From Pilasporangium apinafurcum (taxonomy: Eukaryota; Oomycota; Peronosporomycetes; Pythiales; Pythiaceae): a stretch of 64,000 nt of DNA. Below the pieces are notes generated by a model, which worked only from the letters and a program-made list of their open reading frames with translations, ran no database searches and had not been told where the DNA came from. Below are positions 1-64,000 of the stretch, piece by piece. The position numbers and the translations under genes are program-made. How positions within the stretch are numbered: position 1 is the stretch's first letter; every line of letters begins with the position of its first letter. The stretch is taken from the NCBI GenBank assembly GCA_001600495.1, contig BCKE01000054.1, positions 66,028 through 130,027 of the forward strand. Reading direction: 5' to 3'.

Positions 1-199
1 TTTAATGGGACTGTAGAGCGTTCGCACGATATGACATTGCTACAATTGCAGGAGCCTGTGAGCAAATACAGAGCACAACATCATTCAATGTGCGCGTGCA
101 TCTCATTAATTCCAAATGACGTGCTAGTAAAGAAGCGCAACATATCAACGAAAAATCCATCAAATATGATCACACTCGGACCAAAGCTACAACAGATTG

Positions 200-862
200 G
201 CTGCCTGGATAAGTGTAATCACAGCTTTCCATGCCTTAGTCTTGACTTTCTTTACGACTGGATTCTACAGGGCATCATGATGCACAAACACACAAATAAC
301 GCCTGGAAATCCATAACATCGAAAAGTTGACAAGTTTGGAGTTAGATTCGAGAATCTTACCCACACTACCTCCCTCACACACGGAATTCGGATCGTTATC
401 CGCCAAAAGCAGTAGTTGCGGAACTTTGATCTTTTCAGCCATTTTCTCGGCGACCTCCACGCCATAGAGTATATCCATGATGGATGGAAGGGCATATGGT
501 CGTTGATCAATGAGTCATTCAATATGGATATCGCTGTGCTGACACACCCATTCCGGCAATAGCCGAAACTAGCGCTTAGTTCTACGTGCGCCTCACGCTG
601 GAGGTAGTCAATTGTATCTTCAATATGCGGGAGCAGCACCTTCCGGAAATTGTGTTCTAGAAACCAAATCGCTCCGCGTATTTGATAGTTACCTTCTGTC
701 ATGCACTCATCACCAGTGATGTCCATGAGCACGATGGCATACCTCAATCACCCGAGTACAGCAGCGTCAGCGTTCGTGCGGCTGTAGTCTAACCAAACGC
801 AAGGAGATCAGCTTTTGCATTGGTTGGACCTGTGATATAGAGACTGGTGATATCGTAGATGA
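200..862 (-). pseudogene. Decayed dienelactone hydrolase copy
   Basis: Translation of the minus strand gives pieces that match the intact dienelactone hydrolase at 1440-2204 in order, but spread over more than one frame. Near 860-790 there is a start-proximal piece (ITSLYITGPTNAKA). At 747-480 comes the central piece including FGYCRNG, where the nucleophile Cys is kept but the flanking WGA is lost. A frame change near 480 leads into the piece with EKIKVPQLLLLADNDPNSV. A second frame change lies near 320, and a stop codon precedes NPVVKKVKTKAWKA near 260-210. At least two frameshifts and several stops make it non-functional. It probably arose by tandem duplication of the neighbour. Ends are approximate. 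Confidence 0.85.
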
Positions 863-1439
863 TCATGCTGTGGACACCATCTTGATGAGTGACGACTGGT
901 TTAGAATTGAGAGGGCGGCAACTCATCATAAAGGTGAATGGATAGTGGCTGAATTCGAGAGGCTGTTGGAGGGATGGAATATTCCGTTGAAGGCTCGATT
1001 ACGCTATATTTCAAAGAGAAAGAGATTACGCTATGGCTGCAACGTCGAAGATTGGTTAAAATCCAGTGGACGCACGAACGCTTCTGGGTCAACCGCATCA
1101 CTCAAGCTTTGTGTTCTCTCTCTTCTATTCGAACGAGTAGTCTGATCCTGAAAAAAATGGGGCTTTGAGACATGGTCAATGTACTGCCAACCACCTTGCC
1201 GTCCTTACATGACCTTTTATTTATGATTCGAACGTCGATGAACAAAAGCATTTAAAGGTTTGCAAACGAATCGAATGGGTAAGTTAATTGTTTTAATTGC
1301 TTTGTATTTGCTTTGAGTGCGTTTTCCACTGATTGCTAACTGCGCTTTGCTTTTTTATTCACTGAGTTGATTCTGTAGGATATCCAAAAGTGGAACATCT
1401 TCGAGCCGCCAAACGCGATTTTCTTCTTCTCTTGACAAC
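863..1439. other. Intergenic, no gene seen
   Basis: This separates the pseudogene from the intact hydrolase. Short open frames occur on both strands, but none begins with a convincing start or resembles a known protein. Confidence 0.5.
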
Positions 1440-2204
1440 TTACAACGGACAGACGGTCTGCAAGAACTTGACCGCGGCATGCCACGCCTTCATCACAGCC
1501 GTTTTCACCGCCGGGTCCTCGATATCAGCACGATGCACCCAGCCATGCACCATATCAGGGAAATCAATCACATCACTCAACTTGGCCACTTCCGGGTTCG
1601 CCTTCAATATCTTTTCCACACTACCGCCACTACGTACGAAATCGGGTTCGTCGCCCGCAGCCAGCAACAACTGTGGCACCTTAATTTTCTCTGTCAATTT
1701 CTCGACCGCGTTTTCCCCACGTAACATGTTTTCAATAATCCACGATGGATGAAAGGACACGTGGCCTGTGATCACAGGGTTCTCGACCGCCGACAAGTGT
1801 GCGCCAATGTAAGCACCCCAACAGTACCCGTAACTAGCGATGATTTCAACTTTAGCTTCCTGTTGGAGATACTGGATCGCGTCGTTAATATGCGCGAGCG
1901 CGTAATTAGCAAAATCGTATTCAGGCAGCCATGACCCAACTCGTGCAGGTTGGTTCTCGGGTGTCATGTAGTCACCGTCGGTCAAGTCGACGTAGACAAC
2001 GGCGTAACCCAATTTGCCTACCATGTCGGCGTCAGATTTGCTGCGGCCGCTGTCCATGCCATAGATATCGGGAAGTGCAATGATACCGGCTTTGGCGGTC
2101 TTTGGTCCCGTGACGTACATGCTGGTCTTGCCGTACGTAATCATCTCTCGCTCGCCACCTTGGCCTTCAAGTGCAGGCGTCGCAGTCACAGGGCAGCAGC
2201 TCAT
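1440..2204 (-). CDS. Dienelactone hydrolase family protein
   Basis: A 254-residue alpha/beta hydrolase of the dienelactone hydrolase family. Seen: the nucleophile elbow GYCWGA with Cys128, a candidate acid Asp185 in the AGDEPD segment, and His220 in DMVHGW. Together these make the Cys-Asp-His triad typical of the family. There is no signal peptide, so a cytosolic enzyme is likely. Such enzymes hydrolyse cyclic esters from aromatic catabolism, and eukaryotic members also act on other small esters; the substrate here cannot be read from sequence. Length matches the family's 230-260 residues. A frameshifted paralogue lies just downstream at 200-862, so the locus was once a tandem pair. Confidence 0.9.
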   Translation of the reverse strand: MSCCPVTATPALEGQGGEREMITYGKTSMYVTGPKTAKAGIIALPDIYGMDSGRSKSDADMVGKLGYAVVYVDLTDGDYMTPENQPARVGSWLPEYDFANYALAHINDAIQYLQQEAKVEIIASYGYCWGAYIGAHLSAVENPVITGHVSFHPSWIIENMLRGENAVEKLTEKIKVPQLLLAAGDEPDFVRSGGSVEKILKANPEVAKLSDVIDFPDMVHGWVHRADIEDPAVKTAVMKAWHAAVKFLQTVCPL

Positions 2205-3612
2205 TGTTACTTTGGTTCCTTCTGTGCTTGTTGATAAATGAATGAGAAAGGGGAAATAGATAAAGGAGGGAGGAAATTGGCCAAATGGAAGTCCGGTGAA
2301 CAGATGTGCACCACCAGGCGAGCGTGATGGGGAAGGAAGGACAGAAAATGAGCTACTTGTGGTTGCAGTGACAGTGATGATTGTAGCTGCAAAAGCGCGA
2401 AATAATGTCTAAATCGATACAATTTTTTGTCATCATCTTTGAAGTATCGATGCTAGCAAATATAAAAACGGTAATAATTGTATGTTATGTCCTTAAAACT
2501 GATATATTACGTTTATCGATAATCGAAACATAAAACAAATCGGTTTAGACTGCTTTAGCACCTGGTGAATGATAAGCGAGTAGAAAACAGGCATATGAAG
2601 AGGGCTTTCACTTTGCAAGCGATGTCCGACAAATGCATCTCCCACTCGCCAGCTCCAGTGCGTGTGAACCAGTTTACATCCTTGTGTTATCTCACAGCTT
2701 AATTGGTATCCATTGACGGTCCAGCATGGTCAAAACTAAGAAAAATGGGTACTGTCTAGGAGTTCGAGGGACAATGTTAACCCTTGCAGAGACACAAATA
2801 TTGCGTTGAATGAAGCCAATCAGAAACTATTAATAGAGAGAATCCCTCTTGTTGATCTGCAATCGACAATGCGACGACGAGTGGATCTTGTGATAAAGAA
2901 GTTGATAAAGGGAGCCTTGCGGTAGCAACTGTGGGATAACAGCCTGCTTATTCGATAAAAGATGTTGTGATTCTTCTTCATGTGCAATTCATACTTACCT
3001 CAATTCGACGATGTCCTGTACGATTCTGAACCCAATAATTAGGCTCTGGTAAAGCTGATCAACACGCACTTCCAGTTGAATGTGCAAACTACCGATATGC
3101 ATTAAGGATCTTCTTACGCGCAACGTTTGATTTGCTGATATGGGACGGTGCTTGTTGATTGAAGGCTCATAGAACTAGTTTGCAACCCTACGAACGCTTG
3201 TCTTTATATGAACAAGCATTCCTCAAGAAACGTTATCCTCAAAACATAGTAATATCCCGCAGTAATTGCATTTAGGTTTAGTTTTAATGATCCAGACTGC
3301 AAGTCGTTGAATCCTACGCAGAACACTAATCGTGTACGAAGTCTTGCAGCATTCAAGTTCTGACCCGTGTCGTCACCGTTACAATAAACAAAGGAGCACC
3401 ACAGCAGGTGACAAGGAACAAATCATCAAACAAATAATATCACTTTTCACGCTACACTTACATCTATGTGCACCATTATGTGAGCTACGAAGGATTGTTC
3501 GTCAACTGGCATGATTCGCTGCTCGTGAGGGATAAATAACCATCGCGTGGCTTCCAAGAATACCATCGTGCTTCGCAACTTGAGCATCATCGATACAGAG
3601 CATAGCAATGAA
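2205..3612. other. Intergenic, no gene seen
   Basis: About 1.4 kb with no supported gene. The part next to 2204 presumably holds the hydrolase promoter. The rest has only short, unsupported open frames. Confidence 0.5.
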
Positions 3613-4401
3613 CTAAGATTGCGCTTTCCCTAGCAACATCGTCCACACCGTCGTCAGCTGTGCAGCATTTGTATGGGTTGGTGGAACGCAATTCGTATTC
3701 GCGCGCTTCGCAAACCCAACGAGAGCAATTTCGTCGTTCAACAGCGGCTCGGTAGACGCATTTGATGCGTACAGGCTTGTCCACGGATCTAGCGCATCTG
3801 AAATTGATGTGTCAGTAGATGTGACACTCGTAAGTAGATACACTTCGTCCTTAAACCCGCGTTTGTGAGCCATCATCGCGTTCTGAGTGTTTTCAGACGG
3901 ACAAGACGCCGAAATCGCCTTTGCCGCTAAGATCAGACGTGCATCCAGCAGCAGTTTTTGCTTTCCATGCACTGAGCGATAGAAATTGATGAGCACGAGC
4001 CATGACGAGGCTTCTTCGCTAGTCAAGACGTTGAGCGGATTGTCTGTGTTTCGTCCAAAACCTGTATCTAAATCAAAATCCTGCGTCTCATCTACACGAA
4101 AACGCTCGCTGAGAAACCCGCAACTCGCATCCGGATTCGACGTTACGCGGTCCATATCCCCGCTTTTTAGCCAACACGTGCCAGCCAAGTAATTTGTCCA
4201 TGTCCAATGCGTACATTCCTTGATGAAGATGCAGATGCCGCCACAAAGCCCCGCTGGCGCCTGCTGATTCAGCAGATCTGGTCCCTGGAAGTCGCATTTG
4301 TTGTCCCACAATACTTTCCCACCATCACCCGCCATCCACGCGTCGGAAAACCCCATGAAGACCACACAGAACGCTGCGAACTTGAACATCGTGGAGTCCA
4401 T
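3613..4401 (-). CDS. Secreted PAN/Apple plus CAP-like protein
   Basis: 262 residues starting at an ATG, with a hydrophobic N-terminus (FKFAAFCVVFMGF) that looks like a signal peptide. Residues about 35-100 carry spaced cysteines and the pattern CTHWTWTN then GTCWLKSG, typical of a PAN/Apple module. From about residue 130 the text NFYRSVHGKQKLLLDARL followed by AAKAIS and an AHK segment resembles the start of a CAP/SCP (PR-1-like) domain. PAN modules bind protein or carbohydrate and CAP proteins often bind sterols or lipids. PAN with CAP in one secreted protein fits an extracellular or host-interface role, but that is inference. The CAP half lacks some usual cysteines, so that part is less certain. 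Confidence 0.65.
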   Translation of the reverse strand: MDSTMFKFAAFCVVFMGFSDAWMAGDGGKVLWDNKCDFQGPDLLNQQAPAGLCGGICIFIKECTHWTWTNYLAGTCWLKSGDMDRVTSNPDASCGFLSERFRVDETQDFDLDTGFGRNTDNPLNVLTSEEASSWLVLINFYRSVHGKQKLLLDARLILAAKAISASCPSENTQNAMMAHKRGFKDEVYLLTSVTSTDTSISDALDPWTSLYASNASTEPLLNDEIALVGFAKRANTNCVPPTHTNAAQLTTVWTMLLGKAQS

Positions 4402-4896
4402 ACTTGCTCAAACGCGATTTGCCAGCAATGCTTGTCAAATATCGGAAGAGGCTGAACAGCTGCAGTACTCGAGCATACCGTTGTTCTTTTCTACCAATCA
4501 TAGGATATCATAAATTGTAATTTTAGCAAATCAAGAATTAGTTATTTACTTAAGTACCCTTTCAATGTATAATAAAGTAAGAAACTGTAAAAGTATCCCT
4601 TTCAAATAGGTGTCATCTCCTATCAGTTACGCTTTTGTTCTACTTTTATTTTCAGCATGTTCCTATCTTTTATATGATTGGTATAAAAATATGCGCTTAA
4701 CGCTTATATGATAGGATAAAAATATGTAAAAGTCATTTTGATTGGCTAAAATAGCAAATGATCGCTTTCTTCTTCCTCTAAAGCATTGGTTGCAAACCAA
4801 GAGAAGCAGAAAACATCAGTGAAAACGAAGCGAGTGAGTCAGCCGATCACCTCCTTCTCCTTCCTCCAGCTCTCCCCATCGCTGTGTATTATAAAC
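4402..4896. promoter_or_regulatory. Shared upstream region with repeated CCAAT/A-tract motifs
   Basis: This lies between the divergent PAN-CAP and folylpolyglutamate synthase genes. It holds TGATTGGTATAAAAATATG at 4675-4693, a near copy ATAGGATAAAAATATG at 4711-4726, and GATTGGCTAAAATAG at 4740-4754. The same motif recurs before other genes in the window. Confidence 0.5.
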
Positions 4897-6546
4897 ATGA
4901 CACAGCAGACCGCAGATATCGCCACGACACCCGTGTTGCCGTCACCAGCCGAGAAAATGGCGCTCGTGACCGGTGATAGTGCTCCATCTGTCCCCTTGCG
5001 ACAGCAGGTTGAAGACGCGATGACCCAACTGCTCGGTGTCAGTGCACAATTCCGTGATCTGCAGCCTGGTCAAGACCGCAATGTCTCCACACGTGAAGAG
5101 ACGATTGCTATGATGCAAAATTACCTCCAGCGACTGCACTTGACGGACGCCATTCTCTCGAAACTCAAAGTTATCCACATCGCTGGCACAAAAGGGAAAG
5201 GCTCAACCTGCGCCATGGTCGAACGGATTTTGAGAGATGCAGGCTATAAAACGGGCATGTTTACATCGCCGCATTTGATTTCTCCTTGTGAGCGGTTTCG
5301 GATTAATGGGAAACCAATTTCGGAAGCAGTGTTTCTGCGTCATTTCCATGCGATATGGAAAGGATTGGAACAGACGGCAGATCAAAGTGGAATTTACCCA
5401 CCCATGGCGTGGTTCTTCCGGTTCTTGACACTGCTGGCGCTGCATTTATTTGTGGAAGAACAGGTTGATGTGATTATTTTGGAAGTGGGCATTGGCGGAC
5501 GACTGGATGCGACAAATGTCTTTATGAAGCCTGTCGCCTGTGGTGTCACGACTTTGGATCTCGACCACACGCGTATTTTAGGGGAAACATTAGATCAAAT
5601 CGCATATGCGAAAGCTGGTATCTTCAAGAAAGGGGTTGTGGCGTTTACGCCTGCATCACAAGACCCTGTTGCGATGGCGATGCTGGAGAAGTGTGCAGCA
5701 GAGACAGTTTGTCCGCTTGTGAAGGTGCCATCGCTGGACGAGTTTGGACCAGAGGGCTGTGATTGCAAATTGGGGATGCAAGGCGCGTATCAGCGTGTGA
5801 ATGCAGCACTGGCAGTGGCATTGGCATCCACGTTCCTCAAGCACAAGCGAGGGCAAGAAGACGCTTCTTTTGATATTAAGACATTATTGGAGCCAGTCGT
5901 ACGTGAAGGATTAAAGAACGCTTTCTGGCCAGCGCGATCGCATGTTATGAATGATCTTGGGCACCATACGCGGTTTTATATCGATGGCGCACATACTTTG
6001 CGGAGTTTAGAGTGCTGTGCCGAGTGGTTTCAAGCAGCAAGTGCAGCAAATAAACCCATGACGAGCAAGAAAGTGCTGATCTTTACGATCCATCATGAAC
6101 GGGACGTCGCCACTCTCTTTGCGCCCCTACTCGACCTTCAATTCGATCGCGTCTATTTTTGCCCGACAAGTTCGACTCGCCCGAGTCTCGCAAAGGTGCA
6201 TACTTTCTCTGAAGCACTTGCAATCGCAAATTTCCAGTCGATTTTGGATAACTACACGCCAGAGGAACTCGCAATGCTGGACAGCATCGAAGATTGTGCA
6301 CATGGATGGCAAACCACGTTGGAACGGCTCTGGCGAGCGCTGAAGACCCATCTCAAGCAGGAAGATCAGTCAGGGCGCATCGTTAGCGTCAAAAATTCTA
6401 TTGTAGAATGCATTACCGAGATGCGCGATGCAGATGCAGCAAACAAGATTTCAGAGACTGATAACGAAGAACACTGGAGTGTACTGGTCACGGGCTCTCT
6501 GCTTCTCGCGGGAGAAGCGTTAGACTTCCTCGAGTGGCAAGAATAA
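4897..6546 (+). CDS. FPGS: Folylpolyglutamate synthase / dihydrofolate synthase
   Basis: 549 residues from the first in-frame ATG. The frame is open upstream to 4786, but only with a TTG. The enzyme adds glutamates to folates with ATP, which retains them in the cell or mitochondrion. Seen: the ATP-binding loop HIAGTKGKGST near residue 95, the Mur-ligase-like signature LEVGIGGRLDATN, the metal-site segment LDLDHTRILG followed by AKAGIFK, and the C-terminal domain signature YIDGAHT. Length is normal for eukaryotic FPGS. It could also carry dihydrofolate synthase activity, which the sequence cannot separate. No intron is seen. The upstream region carries three CCAAT/A-tract motifs. Confidence 0.93.
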   Translation: MTQQTADIATTPVLPSPAEKMALVTGDSAPSVPLRQQVEDAMTQLLGVSAQFRDLQPGQDRNVSTREETIAMMQNYLQRLHLTDAILSKLKVIHIAGTKGKGSTCAMVERILRDAGYKTGMFTSPHLISPCERFRINGKPISEAVFLRHFHAIWKGLEQTADQSGIYPPMAWFFRFLTLLALHLFVEEQVDVIILEVGIGGRLDATNVFMKPVACGVTTLDLDHTRILGETLDQIAYAKAGIFKKGVVAFTPASQDPVAMAMLEKCAAETVCPLVKVPSLDEFGPEGCDCKLGMQGAYQRVNAALAVALASTFLKHKRGQEDASFDIKTLLEPVVREGLKNAFWPARSHVMNDLGHHTRFYIDGAHTLRSLECCAEWFQAASAANKPMTSKKVLIFTIHHERDVATLFAPLLDLQFDRVYFCPTSSTRPSLAKVHTFSEALAIANFQSILDNYTPEELAMLDSIEDCAHGWQTTLERLWRALKTHLKQEDQSGRIVSVKNSIVECITEMRDADAANKISETDNEEHWSVLVTGSLLLAGEALDFLEWQE

Positions 6547-6800
6547 AAGAAACTGGCGCCTACAGTAAACGTCAGTGGAGCGGCTTTATTTTGAGTATGA
6601 TCCCATGCAATGCAGCGACTTATCTCTTGTAGAAAGGATGAAGTAGCTTTTAATTCCATGCAGTCCTACTCAACTTTACAATCAACTACTGGTAAATACG
6701 TGTTTGTGTGTAGATAAATCAAAGATTCTCATATCCATGATGCCTTAACCTCAATCTCTAGAGATCACATGAACCGCCAAAGCACCTCAACGAGAACCTT

Positions 6801-6930
6801 CTGTTTTTTTCTTTGGATCCGACTTGACTAGCAAAAGTTAATTAAGACTAGACACCCACGAAGTAACTATCTCCAACATCTGGACTTGATGAATAAGTGG
6901 TCATTCTTGAGAAAGATGTCTCTAGTGTGA
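6801..6930 (-). pseudogene. TnpB-like (Fanzor2/IS607-type) relic, short
   Basis: The block read on the minus strand aligns base for base over about 80 bp with blocks at 34059-34132 (plus) and 54747-54835 (minus). All share GTCCAG/ATG-TGT-GGAGAT-type text and end in GGATCC followed by an A-rich run and ACAG. The other two copies carry recognisable TnpB-like peptide text (SHYKFK and IKTCFQSP or IKSCFQSP). This copy keeps only the terminal part and codes for nothing. Family assignment is by similarity to the other copies. Confidence 0.45.
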
Positions 6931-7242
6931 TCTTTGCCTTCCTTTCGCACCGATAATACCGCGTCACGCTTTCTGGACAATCACTTTGATTTTCCACGCA
7001 CCCGATCTCCTCGGGCATGTACTATCATCGCTTTGCATCCGTTCTTGAAAAGAAGAGAGCTCATCGCGGAGAGTTCGAAACAAGTTTCTGCTTTGATTGA
7101 TAGAGATTGCTTCGCTTCAAACAACACATCAAAGTGTATCGTACACGTAGGAGAAATGGAGGATAGAGGCTGAGCCATTTAGTGAAGCCATCTTAGAAAT
7201 CCTTTGCTGAATAGATTGTCACATGCTAGAAAAGTGGGAACC

Positions 7243-7314
7243 GTAACCGTCTGGTTACGCTTTCATGGCTTGGCAAAAAATTGGTTGGCTGAACAAGCGT
7301 AACCCTGTGGTTAC
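7243..7314. promoter_or_regulatory. Twin GTAACC-N4-GGTTAC palindromes
   Basis: Two perfect inverted repeats with identical 6-bp arms and 4-bp spacers lie at 7243-7258 and 7299-7314, 56 bp apart centre to centre and about 60 to 130 bp before the Nop16 ATG. The spacers differ (GTCT and CTGT), so only the arms are kept. This suggests a dimeric DNA-binding protein. Confidence 0.6.
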
Positions 7315-7375
7315 ATTCATAGCTTTTCAGTTGGCATAATTGGACGAAGAGCTACACAAGAAAAGCAAGAGGAAA

Positions 7376-7888
7376 ATGGTGAAGTACGGCCGGAAGATCA
7401 AGCAGCGCAACAAAGTAAAGGTCAAACGCAATCTCAAACCACTACGTAAATTTAAAAACCGCTTTGTCGGTGACGTGCGTATCCAGAAACAATGGGATCA
7501 CAAGCTCACGACGCACCAAAACTACGAAAAAATCGGATTGCAGGCGAATCCAAACTCGCACCAAGAGATCAAGAAGGCCACTAATGCCGTGACGGGTAAC
7601 GAAAGCGATTTGGATGACGAACCGCAGCTTTTCCATGTGCCTGACAGCGATTTCCTGAACGAACGCAACCATCGACGGCCGGAGAACCACATGTCGGAAG
7701 AGGAAATCAAGTATCTACGGCCGCTAATCGCAAAGTATGGAGACGATTTCTTGGCGATGACCAGGGACATCAAGATTAACAACATGCAGTGGACAGAAGG
7801 TAAATTGAAGCGGCGATGTGCACGATTGGCGCTGCTGGATGCCAAGGTCATCCAGAACCGACCACAGGAAGTACAAGACAACGAATAA
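7376..7888 (+). CDS. NOP16: Nop16-like ribosome biogenesis protein
   Basis: 170 residues from the ATG at 7376; the frame is open further upstream, but only to a TTG at 7340. The N-terminus is very basic (KYGRKIKQRNKVKVKRN), as in nucleolar proteins. It is followed by IQKQWDHKLTTHQNYEKIGL, the Nop16 signature of a Trp-anchored segment and NY-x3-GL. The C-terminal EEEIKYLRPLIAKYGDDF and MARDIKINNMQWT-like text matches the second conserved block. Nop16 works in assembly of the large ribosomal subunit in the nucleolus. The promoter holds two identical palindromic sites. Confidence 0.85.
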   Translation: MVKYGRKIKQRNKVKVKRNLKPLRKFKNRFVGDVRIQKQWDHKLTTHQNYEKIGLQANPNSHQEIKKATNAVTGNESDLDDEPQLFHVPDSDFLNERNHRRPENHMSEEEIKYLRPLIAKYGDDFLAMTRDIKINNMQWTEGKLKRRCARLALLDAKVIQNRPQEVQDNE

Positions 7889-8208
7889 GAGATAAAATAG
7901 AGCGACTGCGTGATTTGAGTGGATGTTCTATATTGTTTGCCTAGTGTGTCATGTGCTCGTTTTTTTCCTGCTCTTTGTCTATATCTTCCTATTCACTGTT
8001 GCTTCTGGAGCGTGCGGCTGGTTGGTACAATGCAGATGCGCACTCGTTCTTTGGTCTCCACACAAATGATTTTTTTTTCTCTCCATTGGGTCTACTCAAC
8101 TGTTTCGTTAATAAATACCAACGCCGCGCGTTCGCCCTTTCTTCATGCTTCATACATTTGTGTCAATCGCCACATTTTTACCACAGGTCACTTGATACAA
8201 ATACTTGC

Positions 8209-10941
8209 TTATGCAGATGTCACGGTCACCGGTTGGACTTGTGGCGACGCCGCCGACTCAGGAGACGAGGGATTCGAGGATGAAGACGTGACAGATGAAG
8301 TGGACGGAGAGGAAAACGACGCAGTGTTGCCACATGGCCGTCCAGCACGCGCTTGGAAAGATGCGGAGCTAGATGAAGACGAAGACGATGAAGATGATGA
8401 TGAAGCAGATGCCATCAGACTGGCGGCCATGGCCCGACCAGCTCCATTGGCAAGTTGGAGAGCAGCAGTGTGCTGTTGCTGACGTTGATGGATCAATCCA
8501 AGTGTTCCGTGGGTGGTAGCACCGCTAGAGGTATTGTTGTTGGTAGAACCCACCGACACAACTAAGCTAGATGGTGTCGCTGCATTTTGACTGGAAACAT
8601 CCGTTGATGACAATGTCGCATTAAACCGTGATGGAACAGTAGGTGTCTTCGCCACAGCAGCAACTGGCAATACGACTGGAAGGGCAGTAGGAGATGAATT
8701 ACTAGGCCGTGCTGGTGTAGTCGCAGCTAAAGCAGCCACATTGGATGGAGGTGACGCTAACGCGACACTAACGTTGTTACCCTTGTTTGTTAAAGGTGCA
8801 GATGCTGCAGCTGGCACAGGAATAACAGGCGTGACTGGTACTGCCGGGGTAGGAACGGATGGAGCACTTGTATTCGCCAAAGAAGCCATCTGAGGCAGTT
8901 TCTTATGCGCCACAGCACGCTTATGATAAGCGCGTTTCGCGGCTCGCAGCTGGTTTTGCACTTGGCATCGCGGGCATGGGCCGCCTTTACGATGCCGATG
9001 CTTCGTACCCTCGACTTTATGCTCCGTCGCTTCGATTTTACGCTTCAATTCTTTTAAATCTTGAGGTAAATTGATCAAATCAGGCAACGGCAAGTTCTCC
9101 AATTTCGACAGCGCCATCTTCGTCAACTGGCCTCCATTCGCATTACCACCGCCCATTCCATTGTTTCCAGTTTGGCCAATACCTTTCACATCTAATTCCT
9201 GCTCCGTAAAAGTTCCATCCAAGTCCGCAAATGGGTCCTGTGTCTTCGAACTGTTCGACCGCTTGCGTTCCGTGGTTTGCTTCTTGGGCTTCTTTTCCCC
9301 TTTGCCATTTGTCTTTGCTGTCGTTGCATTCGAAGCCGAACCGTCGTGTTCACCAAACAGAGGCGCAAATCCGCCGCTGGCACCGTTCAGTACCCCTGCA
9401 TCCTGTTCCTGCGCTCCAAACGCTAGACTTGTCGCCAATGATCCTCCGAGATGCTGCCGTTGCTGACCCTGCACATCGTTGCCAAGACCATCGACCGTCG
9501 TTGGGACATTAAAGTTGACTAATTTCACCTGGTTCTTGTAAGGATGATGCAGCTTGCGTTTGTGTAGGCAAGAGCTGAGGATATGACTAACCGTGCGGTT
9601 CTGGAACGTACCAAAATCCAAACTATTCCAATCGTCCACGATGTCGACATTGGAGGGACTCTTGGTCGCCATTTTCTCGCGTGGACTAGCCGCCATCGTC
9701 AGTAACTTCTGGTATTTTGATCGTTCCTCCACATTCGAAGACGCAGGGAATCCCGTAAAAGAAGAAGATGACGACGGTGGTGTCGACAAAAGCTGTTCCT
9801 GGGTGTCTAACTCCAAATCCCATTGCAAAAATCGATTCTCCCGGTCACAGAGCACGGCATGGTCAATCGATGCTAGCAGATCCTGTTCATATTCACTGTT
9901 TTCCACGCCCCATACATTCGCGTCATCATCACATTTCGTGTCTTCCAATGCACTACCACGCCGTGGCTGGATTGTTGTTTTAGATGCGAGCAGCGCAGCA
10001 CGTGCTTTGCTCGTTTCTTCCTGCTCTTGTTCTTCATCAAATTCGTCATCTTGGAAGAGCGCAGCGGTCGCGGAGATCGGTTTCTTGGCCAACGCATTCG
10101 CACGGATACTCACACCAAATGGCTTGGTACTTGTGGTAGTGGAGCTATTACTATTGCTATTACTATTGTTGCGTAGATACTGTGATGTCGTTTCAATCTG
10201 CAGCGATGTTGTAGTCTTCTTCTGTGTATTGTTGTTGTTGTTGCTGCTGCTATTGTTGCTGTTGTTGATCTGGTACATCAAGACACTATTCGCATGATTT
10301 ACAAATGGAGATGACACAGTTGTCATATTCGATGGTGTCACTGCCACAGATGAAGGTGAGGCCAACGTGGATTCCAAGAGCGGATCTTTCTGGAAATCAA
10401 ACACGTCCATGCGATGGTCAAACTCCAAATCCAAATCGATCCACCGCTCCAGTTCATCTTCTTCCTCCATCACCACATCATTTTCACCCGTTATAGTTTC
10501 TTTCTCGACAAACACTCCGTCATCCACATCCATCGCTTCACCATTGGCCAAACTGTCACTGACAGCTTGATCTTCTTGTCGTGTCAACGGGAACAAGCGG
10601 AGTAGTTGCTCGTCCTGGTTCACGAGCGAATCGACGCGCTGAACGGTCTCACTGGCGTTGCAGGATGATTCGGAAAACTCTTTCATGATGTGCAGGAACT
10701 CCATGCATGACCGCATGTCCGCACTACCGTGCGTATTATTATTCGTACTACTGCTGCTGCTACTAGTCGCCTGCGACACGTGGTCGATCTTGGTCACTTC
10801 ATCGTCCACAGTTGTGGGTTTTTCTGTGGCCGACCGCGCGGTCGGTGGATCCACAGATGCAGTAACATTTACTGAAGCTTCAGTGGTGACGACCTGCGGC
10901 GGTCGATGGTTCTCGTCAATGCGGTTTGAATGGATTTCCAT
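8209..10941 (-). CDS. Large low-complexity protein, unknown
   Basis: 910 residues from an ATG with no intron seen. It is mostly disordered: acidic stretches near residues 130-180, Asn and Ser/Thr homopolymer runs around residues 225-275, and a long Ser run near the C-terminus. The most conserved-looking part is around residues 620-690, with a basic helix, then KHRHRKGGPCPRCQVQ containing one CxxC, then an Arg/Lys/Ala-rich helix (QLRAAKRAYHKRAV). Another ordered segment near residue 450 reads SHILSSCLHKRKLHHPYKN. A nuclear or RNA/DNA-associated role would fit, but I do not recognise the family. The Ser and Asn runs are trinucleotide repeats prone to length change. Confidence 0.75.
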   Translation of the reverse strand: MEIHSNRIDENHRPPQVVTTEASVNVTASVDPPTARSATEKPTTVDDEVTKIDHVSQATSSSSSSTNNNTHGSADMRSCMEFLHIMKEFSESSCNASETVQRVDSLVNQDEQLLRLFPLTRQEDQAVSDSLANGEAMDVDDGVFVEKETITGENDVVMEEEDELERWIDLDLEFDHRMDVFDFQKDPLLESTLASPSSVAVTPSNMTTVSSPFVNHANSVLMYQINNSNNSSSNNNNNTQKKTTTSLQIETTSQYLRNNSNSNSNSSTTTSTKPFGVSIRANALAKKPISATAALFQDDEFDEEQEQEETSKARAALLASKTTIQPRRGSALEDTKCDDDANVWGVENSEYEQDLLASIDHAVLCDRENRFLQWDLELDTQEQLLSTPPSSSSSFTGFPASSNVEERSKYQKLLTMAASPREKMATKSPSNVDIVDDWNSLDFGTFQNRTVSHILSSCLHKRKLHHPYKNQVKLVNFNVPTTVDGLGNDVQGQQRQHLGGSLATSLAFGAQEQDAGVLNGASGGFAPLFGEHDGSASNATTAKTNGKGEKKPKKQTTERKRSNSSKTQDPFADLDGTFTEQELDVKGIGQTGNNGMGGGNANGGQLTKMALSKLENLPLPDLINLPQDLKELKRKIEATEHKVEGTKHRHRKGGPCPRCQVQNQLRAAKRAYHKRAVAHKKLPQMASLANTSAPSVPTPAVPVTPVIPVPAAASAPLTNKGNNVSVALASPPSNVAALAATTPARPSNSSPTALPVVLPVAAVAKTPTVPSRFNATLSSTDVSSQNAATPSSLVVSVGSTNNNTSSGATTHGTLGLIHQRQQQHTAALQLANGAGRAMAASLMASASSSSSSSSSSSSSASFQARAGRPCGNTASFSSPSTSSVTSSSSNPSSPESAASPQVQPVTVTSA

Positions 10942-11803
10942 ATTCCTGTGGCGCTGTTATCTTTTTTTCCACTATGTGCAGCGCGTTGTTGCCAGGTGTG
11001 CCAAGGTGTAACCCAGCCAATTTCTACGCCAGGTACCTCCAAAACTGCATAACCCACATCTCACGCCTCGGCCACACGATGTGGCGACCAGGCTGCTCTA
11101 CATCCACATCATCTTCTACAGGTTCTATTTTTGATAGAAATAAATAGATTTCTTCACGGTGTATCAAACTAAATTAAATGATCTCATCAATTTATAAGAG
11201 TTAGTGGGATATTAAAGGCCAGAGTGTGTGCGCCGCGCGATAAAAGGGCCAGTTTGCGCTCTCTTCTTGAGTACCGTACTTCGTCAGTTCGATTAAACCT
11301 TATCTCTTCAAGGTTTTTTAATTTAAAGCTCAAATCAAATCGCTCCACCGCAGCATTGTCCAGTGTACCCCTATGCCACTTTCATAAGGTTTTTTACATA
11401 TATCAAATGTTACAGGTTTCGCACGTGTGTGGCCAACGCCCTTTTTTTTCTACGTTTGGTTTAGACTTGAGCCAGCAAAACCGCACAGAAACGAAGCAAC
11501 CACCAGCTGTTTTTTTGTTTAAGATTTTTTTGCTATACTTGGAATTTGTAAGCCGACTTACTCAACTTCACTTCGGATGGGCAATAGATAAAAAGGAAGT
11601 TAGGGGTTACTCTACTAGCTCCAGATGTTGCTGCTCTTTCTGCAACGTATCCTGTGCAAGCAAAAAAAACGGATCTTTACATGACAGGAAGAAATGCAGC
11701 CATTGATGCCATGGGATTCATGAATAGATGGAGAGATCGTCTACCATTCATTCACCATGACCACCATTGTGATGGTGGTTTTTGGCGTCTAACATGGCGG
11801 TGG
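10942..11803. other. Intergenic, no supported gene
   Basis: Contains the promoter of the large low-complexity gene at its left. A 160-codon open frame at 11224-11706 lacks an ATG start and recognisable domains, so it is not called. Confidence 0.45.
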
Positions 11804-12217
11804 TTACTCTTGTTCCAGGTGGCGGTTGAAAAACGCGTAGAGTCGCATCCCCAACGCCGTGTTGTCGCGGTGCAATTGCGCGCTTGTCGCTTGTAATGAT
11901 GCTAGTGAGCTCTTCTTTCGTGCACGATACCGTCGCTGGCGAATATTTTGTAACTGGCGAATGCGTTGTAGCCTGTTGATGAACAATAGATGAGATGACA
12001 ATATTGATCTAAAAAAGTGTAGATGAACATACTTCTCAGCGGGTACAATCTTTCGGCATGTATGAGGTGAGCGTGATGGTTCATCGGATGATTGTTTCTT
12101 TGTATCTTGAGCCAACGAAGGAGATGTCTCACTTTCGTCGCTATCAGTGTGAGTGGGATGTGCAGCCACGGATGAGCTACTAGTGTTAAGAATGAACTGC
12201 AACTCCATTGCTTGCAT
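11804..12217 (-). CDS. bZIP transcription factor with one intron
   Basis: Predicted exons are 12217-12033 and 11972-11804, giving about 117 residues. The intron at 11973-12032 is 60 nt, starts GTATGT and ends AACAG. It is a multiple of three, so the unspliced frame is also open. After splicing the text reads EKLQRIRQLQNIRQRRYRARKK, a bZIP basic region followed by a leucine-rich coil. The invariant Asn of the basic region (N-x7-R) is Gln here. Oomycete bZIPs are known to substitute this Asn. The frame is open upstream to a TTG at 12376, so an extra 5' exon is possible. The zipper is short, so the partner is probably another bZIP. Confidence 0.7.
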   Translation of the reverse strand: MQAMELQFILNTSSSSVAAHPTHTDSDESETSPSLAQDTKKQSSDEPSRSPHTCRKIVPAEKYVHLHFFRSILSSHLLFINRLQRIRQLQNIRQRRYRARKKSSLASLQATSAQLHRDNTALGMRLYAFFNRHLEQE

Positions 12218-12488
12218 CGTTGCTGTCACTACTGCTGATGGTCGTTTGCGAGATGAGAAAAGAAGATCAGCAGTCAAGAAGGAGTTGAGAAAGGCCGGTT
12301 CTCCTAACTCATGGTATGGGTAAATTATGGGTTGAAGATCTTTCAACACACAGGTTTCTTGAGTATTTATTTCCAATAATCGATTAATTGTAATTCATTG
12401 AGACACGCATAGGCAAGAAAAGCCATCCTTGCATTTATTTGTTTTGTCTCTTACTACTTCTAACAACAAATCTTCCTCCTTCTCTACG

Positions 12489-13991
12489 CTATGCTTTCTC
12501 TACCTCGCCAGCCTTGCGTTTGCGGTTCTGCTCGACGATTTTGTCGCGGAGGTTAGCAAAACTCACTGTCGCACTGCTGTTTGTATTATCATCTTGGCTA
12601 TGATTCCTATCATCAGTCGATACGTATGGTCGCTTCACCATTGTAATCAATCGACGCGCGTACTTGAGCGTCAGCTTCTGCTCTGAATTCGCCAACACCT
12701 CCAATTGTGGATGACGTGGTAAGTCCTTGTCCGTATACTCGTAGGTGGTGGGCAGCAGATATACCAAACGACCACCCTCACGCAATGTCAGCGCAGCAAA
12801 TTCCAGCAAATCTTTCATCACGTCCTCTGCTGCGTACGGTTGCGTCGGTGGGATGTAGTTGTTCTTGCGTTTTTCATTAAATTTCTCCAGTTGACCAGCC
12901 GCATCGGTGCTATTGCCATTACCATTGCTGGCCGTCGGCTTTCGTCCACTTTTACGAGCACCGGCACGAATCCCGTAAGGTGGATCGCACACAACGGCAT
13001 CGAAGAATCCCTGACAGCGCTTTACGAGAGGCGAAAGCGAATTATCGGCACGAATGAGCTCTGGAAGCGGTAAACCATACTGTTTAAAGTTTGTCATCAC
13101 ATTCACACGCGGTTGGTTCCCCTCTTTCTTGTCATCATCGATTGGTGTGATCATTTCTTCCACCACTCCACCACCGCTCACACCCACACCAGTGCCCAAT
13201 AAAACGCGAATGTCGATATCTGTTCCATAGCACACAGCACCATGTGTCGCACATGGGATCAACACACTGCCAGTCCCCACAAACGGATCAATGACCAAGT
13301 CATGGTTTTGCACGAGAGCCATGTTGCACATAAGCAACGCCATTTCGCTTTCCATGGACGTTGGACCAATATACGCGCGCCGCTTGAGCGTTTGTTGGTC
13401 CACCAAATCGCGTGCACCGCCGCGACCGCGGTTCCTTTCACTCCCAGCGACCTCACGCAAGAAAAAGAGTTGCTTCGGTTGCACATCTGGAGTCAAATCC
13501 TGCTCCAATTCAAACTCTTCCAAGATCAAAAACGTCTCATCAGCGTCTTTCATGCGCACCGGCCCAGCAAACGGTAGTACTTCTCGAAACTGTTCACGAC
13601 GTTCACGTTGGTCGACTATGGACAATTTCTTTCCAAACGCGTCGACACTGATCCGCCAAGAGCAATCGGCGTCGGCCATGATTCTCTGCTTATCAGGCTC
13701 ATTATACGCTGCCACCGATGCCACCAGTTGCGGATACCCTCCGCCTTCGGCTGTATGGCCCCATACTTCGTATACACCCTTCACCAGAATCCCACGCGTC
13801 GAAAGGAACTTGGCGTGTTGCTTCGATGGCAATCGTAAGCGCAGCAATGGTGATGTTTCTGGTGGTGGCAACTGTGCAATGTCGTCAACAGCGTCGCTGA
13901 GTCGCAGGTGCTGCATCGTCAGCAGTGCCTCCAGCTCCGGATACCGGAACTCAAAGTGCCGATGCACGAAGAACACGAGGAACTCGGGCAT
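12489..13991 (-). CDS. TRM11: tRNA (guanine10-N2)-methyltransferase Trm11
   Basis: 500 residues from the ATG at 13991; the longer open frame starts only with TTG. Seen: the N-terminal EFLVFFVHRHFEFRYPEL typical of Trm11, the SAM-binding motif DPFVGTGSVLIPCA near residue 230, and the catalytic motif CDPPYGIRAG near residue 330. The family methylates N2 of G10 in tRNA together with Trm112, in the cytoplasm. A low-complexity insert (KPTASNGNGNSTDA) lies after the catalytic motif. The gene is divergent from the G-patch gene with about 280 bp between start codons, so a shared promoter is likely; that region has a CCAAT/A-tract motif at 14106-14123. Confidence 0.92.
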   Translation of the reverse strand: MPEFLVFFVHRHFEFRYPELEALLTMQHLRLSDAVDDIAQLPPPETSPLLRLRLPSKQHAKFLSTRGILVKGVYEVWGHTAEGGGYPQLVASVAAYNEPDKQRIMADADCSWRISVDAFGKKLSIVDQRERREQFREVLPFAGPVRMKDADETFLILEEFELEQDLTPDVQPKQLFFLREVAGSERNRGRGGARDLVDQQTLKRRAYIGPTSMESEMALLMCNMALVQNHDLVIDPFVGTGSVLIPCATHGAVCYGTDIDIRVLLGTGVGVSGGGVVEEMITPIDDDKKEGNQPRVNVMTNFKQYGLPLPELIRADNSLSPLVKRCQGFFDAVVCDPPYGIRAGARKSGRKPTASNGNGNSTDAAGQLEKFNEKRKNNYIPPTQPYAAEDVMKDLLEFAALTLREGGRLVYLLPTTYEYTDKDLPRHPQLEVLANSEQKLTLKYARRLITMVKRPYVSTDDRNHSQDDNTNSSATVSFANLRDKIVEQNRKRKAGEVEKA

Positions 13992-14105
13992 TTGATCTGG
14001 GTTGATGTGTGTCGATCTGTGTATCTGCTCACTGTGAGTGCAATCATGTCGGTGGTTTCCATCCAATGCAAATATACTTATATTAGTTATTAGTATACTT
14101 GCATG

Positions 14106-14123
14106 TGATTGGATAAAAATATT
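14106..14123 (+). promoter_or_regulatory. CCAAT/A-tract motif in a divergent promoter
   Basis: TGATTGGATAAAAATATT sits 115 bp before the Trm11 ATG and about 150 bp before the G-patch gene ATG. It matches motifs before FPGS, EI24, the Pmp3 genes and EF-Tu. Confidence 0.5.
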
Positions 14124-14271
14124 CCTGCGGACAAAACAGGCAATTAGAATAAAGAATGGAGGTGGGCTGGAAAGCTAAATGCATCTCGTCGATCTGGATT
14201 GACGCTAGGAGAATGGGAGTAATCTGTTGATTTAACGAATCAATATGTAGGAAGGAGAAGAGCAAGCGAAG

Positions 14272-15263
14272 ATGCTGGATGCAACCAACCGTGGGTTCCG
14301 ATTGCTACAGAAAATGGGGTGGCGCCAAGGCACAGGCTTGGGCAAACACGAACAAGGTGCATATGTGTGTTGGATGGATAGAGATATGACTGCACGTATA
14401 CTGACTACCGATCTGACGTGCAGGCATTGTGGAACCTATTCGTATGAAGGAGACTCTGATGACGTTAGGACTGGGCAAAGCGGTAAGCTTGGAGCTACAG
14501 CGATGAAAAGTGACTATCGTTGCTTGGCATTTGCTGGTATCTGCTTGCTCTCTGTTCCCTTGGACTGTCACGGGTCTTTTGCTTGTTTTTTTTTTTTTCC
14601 TGACATATGCGCGCCAAAAATGTATCGACAATACGGGAAATGATATAGGAAGAATACGAAGAAATGACTGGCCAAGCCACCAAAGATCGCAAGAAGTTAG
14701 AGAGCGAGGTCGTGGAGACGGAGGCGGAAGCACAATCTCGGCTCGTAAAAGCAGCACGTGATGACCAGTTGAAAGCGGATGTGAAGGCCATGCAGGCCGC
14801 GTTTTACTGCCAGGATTGCCGCAAGCAATACACAACTGTGAAAGAAATGGAAAACCATTTGAGTTCCTACGACCATCACCATCAGAAACGATTGAGAGAA
14901 CTGCAGCAACAAAAGAAACAGGCGATCTCGACTGAAACACAACAGCTAAAGCGGAAACGTGAGCAGCAACAAGAAGATCTGATGTTGCAGAAACGCATTC
15001 AACAGGCAGCCAAGGCCGCTGCAGATGCAGCTGTACGTGCAACGGAGACGAGTGGCAATACAGCAACCGCAACGGCATCAGTAGATACGAAGAAACTAGG
15101 AGTTCCAACAGCGAAAGTTGGCTTTAGTTTTGGTGGTGGTGGAATGAAGAAATCAGGAATGATGATGAAGAAGTCTGGTAAGAAGATTGGCACTGTGGCT
15201 GCAGCATTTTCGATTCCATTCACATCAGAAGTGAATGATGGACAGGATATGAACAATGAATGA
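14272..15263 (+). CDS. G-patch and C2H2 zinc-finger protein (GPATCH8-like)
   Basis: Three predicted exons: 14272-14356, 14424-14482 and 14649-15263, giving 252 residues. Introns are 14357-14423 (GTGCAT to GCAG) and 14483-14648 (GTAAGC to TATAG, with a T-rich tract). Exon 1 encodes the G-patch RGFRLLQKMGWRQGTGLGK. Exon 2 encodes GIVEPIRMKETLMTLGLGKA, which continues the G-patch region. Exon 3 holds a coiled segment and a C2H2 finger FYCQDCRKQY followed by HLSSYDHHH, then a Gln/Lys-rich helix. This order matches GPATCH8-type proteins, which act in RNA processing. The three exons join in one frame, which supports the model. It is divergent from Trm11. Confidence 0.85.
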
Positions 15264-15902
15264 TAGTAGATTGGAGAGTAACCCACATGAAAATCATGAA
15301 AGTATCCTTCGATGGGTGCACTATTGAAAGCTGTGAAAGCAGCCTAATTGTGAGTGAAATGGTTGGTAAAAATTGCTTTTGTGCTCGTCCTACTTCAACA
15401 TTTAACCTTTTTAAATCAATTTATACCCAAATATTATTCGTTAATTTTGGGTGAACCCACAGATATTTCCTTTAAAATTACATATAATAGTTAAATATTA
15501 TAAGATGATTTAGAATGTCACAGCCAATGGTGGTTGGGAGGTGGATCCGTCATGGCTTTTTTTTCACTCCGATAGCGTAGGAAGACAATCACTCTTTCAC
15601 TTCCTCACGCTTCAACGTTTAACCTTTTTAAATCAATTTATACCTGAATACTTTCGGTTAACTTTGGGTTAACCTCTATTTATTTCCTTTAAAACTATAT
15701 ATAGTAACTAAATGTTATATGAAAATTTAGGATGTCACAGCCAGTGGTGGTTGGGGGATGGATTCGGCATGCTCTTTTTTTTCTCCGATAGCACAAGAAG
15801 ACCATCACTCTTCCGCTTCTTTCTACTCTACCTGTAGAAAAAGTATAAAAACGGAAACGGCGACCCAAGAACCAAGGCAAAGTGCATCTGAGTGCGGAAA
15901 TA
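15264..15902. other. Intergenic, filled largely by a tandem duplication
   Basis: This lies between the G-patch and Tgs1-like genes. Most of it is the 217-bp duplication described separately; no gene is seen. Confidence 0.6.
15387..15820. repeat. 217-bp tandem duplication upstream of Tgs1-like gene
   Basis: Copy 1 runs from about 15387 to 15603 and copy 2 from about 15604 to 15820. Shared landmarks are TTTAACCTTTTTAAATCAAT at 15401 and 15618, TGTCACAGCCA-TGGTGGTTGGG, a T-run, CTCCGATAGC and AAGAC-ATCACTCTT. The copies differ at many positions, so the duplication is not recent. Copy 2 ends about 80 bp before the ATG. Confidence 0.85.
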
Positions 15903-17399
15903 ATGACGACACGTGGCAAGCAGCAGCAGCAGCGGCGGCAGAAATCACACTCACGCATATCTGTAGGTAATAATGGTACCCGAATTTCCCGTACGAAGAG
16001 TGCCAACGCGGTGATGGACACCAGCAATCATTATCGCACAACACCGACTACGATAACCAGTGGAGCAGATGGACGACTGTGGCGACCAGCAAGTGGCTTT
16101 GAACACATTAAGCGACAGCAAAGACAGCAAAACAGACAAGATAACATTATGATGACAAGAAATATGAAGCAGATTATGAAGGTTGTAGATGAGGTAGTGG
16201 ACGAGATTGAGATTATCACTCTACAAGATGAGGAAACAGAGTGGAAGACCGTAATGCGCAAACACCGCATAGAGCGACGATCGGATTCAGCGACGTCCAG
16301 TTCATCGTGCTCGGATTCATCAACGACATCATCGCCGCCACTCCATGAGGAAGGATTGAGTAAAAAGTGGATGTCACGACGTGACGTTATCTTTGCTGGA
16401 GGACCGAATGACAAACACGCAACACTGATGACGATGACACCACTGGAATGCAAGATCCCGCCACCTTCTTTTTTAGGAACACCGATGTTCCGCCGTGAGA
16501 GTAGTCTGCAGAAACTTGTAGATAAAATGAGTGTCGATGAGATGGAAAATGGCGTGCAACTATCAACTCCAGCTGTAACACCATCGTCTCGAGCAAGAAC
16601 GCCATCGTCGTCTTTATCCCATCGAAGGCGTCTCAACTCGCCGCCGTATCGTGGTGAGCGACGGCAGCACAACAATGAACAATCATCTGAGCGCCAAGCA
16701 CTCAGAAAATGCGGTGACAAGCGGGATTTTTTCTTTCGAAATCTGGACTTTGAAACGCGGAATCAATTGCAAGTTGATGAAGTCGCAGCGTTCAGTGTAA
16801 CTGATTATGAGATGGCTACTAAAATATCTGAAGTGGTACTGGCGCTTTTTGCATCAAAACAAGAGTACCAATCGCTAATGTCACCATCGACTGAATCGCA
16901 AGAGACCAGCCAGCCAAAAGAAAATTCACCACGAAAAAAGTTCCCATTGACAATCACCGATGGAACCGCGTGTGTGGGTGGGAATGTACTTTCCTTTTGT
17001 GACTACTTTACGCATGTCAATGCAGTTGAGTGTGATCAAACACGAGTGGAGATGCTGAAACATAACCTTTCAGTGCTCAAGAAAACCAATGTAACATGCG
17101 TGCATGCGAGTTATTTGGACGTGATGTACACGCTGACGCAGGATATAGTCTTTATGGATCCGCCATGGGGTGGACCTGAGTACAAAGATTTGGTCAAGGT
17201 CGACTTGTTTCTCGATGAGATCCCTTTGTACGAAATTTGTGCGCGATTACATGGTCGGGCGAAATATGTGGTGCTCAAGGTGCCCAGCAACTTTGATGAC
17301 GAAAAATTTTCTGCCAATATACCGGGAGTGGTCACTATTCATCGAGATTTGAAGAAGATGGCTCTCGTGATTGTTGACTTCTCGGCTGACGAAGTATGA
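15903..17399 (+). CDS. TGS1: Tgs1-like RNA cap guanine-N2 methyltransferase
   Basis: 498 residues from the ATG at 15903; the upstream open frame begins with GTG. The first 270 residues are disordered and rich in Gln, Arg and Ser. The C-terminal domain has the SAM-binding motif TDGTACVGGN near residue 352, an acidic strand NAVECDQTR, and the catalytic FMDPPWGGPEY near residue 417. The PPWGG form is characteristic of trimethylguanosine synthases, which convert the m7G cap of snRNAs and snoRNAs to m2,2,7G in the nucleus. The distal promoter carries a 217-bp tandem duplication. Confidence 0.88.
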   Translation: MTTRGKQQQQRRQKSHSRISVGNNGTRISRTKSANAVMDTSNHYRTTPTTITSGADGRLWRPASGFEHIKRQQRQQNRQDNIMMTRNMKQIMKVVDEVVDEIEIITLQDEETEWKTVMRKHRIERRSDSATSSSSCSDSSTTSSPPLHEEGLSKKWMSRRDVIFAGGPNDKHATLMTMTPLECKIPPPSFLGTPMFRRESSLQKLVDKMSVDEMENGVQLSTPAVTPSSRARTPSSSLSHRRRLNSPPYRGERRQHNNEQSSERQALRKCGDKRDFFFRNLDFETRNQLQVDEVAAFSVTDYEMATKISEVVLALFASKQEYQSLMSPSTESQETSQPKENSPRKKFPLTITDGTACVGGNVLSFCDYFTHVNAVECDQTRVEMLKHNLSVLKKTNVTCVHASYLDVMYTLTQDIVFMDPPWGGPEYKDLVKVDLFLDEIPLYEICARLHGRAKYVVLKVPSNFDDEKFSANIPGVVTIHRDLKKMALVIVDFSADEV

Positions 17400-18080
17400 T
17401 GCGTGACTAGAAATGAGAACCGAGTATTCTGTTGGTGTAAATGTGAGTGATTCGCCTCTTTCAACTTGCCAAACGTGTCGACAACGTCTTATGACTACTA
17501 CGAGCGAAGCTCAGTGCGTTGTTTTGGCCATACTCACCATCTTCACTGGTATAGTTTGAAATAAATGATGGGAATTGGTAGCGGCCGCCCGAAAAGACTT
17601 GGCATTGTGGCCATAAAAGCGAACCCAGAAATGACACAAGGCTGATGTGACTATTTCCTCCGCTAAACTAGTGGATGTTTCGTTGAAGGGACAGCAATAT
17701 AAACTGCGAGGAATAGTAGCCCAAGAGATACAACGTTGTAAACTAGAATGTCATCATTATAGGCTCGTTGGTAGTACATTTTGGAGAAGACAACGTTCAA
17801 GTATAACAAATGAGCTTCTGCTTATTCATTTTGAAGAACGGAAAAGAGAGTACGCCAAATTCCTCTAAAAGAAAGGCATAATACACACAAGTTCTTCAAA
17901 AACAAGCTTATGGCTCCACACACACAGAAGAGATGTGCGTGGAATCTCCCCACGCCTTCACCTCCCAGTCTCCCCTCGTTTACTCGAGAGGCTAAACGTA
18001 CTACCTACACTGCTGTACCTCCCCTCTCTGACTCGAGAGGAGAGGTTCGGTCCTTGCCCTCTTCCTCCTCTCTTCATTGT
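17400..18080. other. Intergenic, no gene seen
   Basis: Between convergent genes. Only short frames without ATG or domain support were found. Confidence 0.5.
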
Positions 18081-19087
18081 TTAAAATTCAAACGATTCCC
18101 GTCGCACACGTGGGGATGGCTGTGGTTTCGCGGACGCCGCTGGTGGCTGTGTAACCGGAATAGCTGTAGCCATAGGCACTGCTTGGAACCCTTGTGACTG
18201 CTGCGTCACACCCGCAGATGGTCGGCCCACTGCCTGTGGTGGGGCACCGCGTGGAGCCGTGGGAATCGCGCGGCCGGCCACACGTGGGGATGGCGCGGTC
18301 GAGTTTTGCGGAGGTTGTTGGTTGTAGTAGCTCATGACACCGCTGCTCGGGGTTGCATCCACATTGCCTGCAGCTTGGCCATATGATGCGTAATTTATGT
18401 TACCACTCGTGGTGCTAGCTGGAGCGTTCGTGGACGCGTTCTTAGCAAACGCTGGCGGAGTCGCAGCCATGTCGTCATCTTCATTTGCTGCTCGCGAACG
18501 TCGCACCAGTGTGAGGAAGATTACACCGACTGCAATCACACCAATGGCCGCACCGATGATACCAAAAACGACCGTCATGTCTGATCCACCGCTGTTGCTG
18601 TCGGATGTACCCGCACTCGTGCCGTCGCCGCTACCCGAGGTGGAGGAGGTCGTGGTGTTGCCGGTGCTACCAGTCGTGGATGCGGCAGTGGAGCTGTCAT
18701 TATTACCAGTCGTGCTTGCTTCACTGGTAGAAGAAGCCGTGGCATCACTGCTGCTGCTGCCAGAAGAAAAGTAATCGGTGCAATCTTCGCCGAATGGACA
18801 GACACCGCCCACCTTAACGTAACAGCCGTCGTCCGAAAAAACTATACAAGGCGGACAGCCACCGTCCGCGATAGTACACGGATTGGTCTCAGCGCCACCA
18901 CGGTAGCAGGTTGTTATGGCTGCACACTGTTGCGCTACGGTTTTCGCATGTACTGCAGGGGAGATAGACGCTATACACACAGTTTCTTTGAGTAAAATAC
19001 GCAATAAAGAATCATTTCCATCTAACAAAACGTACCAAATGCGACGACAGCGGCAAGCGCGAGGGATGTCCATTGAGTAACTTTCAT
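18081..19087 (-). CDS. Cys-rich single-pass membrane protein, unknown
   Basis: Predicted exons 19087-19036 and 18970-18081 give 313 residues. The intron 18971-19035 (GTACGT to TATAG, 65 nt) must be removed to join a clear signal peptide (WTSLALAAVVAFASISPAVHA) to the body. The ectodomain, about residues 35-85, has eight cysteines. It is followed by about 75 residues of Ser/Thr/Gly-rich, probably O-glycosylated stalk. Next come one membrane segment (VVFGIIGAAIGVIAVGVIF) with a basic stop-transfer VRRSR, and a Pro-rich cytoplasmic tail. This architecture suggests a cell-surface sensor or wall-contact protein, but I recognise no named family. Without splicing the protein would lack a signal peptide. 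Confidence 0.8.
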
Positions 19088-20352
19088 CGTTCCCTCTAAA
19101 TAAGTAGCGTAGCTGTTTTAACTGCTGGGGGGCAACGTCGTTATCGTCGTCGTTGAGTGAAGCTGATCGCCTGCTTTGGATGGAGTTAATAGGTGACTAT
19201 CTATCCTTCCCTGTATTCCCGATTGCCTTGATCTAAAGAGAAGCTGCTCTTAACGCTGCTCTATCGTTCAGTCTCCTCTGTTGGTTTTTCCGCTCTCTGC
19301 TCCCCTCCGCTCCGCTCCAGTACTCGATCTGTCTGTCTAACAGCTCCAGCACAGTACTGCCTCGTTTCTACGATAATCCCATACGGTTAAAACCTAACCC
19401 TTGTTCGATTCCCATCATCACATTGGACTGACTAGTTTTTTTTTGGGGTGGGTAGATGGGCGGATCCACTGTTCCGCGAAAATTATTGGTGGAGCATATG
19501 TGTACCACCGTCCGCTCCCTGGAAGCCGGTAGTGGACGCAAAGGGATAGAGAGAGAACAATCAGATCGAGAAACCCTAACGCTTCCGCAAGCATTACACA
19601 TATATTGTGTCACAAAATCCTTCCACCATCGGCGTGTTATCGTTACTATGTTGAAAGGTTGAACCATAAGGCTATTTGTGTGGATTGTGCCATTCTATGT
19701 TTATTGATGCATCCCTTCCGTGCCTGCATTCATGATGCTTTTTCCTAATTAGATTACCTAAATCGGCTACGTTAGATTCATGCAATGCCAACAACATATG
19801 AAGTACAAATACTGATTAAGCACACTCATAAAGTGCAATACTGATACTTAATGAGGCGTGAATCGTACGAACCCACAACAACACCATCAACAACAATCGT
19901 CATGCTTTCGATCTGCAAAGTACGGTGAGTGTTTATGACACGCAATAAAGTGTACCCAACTACTATTGCCGTTTCATTATAAGAACCGTCCTTTAATCGA
20001 TATGTCTACTGTGTTAAAAATAGTCTACTATTCAAAAGATAACAATACAATACAATACAGCGTATACTATACGCCAATATTACCACAAATCAGTTATCAA
20101 TTTGGTCACCGAAGTAATAAAACGAAAGACACCATCTCCCTAAACAAAAAATCATTTTCTGTTATTTAACCAATCAAAATATTTTTCAGGTATTTTTAAC
20201 CAATGAAACGACGTATTATCGGTTTACACCCATAATACCCAAGGCATGTCACTGGGGGAACATGGACCACCACACGCTATTCTTCTTCTCCCTCTCACCA
20301 AGAGCTATATAGCTCCGCAGATTGATAGATACGCTTCTTGTATTCTCCAGCC
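19088..20352. other. Intergenic with divergent promoters
   Basis: No gene seen. Inverted CCAAT motifs followed by A/T tracts occur at 20170-20176 and 20200-20206, about 150 to 180 bp before the EI24 start codon. Confidence 0.5.
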
Positions 20353-21108
20353 ATGTCGACGTATGTGCTACGAGGAATGGGCTACTTCTTCACGCATCCG
20401 CGGCTGTGGATGACGGCGCTCTGCCCCATTTTGCTGACGATGGTCGTGGCACTTGCGGTGACTATCTCGCTGTTCGCTGCAGCATTGGAGCCGCAGGAAG
20501 ATGCACTCGCGGATGCGGGTGTCCCCGACGTACTGGCATGGATATTGGCGGTGCTGTTGGTCATTGTAGAGATCTTCGTTGTCACCCTCATCTTCAACCT
20601 CATCGTGCTCGGCTGTTATCAGGACAAGATCTTTGAGCAAGTGCTCAAGTACAAGGGCCACCAGGCACTGGTCGAGAACGAAGAGTTACACGCATCCTGC
20701 GCACAGACATGCAATGCCTGCTGTCGTGTGAATATACTTTGCCAACTGCTGCTGCTGATTATCACTCTACCGCTAAACTTGCTGCCAGTGATCGGAACAC
20801 TGATCTTTGTGTGGGTGAACGGTACACTGTTGGCGTGGGGGTATCACTTGTACTACTTTGAGATGAAAGGCTGGTCTTATGATCAGCAGAAGCAGTTCAT
20901 CCGCCGACGCAAGCTTCAGTACACTTCTTTTGGAGCACAGGCGATGTTCATCGAAATGATTCCATTCTTTGCGTCGCTGTTTATCTTTACGAATACAGTC
21001 GGTGCGGCGCTCTTTGCAGCAGATATTGAAGATGAGTTGAACCGTCACCAGCCACCATCGTATCAATCGCAGGAACCCGCTCAAGGATACTCTGTGAGCC
21101 ATGTCTGA
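20353..21108 (+). CDS. EI24 domain membrane protein
   Basis: 251 residues from the ATG at 20353. The start LRGMGYFFTHPRLWMTALCPIL is typical of the EI24/CysZ-like family. Membrane segments are seen near residues 25-47, 67-92, 130-158 and 205-225. A Cys-rich loop (CAQTCNACCRVN) lies in the middle and a soluble Gln/Pro tail at the end. Family members sit in the ER or other endomembranes; animal EI24 acts in autophagy and bacterial CysZ in sulfate uptake. The oomycete role is unknown. Length fits the family. Confidence 0.75.
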   Translation: MSTYVLRGMGYFFTHPRLWMTALCPILLTMVVALAVTISLFAAALEPQEDALADAGVPDVLAWILAVLLVIVEIFVVTLIFNLIVLGCYQDKIFEQVLKYKGHQALVENEELHASCAQTCNACCRVNILCQLLLLIITLPLNLLPVIGTLIFVWVNGTLLAWGYHLYYFEMKGWSYDQQKQFIRRRKLQYTSFGAQAMFIEMIPFFASLFIFTNTVGAALFAADIEDELNRHQPPSYQSQEPAQGYSVSHV

Positions 21109-21882
21109 CAAAAGCAAGAAAAGAGTTGTCGCGTTTGTCAATCAATCAAGCACACTATTCAAATTTTTGTTGCAAAAATATGAAGATCACTTACAACTGT
21201 TAATAAACATTTTCTTCCTCGCTATGCTTTTATTCGTTATCATTGCAACGCCATAATATAGCTCGGATCATTTACAGGGATAATCACACAAGCCCACAGC
21301 GACATGGATGGTCGCGCCATTGAAGAGAGAAAAACGACACATTTGTATACTCGGGAGTTCCTTTCGCCTTCCCTCTAAGAATATTAGTGAAAGTTCTCTG
21401 CCAAAGCGCAGGATCGCTACAGATTGAGCAGTCGATCTGATTGATAACGGTTGGAACAAACATAGCACGAATACATTATTCATCTCTTCAGATTTGTAGT
21501 AGATGGTCTCGCCAATTTTTTTATTTTTTTTATGGACGACGAAGCCATTATTTCCTGAAAAGGTGGGTGCGGACACAGGCAAAGATGTTGAACCCACGTT
21601 TGTACTGAATTAGGGGAATAGCTGCTGGCACCTCAGCCTGTGGCTTACTTTCCATGGAAAGAAATGATATTTTCTCTGTCATTCTATTGGATATAATTAC
21701 AATACTGATTTTTCAGCCAATCAAATGTCGCATTATGTCGACGGATGTGCATGTACCAAAAGGTATGGATATTGGAAGGAAGAAATTTTTTCCTGCGCAA
21801 AGCACCTGTTCGCTCAATTCAGTTGCGAATTTGCCAACTGAAGCACCAAGCGTTAACTTCAACAAATACCAGAAACAAAACA
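21109..21882. other. Intergenic, Pmp3 promoter at right
   Basis: No gene seen. A CCAATCA motif preceded by TTTTTCAG lies at 21711-21723, 160 bp before the first Pmp3 ATG. Confidence 0.5.
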
Positions 21883-22138
21883 ATGGCTGTGACCTGTGGC
21901 GATATCCCTCGTTTGATTTGCTCTGTCATTATCCCACCCGTTGGTGTCTTCTTTCAAGTCGGTTGCACCAAAGACCTCGCTATCAACGTTTTGTTAACCG
22001 TTCTTGGGTAATTTTATTTGTTAATCTGCGATCGTATCTTTCTATTCATGCTGCCAAGCAATACTAATTTATTTGTTCCATCTGTGTAGGTATATCCCAG
22101 GAGTGGTTCATGCTGTTTACATCCTCATCAAGGAATAA
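21883..22138 (+). CDS. PMP3: Pmp3-type plasma membrane proteolipid, copy 1
   Basis: Exons 21883-22007 and 22090-22138 give 57 residues; the intron 22008-22089 is 82 nt (GTAATT to TGTAG). The protein is a standard Pmp3/UPF0057 proteolipid: two membrane segments (LICSVIIPPVGVFFQVGC and the LTVLGYIPGVVHAVYIL half) joined by a short polar loop TKDLAIN. These small proteins lie in the plasma membrane and influence membrane potential and salt tolerance. The intron splits the Gly codon before YIPG. The same position is used by all four copies here, which shows they descend from one gene. Confidence 0.92.
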
Positions 22139-23299
22139 ATAACGTTTTGATCGCCCATATTAAACGACTACGAATTTTGACTCTGACGACCAATGCTTAT
22201 CGCACTCAAGTGGGCAGAATGAAATCAGAGCTCGATTTTTTTCTTCCTGATTTTGATTTAAATGACTTGGATTAATATAAATACGAGTCTTGTAGCGTTC
22301 TTTTCTGTCAATTTGGCCCATATGTGACCGATATCGACGTTTTTCTTGTGTTTATGTCCAGAATAGGCTTCAATCACTCTCAAAATGAAGATTCGGGCTT
22401 CATCTGTTCAGTTATAAGGGACAACATGCCATATATAGTAATTGATACTGCTCTCTCATTGGGAACAAGTACATCACGTTTACAGAGATTGTATCAGCCT
22501 TTCAACACAAATGAATATTTTACACGCTTGCACTTGCAGTATGTAGACTGATTTTCCTCTTGCGAATCTAGACAGAAAACGATTTTTATCTGACTCTTTC
22601 GGTCAGTTCAAGTGCATGCACATGTAGGTAGAAAGTGATATAGCGTTCGCGATTTTTATGTTGTACCAATCATTCATGTATTGGCTCACAGTCAAACGGA
22701 AATGTTCCACGAAGCAGTGTGACCACACTTTAATGGCCGACACATGCATATACACACGCATACACACGTAGACAGTCCATCGCCAGCGTGATGAATGGAA
22801 CTTCTGTATCATTCGCGGTGACCGACCATCGAACCAACACGGAAGCCATCACCCACAAGTAAGGTGCGACAAGAAAAAAAATGCTAAATCGTCTACTGAT
22901 TCAATATATAAATCATGTGTATTTGTTTGAAATATAATAAATAGCCAAATCAGTATTTGGCAACGTGATCTTTAATGATTGGATAATAATCCAGTATATA
23001 AAAAATTAATTGGTTAATAATATATTAAATTTATTTTTAACCAATCATGTCATTTTTTTCGGTACTTCAAAACCATTTGTGGTACCTCTCCAAACGTACC
23101 CATCCCAGGATTTTGTAGCTTTCCACGAGAGAAAACGAGATGGAAAAAGCAGCTGAATGAACGAACGTTTGGTAGTTGAATCTTCTCTCTCTATCATTTC
23201 TCTCCCTACATTTTTCCTCCACTCGATCTCTGCAGTTGCGAATTTGCACTCTTCAGCCTCAACCTCCACTATCTACTCAGAAAGAACAAACTCTACACA
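22139..23299. other. Intergenic, AT-rich, with promoter of Pmp3 copy 2
   Basis: No gene seen. The part from 22900 to 23050 is very AT-rich and holds TGATTGGATAATAAT at 22976 and an inverted CCAATCA at 23041-23047. Confidence 0.5.
23194..23217 (+). promoter_or_regulatory. Inr plus FPR core promoter of Pmp3 copy 2
   Basis: TCATTTC at 23194-23200 fits the oomycete initiator YCAYTYY. CATTTTTCC at 23209-23217 fits the flanking promoter region CAWTTTNYY. The pair lies about 85-105 bp before the ATG, a normal distance for oomycete transcription starts. Confidence 0.55.
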
Positions 23300-23555
23300 A
23301 TGGCTGTGACCTGCGGCGATATCCCTCGTTTGATTTGCTCTGTTATCATCCCACCCGTTGGTGTCTACTTTCAAGTTGGTTGCACCAAGGATCTCGCCAT
23401 CAATATACTCTTAACCGTCTTGGGGTATGTTCATCATTGATTTTATCTGCGTTCCCATTTTTACCTGATTGCAATACTCGTATTCATGTGTTTGTCTTCC
23501 ATGTAGTTACATTCCTGGTGTTGTCCACGCCGTCTACATTTTGGTCAAGGAATAA
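23300..23555 (+). CDS. PMP3: Pmp3-type plasma membrane proteolipid, copy 2
   Basis: Exons 23300-23424 and 23507-23555, 57 residues; the intron 23425-23506 starts GTATGT, ends TGTAG and is 82 nt, the same length as in copy 1. The protein differs from copy 1 by only a few conservative changes (VYFQVGC for VFFQVGC, INILL for INVLL). The first exon is also close at the DNA level, so this is a fairly recent tandem duplicate. Confidence 0.92.
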
Positions 23556-23892
23556 AGATAGGAATTCTTGATGCTCGTCCATGGTTAGTTAGACCTTGGC
23601 TGGTAGAAGAGTTGCTCTGTATTGTTTGTTGGTATATAGACCATCGTAGTTTATCAAAGAAATAAATGCCAGTATTTTTTGCTGCTTCAGCCATATTCAT
23701 GCACTTGTCGCCCATTATCATTGCTTTCTTGGCTGGCGTCCATTCCTATCGCACAGTTGGAATTTTTTCATGTTGAGACATCACAATCTGGGACCCAGCG
23801 CTATATGCTACAATTACTAGGAAACAAGCAATAGTCTCCAGTTGAGTCACGTTCATTTAGTAATTCGAAGCCACCTACTCAGACTATCTACC
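23556..23892. other. Intergenic, no gene seen
   Basis: Short spacer between Pmp3 copies 2 and 3. Confidence 0.5.
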
Positions 23893-24330
23893 ATGTCGCA
23901 ACCAACACAATCAACACAACCAATGCAACCAACTCAACCGACTCAGCTGACGCCACAGGCAAAGGCTCAACCCCCGCCAGCTCATGTACCACACGTGCAT
24001 TACCAAGAACATCCCGATGGAGGCTGGTGGGAAGAAAGCGGTACACCACGCGACCAGCATCATCGATCAAAATCTTCAACTAATTCGACAGCCAACAAAA
24101 TTGCCAAGATAATCGTGGCGATTTTACTCCCACCACTGGGTGTGTTGCTTGAAACGGGGTGCGACCAAAACCTTCTTATCAATGCACTGCTCACCCTCCT
24201 TGGGTAAGAATGTTAATAGATAGAAAGTAAACTGTATGAACGGAAACACTAAAGATGTGTGAATGTGTTGTCATGATTTAGCTACATACCTGGGATTATC
24301 CACGCGCTCTATGTGATCCTGGTCGATTGA
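23893..24330 (+). CDS. Pmp3-type proteolipid with N-terminal extension, copy 3
   Basis: Exons 23893-24203 and 24282-24330 give 119 residues; the intron 24204-24281 (GTAAGA to TTTAG) is at the same codon as in the other copies. About 65 residues precede the Pmp3 core. They are rich in Gln/Thr/Pro repeats (QPTQ, QPMQ), then PPPAHVPHVHYQEHPDGGWWEE and a Ser/Thr/Asn stretch. The core (IIVAILLPPLGVLLETGCDQNLLINALL) has lost several residues shared by copies 1, 2 and 4. It may have a distinct location or partner; the extension looks disordered and cytosolic. Confidence 0.85.
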
Positions 24331-24443
24331 CGTATATAAGCTCGCAATGAAAACCCTTTTGTGTCACTAAATATACAACCTTCTTACTTCGCATTTGTGC
24401 AAAATTTTTGCTGTTTGTGGCGTCTCTCGTCTTCGCCAATGTA

Positions 24444-26009
24444 CTAGAAGCCACATAGACAACCTACCAACTTCTTCTTCACCTCTAGCAAGATTGCGCT
24501 TGCGCGTGCATCTAATTCGTCCCACATTGTGAGCACAGTGGCTGTTCCACCGATAGAGGCCATGGCTACAACAACGTCTTTTTTCTCTGGTGTCTGCACT
24601 GTCGAATACGTCAACAATGATCCTCCGCCTGATGCATTCACTTCTCGTACCAGTCGCTTCGTGAGTTCGTCCATGTCGACATGGTGATGATGCCGCAACA
24701 TAACTTCATCCAAGTGCGTAGCAGGGCAAATCAAGCGAAACTGCACAGCCAGCGGCAGTACATGCACCACATCAAAGCGCTCGTCCTGCGTCAGTCGTTC
24801 CATGCATTCATTGTGTGCCGCTAATGACTCAGTTGTAGTCTCAAACGAACATTGAAGTTGTTGAAGCACCTGCTCTTCGTCAAAATTCGTACCAATGACA
24901 ACAAATTGCGTCTTCGGTGTCGTCAGCCATCGCCCCGTGTTCTCCACTTCTAAGCGTTTCTTCCCACTCAGTTGTACAACATACCGGTTCTTCGGATCAT
25001 CTGCCAGATAAATTACCCCCTTAGCGCGAAGAATTGTTGCCGGTAAGCTACTCTGCAACCACGCGTGGACAGCAGCCAACGGTGTCGATGTGAGCTGCTC
25101 GTACGCGACTGACGTGAATGCACTACTCCCGCTGCCACCACCATTGCTGGATGGGTTTGTACTTCTCCCACCACTAGTATTTGTACGTAAACTCCCGAAG
25201 TTGTCATCTGTAGCACAATTCCAATGGTTTTTTACCGATTCATGACTCACAGCTTCATACACTCCCTCGGGTGGCGTAATGTCCAACACATGGGGCAAAT
25301 ACACTTGCCCATGATCTGTCTCGTAAATCCGTGCTGCAGGAGCATACTTGCGGATTACACTCGTCGCAAGCTTCTTAGCGTGCTCGTCCATGAGGTCAAT
25401 CTTGTTAAGAATCACAATATCCGCACATTCTAGCTGCTTGATGGCAACATCACATGGACTGATGTTATTCTTCGCGTCTTGTGCCATAGCGTCCCCATCC
25501 ACGACAACGACCACCGAATCTAGCCGCGCATGTGTCATTTTCCCAAACTTCTCCTGCACGGCCGCCACCAGCTGGGTTGGGTCGGTTGTACCACTCGTCT
25601 CAACGATCAAATAATCAAATGGTGTCTCACTTTCTTTCAAAGCGCGCCACACCACGTCTTTAAACGCGTCCAGCGTCCGCGATGCCACATTAAACACCTG
25701 CGCTTTTTTCTCGATAGAAGGCTGTAGTTGGAAGAAGGTCATGTCTTTTTCTTTCACAAGTAACGCGTCGACGTTAATAGCCGCAAGATCGCTCACAGCA
25801 CAAGCGATTTGGAGATTGAGGCGGTTCTTGAGGATGTGATGCAATAAAGACGTCTTTCCGGTGCCGAGAAACCCCGTGACGATTGTGACCGGGAGTTTCC
25901 GCTGTTTTGCATTCATCGCCAGTAGCCGCGCTTCATAACCCAAACAGAGATTCACACGCGCCGCTGCCTGGGCCAATGCTTCTGCATCTGTACTCGCCAT
26001 CCTTCCCAT
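24444..26009 (-). CDS. CobW/COG0523-family metal GTPase without CxCC
   Basis: 521 residues from an ATG. Seen: the P-loop TGFLGTGKTS at residues 45-54, the switch-type segment LIVETSGTTDP, and NKIDLMDE as guanine-specificity motif. The C-terminal CobW_C domain begins around STPLAAVHAWLQ and includes TGRWLTTPKTQFVVIGTNFD. The family hands metals such as zinc or cobalt to target enzymes. The metal-binding CxCC usually found between P-loop and switch region is absent: the place holds FFQLQPSIEKKAQVF, and no other frame supplies it. A HHHH run near the C-terminus could be a different metal site. The gene sits on the opposite strand inside the Pmp3 array. Confidence 0.85.
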   Translation of the reverse strand: MGRMASTDAEALAQAAARVNLCLGYEARLLAMNAKQRKLPVTIVTGFLGTGKTSLLHHILKNRLNLQIACAVSDLAAINVDALLVKEKDMTFFQLQPSIEKKAQVFNVASRTLDAFKDVVWRALKESETPFDYLIVETSGTTDPTQLVAAVQEKFGKMTHARLDSVVVVVDGDAMAQDAKNNISPCDVAIKQLECADIVILNKIDLMDEHAKKLATSVIRKYAPAARIYETDHGQVYLPHVLDITPPEGVYEAVSHESVKNHWNCATDDNFGSLRTNTSGGRSTNPSSNGGGSGSSAFTSVAYEQLTSTPLAAVHAWLQSSLPATILRAKGVIYLADDPKNRYVVQLSGKKRLEVENTGRWLTTPKTQFVVIGTNFDEEQVLQQLQCSFETTTESLAAHNECMERLTQDERFDVVHVLPLAVQFRLICPATHLDEVMLRHHHHVDMDELTKRLVREVNASGGGSLLTYSTVQTPEKKDVVVAMASIGGTATVLTMWDELDARASAILLEVKKKLVGCLCGF

Positions 26010-26180
26010 TGCTGGAATGATTCCTAATGGAGAGTGATGGTCCTATGGGATATTGGGTGACTATTTGATATTCAACTAAGTTTACTAGCGTTTCTGGACA
26101 AGTTGCCCACGTTTTTTGCAGAAGTAGGATATTAATCTTGATCAACGATGTGAGATTCATTTTTCATCACTAGGTTACTC

Positions 26181-26199
26181 CAACTCGCTTCGCGAGTTG
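26181..26199. repeat. Perfect 8-bp hairpin downstream of the Fanzor fragment
   Basis: CAACTCGC and GCGAGTTG arms are separated by TTC. It lies about 95 bp beyond the stop codon of the minus-strand Fanzor fragment. Confidence 0.7.
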
Positions 26200-26290
26200 C
26201 GCCTACCAACTGGCTACACCTAGAATACGGGCTGTACCGTGTGAGCAGGTTCAAGTCCGAAGACCCCGAGCTNACGCTTTTTTTGCGNTT

Positions 26291-26632
26291 CTACGACTCA
26301 CTTGATTCTCGTTGCAAGTACTCTGGTCTTGCTCGATTGTTGAAAAGTTCTGTCGTCACGCGTATAATATTCAGCGAAGCGTTCACGTCGCGATCCCAAA
26401 ACGTCTTGCATTCACTGGATTCACAGTGCAAAACGGATCGAGATTCAATTGTGCCACCGGGAACGCCGTTGACCATTTTCGGGAAGACTACCTTCGAAAG
26501 TTCAGTGTGACAGTGGAAACATCGCTTGCTTGTACGAAACTCGTCGACGGAACGAACGGTAGCGCGCTTTGACAGTTCCTTCTTGAGCGCTTTGATGCCA
26601 TGGTGGCGAATTGTCGAATGTCATACCAGTAA
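26291..26632 (-). pseudogene. Fanzor (TnpB-like) C-terminal fragment
   Basis: Minus-strand translation gives a continuous block: a basic helix (HHGIKALKKELSKRATV), SVDEFRTSKRC, CFHCHTEL, then CESSECKTFWDRDVNASLNI. This is the RuvC-II-side block, four-Cys zinc ribbon and RuvC-III Asp motif of eukaryotic TnpB homologues (Fanzors). It corresponds to the end of the copy at 55874-57741. Nothing recognisable precedes it, so the N-terminal two thirds are missing. Fanzors are RNA-guided DNA endonucleases; this fragment cannot act. Its DEFRTS block is intact, unlike the larger copy. Confidence 0.8.
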
Positions 26633-27030
26633 AAAAAAATTCCCATACTGGTTGCAAAGACACACTTGCAGTTGGTTATACTGAAAATAAGATTTCGAGG
26701 TAATTCGTTTGTCAGGTTTTCTAGTCAGTATGACAGGTTTGGCCAGACAGACAAAATGGAATCTCATACGTTTTTCGTACGGACGGACAGCTTGCGAAAA
26801 TAAGATGAAAGATGGCGCTTCCTACCTTCTGTGCGTACAGTTGGTGATTTTCTCTTGGCTAGTCCCATATGGGACTTGGGCACAGTCAATGTTCTCTCAA
26901 ACGGTGAAGAAAATGGAGCAACGGTTGTCGCTTTCAATCACATGACTTGCTTTCTCTAATCTTCGGTCACAAACGAACAAGCCTGTTTCTTCTCGTCCCG
27001 ATACCTTCGATATAAACTACACTAAAAACA

Positions 27031-27304
27031 ATGGCCATCACCTGCGGAGATATTCCACGCTTAATCTGCTCTGTCATTTTGCCGCCATTGGGGGTCTTTT
27101 TCCAAGTAGGCTGCACGAGCGATCTCGTCATCAACATTCTTCTCACCTTGCTCGGGTAAGCAAACTTCATTATTGTTTCGCGTATCTAATCATTGAATCA
27201 CATTCTTCGCTATTGACTACCCATACGATATACTTCACCCATTAACTTGTACTAGATACATCCCAGGGATTATTCACGCTGTCTACATTTTGGTGAAGGA
27301 GTAA
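27031..27304 (+). CDS. PMP3: Pmp3-type plasma membrane proteolipid, copy 4
   Basis: Exons 27031-27155 and 27256-27304, 57 residues; the intron 27156-27255 (GTAAGC to ACTAG) is 100 nt and at the shared codon. The protein reads like copies 1 and 2 with small changes (AITCGD, VILPPLGVFF, TSDLVIN). It is separated from copy 3 by the CobW gene and the Fanzor fragment, so insertion or rearrangement followed the tandem duplication. Confidence 0.92.
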
Positions 27305-28342
27305 GAGGGAATCTTGTTGAGAAGGAGTAAGACCAAGTCATGGTACAGCCTGTGAAATTCCTCCTTACTGTTGTAACGATTCCATTGGATGGAAGCTAGG
27401 AACGTTTTGACATTGATCGATTGTGCGATTAACCCTTAATGAATTGCTCAACTGGAACAACTGCATTCCACTTCCACGTTTCGTTTTCTGTGTAACCATC
27501 ACTCCTTTCAGATATGTAGCCATGTTGCCTTGTGGAGACTGGAAAAACTTTGGTATCATGAGCATTCCACCTGCACTGACGCACTCCACATACCACTCCA
27601 CACTCATATACAGCGACGAGAAATGCAGCACATTTGTACAAGTCGTAGCACACGTATCTAATACCAGAAGACCAAGTAGCTCCTGCAGCAGGCTATCATA
27701 ATGCACAACACAACGAACATAATGAGTTCAACCCAAGACCCGATTCAACCCAATCATAAACAAAACTCTTTATGTCAAATGCGTTAGCTGTGTATTTCAT
27801 TAAGCATTGATTCGACCGTCGTCTTTCTCTAATTTCCTAACGTTCTCTACGTTCTCTCCTACACTTTCATTCTCTTATACCTACTACGCGCATAAAAAGC
27901 AAGGCGAAAACCACAGGAAACGTTGGAAAGGGGGGGTTGGGGGGCGGCGAGCAGCGGAGAACCAACGCAAGCGCAAAAAAGTAACAGCTACGCAGTTGAG
28001 CGCGTCTTCTTGATCGTCTTCATAAAAATACACGCACAGCAGCAGCGTGTGCTTCATCAACTTTTTTTCTTTTTTTGCAATTGTGATATTCAGCACCCAA
28101 TGGATTTCTGCGAATGGTCGTATGGTTGCTAACAGATTTTCCGAGCTATCGGTCCATCCTCATTCATTACTGGGTACACACGTACACTCCATATTCCACT
28201 GCACAGTGCCTCTCTCTTTTTGTGTGTTTTTCCAATCATCGTCTATCAGCGTTAAAAAGAGGCCAGCCCCCTCCAAACGCCTTTCCGTCTTCCCCATGCC
28301 AAAGCCAAAAATACAATTCATTTTTTACCAACGGACGCTTCG
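27305..28342. other. Intergenic, no supported gene
   Basis: A 113-codon minus frame at 27365-27706 starts with GTG and has no recognisable domain, so it is not called. Confidence 0.45.
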
Positions 28343-28825
28343 TTACAGCTTCTCCAACTTGCCAAACTGACCACCGCCAGGGTTCCGTCGCGCCAGTTCC
28401 GCGCGGTCGGCCGCTTTGAAATCAAAAGAGCAAGCGTGCTGATCGGCATATCGGTGATTGCTGCAAAACACGTACCCGCACCGGCACTCAATTGCAGTCA
28501 GCCCCACCTTCTTCTTGCACTCCCAACAGCGCTTCTTGTTCTTCTGTACTAACTTGTCGCCCTCGGCAGGGGATTTCGTAATTCCTTCTTCCACTACTGC
28601 AGCCAAAGCATTCGGCGAAGCATTTTCGTCTTTACTGATTGCTTCCACTGTAGTTGTGGTGGTTGTGTCTTCTGTGGGTTTACGAGATGGCGACGACGAC
28701 GCATCAACCTGTCGGTTTGACATGGTCTTTTTCCAGCAAACCGAGCACATGCCGCCGCTCGCTGGGGCTCCGAAGAACCCGCATCCGTTCACACACAATT
28801 CCGCGCTTTCTCGTTCTTGTTGCAT
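28343..28825 (-). CDS. A20/AN1 zinc-finger stress-associated protein
   Basis: 160 residues from the ATG at 28825; the longer frame to 28963 begins with GTG. Seen: an A20-type finger with Cys11, Cys15, Cys27 and Cys30, a disordered Thr-rich linker, then an AN1 finger with Cys100, Cys103, Cys114, Cys116, Cys121, His124, His130 and Cys132. This matches the stress-associated protein family, with A20 then AN1 in 150-180 residues. These bind ubiquitin and modulate stress responses and protein turnover in plants and animals. The C-terminal RRNPGG...KLEKL end is typical. Confidence 0.92.
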   Translation of the reverse strand: MQQERESAELCVNGCGFFGAPASGGMCSVCWKKTMSNRQVDASSSPSRKPTEDTTTTTTVEAISKDENASPNALAAVVEEGITKSPAEGDKLVQKNKKRCWECKKKVGLTAIECRCGYVFCSNHRYADQHACSFDFKAADRAELARRNPGGGQFGKLEKL

Positions 28826-30324
28826 TTCTTTCCTTTTGCTTCTGTACGTTCCTGCCGTCGCTTGAGCCCCACCCTGAGAAACGAAAACTAACCCCCTCGC
28901 CGGATAGGAAAACTCTTCTCTCCCTTCTCCCTTTCTTCTTCGTGCGCTCTCCCCATCGTCCACTTCCCCCCTTCCTTTGGTCCACCAACCCTAATCCTAA
29001 TAACAATACATTTTTGAAGATGAAGATCATAAGAAAAGGGGCGAGATATGAGGAAGGTTATATTGAGGTTAGGGGTTTATTAGTACAGCGTCCGCTATCG
29101 CATAAATATGTACGGGTAAGTTACGACCTGTCGTTGCACACAAACATACTGCATAGTACGTTAAGTACTGTGCAACGCAAACGATTTCATGTCCTAATGT
29201 ACATCGGACAACGTACGTTTCACGATCCCAGTTCATGGGAGGATGAAAGAGTGTATCCCTATCCACTGCATAACTGCAGCAAATGGATAGTATGCGTTTA
29301 CAGAGTTTTCAAGTTTGAGACACGATGGTAATGTCACGGTAAAAAAGGTAAAAGGTCAAATATGCTATTGCGAAGGTTCCAGAACGGAATTTTTCTGTTA
29401 TCGAAAAAGAAAAAAAATGACAGAAAAAAAAGAATTCCACCACAAGAAAAAGATCCAACGCCCTTAACACACATACACGTTGACGTCATCAATATTGAGA
29501 ATGATGGTGGAAAAATACCAAAATTTAGATTTTTTTAAAAAGTTACGCCAATAATAATCACTGGTAACTGTTATGTAACCACTACGTTTACTGGTAGAAA
29601 AGAAATGTCGACTGGATGAAGATCAGGTACAAGTTTCTTTGGGGGAAAAACGACAGTACGCATAATCAGACACGAAATGAATCGACCGTCGACTGTCTTA
29701 TATGGAGATCGCGTGATGGCAGACCAGAGTTTCCTGTGAACCACGTAGGCCTTTACGGTGCGCATTAGGCATTCCAATCGGCAATCCAACAGTCCAGTAA
29801 AGGCAACAGTGGGAGACTTGGTGCAAGTTAGCAGTAAAGCTCTCAACGCGCTACTGCAAAAATTGCGACTGCTGGGTGATGGGTAAAGCGGATCATCAAT
29901 GAACTTCTACCAAGGTATCCCCCATACACAACGCCCATATGAAAGAATTTCACGAGAAACAATATGCTGATCTACGATCCAAGATCCAAGATCCACTGAT
30001 ACCTGTCGCGAAGAGCCAAACCTACTCGCCGTTGGCCCGGTTGTGAAATATACCTCTATTTTTTTATATTTGACATTGTTTGACCTTTATGACATATATA
30101 TAAAAATACTACAAATATATTTTATAATTGAATATCCTTCTAAAAACGGTAAACATCAACTCTTCTGTGTCTGTATTTGCCCAGTCAGGAGTGACCCTAC
30201 GTGGAGATGGGCTCCACATTTGCCTTTGGCCGCATCTGGACCCCTTTCTCTTTCTCTCTGTCATTCCAATACTTCCATCCAGCACTGCAAAGGGAGAACT
30301 CCGCATTTGGCCGTGGAACTGTTC
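28826..30324. other. Long intergenic region, no gene seen
   Basis: About 1.5 kb. An A-rich patch near 29380-29440 contains an imperfect inverted repeat (GGAATTTTTCTGT against ACAGAAAAAAAAGAATTCC). No coding unit is supported; the region before 30325 is the promoter of the START/FYVE-like gene. Confidence 0.5.
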
Positions 30325-32262
30325 ATGCCGTCGTCGATGGATGGCCGTCCGGGAATTCATTTCCCTGTACACCGCCGCGCGCAATATGATGAAATTTGTG
30401 ACGACCTCATCCATCGCACCGTTCAAGCGCATGCTGATTTCCACAGCGCCGCGGCACTAGGTCCATGGAAACTGTTGCGGCAACGCGATTCCTTGAATGT
30501 CTACCGCGCGCGGATGGCGACAGAGTCTGAACATGATGATGTGAAGACGGCTACTCATACGACTGAGTACAACAACAATGACGACGATATTGACGCTATT
30601 TTGGATGCAGCGACGATCACCACTAGTCAGACGAGCAACAACAGTCGTTCACGCAGCGGATCGTCTAGCAGGAAGCGGAAGAACAACAAAAAGAAAAAAT
30701 CACTGAGTCTTTTGATGTGTAGTGGATTTCTTCCAGGTACAGTGGACGACATACTACGTGGGCTTTACGCTGACACTACCGAGAGTTTTCGACTGGTGAA
30801 GTCCATTCTTTCGAACAAGTTTATGGATGGTGCGGTTGTGCATGTACTGGAAACCCAACCATTACATGCATCGATTTTCTTTACGGGTATCAAACGGACG
30901 GCAGTGAAGACACCGGGTCAATTTATCTGCGATCGCGAGTATTTGACGTATGAACGTATGGGACGGATCGTGGATCGACACCAGAATTACTTTGGTTACC
31001 ATGTGCTGCAATCCATTGACCTCCCAGAGTATCCGGCGAATCGTAGTCACCATCTCGAACGCGCATATCTCTCTGTCTGCTACCTCTATCGGCAATTAAG
31101 TCCTGACTGGGTTGGCTGCTTCATGCTGGGCAATTTTGACGCGAATGGATTTGTGCCGCAATTGGCTTCCGACTATGTCGCTGCGTTGCACATGTTGAGT
31201 GTGCGACATGCACTGGCATCTGCGCATGCCAAGGATTTCTCCATGATGATCACAGCGAATGCGAACGCCACGTCATCCACCAGTCGACACTGCGATCTCT
31301 GTCTGTCGACTCCTAAATTCCTGGATTCGAGTCATAAACTCTGCATGGGGTGCCGTCGTCGAGTGTGCAAGAAATGTCGCGAGCGGAGAATCGTATTCCG
31401 TTTGCATGCTCGGACCAGACGTCCAGAGAAGGAGCTTTTCTGTCGCGCGTGTGTGGACCAAGTCGTACATCAAAGTTATGAAAATGACGAAAATAATGAT
31501 TCTAGTCCTCCAGCAGATTACAGGCCAAGAGGAGCCTCCGCAAGTCCCAACAGTTCTGAGGGTTCAAATGATCCGTTTGAGCCGTGGCTGTCACCAGGAA
31601 AGACCCAGCAAGTTTACGGAAGTTCATCTTCGCAGAGTTCGTCGCCGACAGTCGAAATGAGTGGATTCAGCGCTGCAGATAGTGGGAACAGGAATGGAAT
31701 AACGATTGATGTGGATAAAGTTGCATCTTTTGCACAAAGTTGCCAGAATAGAAAAGGACTTACCGGCTTCTATTGGAATAAAGCAGAATTGGCTCGCCTG
31801 GCAAATCTGTTGGGTTCATCCAAGCAGAAACTCGGCAAAGAAGGCGTCACCAATATGAATATAGCAATGCCCTTTCAGGAATCCACTGGACGAGCATCAG
31901 CGAAGCCGTATATCCCACTAAGAAGCACTAAATATCGATCGGGATCAACTGCATATACACCACATGATCTTAATAGTTCAGAATCCACCCCAAAGCCTGG
32001 ATCCTCACCTGGATCGGCACCAGTCAGTGCAAGCCGCAAGCATGGGGCAGCAGATCATGCATGGACGAATCATGATGAACGCTGGAGTGACGAAGAAGAA
32101 GAAGTAGGGAAAGAGAATGTTGTCCACAGCTATTCAAGTTTTTCTCACGAATCGAGTTTGTCGGCTGCCTACGATGAGGTCGACAAAGAATACAATCGTA
32201 TGCAAGAAATCCAAAAAGCTCAATCCCGAGCCAATTGCATCAATGTTGATGAACTTGATTAA
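30325..32262 (+). CDS. START-like plus FYVE-like zinc-finger protein
   Basis: 645 residues from the first in-frame ATG; the open frame extends upstream to 30043 without ATG. Residues about 30-310 form a START-like lipid-binding domain (GFLPGTVDDILRGLYADT, LSVCYLYRQL) typical of a large oomycete family. A Lys/Asn-rich insert lies at about 110-125. Residues about 320-385 form a FYVE-like finger: CDLC, CMGCRRRVCKKCR, FCRACV. The RHHCR signature that binds PI3P in true FYVE domains is not present. The rest is Ser/Pro-rich and disordered. A role in lipid sensing or membrane traffic is plausible; the exact function is unknown. Confidence 0.8.
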   Translation: MPSSMDGRPGIHFPVHRRAQYDEICDDLIHRTVQAHADFHSAAALGPWKLLRQRDSLNVYRARMATESEHDDVKTATHTTEYNNNDDDIDAILDAATITTSQTSNNSRSRSGSSSRKRKNNKKKKSLSLLMCSGFLPGTVDDILRGLYADTTESFRLVKSILSNKFMDGAVVHVLETQPLHASIFFTGIKRTAVKTPGQFICDREYLTYERMGRIVDRHQNYFGYHVLQSIDLPEYPANRSHHLERAYLSVCYLYRQLSPDWVGCFMLGNFDANGFVPQLASDYVAALHMLSVRHALASAHAKDFSMMITANANATSSTSRHCDLCLSTPKFLDSSHKLCMGCRRRVCKKCRERRIVFRLHARTRRPEKELFCRACVDQVVHQSYENDENNDSSPPADYRPRGASASPNSSEGSNDPFEPWLSPGKTQQVYGSSSSQSSSPTVEMSGFSAADSGNRNGITIDVDKVASFAQSCQNRKGLTGFYWNKAELARLANLLGSSKQKLGKEGVTNMNIAMPFQESTGRASAKPYIPLRSTKYRSGSTAYTPHDLNSSESTPKPGSSPGSAPVSASRKHGAADHAWTNHDERWSDEEEEVGKENVVHSYSSFSHESSLSAAYDEVDKEYNRMQEIQKAQSRANCINVDELD

Positions 32263-33814
32263 GTTGTACCGAAAAGTAACTACTTGCAGATTCACAGCGT
32301 GTCATGTTGGCTTCGAGCAGGGCTTGTGCATGTCGACGGGTTACAACACCAGAACTTGGACAGCTCGTGTTTGGAGATTCAAGCAACGAGTTCCCGACAG
32401 ATACATTTGATCGCTAGCTAACAGCTCATCTACCGTTAGTGCAACATTCCAGATGATATAGCACTTGCCTCGAGCAACGTGATCCAGTTCAACAATGGCA
32501 TCAGAGATGGGGCTCCCGCACGTTCAGCCTACACTATGCTCTTGAAGGCTGATTTTGCGATTATATGATCGTTTAGCACCACCTACACGTCATCAACGGG
32601 CCCCTTGAGCTCCTGGTTCTTGATTAACAATCATAAAGTGGCGTTTGTACTCGCAATCAGTCACGGTCCACGTCGACGCACAATCCTTGCAACATTGAGC
32701 TTAGCTCTCCAGCCGATTTCATCGGTGATGAGGATTTTGACAGTGCAATTCTGTACACATTTAATCATGACACTCGCTGGTTGCTCGAGCAATCCCATCG
32801 TTTCCCCCCACGCCAACCTGGCACACTAGTACGGCAGACGTTCGTCACTACTGGTTTCGTTGGATGTGTCGATGATACAGGCGTGTTTTCTCGGTTGCAG
32901 CGATACACCGTACAATGACTTGAATGAAAGTGACCTTCCCAGCAGCAGCATCGAATTTTCTTTGTGGTCGGATCGCATGAGCAGATTTAGCAGAATGCTG
33001 GCAGTATGTTTCACCGCGTGACCGACACGCATGGTCAAGCCCTAAATTTCTCCAGTCTTGTTTTTCATTAACGGAGATACGATATAGTAGAAATGAGATG
33101 GAGTATAAACATGTCTACCGCAGCCCGAGCATCTCTTGCTATATCAATGGGGATTCTTACAAGCTGCATGACTGCTGCATCGTCCAGATCGTCGACCAAC
33201 TCAAATGCGATTGTCACGAGTTTTGCAGCAATATTAATCAAGCTCGCAGTGTGCTTTGTCATTGTTACCTGCAATGCACTTGTTCGTGTATAATACTTGC
33301 ACGTACTCTCTTTAGACAGCGCTGTGTTTGATGTGACGAGCTCCATCCTCGATGTACTGCTAGTTGCAGCGCTGTCCATTGCTCAATCTTCAATTTGGGG
33401 ATGAGAGATACTTTTCATTGAAGCATTGTGATGCTTCATCATCGTTAACGGATCATTTCCATGCTCTTGAGAACGTCCAGTACTTTTGATTTATGTTTGG
33501 CAAGTATTACGTGATAAAAGTTAATGTAGAGTAGACTGGTTTGTGCAGTAAACACAAGGAGCGTGGCTGAGAGCATTTAGAATAGACGGCCATCCTAGAT
33601 TGAGAGCATCTAGTCTCATTCACGCGTTGGTGAGTTCCTACAAGCAGTCATCTTTTGTTCTTCATGAGACCAAACTCCTGCTTAGTTTCTGTCCTCCATT
33701 TCTCCTATCGGTAGGATACACTTTGATGTGTTTTTGGAGCAAAGCAATCCCTATCGGTAGAAGCAGAAACTTATTTCCAATTCTTCACAATGACCTCTTT
33801 TCAGCGCCATTCTT
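32263..33814. other. Gene-poor region with a decayed remnant
   Basis: No intact gene. Minus-strand coding-like text between about 32660 and 33380 is listed separately. Confidence 0.5.
32660..33380 (-). pseudogene. Degenerate coding remnant, unknown family
   Basis: Minus-strand translation gives coherent but interrupted peptides: a segment with KESTCKYYTRTSALQ near 33300, LLNLLMRSDHKENSMLLLG near 32980, and VMIKCVQNCTVKILITDEIG followed by WRAKLNVARIVRRRGP near 32770-32670. The last two lie in one frame separated by a stop. The text reads like the end of a large oomycete protein family, but I cannot name it with confidence. Confidence 0.4.
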
Positions 33815-34135
33815 CTTTTCAAGAACGGATGCGAAATGGTGATGTCGAACATGCATCACAAAGTCTTCAAGTGGGTGTCGGACAACTACCATGAACTCCT
33901 TTTTCCATCCTTGGGACTTCAGAGCTGACGTCCAAGCAAAAAAGGATCTCAAGTAGGACTTCAAGATCAATACTCACATGGTCTCACTACAAGTTCAAGA
34001 CGATCGGGAGGATGCGTGATCGAGTGTGAAGAACAATATGCAATAAAGACTTGTTTTCAGAGTCCAGGTGTCGGAGATGCCTGCTCCGCGGTTGCCTGGT
34101 CCTGCTGGTCGTCGGATCCAAAGAAAAAACAGGAG
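33815..34135 (+). pseudogene. TnpB-like (Fanzor2/IS607-type) relic
   Basis: Plus-strand pieces in order: MHHKVFKWVSDNYHELLFPS (33856 onward), LTWSHYKFK (about 33973), and after a frame change EQYAIKTCFQSPGVGD (34031 onward). The pattern of HKV-hydrophobic-LLFPS, then WSHYKFK, then TC-x2-Cys-like zinc ribbon start is that of TnpB-like proteins of IS607-type elements and eukaryotic Fanzor2. Several stops and frame changes break it. The 3' block is shared with relics at 6801-6930 and 54747-54990. Confidence 0.5.
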
Positions 34136-35613
34136 ATCCTTCCTGTGTTGCCAGCATTTCAGTATCTATCCACGTATACATAAACCTGAATAGTATAGCT
34201 TGATAAAGTATACGGGATGTGACACATCTGGCGTCATTCTTCAGAATAATCGATTGCCGTTTTTTTATCGGACCGTTTGACGGATCCTCAACAACAAGTC
34301 ACCCCCCCAAAAAATCATTTAGTGATAATAAATAGGACAGGAAAGTCCATATCGCCGTCATCTGCATTCTCACTGTGCAGATATTGCAGCACCATTAATC
34401 TCTTTGCGTCTGCTCCATGACTTTCGCCTGTCGCGCCCAACAATTTGTTTGGCTGTGCAATGCGAGCAGTTAGTCGAATGAAGGTATCGTTAGACCGGAG
34501 CAGACGCGGCATCTACGGATAAAGGCTAGGGTTACTGACACCTGTTATATCAACACCACGACATTGGTACAGTATAAATTAATCTAGTACATTTTTGTTT
34601 TTGGCTTACACAGTGACGCGCTGAAAGTAGGTAGTACTAATCTCGACAATTAACTTAAATAAAATATACTGATATTATTTATCATTAAAGTTTAGCCACG
34701 CATGAACCCATCCTCCTCTGGCTACATTTTGATTGAAGGGAGGGGTGACACGTCATTTTTTGATAGAAATTTACGTTTGAGCGTATGGGTTGCTATCATC
34801 TGACATCCATTTGAATGGTTTTGCAGAGAAGAGGGGTCACGGTATTTTACAATAGAAAATCTTGTATGAAGCGTAGGTTACCTCAACCTGACCTCGGCTG
34901 GATCAGCCCCGCACATTCCAACACCGACGGTATCAACTGTGTGATATGACAGGAAAAAATCATTTTAGCATTTCCCGCTTATTCTGCACGACTTCCAAGG
35001 CCCTCTTGACAGCATCAAGCGAGCCGCGAATACGAACGTCGTTGAGTAGAGGCGTTTGAGTATTGTTCAGGCTGTTTGGAAACACCAAGCCCTTGCACTG
35101 TCGGCTGTTTTTAAGTCTGTCAAGTGATTGGTCACCACAGCCCGCTGCTGTTTTACTGAATCGAAAAAACACCAACGTGCGAACAGTAGTGGTTGGGGTT
35201 CTACGGCTTCCGATTTTGAATCGACGAATCCACAACTGATCCACGACTGTGTTGAATTCATCCGTCGTCCGCGTCGTTTCCTATCTTTTTAGTTTTGTGG
35301 TTCACTTCCTGCTTTTCTATCCGAAACGTAAGGAAATCCCGCAAAAAAAAGAGAAAAAGAGCAGGTACGTAAATGAAACGACTCAATCATAATATCCATG
35401 CTACTTTTGCGTTACGCTGTATTTATACGTATGCCTCTCTGCTCAGCTGTCTAACCGTCCACATGTTTTTTTTTTATATATTGGTTATCTGGGATAGGAA
35501 ATCATCCACATCCGTTTGCAAGTGTGTGCTGTGATTATTATTTTTCTTTTTGACAGAGAGTAAATAAATCACTTCCATCACTTCCTATCCATTCAACCAC
35601 AGCCAGTTAGAGT
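34136..35613. other. Gene-poor region
   Basis: No intact gene. Two imperfect copies of a roughly 110-bp block (GGGTGACACG...ATAGAAA and GGGTCACGG...ATAGAAAA) lie at about 34740-34790 and 34835-34885. Frames at 34960-35261 on the minus strand are short and unsupported. Confidence 0.45.
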
Positions 35614-37842
35614 ATGGAAGAGCGCACAAGTTCATTTATAGAGTTGAAGATAACCGAAATGAGCCCGAAGAGCGCCAAGAGCCGCGCTTCGCGCGCTAGT
35701 AAACACAGTCATGCGAGCAGCCATCCACGTGGCAGCGGTGCTACTCGCCAAAGCAATATCCAACCGTACACCGACAAGGATGCCAATGCTATGATCTTAC
35801 GTGCAAATGCGCCACCAAACTATGATGGTGGGTTCGACGAGATCATGAAGCAGATCAAGGCCAAGAAGTATTACACGGAGCAGTTCCAGCGCATCCAGCA
35901 ACAGACCGAAATGGGACGCTCGCTTTGCTTCTCAGATATCGCACCGACCTATTATGAGTCCAGTTATCTGCAAGTCGCACAAGAAACCTCGGTCACGCGT
36001 GTGCGCATTTGCTTTGGAATTGGGCTTGTGGCACTCACAATATTTTACATCAACGAATGGCGTCAGGATAAATGGGAACCGAGTGAAACGGTTGGTCGAA
36101 CGTCAGGGGATGAATTAGCGATCAAAATCTTAGTGTTTGGTGTCATGATGCCAGCATTTGCAATAGGATTACTATCAACCTTGACCTCATTTGGTCGTCG
36201 GCATTTAGAGAATGTCACGATGATAGTGTTCATCATCGTCGCGGCGGTGATGATCGCCAAGAAGCCCATTGAGAAAGCGACGGGTGCCGTCATTCCATTG
36301 CTGATTTTGCTTATTCCGATCTGTGGTATCACACGTATGCGATTTGTCAAGAGTTGCTGTATCGGCTGGGGGATTGTGTTGTCCTATTTGTTGGTGATGG
36401 TCATCATGAAGTCGTATGTGCCCAAGCCAGACCAATTTGATACTTACTCGGATATTTCTTATGCAGCTATCAACTACGGTATCAGTATGATCGGTGGTAT
36501 GGTCTCTCAGTATCGTCAGGAGCTCCTGCGCCGTCGGAATTTCTGTCTGCAGTTGCCGTTCTCTGGGACTATGGATAGTGATGCAGTGGAAGACATCAAG
36601 GCTGACAAGTTCTCCAAGAAAACGCTCATGCACCGTTGGTCACTCAAGTTCCGTCACCCTGAAGTCGAAGAGTGCTTTTACCGATACTGGTACTTGATTG
36701 ACCCATTTCCATATGAAAATCCAAACTCCGGCAGCTTGCATACGGGCGTGTTCCGAACAATTCGATTTGCAATCATTACTTTGCTGCTCAACCAGTTTGT
36801 GCTTCTGCTGCAGGACATCAAATTTTTGATTGTCAAGAAAGACAAACTCGTGGATGATCATGACATCCGATACGCTTTGGTCCTTCGTTTTGGCGTGACT
36901 GTGCCGTTGTATTTGTCGGCAGCACTGTTTATGTATTTCGTCGGTAAAATGTTCTACGAGAAATGGGTCCAAGAAGCAGAAGAGGCGAAGAATGCTGCGT
37001 TGATGCGTGATAAGAGCATTTCGGTTACCGTGGATTCAAACGAAAACAACAAGACTGTCACGGAAATTGTTCAAGACCGTTCCTCCACCGCTTCGGAGGA
37101 CCCGAAACTCAAACTGATTGTCGAGGCTGAAATTGTGAAAAGCAAGACAAAAGACCGTGTGATGGATGTGTTGATTAGCCACGGTGGGTATGTGCGATCG
37201 ACGCAGATCTTTTCGTCACTCGTGATTGCCTCGCACGTGTGCTGCATGGGTATCTTGTTGCTGATCGTGTCCACAGGCAAAGCTGCGGACCTATATGAGG
37301 AAGAGACGGGCAAGAAACCAGGTAAACCCAAGTCGGTTTACTACATGGGCTTTTTGAATGCAGTGCTCTTTGCCCATCGCTCGGGTTTCCGTGTGCGATT
37401 CGTGTATGCGACCTACACAACGTTTGTGGTGGCCACAGGTATCGTCATTGCGGCTGGGTGGCTGTCTCCGGATTACTACTTGGAGTACCTAGGATATGTC
37501 GCGGTGATCTTCTTAATGGGTATGATGATCTCACATGAAGAAGAGAGTCTGCGTCGTACGTTCTTCGTGCTGAAATCCATCCGTACGCTTGAGTTTGACG
37601 AATGGTTCAGCGTAGTGTTGCGCATCCAAGGCTGGGTCCGTGAACATTTCCGGAAGCGGCTGCGTGAAGTGCGATCTAAAGGCAGCAAGGACCTCAAGGA
37701 CGACATCAATGCGGCAAACAAAGGTGTCCCGACTTTGGTCAACACGTCGGCACAGATGGCACAAGCATCCAAGTTTGGAATGTATTCCCAAATGTTCAAC
37801 ATTGGTATTGCGCTCATCGATGTACTCACAAGTAGCTTGTAG
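35614..37842 (+). CDS. Polytopic membrane protein, two similar halves
   Basis: 742 residues from an ATG with no intron seen. The first 120 residues are basic and disordered. Predicted membrane segments fall in two groups: about residues 126-148, 171-193, 199-216, 226-241, 248-265 and 285-300; then about 383-406, 426-450, 532-555, 575-597, 603-620 and 623-643. Each group ends in a similar helix: MVSQYRQELLRRRNF in the first and MISHEEESLRRTFF in the second, which suggests an internal duplication. The six-segment-plus-helix layout recalls the membrane part of class III adenylyl cyclases, but no cyclase domain is present. Function unknown. Confidence 0.82.
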   Translation: MEERTSSFIELKITEMSPKSAKSRASRASKHSHASSHPRGSGATRQSNIQPYTDKDANAMILRANAPPNYDGGFDEIMKQIKAKKYYTEQFQRIQQQTEMGRSLCFSDIAPTYYESSYLQVAQETSVTRVRICFGIGLVALTIFYINEWRQDKWEPSETVGRTSGDELAIKILVFGVMMPAFAIGLLSTLTSFGRRHLENVTMIVFIIVAAVMIAKKPIEKATGAVIPLLILLIPICGITRMRFVKSCCIGWGIVLSYLLVMVIMKSYVPKPDQFDTYSDISYAAINYGISMIGGMVSQYRQELLRRRNFCLQLPFSGTMDSDAVEDIKADKFSKKTLMHRWSLKFRHPEVEECFYRYWYLIDPFPYENPNSGSLHTGVFRTIRFAIITLLLNQFVLLLQDIKFLIVKKDKLVDDHDIRYALVLRFGVTVPLYLSAALFMYFVGKMFYEKWVQEAEEAKNAALMRDKSISVTVDSNENNKTVTEIVQDRSSTASEDPKLKLIVEAEIVKSKTKDRVMDVLISHGGYVRSTQIFSSLVIASHVCCMGILLLIVSTGKAADLYEEETGKKPGKPKSVYYMGFLNAVLFAHRSGFRVRFVYATYTTFVVATGIVIAAGWLSPDYYLEYLGYVAVIFLMGMMISHEEESLRRTFFVLKSIRTLEFDEWFSVVLRIQGWVREHFRKRLREVRSKGSKDLKDDINAANKGVPTLVNTSAQMAQASKFGMYSQMFNIGIALIDVLTSSL

Positions 37843-39408
37843 TCACATTAGTCGCCAAGGCTTTTGGTTTGGCATGTGATGTGTCAATTCTTTGCCATTT
37901 TTTTCCTTCTATGTTAACAATTTTCCATTTCTTCAAGATAAGCAAATAACAAATCAAACAGTCATTAGCATAACAAACCCAACACTGGTTATCAAATGGA
38001 TAGGCAGTGACAATCCATGTCAGCCACAACTGTATTGAAAAGATTTTTGCGTACATTAAGATCTCTTTAAATTGATATTGCTTAGACATACAAAGCATGA
38101 GACAACTATGCTTTTTCCAAATGTTTCCAGTCGAAAGTCAATGAGACTTGAGTTACTCTTGCGCCCTGCATTGTTGTTTCGTTCATGATGGAAGATGTCA
38201 TCATGTACCGTAAACGTCTTGTCCTTGTGAACCTGTCTGAAACGACTATGAATCTCGATTTGTGGATTCATTTTTGTGCCCATGACCCAGACGAAACGTG
38301 GCTGCATTCATTGTTCTCACTGTTCTCACAGTTTTTGTCTCACTCAACTTTGTGTGCTCTCTTGCGCATAGAAAATTTGGTGGAGACTAATAGTGTGCTG
38401 TGCGTTCGGAATAGTCAATAAAACAAGCTTGTCATGATGTGATTTTATGCCTGCAGTACTGGATCTCTTAATCACATTCACAACGAGGCAGGTGCTTGAA
38501 GGAAGCGAGTATTGGCATTTTAAGATGATGAGAGATGTCTGAACTTTATTCGAAGTGATTCCAAGCGCACTCTGGCTTTATATATCGGCAGCCGCTATCA
38601 AAGGATGTCGAGCTGTGACACGATGGCATGATGGCTGCATGGTTTCGGCTATTGAAAATACCACAAATACGTCACAGCAATCAACACCAACTGGTCTACA
38701 TCCGTTGCTTAAGTTATGAGCATATAAGCCTCGGTTTTGCGGGTCTAGTATCTTTTCAAATTCACAATTGATTCCAGCAAATGCTTATGATCGCCGGCAA
38801 CATTTCTCAAATACTGCACCCAGAATTTCACCCACCATCCTCATATTCAATATAAAAATAAAAAATCTACGCAGCCATCTGGTTAGCACAGCCAGGTAGG
38901 TAGACGTCAGGGATGTTTCGTATACTTTAGCCAAGTGTAAGATAAAGTGACTGACTTCGCGACGGTTCAGCTCCGATGGTTAGGGCCTTAGTCTATGCAA
39001 ATCTACCAAACGTATCCAGTTTTTTGCGGCTTTTCATGCGGGAGAGACGATCTTAGGAAGGAATGAGGTGGTTTAAGGCGGAAAAAGAGACGTTGAACTA
39101 CTGGTTTGATGGAGAAAGAAATCGACCGGATAGGGAGTCTCTGCCATTTTGTTTTTTTTTGTTTTCGTGAGTCACGCCGGTTTAAAAAACTTGGAGATTT
39201 TCCTATCGGTGGGTTGGTCTTGTGTGAGGGAGAGAGTCTTTCCAGAAGCCAAAGACTCATTCATTCTCCAAGTTGTTCTTTGCTAAAGAGGAGCGTCGAT
39301 TAGGTAATAGTCTCCCCTCTACACGCGCATTCTTTATCCAGAGTTTAGGTAACCAGCCCCCGCATTCACCGGTCTTTCCTTTTGCCCAAATAGACACAAG
39401 AAGACGAG
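37843..39408. other. Intergenic, no gene seen
   Basis: About 1.6 kb with only short frames. The right part is the kinase promoter. Confidence 0.5.
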
Positions 39409-41037
39409 ATGAACAAAGAGAACAAGCTACGCGGCGGCAACCGAAAAATGCAGTTCATGCGAAGAAGGAAAGCACTCAACATTGACCCAAATGCACCCGG
39501 GAATAGCTTCTTTGTCACAGTCGGTTCCCCCATCAAAATGGGTGGAAATAACCACTTTGATGTAGCAAAAGAAAAAAAAGCACGCGATCGACAGGGCGGG
39601 AAAGATGAAGTACAACCAGATGCGATAGATATTGGCGCATTGGCGATCGATAAAAACAAACAACGACCACAACGACTGATGGCACCGTCAGTGAACTCTG
39701 AAGCAGCGACGCTTGATTTGAAGCAAAAAGCGGCACTCAAGCATGCGATGCGTAAGAAACAACAACAACAACAACAGCAGCAAGAACCGGCCGCTGACGT
39801 GAAGAAGGAGTCCCCCAAAAAACCCACAGCCGATGAAGAGAGCAATATCGCGACAGTTAAGCGCGGAGAAGGTGGCAATGATACGGACTTCCTTGTTTCG
39901 ACAGTTGAACCGGTACAGCAGCTGAAGCTGGATGGTGCAAAAAAAGCAAAGATTCCGCATTTCCTATCGGCATGGTTTAACGCCGGTCACGATACGAAAG
40001 AAACACCCGATGACACAACGGATGCTGTTGTTGAGAAACCTAAAGAAAACAACGGCGCCGCTGCGAACAATGGCGGTGAAGCTGCGAACGGCAAGGCAGA
40101 GAATGGTGCGGTAGTTCCAGCGGTTAATAAAGACCGAACACCAAACAACGGCGCGGTCCGTAACAGCTATAGTCAGAGCATCGATTTTTCGGAGATCACA
40201 TTGGGTCGACTCATCGGAGAAGGTGCGTTTGGCAAGGTCCACGAGGGCAAATGGCGCGGTAAATCCGTCGCGGTGAAGCTACTGATCTGTCAGGATCTGC
40301 GTAGTGATATTCTGCACGAGTTCCAATCTGAGGTTGAGATCATGAGTGTGTTGCGCCATCCAAACATCTGTCGTTTACTTGGTGCGTGCCTTGAACCACC
40401 ACATCGCGCCTTGGTGGTGGAGCTCATGCAGCGAGGATCACTTTGGGGCGTGCTGCGCATGAACCGCAAGTCGATCACCCAGGAAATGCGCTCGCGATTT
40501 ATCTATGACACGGCTAAGGGGATGAGCTATCTCCATCACTTTGAACGCCCAATCTTGCATCGTGATCTGAAGAGCCCGAACTTGCTTGTCGACAAGAACT
40601 TTAATATCAAACTTTCCGACTTTGGATTGGCTCGTGTAAAGGCTCATGTGCAAACGATGACTGGTAACTGTGGTACCGTGCAATGGATGGCACCCGAGGT
40701 GCTCGGAAACCAGAAGTACACGGAGAAGGCAGACGTTTTTTCGTTTGGTATAGTCATTTGGGAAATTGTAACAGGTGAGTGCCCTTATGATGGGATGTCG
40801 CAAATTCAGGCCGCTTTGGGCGTGTTGAACCGCAACTTGCGACCCAATATCCCACGTGATTGTCCACCGTTCTTCTCACGGCTGATGAAGGCATGCTGGA
40901 ACCGCCAGCCGGAACTGCGTCCGTCATTCCCACATATTGTCAACGCCTTCCGCACATATCAGTCGTCAATTTCCGAGTCTAGAGCTACCAGTTCAGCGGC
41001 AGCATCGGCACAAGCGGCCATCGGAGCCGCTTCTTAA
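39409..41037 (+). CDS. TKL-type protein kinase
   Basis: 542 residues from an ATG. Residues 1-255 are low complexity with a poly-Gln run near 120 and Ala/Asn-rich parts. The kinase domain starts near residue 260: Gly-loop GEGAFGKV, catalytic Lys in SVAVKLL, HRDLKSPN near 383, DFG at 404-406, GTVQWMAPEV near 424, and a normal lobe end (PELRPSF). HRDLKSPN with GTVQWMAPE is characteristic of tyrosine-kinase-like (TKL) kinases, a large group in oomycetes. All catalytic residues are present, so it should be active on Ser/Thr. Its partner is unknown, and no membrane or LRR part is present. Confidence 0.93.
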   Translation: MNKENKLRGGNRKMQFMRRRKALNIDPNAPGNSFFVTVGSPIKMGGNNHFDVAKEKKARDRQGGKDEVQPDAIDIGALAIDKNKQRPQRLMAPSVNSEAATLDLKQKAALKHAMRKKQQQQQQQQEPAADVKKESPKKPTADEESNIATVKRGEGGNDTDFLVSTVEPVQQLKLDGAKKAKIPHFLSAWFNAGHDTKETPDDTTDAVVEKPKENNGAAANNGGEAANGKAENGAVVPAVNKDRTPNNGAVRNSYSQSIDFSEITLGRLIGEGAFGKVHEGKWRGKSVAVKLLICQDLRSDILHEFQSEVEIMSVLRHPNICRLLGACLEPPHRALVVELMQRGSLWGVLRMNRKSITQEMRSRFIYDTAKGMSYLHHFERPILHRDLKSPNLLVDKNFNIKLSDFGLARVKAHVQTMTGNCGTVQWMAPEVLGNQKYTEKADVFSFGIVIWEIVTGECPYDGMSQIQAALGVLNRNLRPNIPRDCPPFFSRLMKACWNRQPELRPSFPHIVNAFRTYQSSISESRATSSAAASAQAAIGAAS

Positions 41038-41768
41038 TGCAAGATACACAAAACGCAGCTCATGAAAAAGCACTGGAAATGGACGGCACTGGAAGGAGGT
41101 GCTGACGAACCAACTTCGTTCCAAATGCAAACGAGTTACCATCAACGAACCACACACACGACACAACCACACCATGAAATTGCAAGAAAAGAAAAAGAAG
41201 CACGAAAAGAAGACTACATTTGTTTCCCATCATCGAAGTAATTACACGCAATATATTCTCATTTTCTACTCATTCTCTCGCTTGCTGAAGCTACGATCGT
41301 CAACACAGGCAACAAGACGTTTATCTTTGTCATGGGCCATCATTCCTACCGCATTATTTTTAATCTAATTTTTAGAACTAGAGTTAGTAAAATTTAGTCT
41401 TTATTCTCTAATAATACTACTTCGATGTACATTTTTACAATTCATTCCACAAAAGAAAAGGTTAAAAGGTATGTTTAACTTGTCCGTGTTTTTATGCATA
41501 ATGTCATGTGATTGGCTGAAAAAGAATACATTTGGTGTTTTCTTGGGATAAACGGGTTGGGTTCATAATTTTGTTGAGACCCATCCATTTGAACTAAAGC
41601 TTCTTTGAATGGGTCTGTGTTCACCACCAGAAACCTCGACCCACGACCCGTCCACTTGTGACCACAGCGCTGCGATCCATTCAAACCTCACTGGAATCAC
41701 TCAAACGAGCAGCTCCGTAACTCGACGTCAATTAGAGAAGCTCTCTATCAAACAGCAGCAAAACAAAC
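41038..41768. promoter_or_regulatory. EF-Tu upstream region with CCAAT/A-tract motif
   Basis: TGATTGGCTGAAAAAGAAT lies at 41509-41527, 242 to 260 bp before the EF-Tu ATG. No gene is seen in the interval. Confidence 0.5.
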
Positions 41769-43013
41769 ATGGTATTCTTGCGTCAATTGCTGGCCAAGTC
41801 GGCCAAGTCCGTCGCCGTGCGTGGCATGGCCACCTTCGAGCGCACGAAGCCTCACTTGAACGTCGGCACCATCGGTCACGTTGATCACGGCAAAACTACG
41901 TTGACTGCCGCCATCACCAAGGTCTTGTCTGAAAGTGGTGGCGCTACCTTCACGAGCTACGAAGACATTGACAAGGCTCCAGAAGAGCGTGCACGTGGTA
42001 TTACTATCTCCACGGCGCATGTTGAGTATGAAACGCAGAACCGCCACTACGCGCACGTCGACTGCCCTGGTCACGCCGATTATGTCAAGAACATGATTAC
42101 GGGTGCTGCCCAAATGGATGGTGGCATCTTGGTGGTGTCAGCGGGTGATGGTCCAATGCCACAGACCCGTGAACACATCCTATTGGCCCGCCAAGTCGGT
42201 GTGCCTGCGCTTGTGGTATTCATGAACAAGGTTGACCAGGTCGATGACGAAGAATTGCTGGAACTGGTCGAAATGGAAATCCGTGAACTGTTGGATGTCT
42301 ACGAATTCCCTGCTGACGAGATCCCCGTCGTGCGTGGCTCTGCATTGGCTGCGGTTGAGGGCCGTGACAACGATATTGGCCGTGATGCGGTGCTCAAATT
42401 GATGGAAGAAGTCGATAGCTACATCCCTACGCCCACGCGTGACTTTGAAAAGCCGTTTTTGATGCCAGTGGAAGATGTCTTCTCGATCTCGGGTCGTGGT
42501 ACGGTCGTCAGTGGCCGTGTGGAACAGGGTGTGATCAACACCGGTGACGAAGTAGAACTGGTCGGTATCCGCTCAACCTCCACCAAGACCACATGCACTG
42601 GTGTGGAAATGTTCAAGAAGCAACTGGACCGTGGCCAGGCCGGTGACAACGTCGGTCTTTTGCTCCGTGGCTTGAAGCGTGATGATGTGCTCCGTGGCCA
42701 AGTGCTCTGCAAACCTGGTACCATCGCGCCACACACCAAATTTGAAGCTGAAGTGTACGTGCTTAAGAAGGAAGAAGGTGGTCGCCACACGCCGTTCTTT
42801 AGCAACTACCGTCCACAATTTTTCTTCCGTACTGCCGATGTCACTGGCAACATTCAGTTGAAGGCTGGTACCGAGATGGTCATGCCTGGTGATAACACGG
42901 CCATTGACATTGACCTCATCGCACCTGTAGCGTTGGAAGCTGGTATGAAGTTCTCCATTCGGGAAGGTGGCCGTACCATCGGTGCCGGTGTCGTTTCCAA
43001 GGTGTCCCAATAA
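41769..43013 (+). CDS. TUFM: Mitochondrial elongation factor Tu
   Basis: 414 residues from an ATG. The first 20 residues ([17 protein letters not shown]) are basic and amphipathic, as in a mitochondrial targeting peptide. Then comes a full bacterial-type EF-Tu: [10 protein letters not shown]-loop, [16 protein letters not shown], domain II with [12 protein letters not shown], and domain III ending in [12 protein letters not shown]. It delivers aminoacyl-tRNA to the mitochondrial ribosome. All GTP-binding motifs are intact. No intron is seen, and codon choice looks strongly biased toward C- or G-ending codons, in keeping with high expression. Confidence 0.97.
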
Positions 43014-43687
43014 ATTGCTTAATAATGTCGAATGGGAAAACACAGTGCTACTTGTTGTGTGACATAGCCGTCGAGGCTGTAGAGAAGGAAGCCAAAACTG
43101 TGCAAAAGAAAGACTGTTGTTCAGTCCATTCGTGTTGAGGAGGTGCAGGGAAAACCAAGAAACAGAAAGAAAAAAGGAGAATGAAAAACCACACGCTTAA
43201 TATGTACTGCATTCGTCTTGCTTCTTCTCTTGTGTATTCTCTTGACATCACAACCGGAAAAGTTCATACTAATCGACATCCACAATATGGTAGAGTCACC
43301 AATTAGTGTCATTTAACACACTATTTAAAGTCATCTATTTTGATGGATTATGTGAAATAGTGTAGTGCCCTCATTCTGCAAACGAAGATGGAACTTGTAC
43401 ATCTGGAAGCAGCAGACGAAAGTGGAAAAGCTTACAGAAGTGTTGATGCACGAACCGAGACTGGGCATATCGAATACAAGTAAAATGAGAGGAAGTGACT
43501 TGATACTGGGCTCACTTTGCTGGAGGCTCACTTGCACCTCTCGATTGCATCAATGAACGAGAGTGTAGATGACCAATATTTATGAGTATCAAAATATCAC
43601 TGCATTGTATCGATAGACCTTCGATTCTAAAGGGTACATACACAAAGTATCCATCCTATATATGGGTAAAATTTGAGTGAACTGGTA
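43014..43687. other. Intergenic between convergent genes
   Basis: No gene seen. Confidence 0.5.
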
Positions 43688-45550
43688 TCAGCGTCGACCG
43701 GTGTGGAATTTGTAAAGAATAAAGAAAAAGATCGCTTGCAAAACAAGAGCATATCCTGCAAGTATAGCCATATTCGCTGGTAGATCCACATCTTCAATAC
43801 CCAAACGAGCGAGAATGGCATTAGCGGAAGCTGAATTTTCGTGGTGGAAGTGTCCGTACATGAACGACCGGAATGAGTACGTGTGGAAGGCAATGTAGTA
43901 CGCCCAGATCCAATAATCTGGAATTGTCTCCTTTGGTACCATGAAGCCTTCACACAACATAAACATCCCATAGATACCCGCGCCAAGTGCAATGCCAATG
44001 ATATAATGGGGTACAGCAGATCCAATCACGTGCATAAGCGATTCAGCGACCACCAACGACAGGAATAGGTTGAGTAAGAAATACCCAAACGAGTTCAGTC
44101 CGGTCAAGTACACCACCAGGATCGAAGACATGAGCGCAATCAAAAAGATACCGGGGATCGCTGCAATGAAATTGGCAACAACATAACTCATCACATTTAG
44201 TGAACTGTTGGCACGTTCGCGTAGGAACACGGAGCGTTGCTCGATGAAGAATGGTAATACCGCCACCGACATGAACACCAAGAAGGCTTGCACATAGAAA
44301 AGCATGGGCACCAAGTCTTCATCCGAGATATCATCGTTTGTTGATAGGTACATCGTGCCAACCATGAAGGAGAGCATAAAGTACATGAACAATCTCACCC
44401 AGTAGATCCCAGGATTCCGAATATTATTGATCGAATTTCGGTACATCAAGACACTAAATTGGCGCCATGCAGACGGAGGTGGAACAGAGATGTCGCTCAC
44501 ATGTACAAGATCATCCCGGTCTGATTTGATCTTCTCCGCCACAACTGACGCAGTCGTGCTCTTTGCATATCCATCTACCAGTTTTGGGATGTCCGCATGA
44601 CCATCAAAGTCGTTGTTGACCAGACTGATGAAGTATTCAGCAGGATTCATATATAACGGACAGCGATGTCCTGCTGAAGCAAAATGATCGATGATGTTGA
44701 CACGTGGACCGAAGTAAATTGTTTCCCCTGCGCTGAGAAGCATGACATTGGTGAACATATCGTAGACGAGTGACGAAGGTTGGTGGATCGTACAGATCAC
44801 TGTCTTTCCCTCCTGACACATCTTGACGATGAATTGCATCACATTGTGGGTTGACGACGAATCCAGTCCGGACGTTGGCTCATCCAACAGTAGAATGGAT
44901 GGATTTGCCAAAAGTTCGATTGCAATGCTCAGTCGTCGTTTTTGCCCACCGGAGATGCCTTTGCGGAAGATATCACCGACGAGCGTGTCCTGACATGAGC
45001 GCAATCCCATTTCGTCAATAACATCTTCTACTCTCTGGTTGATCATCTCGTTCGTGATACTGTTAGGGAGACTGAGCTTGGCGGCCATACGAAGCGTCTC
45101 ACGAACCGTGAAGGAGCCCAACAGCGAGTCTTCTTGTGCCACATAGCTGGTTAGCGCACGGAAAGTCTTGGAGTTGCGTTGCTCACCATTCAGTTCGATC
45201 ACTCCTTCGATGTGTCCGGAGCCCATTCTATCCGCGAGAATATCGAGCAAAGTAGTCTTTCCCGATCCTGATGGTCCCATGATAGCGGTCAATTCACCCG
45301 GTCCAGATCGACCAGTGACGTTCTTGAGGATTTTCTTCTCGGAGGTTTTGCCATCGTTCATAGTGAGCGTCAGGTTCGACCAGCTTAGTGTGCAAAGACT
45401 CGTTGTGGTCGTGTTGGATGCTCTGATGCTGTCGGTTTTGGGGAACAAATACGTACCATTCTCAGCGGTCACTGAGAAATAACCACTCTCAAGGTCGTCG
45501 TTGGACGTGAACTTGCGCTCAAGTATTGGCATTGGGTGGGCTGTCGTCAT
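43688..45550 (-). CDS. Half-size ABCG transporter, copy 1
   Basis: 620 residues from an ATG, with the nucleotide-binding domain before the membrane domain as in the ABCG (White) subfamily. Seen: Walker A GPSGSGKTTLLDIL near residue 90, signature ISGGQKRRLSIAIELL near 198, Walker B ILLLDEPTSGLDS near 218, and H-loop ICTIHQPSS. About six membrane segments follow from residue 370 on. Half transporters must dimerise; substrates may be lipids, sterols or toxicants. The paralogue at 48090-49922 is closely similar along its whole length. A 13-bp minisatellite lies in the upstream region. Confidence 0.95.
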   Translation of the reverse strand: MTTAHPMPILERKFTSNDDLESGYFSVTAENGTYLFPKTDSIRASNTTTTSLCTLSWSNLTLTMNDGKTSEKKILKNVTGRSGPGELTAIMGPSGSGKTTLLDILADRMGSGHIEGVIELNGEQRNSKTFRALTSYVAQEDSLLGSFTVRETLRMAAKLSLPNSITNEMINQRVEDVIDEMGLRSCQDTLVGDIFRKGISGGQKRRLSIAIELLANPSILLLDEPTSGLDSSSTHNVMQFIVKMCQEGKTVICTIHQPSSLVYDMFTNVMLLSAGETIYFGPRVNIIDHFASAGHRCPLYMNPAEYFISLVNNDFDGHADIPKLVDGYAKSTTASVVAEKIKSDRDDLVHVSDISVPPPSAWRQFSVLMYRNSINNIRNPGIYWVRLFMYFMLSFMVGTMYLSTNDDISDEDLVPMLFYVQAFLVFMSVAVLPFFIEQRSVFLRERANSSLNVMSYVVANFIAAIPGIFLIALMSSILVVYLTGLNSFGYFLLNLFLSLVVAESLMHVIGSAVPHYIIGIALGAGIYGMFMLCEGFMVPKETIPDYWIWAYYIAFHTYSFRSFMYGHFHHENSASANAILARLGIEDVDLPANMAILAGYALVLQAIFFFILYKFHTGRR

Positions 45551-46188
45551 TGCTTTCAGACTGAATTTCCAATAATGTGGAGCGAGAATTTTGTTTATAT
45601 CTCATTCCTCCGTTGGGGTTGTCATTAGCTCCACCACCGAGGACGAAATTCTCATCGATTGCAGACCAGATCGGAGTTTGGTCAGGCATGGTGGTCAGGC
45701 ATGGTGGTCAGATGTGGTGGTCAGGCGTACGGTACAGATGCACCAGACGGGACAGTCAAATTTTATGTTTCCAAAACAAGGTTTTATAATAATTATTATA
45801 TTGTGTAAATAGTATTGGATTAACAATATTAGGTGATATTGATATTGAAATCACCTGGTTTTAGCATTTCAAATGAAAACATGTGGATTCGTCTTCTTTT
45901 TTTTCCTGCTAACTGGAATTGCTAAAAGGTCAGGCACCACGTTACAGGTTAGTGGGTTAACTTTAGCCACCAAGTCGTGCATTCAAAGGTGAGTGTCAGT
46001 CTGCACGAGATTCGAAAGCTATAGATTTCATTTTTTCACATACAATGTCTGTGGAGGACACGTTAACGATGATTACTTCTCGGTACTATTTGCTTCACCC
46101 AATGGCTTTCGCTCGCAGTTTAGGGAGCAGTAGAAGATAGACGGGACATTTGAGTGAGTACCAAAAAGGCGTGGGTTCTTACTTCAAA
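45551..46188. other. Intergenic with ABCG copy 1 promoter
   Basis: Contains the minisatellite at 45681-45726; no gene seen. Confidence 0.5.
45681..45726. repeat. 13-bp minisatellite, 3.5 units
   Basis: Three units of GTCAGGCATGGTG type (the third reads GTCAGATGTGGTG) plus a half unit, about 130 bp before the ABCG copy 1 start codon. Confidence 0.9.
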
Positions 46189-46563
46189 ATGCCGCGGACA
46201 ACGTCGCGTCAGTCAGTGTATCACGTAGCAACCACTCTATCCCCACCTACACCCATACATATACATACACACAATTCAAGCACCGCCTACTTATATCAAA
46301 TTCCTGAGTCTCATCGCTTAGTACCCACACTACTTCGTCAACCTTTGCTTATTTCATTGATCGCATATGAAATACCCTTCCAACAACATTTAGCAGATAT
46401 TCGACGGTTATCCACATTACCAATTCCACTACCTTCCCTTAATATCGAAAGCGTCTGGTATCGTATTTGTTACAGATCAAAGTCATGTGTCGATTTTGTT
46501 TGCGTTGCATTGGATGAGGAAGAACAGCTCGCACATGTCATGCATGGCATACCCAACAAATGA
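46189..46563 (+). CDS. Small hypothetical protein
   Basis: 124 residues from the ATG at 46189. The N-terminal third is Thr/Pro/His-rich. The rest (IPESHRLVPTLLRQPLLISL, SVWYRICYRSKSCVDFVCVAL, DEEEQLAHVMHGIP) has the composition of a folded protein. I recognise no family. It stands alone between ABCG copy 1 and the first HIG1 gene. It may be a chance frame. Confidence 0.35.
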   Translation: MPRTTSRQSVYHVATTLSPPTPIHIHTHNSSTAYLYQIPESHRLVPTLLRQPLLISLIAYEIPFQQHLADIRRLSTLPIPLPSLNIESVWYRICYRSKSCVDFVCVALDEEEQLAHVMHGIPNK

Positions 46564-46960
46564 ACCTGCCCAGGTGGGACAATGAAAAGGCTATATACTG
46601 ATATAACATCTATTTTGGCTTCATACATACTGGTAATTGTTAACATTACGGATATGAAAGCTGCAATCTGATTGTTTGGATGCTGAAGAGGAAATAAACA
46701 AGAGAAATATTTCGATTAATTCCTCGAAAAAGACTATATTTGCCATTTTCAATCCAACAAATAGGCATGCGACAGCACGGTTCCCTTGATCGTCCTACCT
46801 GCTTCACCCTCCAAGTGATGGAATTACATCCAGAGAACTATGCCCATGTGAAATCAAGTCTTTCAAGCTCTGCTTTGGACTCGGCATTCGTCCACATTTT
46901 TCAATTGGCAAGCAACTCAGCATCACCAAGCAACAAAAATCCAAGTTACTTTCAATCAAC
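46564..46960. other. HIG1 copy 1 upstream region
   Basis: No gene seen; it presumably holds the promoter of the HIG1-domain gene. Confidence 0.45.
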
Positions 46961-47548
46961 ATGGACAAGGCAATTAGCATGATGGAGTCCAGCGAGACCC
47001 GTGATGTGATCTCCATGCACGCGTGGCACAGTGGTCTTAAGTCTGGTGCCATTGCAGCCACGATTGTTGGTACCGGTGTGGTCACGGCTAACAAGTTCTC
47101 CAAGGCATTCCGCACACGTTTAGGCGTCAGTGGCAAAGTCGCACTTGTGGTGTCGTCTTTCCTTGCGACGTTCGTCGTTGAATCCGAGAAACGTGTGCTT
47201 GAAGGAGCACGGAACCCCGAGAAATACTTGAAAATGATGGATCCAAATTACACCGACCAAGCAGCCAACAAGCATGATGAGAAGCTCAGATGGTATCACC
47301 GTACGGCGAATTTCGTCTACGATCACCCGTATCGCACATTGGCTACTGCAGGCGTTCCGCTCGTTGGTGGGATTTTCGCCTACCAAAGCACTAACCACGC
47401 AATCCAGCGGTCTCAACAGATTATGCATACGCGTATCTACGGCCAAGGTGCTGTGGTGGTGCTGTTGTTGAGCTCGATGGCGTTCCATGATTACATGTCC
47501 AAGCGGGGTCGCTTTGGAGAAGAAGAAGACCACGAACTGAATGCATAG
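46961..47548 (+). CDS. HIG1-domain (Rcf1-like) protein, copy 1
   Basis: 195 residues from an ATG. An N-terminal membrane pair (KSGAIAATIVGTGVVTANKF, KVALVVSSFLATFVV) precedes a C-terminal HIG1 domain: a hairpin of two segments (TLATAGVPLVGGIFAYQS, VVVLLLSSMAFHDY) with the connecting QQIMHTRIYGQ. That loop fits the Q-x3-H/R-x-R-x3-Q motif of Rcf1-type HIG1 proteins, which sit in the inner mitochondrial membrane and help assemble respiratory complex IV and supercomplexes. At 195 residues it is longer than animal HIG1 proteins. It is the only copy on the plus strand; three more lie at 50.8-54.2 kb. Confidence 0.88.
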   Translation: MDKAISMMESSETRDVISMHAWHSGLKSGAIAATIVGTGVVTANKFSKAFRTRLGVSGKVALVVSSFLATFVVESEKRVLEGARNPEKYLKMMDPNYTDQAANKHDEKLRWYHRTANFVYDHPYRTLATAGVPLVGGIFAYQSTNHAIQRSQQIMHTRIYGQGAVVVLLLSSMAFHDYMSKRGRFGEEEDHELNA

Positions 47549-48089
47549 GCAAACATGATAGCGATCGCAGCTTTCTTTCATTTGGATATCTTTATTCTTC
47601 TCACAAACACAGACAAACAAAGAGCCTTGGGCTGTTGAAGCCGAGGTAACACTAGTTTTTAGCCATAGCATCACACAGCTTACCTCAAATAGAATGGGTT
47701 GACATTCATTTTGTGTGCACAAGTTGAAGAACTCAAAGTAAGAAAGCGCATGCAAAGACCAGCAGCCACGCCAAAGCACATATCTAGTTGATATCAGTGA
47801 AGCTACGCTGAGCGCGAGAACAGAAGAAAGAAAGCTAACTACCGCAGCATAGTGTGGAAGGAATGTCGCTCAGTTGCGGATGGAGCGTCCGATTTACAGA
47901 GATAAGGCGTCATTTTTACACTGCGTGAGACCTCACTTGTGCTTATTTTGTGTGTGCGAGTTGAGTATATATAATCTATATATTGTTAACGCATATGCAT
48001 TTTTTACGCTGATATTCGTCATCACAAATCTACCTTTCAGGAGTGCTCATTTGAAATACATGCCAGATTTAGAGTTGATCTGAGAGCAT
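47549..48089. other. Intergenic between convergent genes
   Basis: No gene seen. Confidence 0.5.
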
Positions 48090-49922
48090 TTAACGTTGAC
48101 CGGTGTGGAATTTGTACAAAACGACAAAGAAGATAAGCTGCAGTACAAGCGCATATCCCACGAGAATGATTGCATTCATGTCCATGTTCACGTCTTCCGC
48201 ATTCAATCGTTCCAAGACGGCTTTAGCAGACGCTGAGCCTTCGTAGTGGAAATGACCATAGACGAACGAACGGTATGAATATGTCTGGAAATCGAGATAG
48301 TATGCCCAGATCCAGTAATCCGGAATCGAATCTCGAGGAACCATGAACCCTTCACAGAGGATGAACATACCAAAGATACCGGCGCCAAGTGCAATGCCGA
48401 TAATGTAGTGCGGCGCCACCGCACTAATGACATGCATGAGTGATTCCGCGGTGATCAATGACAGCGAGAGGTTGAGCAAAAAATACCCAAACGAGTTGAG
48501 GCCGGCTAAATACACCACAAGAAGCGAGCAAATCAGTGCGATCATGAAAATACCCGGAATCGCAGCGAGGAGGTTGGCGATAACGTAGCTTCCCACATGC
48601 AGTGAACTGTTAGCACGCTCGCGAAGAAACACAACACGTTGATCAATAAAGAATGGGAGCACGGCCACTGACATGAAGATGAGAAAACTAGGTAGAAAGC
48701 ACAGCATCGGGACTAAATCTTCATCAGTGAGATCATCGTTTGTCGACAAGTACATGGTACCAACCATCACCGAGAGCGTGATGTACATGAACAATCGCAC
48801 CAAGTAAATACCAGGATTACGGATATTGTTAAGCGAGTTCCGATACATAAGCACCGAGAACTGACGCCACATCGACGGCGATAGAACAGAGAGATCATTC
48901 GTGTACAGTAAATTTCGGTGGTCTAACTCAATCTGAGCTACCACGTTTGTTGCTGCTGAACTCCTCACATAGGCATGGACAAGTCTGGAAATATCGACAT
49001 GTCCTTCAAAGTCAGTATTGACCAAGCTGATGAAGTACTCGGCTGGATTTGAGTATAATGGGCATTTGTACCCCAATGACGTGAAATGATTAAGAATATT
49101 TGCTCTTGGTCCAAAGTACACTGTTTCTCCACCACTCAGGATCATCACGTTTGTAAACATGTCGTATACCAATGACGATGGCTGGTGAATAGTGCAGATC
49201 ACAGTTTTACCTTCTTCGCAAAGTTTGGTAATACACTTCATAACATTGTAAGTTGCGGACGAATCCAACCCTGAAGTCGGCTCATCTATTAGTAAGATGG
49301 ATGGATTTGCCAAGAGTTCGATCGCGATACTCAGTCGCCGCTTTTGGCCACCGGAAATACCTTTACGGAAGATATCACCGACAATTGTATCTTGACACGA
49401 GCGCAATCCCATTTCATCAATGACCTCTTCGACTCGTTGGATGATGATCTCCTTTGTGACACTCTTGAGGAGACTGAGTTGAGCTGCCATCCTTAGCGTC
49501 TCCAGAACAGTAAACGATCCCAGAAGTGAGTCTTCCTGTGCAACGTAGCTCGTCAACCCACGAAATGTCTTAGAGTCACGCTTCTCACCGTTCAGTTCTA
49601 TGATTCCTTCAATTTGGTAAGAACTTACGCGGTCTGCAAGGATGTCGAGCAATGTAGTCTTCCCCGAGCCAGACGGTCCCATAATCGCTGTCAATTCTCC
49701 AGGAGCAGACCGCCCAGTGATGTTGTTTAGAATGACTTTCTTTCCATCATCGACTGTGACAGTTACGTTTGACCAACTCAGCGCACATAGACTCTTAATG
49801 CTTCCATTAGTCGCAGTAGCAGAAGTTTGGGGGGTGCTAATGACCAAGTAGCCACGCTCGAAGTCGTCAATTGAGGAGAATGCTTGCTCAAGTCTAGGCG
49901 TGAAAGCGACGGGAGTTGACAT
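48090..49922 (-). CDS. Half-size ABCG transporter, copy 2
   Basis: 610 residues from the ATG at 49922; the open frame extends four codons to a TTG. It has the same layout as copy 1: Walker A GPSGSGKTTLLDIL, signature ISGGQKRRLSIAIELL, Walker B ILLIDEPTSGLDS, H-loop ICTIHQPSS, then six membrane segments. Differences concentrate in the N-terminal 50 residues and the linker before the membrane domain (around residues 325-365), which may affect substrate or regulation. It arose by duplication of copy 1 or the reverse. Confidence 0.95.
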   Translation of the reverse strand: MSTPVAFTPRLEQAFSSIDDFERGYLVISTPQTSATATNGSIKSLCALSWSNVTVTVDDGKKVILNNITGRSAPGELTAIMGPSGSGKTTLLDILADRVSSYQIEGIIELNGEKRDSKTFRGLTSYVAQEDSLLGSFTVLETLRMAAQLSLLKSVTKEIIIQRVEEVIDEMGLRSCQDTIVGDIFRKGISGGQKRRLSIAIELLANPSILLIDEPTSGLDSSATYNVMKCITKLCEEGKTVICTIHQPSSLVYDMFTNVMILSGGETVYFGPRANILNHFTSLGYKCPLYSNPAEYFISLVNTDFEGHVDISRLVHAYVRSSAATNVVAQIELDHRNLLYTNDLSVLSPSMWRQFSVLMYRNSLNNIRNPGIYLVRLFMYITLSVMVGTMYLSTNDDLTDEDLVPMLCFLPSFLIFMSVAVLPFFIDQRVVFLRERANSSLHVGSYVIANLLAAIPGIFMIALICSLLVVYLAGLNSFGYFLLNLSLSLITAESLMHVISAVAPHYIIGIALGAGIFGMFILCEGFMVPRDSIPDYWIWAYYLDFQTYSYRSFVYGHFHYEGSASAKAVLERLNAEDVNMDMNAIILVGYALVLQLIFFVVLYKFHTGQR

Positions 49923-50840
49923 TACCAAGACCAAGCAGATTGGAAAATGAGCTTTTTACGCTGCAGACAACAAGCACGTCCTATCTAGACCCATCCATTT
50001 GTATCCATCGGCGGTGAAACTCATTATTCTGCTTCTACTTCTCTCGACAATCACGTTACGTCCGGTAAATGTTTCATGCAATAGATCCGGCAAATTGGGT
50101 TGCTCATGATGACTTCGCACGGGTATCTATCATGTCAAATCATGTTTACTAGACCGAGTTTGGATAACGATATGATATCCATCCGATATCTAATGTGTTG
50201 AAACGACCGTAGTAACTGAGCTGCATTATTTGTGATATATATTTGCTAGATAGGATATGGATGGATAATAAAATCGCGTGATGACTTCGAAGAAATCATC
50301 TTTTTTGTTTAAGAAAATCACAATCTAAATAGGTTTCGAGCATTCCTTGTAGTTAGATGAGAGCAATTCCTTGGGAGATATGCAGTAGTCTCGGCATTAT
50401 ACGTATCACAAGTGTTTCTACAAAAGCCATAGCTTCATTGTCCCTCTGAGGCAAGACGTCCGCACAGCTCACAGTTACATTGTTTAAAAAACCATGGCCA
50501 TGAAAATTTTGTGGTGAGTCGTTGATCCTTTCGCATCATATGCTAAACTAACTGTGTAAATTTAGACGTAGTCTCATCCGAGTCCAAAGATTAAGAAGCC
50601 GAATGAGTCTATGTTTGTGAGAAAGTTCCAACCCATCGGGTCTACCGTTCACGAAAACATGGTTGCTCAAGATGAGTTTCAATTGCTTTGCTTTGAGTTT
50701 GTCTAAGATGGTCTACTAGTGTCTCACAACGAAGAGATCGTACTATAAACGTAGCCATAACACTCGACCCTTTTTGACGAAAAGTGCCTTGGCGACAAGA
50801 AAGAGGGTTTCTTTCACTCTCATATCCTCCTGAATAAAGC
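49923..50840. other. Intergenic, no gene seen
   Basis: Holds the ABCG copy 2 promoter. A 90-codon minus frame at 50642-50914 overlaps the HIG1 copy 2 gene and is not supported. Confidence 0.5.
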
Positions 50841-51437
50841 TCATGCGCGCTTTTCGGCTTCTTCATCGTCATCGTCCTCGACAACAAACCGTCCACGCTT
50901 GGCCATATAATCATGGAACGCCATCGAGCTCAACAACAGCACCACCACAGCACCTTGACCGTAAATACGCGTGTGCATGATCTGCTGCGATCGCTGGATC
51001 GCGTGATTCGAGCTCTGATACGCAAAGATGCCACCCACCAGCGGCACACCGACCATCGCTAGTGTTTTATATGGATGGTCATACAGGAAATTTGCCGAGC
51101 GTTCGTACCATTTCAGCTTGTGGCTGTGCTGCTTTTGTTTTTGTACGTATCGATCGTCCATTTCCACGATATACTGCTCTGGATTCCGGGCTCCAACGAC
51201 GAGCCGCTTCTCGGAAACAAGCGTGAATGTGCCCAGAAATGACGATACCACAAGCGCCCATTTGCCACTGATCCCCAATCGACGACGGAAGGCGGGCCAA
51301 TACGTATTAGCAGTCAAGACGCCCGTACCAGCTACCATTGCAGCAACAGCGCCGGCCTTCAGACCGCTCGTGTAGGCATGCATGGCAATGACATCGCGCG
51401 TTTCCTTGGACTCCATCATACTGATTGCCTTGTCCAT
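50841..51437 (-). CDS. HIG1-domain (Rcf1-like) protein, copy 2
   Basis: 198 residues from an ATG, with the same layout as copy 1, including QQIMHTRIYGQ. The end is acidic (VVEDDDDEE). The C-terminal half is nearly identical in protein and DNA to copy 3, while the N-terminal halves differ more (IVEMDDRYV against LAEMDHRYV, GAVAAMVAG against GAVAAAVVG). Confidence 0.88.
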   Translation of the reverse strand: MDKAISMMESKETRDVIAMHAYTSGLKAGAVAAMVAGTGVLTANTYWPAFRRRLGISGKWALVVSSFLGTFTLVSEKRLVVGARNPEQYIVEMDDRYVQKQKQHSHKLKWYERSANFLYDHPYKTLAMVGVPLVGGIFAYQSSNHAIQRSQQIMHTRIYGQGAVVVLLLSSMAFHDYMAKRGRFVVEDDDDEEAEKRA

Positions 51438-51995
51438 GGTTGATGACTATATTGTCTGTACACTTGCTCTTCTTCTTCTTCTTGGTGTTGTTGATGGAGC
51501 TTGAGAACCACAGTGCCAATTGAAGACTGGAGATAGAACTGGAGTGATTCCCCTTCTTCAGATTGTTTATCTATCATCATCATCATCCAACGTTCTTGGT
51601 CACATAGACAGAAGCAGGCAATGACTTGTCTAAAGTGGAAGTTCGAACGTATAGTACCGTTTATCACCATTTAAGTGCTGCCCTTGCGTATCATGTGTTG
51701 ATGAACCGAGTGGATCGATTCGACTAATGAATGAATATGAACAGTGCTAAGTATGGAAAACAAGCAATTTGTCTTGATCAAGCGCACGATTAGTGATAGC
51801 ATTGGAACGAGAGGTGAACATCTCGTAGCTATGGATACCCTGCAAGTAACATGAGTAATCAAGAAATCATCTAATCATGCTCATTAATTGCGTGTTTCTT
51901 TTTTCATTGTAGCCTATCCAACAGATAATCAAATATGCAGTATACATGGAAGTAACATGAACCTTTTCAGAACCTACTTCTTCTTCGTATCTTGT
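51438..51995. other. Intergenic, no gene seen
   Basis: Spacer between HIG1 copies 2 and 3 with short CTT and CAT repeats. Confidence 0.5.
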
Positions 51996-52625
51996 CTAAT
52001 GCGTGGCCTTCACAAACGCGTGGCTTGTTCGTTCATCTTCTTCGGGTTCTTCATCGTCATCATCCTCGACAACAAACCGTCCACGCTTGGCCATATAATC
52101 ATGGAACGCCATGGACGCCAACAGTAACGTCACTACCGCAGCTTGGCCGTAAATACGCGTGTGCATGATCTGCTGCGATCGCTGGATCGCGTGATTCGAG
52201 CTCTGATACGCAAAAATGCCACCCACCAGCGGCACACCAACTGTTGCCAGCGTTTTATATGGATGGTCATACAGGAAATTTGCCGAACGTTCGTACCATT
52301 TCAGCTTGTGGCTGTGCTGCTTTTGTTTTTGCACATAACGGTGGTCCATTTCTGCCAAGTATCTCTCCGGATCCCGAGCGCCGATGACCAGCCGCTTCTC
52401 GGAAACAATCGTGAATGAGCCAAGGAATGCCGATACGACCAGCGCGGTCTTGCCACTGATCCCCAATCGACGACGAAAGGCTCCCCAGTAGGTGTTGGCG
52501 GTCACGACACCCGTTCCAACGACAGCGGCTGCGACAGCACCAGCTTTTAAGCCGCTTGTGTAGGCATTCATGGCAATGACATCACGCGCCTCTTTCGATT
52601 CGATCATGTGGATGGTTTTTTCCAT
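51996..52625 (-). CDS. HIG1-domain (Rcf1-like) protein, copy 3
   Basis: 209 residues from the ATG at 52625; the frame is open further upstream, but the other copies align from this Met. It carries the HIG1 hairpin with QQIMHTRIYGQ and a longer C-terminal tail (EEPEEDERTSHAFVKATH) than copy 2. Tandem with copy 2 and in the same orientation. Confidence 0.87.
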   Translation of the reverse strand: MEKTIHMIESKEARDVIAMNAYTSGLKAGAVAAAVVGTGVVTANTYWGAFRRRLGISGKTALVVSAFLGSFTIVSEKRLVIGARDPERYLAEMDHRYVQKQKQHSHKLKWYERSANFLYDHPYKTLATVGVPLVGGIFAYQSSNHAIQRSQQIMHTRIYGQAAVVTLLLASMAFHDYMAKRGRFVVEDDDDEEPEEDERTSHAFVKATH

Positions 52626-53618
52626 GGTGGAAGTTGGTGGTGTTGTATAGGCTACTTGGGTCACTTGGTGCTTCAAGGTCAAAATCAAATATGAGCTCAT
52701 GCATGAAGCGCCTTCACTACTTCTCACACAAAATATATTCATGGGCATATTAACGGTGGTGAAAGATTGCGTGACAGCTGATCACAGCGGATTATCGCAG
52801 ACTTCATCCTTCTGCTCCTGAAGCTAAAGGAATTATTGAGACGGTCCTTCCTTTCATGCGACGTCTGTAAAGGAAAGTGTTGCTTCCTACAGTAGGAAGA
52901 ATATTGACGAGTGCTATGTGCTCTTTTCAATCATTGCAAAGGCAGTTGCTGGTAGACATTCATTCGAAATTGACCAAGTGGCATTTGCATCTTCTGTGAC
53001 ATCGTAGTCGTCTTCCATCTGTCTCATCGCGCTTTTGGTTGGGTTGATGGGTACCAATGAGGTTTTTAATGTTTTACTGTAGAAAATAAAAAAACCTTAG
53101 GATAAATATCTATACCAAAATAGAATCCATACCCAGATCAGTCAGTCCATTTCGCGTATTTTTTTATACACTATTTCATGATAAATATTGTCGCATATCA
53201 TAAAATAATATCACAAAACTGCTTTGGCTATCGTGTGCATACATGGATGATGGACTCGTAGTTCTAATTGTGTTGCTGTGCGAACACTCACAAATAGAAA
53301 AGTTTTATTGCCTCATTGCCTATACTTCAGCTTCGTCCACGAGTGTTCTCATCCAATTGAATGCAGCAAACCAAACGAGATTTTGCGGTAAACGTGCCTT
53401 CAGCCTGGATGGACAAATGAATTGATGCTGTATGTCCATTACCAAGCTAATCTGACATATGGAGGTCAAGCTCATGATACTTATACATATGCTTGTATGA
53501 TTGAATGTCTAGACAACAAAAAACATTAATCGTTTTCATTACCCATCTTACCAAAGCAATTCTACTCGAGGGAATGAGAGGTAATTGTGATCGTCTCTAC
53601 TGCGAAATATACTAATTT
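52626..53618. other. Intergenic, no gene seen
   Basis: About 1 kb with AT-rich parts near 53060-53220. Confidence 0.5.
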
Positions 53619-54233
53619 TTATAGCTCTTCAAGGGTTTGATGTGATTGAACTTCTCCCTCAGTGTTATGCTTAATCTCCACAAACCGGCCGCGCTTGGAC
53701 ATATAGTCGTGAAAGCCCATAGACGCTAATAGCAGTACCACCACTGCGCCTTGACCATAGATACGCGTGTGCATGATCTGCTGTGATCGCTGGATCGCAT
53801 GGTTCGTACTCTGGTAGGCAAAGATACCGCCAACCAGAGGCACACCAGCCACTGCCAGCGTTTTGTATGGATGATCATAGATATAATTTGCCAGTTGCTT
53901 GTACCAAGTTAGTCGGTGGGATTCTTCAATCTTGGCTTGAACATAATTGGGGTCCATGGATGCCAAGTATTTCTCCGGGTTGCGAGCACCAGCTACTAGC
54001 CGCTTCTCTGAAACGACCGTGAACGTAGCTAGGAAAGACGACACCACAAGCGCGCATTTGCCACTCACACCGAGTCGCGTGCGGAACGTTTTCGAGTACG
54101 TGTTAGCTGAGTACACACCCGCGCCAGCGACCATGGCAGCGACTGTGCCAGCCTTCATACCACTAGTCCATGCGTGCATGGAGATGATGTCGCGCGCCTC
54201 TGTGGCGTTGATTATGTCAATGGATTTGTGCAT
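53619..54233 (-). CDS. HIG1-domain (Rcf1-like) protein, copy 4
   Basis: 204 residues from an ATG. Same domain layout and QQIMHTRIYGQ motif. The N-terminal half is the most diverged of the minus-strand copies (DIINATEARDIISMHAWTSG) and is closer to copy 1 in places (FRTRLGVSGKCALVVSSFLATF), so it may be the older minus-strand member. The tail lacks the acidic run of copies 2 and 3. Confidence 0.88.
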   Translation of the reverse strand: MHKSIDIINATEARDIISMHAWTSGMKAGTVAAMVAGAGVYSANTYSKTFRTRLGVSGKCALVVSSFLATFTVVSEKRLVAGARNPEKYLASMDPNYVQAKIEESHRLTWYKQLANYIYDHPYKTLAVAGVPLVGGIFAYQSTNHAIQRSQQIMHTRIYGQGAVVVLLLASMGFHDYMSKRGRFVEIKHNTEGEVQSHQTLEEL

Positions 54234-55763
54234 AGCTGAGAATAGGAAAACTCTTTTATGGTTAGAGGCTTGAGACTTGCAATGCTGATTAGAAAGTGGT
54301 TGACAATTAGGAAGCTGTGTATAATGCAGGGCGAGTGGAGCACCCCGACTGGGTACTGGATAAATAATTGCTGGTGGTTATGTGCCTGATGTGAGATTGT
54401 GATGACGTGAGCTTGTCGGATGAGAAATGGAGGTCGGAGTGTCTGCCCTCACTGTCTCGATCTGATATGTAACAGAATGTCAAAGTACACAAAGTTCTTA
54501 TTAAAAAGTGTAAATACTTAGAGCTGACAATTTTATACGTATTGTTCTTATCGTGTATAGTTGTTATCGACGGGTACATCGGCGGAACGGTTTTGCACGT
54601 GTCTATGTACGAATTTGATATGCCTGACCAAGTGCACTTGTGACAGAAAAGTGGCGACATGATTCAAAAAATCTTCAACGACTAGATAATCACCGCCTCA
54701 GATTATGTGCAGTATCAATAGATACCGGTAATTCAGGAAAGACTTGCTGTTCTTTGTTTGGATCCCACTTGACTAGCTAAGACTAGACGATCGCGGAGTA
54801 GCCATCTTCGACACATGGACTCTGAAAACAACTCTTTATTGGATACTGTCCCTCACATTCGATCATCCTTTCTCCGCTCCTTTCCATCTTGTACTTTAGT
54901 AGCATCTTGAACTTGTAATGAGACTTGATCATGTCTTTCGACTGAAGTCGATGTCGTGAGATGGTAGCAAATTGACAAGTGAGATGCCAGTCAATCACCA
55001 CGCTGTACTTGAAAGTCTACAACTATGGATGATATGCGGAGTAGCGTACTAGGGATGAAGAGCAGCCGCATGACGCTATTTAAGTGATACCGTTGCTTGT
55101 TGCGGTTAGAGCAGCAGGTTACTTGCCACAAGTCATGCAATAACGTTTGCCTGAATATTACATAAAGTAACTACCACCAGTTCTTAGTTTGAAATGTGAC
55201 CAGAAAGAGAACGGTAATGGCGAATAATGGTTTATTGAATACCTGTGTACGACTCAACAGTGCGTCGACGATAACACCACGAACATGAACGCACTCACGA
55301 GCAGAGTGCATGGACGTGGGTGGCTACTTTCCTCACTTTTTGTTAGTCTAATATATTCAGCTACAATCTTAATCTCTCATATACTAGTGTTAAAAGGTGG
55401 CATGCTGAGATGATTATGAGAAATGGAATGGACGAGGTGCTTACCATGAAGGGAAATAGCATGGTGCGTGTGCGATGTATAGGATCATCCATGCGCTCAC
55501 ATACTGGTCCAAGTATGCTCCAGTCCCACGCGAAAAAAGAAATAGTGGGCATCCCAGACACACTGACTGTTCGTGGTGTTAGTGTTAGCTTTAGTTTGAT
55601 AGGTGGAAATTCCCTACCAAGACGTACAAAACAAATTATTGAGCAACGAACAACTCGTCCATCTCATCCCAACACCTTCAAATAGGCATTGTAGCGTTCA
55701 TAAGTCAAAGCAATGACATTAAATGAAAAATAAGTGGCCCTGGCCGTACATCAACTACCATGC
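54234..55763. other. Gene-poor region left of the Fanzor element
   Basis: No intact gene. It contains the TnpB-like relic at 54747-54990. Frames near 55361-55685 on both strands have no domain support. Confidence 0.5.
54747..54990 (-). pseudogene. TnpB-like (Fanzor2/IS607-type) relic
   Basis: Minus-strand translation reads KDMIKSHYKFKMLLKYKMER, then GERMIECEGQYPIKSCFQSP and VEDGYSAIV. This is the helix and zinc-ribbon start of TnpB-like proteins of IS607 type. It matches the relic at 33815-34135 both in peptide (SHYKFK, IKTCFQSP) and in DNA, and its last 80 bp match 6801-6892. The second Cys pair and RuvC-III are missing. Confidence 0.5.
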
Positions 55764-55764
55764 T

Positions 55765-55828
55765 TAACCTTTATTCCCCACGTGTTCTCTACCACGCGTG
55801 GTAGAGAACACGTGGAGAATAAAGGTTA
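55765..55828. repeat. Left 64-bp near-perfect palindrome
   Basis: Arms of 32 bp (TAACCTTTATTCCCCACGTG then TTCTCTACCACG) meet at ACGCGT, centre 55796/55797. One mismatch only: the right arm has GAGAAT where GGGAAT is expected. It begins 45 bp after the Fanzor stop codon, read on the minus strand. Confidence 0.93.
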
Positions 55829-55873
55829 CACTCATCCGTTTCCAGAATTATAGCAGTGAGGTCGTTTATCACC

Positions 55874-57741
55874 TCAGTTTTTGATTTCCAGTACCAATTC
55901 ATTCTCTTTCCTTGTGAACGACTCGAGTCTTCTCTTTTTCTTCACTTGGTCGATGAATAGTCTCAAAATGTTTATTGTGGCGTTGATATCACGGTCCCAC
56001 AATGTGCGATGGCATTCACTATTTTTGCAGTGTTGCATACCATAAAGACCGTCACTGACAACTTTTCCGTCAAGAACGAACCCCTTCATCTTCTTGTGAC
56101 AAGCACAACACGACATCTGGAACCAACTTTCTTCCGTAAGGTCATTGTGGGAACAGCAATGTTGCCTCTAGCTGAGCTTGTGAAACTTGCATCTCCATAC
56201 GCGATAACGGTCCGTTTATCCCCACCTGTAAGGTTCTTGACTACCTTCTCGTACGCTTGTTGTCGACTGATGTAGGTCAACCATCGTAGCCTCTTGATCC
56301 TCCTTGATGAATACACGTCAAGAAGATGATCCAAATACACGAGACAAAATCTGACTCGTTTCAAATAGGAGACAAGGCTCGCAACTTTTGCCGAAGGAAC
56401 GTTTTCATTGAAGGTTTTGATGTCAGGCTCAGCATCAATCCACTCTTTGGTCAACTTTGTTCGTCTGTGGTAGCCGCACTCTCTGTAGAAACGACACTTA
56501 GACCAGTGGATGACTTCATGTTTGACGTTCTCTCCTTTCGGCTTTTGCAAAGTAGCCATGCTTTCATCTTTGTAGACAACAGCAGTGAAGATCTTCTTTC
56601 TCTCTGAGTTCAAACCGATGATCCGGTCTTCAAGAGAAAATGTCTCTTTTTTCTCTCTCGTGGGAAGCTTTGGACGGGAGATTGCCACACCAACTGACAT
56701 ACCATCGGTCGAGATGAAGTGCACAAACTCCTTTCGCTGGCCTTTGGTCACAAGACCTATATTGAAGTACGTGCGCTATAACTCAGCTTTGTCGACGTAA
56801 AGCTCAACAGGGTCACCCAAAGCCTTAGCAAGATGCTCCAAGACGGTGGTATTGATCTTGATGAAAATGGGTTTGAAGTGTTTCTGTGGAAGCAGAGACC
56901 AGACTCGGCAATCCTTCATTCCATCATCCACGTGAGCTTGTATGTCTATCAGCATTGTGTCGAGAAAGGGTATGTGATATTCCGGTGATTTGTTCAAGTC
57001 GAGTGACAGCGGTCCGATCTCGTTTCTCACTCTATCCGATAATTTCTGCATCCAAACAATCTCCTCAGTAGGGATGGGATACTTCTTGAACCTGGAGTAT
57101 GCGGAGATCAGGTTGGATAAGCTATCCTGAGTTTCGGTGCTTGCATAGACCAGCGGTGAAACAGTACTCTTGATTATCTTGCCTTGATGCTTTTCAAAAT
57201 ACTCACTGTTGTGAAGACGTAGCTGCAAGCGCATCCACTTACACAGCCAGGAGTAGAACGCCAATCGGTTGCTGACTTGAAAATTCTGCCTTGCGTGCTG
57301 TGTGATCATAACCAACATCTGACTCATATAAGATTTCTTCTCTGTCGGTTCATAAACTGAAGGGTGCTGGGCCATGTAAATATTTCGACTAGTTTCCAAT
57401 TCAGGATTGGCGACCTCTCTGTTGCTGGCCAAATTGACTATTGCAGATGAGCATCGATTGAAGAAGTTATTGTCCAATGGAGAAAGTTCTTCGCCAACTT
57501 CCAATAATCGCAGAACATGGACACATGCCAGCATAGATGCCTCACATGCTATTCTTGAACAAAGTCGCACAGCCTCATCAATCTTTTTTGCTATTCTTTT
57601 GTCTTTGCAAAACTTTCCCCACCCAATATTCACAGTGGTGTATACGCTTTGCTTTTGTCGAGCTTTTCGCTCCGCATAATTCGGGCGGGCTCTCCGCTTT
57701 TTAGCGATGTTCTCTTCAATACCATTGCTCGTTGATGCCAT
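55874..57741 (-). pseudogene. Fanzor (eukaryotic TnpB-like) nuclease pseudogene
   Basis: About 620 codons from the ATG at 57741. Order: basic start, helical recognition part (57741-56779), then STDGMSVGVAISRP, the RuvC-I region IIGLNSERKKIFTAV, AYGDASFTSSARG (RuvC-II region), a CCAC and CKNSEC zinc ribbon, and WDRDINATINI (RuvC-III). Fanzors are RNA-guided DNA endonucleases related to bacterial TnpB. Three lesions: an in-frame TAG at 56776-56778, the RuvC-I Asp replaced by Asn (codon 56608-56610), and a frame change near 56096-56118 where the DEFRTS block seen in the 26.3-kb fragment is missing. It is therefore very unlikely to cut DNA. Confidence 0.85.
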
Positions 57742-58022
57742 TTTATTACAACGTTCAAAAACAAGGACGTCTCGTACTTGGTTTGATTTTTTGATTATGC
57801 TGTTTCTCAAAGCTGCAGTTCTTTCTATCTTGGCAAATGGTGTTGAAGTAACACTCAATGGATGGGTGCTAGGACGTGAGGTGGTAAATACTTCAATTCA
57901 ATACGCTTCGCTATTGAGAAGCCGGAAACGATTCATTCAAGAGATGCCACCGAAATGAGAAACTCTCAAACTCCTGAGAAGTGCCTTGTGGTATATACTT
58001 AATGTTTCTAACTCCATATATC

Positions 58023-58040
58023 TTAACCTTTTTTCCTCAC
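58023..58040 (+). repeat. Internal terminus-like repeat
   Basis: TTAACCTTTTTTCCTCAC matches the element end TTAACCTTTATTCCCCAC at 16 of 18 positions, about 160 bp inside the right palindrome. Confidence 0.5.
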
Positions 58041-58185
58041 CCAAGGTGTATAATTTCATTTTTCTGGAAACGCGATTGATCGTCAACATGGCCTTTCAAG
58101 ATGATTGCACACGCAGCAACAGGCACCAAGGAGTCACTCCATCCAATGAATCCTAAAGTCTACTCTCAAGGCAATCTTATTTTTA

Positions 58186-58244
58186 ATCTTTATTCCCCAC
58201 ATCATTTGTACAACGCGTTGTACAAGTGGGGAATAAAGGTTAAG
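58186..58244. repeat. Right palindrome of the Fanzor element
   Basis: Arms TAATCTTTATTCCCCAC...TTGTACAACG and its complement meet at ACGCGT (centre 58217/58218). The left arm carries 5 extra bases (ATCAT) after CCCCAC. The outer 17 bases equal those of the left palindrome, but the inner arm sequence differs (TTGTACAA against TTCTCTACC). Confidence 0.9.
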
Positions 58245-58245
58245 C

Positions 58246-58785
58246 ACCAGCACATTTCCTCGATGATCTTCGGACTGGGAATGAACACGATTTCGAATCC
58301 TGCCGTGTGTCAGCGATCTGATCAGAAAAATCAGCGGCCAAACTTCAAGTGAACGTCAGTCGATTGACATCGTCTCTAACCAGGAGGGATGCCGTCATCA
58401 GTTCTATAGTCAGCGCCACATTTTCCGCTTCTCATCGAGGTTGTCGACTGTATATTCCAGATCTTTAAATAATTTAATTTAAAGATTCTGTGTCAGGTGG
58501 ATGTCGCCCACTACGAAATGGTAGGACAAATCCACCAGCAATGTTATGGTGAGTCACCAGCGTCGTGTCCCCCAAGTTCTCTCGAGTTCATTGTTTGACA
58601 GTGTAATTTTAAGAATTTTTTTGTCGCTACTGGTCTGCGACACCGCGTTGTGGAAGTGAAACTCGGCGTCGTCCCAAGTGAGAATAGAGAGCATGAAGAC
58701 GAAGAAGAATGAATACGCAATACTTGCATGAGGTTGACTGCGTGTGTGTGATCGCTCAGTTGGAAATTTCCAATTGACTGTCAAT
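58246..58785. other. Intergenic with an AT palindrome
   Basis: No gene seen. ATCTTTAAAT and ATTTAAAGAT flank AATTTA at 58461-58486. Confidence 0.5.
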
Positions 58786-59403
58786 ATGCCTCTCAAACCT
58801 CAATCGAATAGACAATTCATGCATGAACCGCATGAACAACAGCCTGAGAATATCAACAGCACCAAGCAGCCTCAAAAGATCAAGAGCCTGCGGCATCAAC
58901 TACTTTCATTGGTCTCTCACCGTCCACACATTGTCAAGCAGCGCCGCAACTCATGTGTAGAGTTCACAGCAACGTCACCAGTGAGCGACGATGACTTAAC
59001 ATCCAATTTGTTGGACATCCAGAAAATGTCTCTAAAGAAATGCGCGAGTACTGGCACGACTAAGCTGAGACACTCAAGGCAGAACGCTGAGTGGGGAATG
59101 GTCTCTGTATTGAATGAGCTCGAGTATGGGAAATCTTTTGAGAAGAACCCGAAGCAGCGGTTATGTCGACAGCGGCAGTTGCTGCAGACTACGTGTAGAA
59201 ATTGTAGTCGGCTGTTCTTTAAAGAGTGGACACCAATTGCTAATGGTGAATTTTGCTCGTTGGATTGCAAGACCAGTTGCGAGTATGTGATTGAGCTACA
59301 TAACCTCGTGGATGCGCATTTGTATGGCGACGAAGAGACAAATAATGAAAAGACTGATCAGGAAGATGTGGAAGAAGTGAATAAAGATGGATATACAGAA
59401 TAG
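58786..59403 (+). CDS. Small Cys-knuckle protein, unknown
   Basis: 205 residues from the ATG at 58786; the open frame starts 14 codons earlier with GTG. The first 130 residues are basic and disordered. Residues about 138-170 (TTCRNCSRLFF, ANGEFCSLDCKTSC) form a CxxC-x(n)-C-x3-C knuckle that probably binds zinc. An acidic Glu/Asp/Asn tail ends the protein. I recognise no named family. Confidence 0.65.
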   Translation: MPLKPQSNRQFMHEPHEQQPENINSTKQPQKIKSLRHQLLSLVSHRPHIVKQRRNSCVEFTATSPVSDDDLTSNLLDIQKMSLKKCASTGTTKLRHSRQNAEWGMVSVLNELEYGKSFEKNPKQRLCRQRQLLQTTCRNCSRLFFKEWTPIANGEFCSLDCKTSCEYVIELHNLVDAHLYGDEETNNEKTDQEDVEEVNKDGYTE

Positions 59404-59746
59404 CAATGGTAGTAAAGGATTATTGTTTGTAATTGAATAGAAGATCATTATCTAGCACATTCACACGAAAGATGATTAATATGGGTTGGATGTCTGCGCT
59501 CATCGGAAACAGAACGCAAAATTGCGCTACTTATAGTGCGCGACAGCATCGAGGGTGATAATCCGTTGTAGCGTCTTCAGTTTGAAATGCTTTGAACTAA
59601 AAATTCACCACTAGATGTTTTAAATCGTCGCGCGTTGGCTCATATAGCTACTAGCCACTATCTCTCATTGGTTCTCGTTTTATTGACAAGCATAACTGGA
59701 AAATTGTTTTTGGCCAATCATATCACACTTTAGACAAGGTCAAGTG
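59404..59746. other. Intergenic, no gene seen
   Basis: An inverted CCAATCA motif lies at 59714-59720. Confidence 0.45.
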
Positions 59747-59974
59747 ATGGAAGATGAAATATATAGTAACTCGAATGTTGATCTCGATTCGTCTGTGGAG
59801 GATGAACTAGACAACAAGCATAGTGAAAGCAAGTTTAAATTTTATCTCTACTTTAACAATAACACAATGCAATGTCCATTTGAGTTTTCACCCCCGATGC
59901 TGTCGACCACTATTAATAGGATAATCAATGAATTTGACCTCAGATCGTGCAGGAAAGTATCACTATATCGATAA
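59747..59974 (+). CDS. Short open frame, doubtful
   Basis: 75 codons from an ATG: an acidic start (MEDEIYSNSNVDLDSSVEDE) then FKFYLYFNNNTMQCPFEF. No family is recognised. The end overlaps by 12 bases the minus-strand gene at 59963-60379. It may be a first exon or chance. Confidence 0.3.
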   Translation: MEDEIYSNSNVDLDSSVEDELDNKHSESKFKFYLYFNNNTMQCPFEFSPPMLSTTINRIINEFDLRSCRKVSLYR

Positions 59975-60379
59975 AGGCACAATCTTTTCCTGACAGTGTC
60001 GTTTCAAGATATCCCGATATTTGCTAGTCAGTTGGTCGTCAGGCGGAATATCTAAACTAATGTCGTGAGGGAGAGGAAAGATATGACCCTTGAAAGTCCG
60101 TATGGGCTCATTCTTTCCGACTGAGTAAGTGAAGAGATTCTCTGGTTCGGGAGACCTATCGCATACTATGATTGGACCTTTGGATGCGATCTCCTCACCA
60201 TTAACTATATACACGCTCACTACGTTTTGGTGCGAGAAATTCCAACAAGTGAAAGCAATTCCCGATATCATTCTTATCATCCCACCATAAGCACCCAATA
60301 GAATTTTGCCTGCCTCGAATATGTAAACACCCATACCAATGAATGTTTTCGGGGTATACGATCGTATTGAGTGCAACAT
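59963..60379 (-). CDS. Hypothetical protein
   Basis: 138 residues from an ATG. The text (FIGMGVYIFEAGKILLGAYG, PIRTFKGHIFPLPHDISLDI, LTSKYRDILKRHCQEKIVPL) has the composition of a real, mostly folded protein, but I do not recognise it. It may be one exon or a fragment of a larger gene. Confidence 0.45.
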   Translation of the reverse strand: MLHSIRSYTPKTFIGMGVYIFEAGKILLGAYGGMIRMISGIAFTCWNFSHQNVVSVYIVNGEEIASKGPIIVCDRSPEPENLFTYSVGKNEPIRTFKGHIFPLPHDISLDIPPDDQLTSKYRDILKRHCQEKIVPLSI

Positions 60380-60683
60380 TGCACTATCATCGTTGTATCG
60401 TATTATTGCAGTTCATGAAGAAATGTGACTCACTCATACATATATTTGGTCACGCTGTATGGCTGGCGCTAATCCACCACTAGATATCCGGTTGTAGGTA
60501 CACTCTTTTCCCCATCCTGAAGATTTGCAGCCCCCATCATCATCAGGAAAAGGAGCATTCTCTAAGTGGTTTTGCCAGCTAAAGAGCACGCAAATCCCTC
60601 GCATCAGCATGAAGCAACAATAGTTCGCCGTCATCTGTTTGCATATCAATCAGTCAGTCACACACACCACAGATGCCACTTTG
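60380..60683. other. Intergenic, divergent promoter space
   Basis: About 300 bp between divergent start codons; nothing distinctive seen. Confidence 0.45.
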
Positions 60684-63341
60684 ATGGACTCAACAACCAG
60701 CAGTATCAGCAGCAGCAGGAGCTCCACCACCGTCGCACGCAGGTATCATCACATGAAAACAACCCCGACACCAGTTGCCATTCCCATCCGAACCCATGAG
60801 TTTCAACCGAGTGTCGACATCGCAATGCTGGAGCAGTATGACACACAAAGCACATTCACCGACAGCGACGATTTCCTCGCAGAAAGCCAGCAAAATCATC
60901 CACATAGGCTAGCACCATTGCGAATCACTTTTCAGCGGGGTTGGATCATCGGGTGCTCGCTTGTGTTACTTGGGCTCATTGTGCTCACGATGGTGACCTT
61001 TGCAAATGACGGCGTACGACTGGCGACATATTTATCGACGGACAAGAACGACGTCGAGTGGAAGGCATTATTGGACAATTACAACGCAGTATCGGGCAAC
61101 TTGACTTCGTTAGCGTCCATGCCATTGGATATGTTTTTAGGGATGATTATACCAGTTGGTTTCCTGTGTTTCGCCACGGAATTCACACTACGTGACCACC
61201 AAAGCAAGGCACGGTATCTCGCATTAGGTGTGAGTGCTGGTATGGGGTATTTGCTCACAAATGGCCTCCACGCACTCAACATTCAGCTGGTGTCGGGACC
61301 AATTCAGGTGCGGATCATCGCCGAAGATCTGGCACGAACAAATACCTATCAGGCGTACCAGCACGTGGATGCCAATGGTTCATTAGTGACAACATGGGAC
61401 AAGCAGTATTTAGAGGAAAATGTCGGGAACCCCGTACTCAATACGTTGTTGAGAAGCAATATTCGTATAATTGAGAATATCCCAGCTTCGCAATGCACTA
61501 GTCCGCCATCGACAGAAGCCGTATATGACATCCCCTTACCCACGCCCGTCGTGTCGTTCCCGTTTTACTCGCCAACATGGCGAGAGAGTGTTCTCCAAAC
61601 TGCCATCGCCCCGAATGGTTCCGTAAACTTTCAATTTAACACGGATGAAGGAAGCCTTCCCTCCGATAAGGATCTACCGATGGACGTGTCCACAGCGGCT
61701 AACCTGCTGCTCTATGGGTTGCTCACAGTCAATAGATTGCTGAGGTGGTGGCCACAGGAAGACTTTCCACTAAACAATTTCTTCTTTTCAGAAGCTGTCA
61801 AGGCAAAAGTCGATGCAGATATCGATCCGACAGGGGTACTACTAGTTGCAGATATTGCCAACTTATCGACATCGATCGATGAAGCAAATAGCACACGTTT
61901 CATGCGTGAAGCGCACCAAATGCTCGTCAAAGTCTTTGGCGAAGCTGGCAATATCTCGATAACCGATAAACATGCATTTGCAAATTTCACGCGCACAGAT
62001 CTCTCAGATACGATGCAGTTCGAGGCTATGACCATCAACATTCCCACCAGCACTTTACTTCTCAACAATACACACAGTAGCGACGATATCAATTTCAATG
62101 ATGGGGAAGCATATCTGGACGTCTCAGTACAATCGTCCTGCAGTTCTAATGGCTGCATCATGGAATATTTGGAATATGACTATAATAATTATGAAATTAG
62201 CATTGATCCACGCGCGCAAGCATTGGCGATTTGTCGGAATGCGAACGGTAAAGAAGATCTGACTGTTAGTTACGAATATTTTTCAGTGCAGGATTTGTAC
62301 GGCTTGACGCAGGTCTGCGAGCAAGTATCGAACACATCGATCCTTGTGCTCAGCGTGGGGAAACACATTGAAGGTGATGAATGGGATGAGATTAGCTTCA
62401 GCAAGTTCGAGAGAGTTGTTCGGCTTAAAAATGCTCGGATGGTCTATTCCATCACCATCGGGCGCTTGTCCTGGGAAACCGAGGACTTGGCGGTAGTGTA
62501 TAACGCAGAATGCGCCGGAAATGACACTAACAGCTGCCACGGGCTACGGCACGAAATCCTGGTAGCTAACAACTCTTTAGCGAGGCAGCTTGTGGTGGGG
62601 AAGGATAGTCTCCCACTCGATCAACTCAACACGATCGTGTGGGACATGGATTTGATGGATAATGTCCAAGCGACGATGTGGACACCACTAACATCTCTGA
62701 CGGAAGGCACTGGTAGCAGTCGCACGCAGGAGCTGCTACTTCCTCGACGCTTTGCTTCCGTGACCTCGGCGGGAGCGACACTACGAAGTGAAACGGATTG
62801 CTACAAGTATATTGAACAATATATCAACTACGTCGAGAAGAACCATCTCTACATGGAAGAGAGCCTACAAACGGCGTATACGATCGCGTTCCATTATTTA
62901 TTTCAGCACGGGGTGGTGCATGAACCCATTAGCGCTGAAAATGACACCATTGAAGCGACTATATCGCTAACCAATCAATCGAATGCTTCTGTGCTAACAT
63001 TTGCGGGGAACATGCAGCCAATGTACGTGCAGGCGTCGATCCCGATGACCAACGTTCTACTGACAATGTTGAGTTGTGGGATACTATTCTCTGTCAGTAT
63101 TGGTGTCATTCTCTTTGGACGACGAAGTGAGAAACGTGTGCAGCAACAAGCAAGCGCGCATATCATTACGGAGGTGATGATCAACGACAAGAAATACCCA
63201 CCTTTTCTGCTAGAAAGAGTACTCAACCATCAGACAGGGAGTGACGAGCAGAAGAAAATCAATATCGGTGATCTTCGCATTCATAGCGTTGTGCTTGTGA
63301 ATGACAAGGACGAGAAGGTCGAGTTTCACATCGGATGCTAA
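60684..63341 (+). CDS. Large membrane glycoprotein, unknown
   Basis: 885 residues from the ATG at 60684; the open frame starts 15 codons earlier with TTG. A cytosolic Ser/Thr-rich start is followed by a membrane segment at about 86-106 (GWIIGCSLVLLGLIVLTMVTF), two more near 150-192, a large outer domain of about 590 residues with many Asn-x-Ser/Thr sites (NLST, NSTR, NISI, NFT, NNTH, NTSI, NDT, NQSN), and a last membrane segment at about 790-811 (NVLLTMLSCGILFSVSIGVIL) with a basic tail. No enzymatic motif is seen. It is probably a surface protein of an oomycete-specific family; function unknown. Confidence 0.8.
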   Translation: MDSTTSSISSSRSSTTVARRYHHMKTTPTPVAIPIRTHEFQPSVDIAMLEQYDTQSTFTDSDDFLAESQQNHPHRLAPLRITFQRGWIIGCSLVLLGLIVLTMVTFANDGVRLATYLSTDKNDVEWKALLDNYNAVSGNLTSLASMPLDMFLGMIIPVGFLCFATEFTLRDHQSKARYLALGVSAGMGYLLTNGLHALNIQLVSGPIQVRIIAEDLARTNTYQAYQHVDANGSLVTTWDKQYLEENVGNPVLNTLLRSNIRIIENIPASQCTSPPSTEAVYDIPLPTPVVSFPFYSPTWRESVLQTAIAPNGSVNFQFNTDEGSLPSDKDLPMDVSTAANLLLYGLLTVNRLLRWWPQEDFPLNNFFFSEAVKAKVDADIDPTGVLLVADIANLSTSIDEANSTRFMREAHQMLVKVFGEAGNISITDKHAFANFTRTDLSDTMQFEAMTINIPTSTLLLNNTHSSDDINFNDGEAYLDVSVQSSCSSNGCIMEYLEYDYNNYEISIDPRAQALAICRNANGKEDLTVSYEYFSVQDLYGLTQVCEQVSNTSILVLSVGKHIEGDEWDEISFSKFERVVRLKNARMVYSITIGRLSWETEDLAVVYNAECAGNDTNSCHGLRHEILVANNSLARQLVVGKDSLPLDQLNTIVWDMDLMDNVQATMWTPLTSLTEGTGSSRTQELLLPRRFASVTSAGATLRSETDCYKYIEQYINYVEKNHLYMEESLQTAYTIAFHYLFQHGVVHEPISAENDTIEATISLTNQSNASVLTFAGNMQPMYVQASIPMTNVLLTMLSCGILFSVSIGVILFGRRSEKRVQQQASAHIITEVMINDKKYPPFLLERVLNHQTGSDEQKKINIGDLRIHSVVLVNDKDEKVEFHIGC

Positions 63342-63535
63342 ATCTAGTCAGGCAAGCACATAAACAATAGTGGTTCTCAAGATTGGCAGCAAGTTAGGTG
63401 GCAGCTAAATTGTGCTGAACAAAAACATAACGAAATAGATCTGATTGGTAGTTATTCATTTTCACTTTTAGCTGCCGTCTCTTCAATNCCTGCCACGAAA
63501 AACAGGCAATTAACGGAGGCTTGGCAGCTAAAAAA

Positions 63536-64000
63536 ATGGAAGCCAAGAGTGCCAAGGAATCCAAATGCATTGACCCAAAGAGTCAAGACTATGAACACTG
63601 CAGCCATGAGAATGACTCCCAAGAGACTCTCCCCGCTGTCCCTACAGAGAAACTGAAGAGAGCACGTCGTACAAGATGGCACAATGACGGCCCCGATGAC
63701 TCCGTCAGTTCACTTAGCATTCTTTTAGAGTGGCTATCCAGCGAAGGGAATTACAACAGGTGGCGAGGAGGTGACAAGCAGTCGGGTGAAACAAAATGTG
63801 AACTAGCAAGTAAAATCGCTAGCCTGATTCAGAGTAGGGGGATTCCTTCGGTTCGGAAGCCAAAAGACATCATCACAAAAGTTAGTCAATTGGAACTAAG
63901 TTTCCGCGAAGCCGTGGACTTCTTGAGCAATACTGGTTCTGGCATAGAGGATGATATCTCACTGAAAGCGGCAATCGAAAAACGATGTCCTTATTATGGT
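63536..64000 (+). CDS. Partial gene, repeat-associated SANT/Myb-like family
   Basis: 155 codons from an ATG, open to the window edge. After a disordered charged start comes a compact segment: SILLEWLSSEGNYNRWRGG, LASKIASLI, VRKPKDIITKVSQLELSFRE, AVDFLSNTGSGIED and CPYYG. This pattern (a W/Y-rich helix, a second helix preceded by basic residues, then a CPYY end) is familiar from large multicopy families in oomycetes and rust fungi that resemble SANT/Myb DNA-binding domains and are often linked to mobile DNA. That link is from memory. One ambiguous base lies 48 bp upstream. Confidence 0.5.
   Translation, partial: MEAKSAKESKCIDPKSQDYEHCSHENDSQETLPAVPTEKLKRARRTRWHNDGPDDSVSSLSILLEWLSSEGNYNRWRGGDKQSGETKCELASKIASLIQSRGIPSVRKPKDIITKVSQLELSFREAVDFLSNTGSGIEDDISLKAAIEKRCPYYG

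Follow-up and report, generated by a model that had tools for sequence, protein, structure and literature searches.

The window, a 64,000-nucleotide stretch of the Pilasporangium apinafurcum genome (assembly of 36.5 Mb in 136 contigs), contains a 2480-bp unit at positions 55764–58243, counted with a TTAA at both edges and bounded on each side by a palindrome (Table 1). The two palindromes have about 18 terminal bases in common and, as originally predicted, enclose a minus-strand gene. In the sense of this gene, the 3' palindrome lies on the left in the window and consists of 32-nt arms that are 97% complementary and not separated by a spacer; the arms of the 5' palindrome, on the right, are asymmetric by 5 bp. 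Together, the outer edges make up an inverted repeat of 25 nt (96%); its three outermost bases on each side belong to the flank. An additional, internal copy of the TIR motif is a regular feature, present with at most three edits in 26 of the 28 family copies whose 5' end was found. The gene itself is divided over the frames 57858–56776, 56751–56086 and 56116–55874. A transposase gene inside the unit had been predicted to be absent, and no transposase frame was seen between the ends: besides the Fanzor pieces, the longest listed frame has at most 93 amino acids. The strong fold predicted for 55764–55990 is mostly due to the palindrome, and the untranslated stretch next to it does not show excess conservation across the aligned copies.

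Table 1. Parts of the element in window coordinates; 5' and 3' refer to the sense of the Fanzor gene
Feature	Position	Strand	Basis
TTAA, left edge (3' end of the element), presumed copy of the target duplication	55764..55767	.	Three empty paralogues of the site of a sister insertion have one TTAA
Palindrome at the 3' end, arms of 32 nt, centre CACGCGTG, holds the 3' TIR	55765..55828	-	Alignment of 27 distinct copies with pairing in 94.7% of cells
3' untranslated stretch from Fanzor frame to palindrome, possible part of a guide RNA	55829..55873	-	
C-terminal frame: zinc ribbon (CCAC..CKNSEC) and RuvC-III (WDRDINAT)	55874..56116	-	PF07282, E 0.024; alignment to P0002
Site of the 37-column gap (approximate)	56110..56125	-	Aligned copies; DEFRTS present in P0002 and in deletion derivatives
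Middle frame: TDG motif of the WED segment (STDGMSV), RuvC-I region, AYGDASF block	56086..56751	-	69% identity to P0002 over 219 residues
RuvC-I motif, here IIGLNSERK, catalytic Asp lost	56596..56622	-	Comparison of family copies
In-frame TAG interrupting the Fanzor frame	56776..56778	-	Sequence and frame list
Fanzor N-terminal frame from first ATG (stop-free frame starts at 57858)	56776..57741	-	39% identity to P0001 over 83%
Internal repeat of the TIR motif (third copy), CTTAACCTTTTTTCCTCAC, some 200 bp away from the 5' end	58022..58040	+	Repeat analysis
5' terminal palindrome, centre ACGCGT, holds the 5' TIR	58183..58243	-	Repeat analysis and comparison of copies
TTAA, right edge (5' end of the element)	58240..58243	.	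Sequence and comparison of flanks

The profile search proposed with the original prediction gave weak direct matches for the translated window pieces (PF07282, E 0.024; guided_TnpB profile, E 0.0099; SpuFz1, E 0.17) and a significant one for a relative. The evidence from the pieces by themselves is too weak to name the gene, and its identification comes from that relative, P0002. A protein search found two relatives of the window protein, P0001, which resembles the N-terminal frame, and P0002, a metagenomic sequence whose identity is 69% with the middle piece and 52% with the C-terminal one. P0002 lies above the PF07282 cut-off (E 1.4e-6) and, among PDB sequences, its residues 21–369 align with SpuFz1 (E 2.4e-10); it also matches GtFz1 (E 0.012) and PpFz1 (E 0.038), and a TnpB match was not found among these sequences at E ≤ 1. 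P0002 thus appears nearer to the solved Fanzor1 proteins than to TnpB or Fanzor2. A search of a phage collection in near mode gave no match, and among viral contigs four stretches fit a pattern, none of them a relative.

The Fanzor1 motif given in PMC3627910, D-X(125-275)-[TS][TS]-X-X-C4 zinc finger-X(5-50)-RD, is present in P0002 with a spacing of 174, and the window pieces align to P0002 along the same stretches, excepting a lost Asp and a 37-column gap. The Fanzor fingerprint described in PMC10711439 combines DPG at RuvC-I with a Glu close before the zinc ribbon; P0002 has the DPG and a Glu seven positions ahead of the first zinc-ribbon Cys, while in the window copy LNSERK stands instead of DPG and the Glu falls in the gap. 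The TDG motif of the WED domain reads STDGMSV in both the window frame and P0002. Because a relative this close passes PF07282, matches SpuFz1 and carries the Fanzor1 motifs, the minus-strand gene is, as judged by sequence comparison, a Fanzor1, as the original prediction of a Fanzor had it.

The blocks by which the gene had been recognised, i.e. the RuvC-I region, AYGDASF, the zinc ribbon and WDRDINAT, are all there, but the gene is not intact: the window copy is dead by three lesions. The first is the TAG at 56776–56778 and the second the loss of the RuvC-I Asp, a residue retained in 24 of the 28 readable copies (of 30), 17 of which have exactly DPG. The third is the gap near 56116, which deletes the DEFRTS segment with the RuvC-II Glu and, as 37 is not a multiple of three, shifts the frame; it is common to two of the 30 aligned copies, the window copy and L033, with L039 unreadable. 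An unbroken full Fanzor frame was found in none of the 30 long copies, the longest two having 549 and 534 codons. At most, the Fanzor frame is under weak selection. Of 336 substitutions occurring in at least three copies, 116 (34.5%) are synonymous, where 29.9% would be expected (p 0.06); for private ones the share is 28.9%. The window copy is unable to cut now and retains only its ends; it could yet be moved in trans if these function.

The element belongs to a large repeat family. The 18-base terminal motif occurs 288 + 287 times in the genome at up to two mismatches, compared with 0 + 1 times for a reversed control, so it is not a product of chance. Genome searches returned at least 80 matches to the left palindrome (40 of 136 candidates scored), corresponding to about 40 places read on both strands, at least 118 to the N-terminal piece (113 of 354 candidates scored) and at least 153 to the middle piece (150 of 322). 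Of these roughly 40 palindrome places, 26 were inspected, and 24 carry element sequence inward; the palindromes are thus multi-copy and tied to the gene, and do not turn out to be single-copy sequence. One of the two remaining places (L069) has just 16 bp of element sequence and the other (L005) none. A role of solo palindromes as 65-bp mobile units was considered and rejected, since they are too few, L005 and L073 being the only places found to be devoid of element sequence. Neither the dead state of the window copy nor a very large family with deletion derivatives had been foreseen in the original prediction.

The 30 best N-terminal loci (L030–L059, with the window copy as L030) were aligned. 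The 5' end was located in 28, the 3' end in 20 and both in 19, and the latter have different flanks and sizes of 2390–2526 bp. Copies are 94.5–96.8% identical to the column majority, with a pairwise median of 0.910. Edge tetramers are mostly TTAA, less often TTAN. One insertion, L036, sits inside a dispersed repeat. When its joined flanks were used as a query, 38 of the 40 listed matches (230 candidates) crossed the junction, the other two being L036 itself. Seven uninserted copies of this site were aligned: three (L063, L064 and L065) show one TTAA in place of the two of L036, and in the other four (L066, one beside L034 and two in the window) a base is changed at the TTAA spot. As the flanks vary from copy to copy, TTAA or TTAN stands at both edges and the three empty sites have a single TTAA, the palindromes are the real ends of the element. 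L032 is inserted at the same TTAA of the same repeat as L036; guided homing was considered for this coincidence and rejected, as these elements are not closely related to each other (identity 0.901). The joined flanks of eight of the 19 loci were searched for further empty sites, and none of the 20 matches extended across the junction; 16 were the loci themselves and four were one-sided, to the flanks of L047.

The same tetramer other than TTAA is found at both edges in L035 (TTAT) and in L058 and L043 (TTAC), which favours duplication of TTAN. Rows that do not have TTAA on both edges amount to 12 of 23 for full-length copies (11 of 19 without mis-set rows) and seven of 13 for derivatives, and in seven of these rows the right edge reads GG followed by CTAA. 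As candidates for the duplicated sequence, TTAN, TAN and TA each fit these edges in part.

Two recurrent classes of deletion derivatives with fixed breakpoints exist. In class A, element positions 1–1127 are joined to about 2040–2480 with a common junction; it was found at 13 distinct loci, some with further gaps. Among the N-terminal matches listed, 51 of 118 end at residues 250–256, the class A point (hand count), of which at least two (C11 and C28) adjoin a middle-piece match and fall outside class A. The class A junction keeps the reading frame, linking about 250 N-terminal residues to AYGNASF, DEFRTS, the zinc ribbon and RuvC-III, with RuvC-I absent. Open frames of 354 codons (L023, L074, L075 and L076) or 387 codons (L081) are found in five of the 13 loci, a share biased by the choice of eight of the loci for their long listed frames. 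Two class A proteins come just under the PF07282 cut-off (E 8.8e-6 and 1.3e-5). Pairwise dN/dS of the class A frame is 0.44–0.68, where neutrality, calculated by hand for this transition bias, corresponds to about 0.63; purifying selection on this frame was not shown by the shared changes, of which 50 of 145 are synonymous (p 0.24). In class B, positions 1–402 are joined to 2174–2480, giving units of about 0.64–0.70 kb (L020, L021 and L067), with close forms at L008, L068 and L070.

The flanks of the insertions are oriented. Of 44 insertions, 37 have a T before the 5' TTAA (24 among 29 long copies, 13 among 15 derivatives), against a background of 29.5% for T in front of TTAA in the window (p 9e-14), the window copy being an exception with C. 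The complementary A follows the 3' TTAA in 12 of 32 (p 0.33 against background), and the two flanks differ (Fisher, 3.6e-5). These 3' counts were made after dropping four rows by hand (L034, L037, L038 and L042), in which the 3' end had been mis-set to the inner 5' palindrome; one doubtful derivative row (L078) was kept. With all rows kept, A follows the 3' TTAA in 16 of 36 (Fisher, 3e-4) and, among long copies, in 12 of 23 (p 0.02), and this slight enrichment in the long copies weakens the asymmetry. The T-rich context of the sole empty site fits the T as part of the target or as part of the element, and cannot tell which.

In Spu-1, Fanzor and ghost loci alike have two conserved bases, CA, ahead of the 5' inverted repeat, which form, together with TA, the TAM of SpuFz1, CATA (PMC10432273); the TA duplication of Spu-1 is described as putative (PMC3627910). 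The TAM of GtFz1 is TTAA(N) (PMC10432273), and TTAA is also given in PMC11423790. Since the oriented T resembles the way in which Spu-1 displays the TAM of SpuFz1, we predict by analogy a TTTAA TAM for the Fanzor of this family; an oriented target preference of the transposase would fit equally well. We give an even chance to the explanation that both the T and the insertion preference are due to the transposase, with TTTAAR as its target in one orientation, in which case they are uninformative about the Fanzor. That derivatives without much of the Fanzor carry the same T (13 of 15) speaks for this, as does the site shared by L036 and L032, elements not closely related, which is what a sequence-driven hotspot should produce. 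On the other hand, a transposase target read as a palindrome ought not to give an orientation, and the similar one-sided flank of Spu-1 and its ghost loci is there part of the TAM (PMC10432273).

Taken together, we interpret the unit in the window as a decayed copy of a family of non-autonomous cut-and-paste DNA transposons, with a Fanzor1 as the sole gene and with termini that are 61–66-bp palindromes, each composed of a TIR and its mirror image (probability about 0.75). As no transposase frame was seen inside, the family was most likely moved in trans. A transposase with matching ends was not found in the genome: PF13843, the piggyBac type, occurs at three places, and matching ends were not found in the 3.2–4.2 kb around each. 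The genome also has 59 matches to DDE_3, the transposase type of the TA-duplicating Tc1/mariner elements, none of them seen inside the window element.

Regarding the carrier, membership of the piggyBac superfamily proper, as a non-autonomous derivative whose palindromes are bound by a transposase dimer that pastes it into TTAA, is a reasonable candidate to which we assign somewhat less than an even chance. The TTAA edges and CC/GG tips point this way, as do the three piggyBac-type DDE regions, one with an open frame of 546 amino acids. However, these three loci have neither a matching motif nor a TTAA-anchored TIR in the stretch examined, and piggyBac is nearly strict for TTAA, whereas L035, L058 and L043 have TTAT or TTAC on both edges. 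The palindromic ends would again suit piggyBac, the ends of which contain 19-bp palindromes bound by paired cysteine-rich domains (PMC11707139). We consider just as credible a carrier outside piggyBac, of the TTAN transposon type reported for the Fanzor1 of insect viruses: five such families, assigned to no superfamily, have 4-bp TTAN duplications and 13-bp TIRs (PMC3627910), and the TTAT/TTAT and TTAC/TTAC edges of our family would be at home among them. The likeness is one of description, and the passages of PMC3627910 on these families do not describe the TIRs as palindromic.

The palindromes have remained paired during the evolution of the family. An alignment of 33 3' palindromes, 27 of them distinct, has 94.7% of its cells paired, compared with 93.1 ± 0.4 in shuffled alignments (0 of 500) and 39–49% in slid controls; covariation is 0.123 versus 0.095 in shuffles (0 of 500), and one pair occurs as C-G, G-C, U-A and A-U. 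Less strict measures of covariation are unremarkable, with six pairs changed on both sides versus 3.7 (32 of 500 shuffles) and 27 further pair types versus 25.2 (66 of 500). The covarying arms would be expected if the palindromes were maintained because a guide RNA requires the hairpin, an explanation we regard as improbable. A signature of the RNA strand is absent from the 3' palindrome, where G-U pairs are not in excess over broken ones (gene-sense transitions make a wobble pair in 35 cells and break a pair in 34); changes per column are 1.41–1.58 in the 3' region versus 1.25 in the coding region, and the seven Rfam matches are all to microRNA hairpin families and far below gathering scores. 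Moreover, a guide RNA would not be expected to include the 5' end, which is likewise palindromic and exists in long and short arm states: among 23 matched copies, its 5-bp segment is present in the inner arm only in 20, in both arms in two and in the outer arm only in one, a state also seen in L051. Copying from arm to arm or a two-fold protein site would also account for the covariation, and is the more likely cause.

Weakest of all is the proposal that the element moves by a rolling circle or as a single strand, being Helitron2 or IS200/605-like with the hairpins as its ends; Fanzor1 does occur in Helitron2, with hairpins at both ends (PMC3627910), but the same source has Helitron2 going in after TTTT, in intact cases without duplication, and our element has a symmetric outer TIR instead of short asymmetric ones, TTAA or TTAN on both edges instead of a TTTT insertion without duplication, and empty sites with a single TTAA, which makes this very improbable.

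For the non-autonomous cut-and-paste family, a possible cycle can be outlined. A transposase supplied in trans would bind the palindromic ends, as their structure suggests, and would insert the element at T-TTAA sites. Intact copies, if they behaved like characterised Fanzors, would have produced a guide RNA from the right end that continued across the 3' palindrome and the TTAA into the 3' flank; the guide RNA of the SfAV Fanzor1 runs about 15 nt past the TSD, with TIR and TSD in its scaffold (PMC10711439). By analogy with SpuFz1, GtFz1 and SfAV, the Fanzor would then cut the empty site left after excision, adjoining a TTAA-type TAM, and repair from a filled copy would restore the element. 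The insertion pattern might itself be the imprint of the Fanzor target motif, TTTAA insertions having been kept in the one orientation that allowed cleavage of the empty allele through the right-end RNA. We hold this to be unlikely; if true, RNA-guided retention of a transposon in a eukaryote would be naturally documented by the whole family, Fanzor-deleted members included, and derivatives that lack RuvC-I but stay in frame would be nuclease-dead mini-Fanzors competing with the active form.

How a Fanzor serves its transposon has been posed as an unanswered question (PMC10432273), and the retention model becomes testable with a family that has many copies in different stages of decay, derivatives deleted for Fanzor and a target signature with an orientation. 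It also provides an oomycete-type Fanzor1 element with defined ends. Fanzor1-only elements with TIRs, TTAN duplications and Fanzor-deleted ghosts are already known; in a limited literature search, we found no report of palindromic ends on both sides of a Fanzor1 element, of an in-frame class lacking RuvC-I or of the oriented T. Table 1 of PMC3627910 lists two Fanzor1 families of Albugo laibachii, and the window family may possibly be included in these. The Pilasporangium genome has 50 matches to elicitins, which to our knowledge are specific to oomycetes, in support of an oomycete-like host. Albugo laibachii has a small oomycete genome.

The family has a close counterpart in Spu-1 of Spizellomyces punctatus, which carries SpuFz1: both have a Fanzor1 as the sole gene, TIRs, no transposase inside, conserved bases upstream of the 5' end and Fanzor-deleted derivatives with the same ends (the Spu-1 'ghosts', at 134 loci). 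Spu-1 is somewhat smaller (about 2.1 kb, versus 2.4–2.5 kb) and differs in having inverted repeats of 30–33 bp, a putative TA duplication, a CATA TAM and intact copies, whereas our family has palindromic ends of 61–66 bp, TTAA or TTAN edges and an unbroken full-length frame in none of 30 copies. Going by description, TIRs and TTAN duplications are shared with the insect-virus Fanzor1 elements HVav-1, SFav-1, PUgv-1, HAgv-1 and HAmn-1, although these have TIRs of 13 bp and reside in viruses. GtFz1 of Guillardia theta is likewise a Fanzor1 with a TTAA-type TAM, which for our family is a prediction, but is reported without inverted repeats. Finally, a TTAA target and palindromic transposase sites at the ends are features of piggyBac transposons, from which the family is set apart by the lack of a corresponding transposase or ends at the three piggyBac-type places in the genome.

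The spot TTTTTTAAGCG within the abundant dispersed repeat (230 first-look candidates in the genome search) has received at least two independent insertions of the palindrome-ended Fanzor1 element. In three long copies of this family (L034, L050 and L052), the palindrome at the 3' end, in gene sense, is shortened, with GTTAA joined directly to the inner arm, as if the hairpin had been lost by deletion between short AGGT repeats. The two solo palindromes, at L005 and L073, could represent remnants or else mobile units of 65 bp. Near that of L005 lies the C-terminal piece of a different Fanzor-like gene, containing WDRDVNASLNI. The piggyBac-type transposase is possibly domesticated; no recognisable TTAA-anchored ends were found around it in the 4.2 kb fetched.

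Features of the window and of fetched loci (L) and contigs (C) of the host genome assembly
Feature	Location	Details
Dispersed repeat	window 7052-7169, 33695-33820; L063-L066	L063-L066 uninserted
Solo palindromes	L005 1500-1565; L073 1209-1274	TTAA on both sides; without element sequence
Fanzor-like gene piece	L005 62-271	minus strand
piggyBac-type transposase region	C5:658288-659460 (L060)	inside 546-codon open frame
PF07282 places (examples)	C12:23465; C4:380337; C21:403492; C135:16707	profile search
DDE_3-type transposase	within C135:13800-18600 (L083)	frames 1957-2761; TnpB-like genes on both sides
Paralogous stretches	window 43692-54233	direct and inverted; 66-91% identity

The genome seems rich in further Fanzor/TnpB-type genes outside the palindrome-ended family. 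A search with the PF07282 profile gave 852 first-look candidates, and all 150 that were scored exceeded the cut-off; none of the places inspected visually is a copy of the family, and some of the genes lie in frames 600-700 codons long. DDE_3 and PF07282 neighbours comparable to those of L083 are present on contigs C7, C15 and C34. The 638-residue TnpB-like product of L083 has as its nearest PDB sequence the TnpB-like protein L79, a mimivirus protein, and looks Fanzor2-like.
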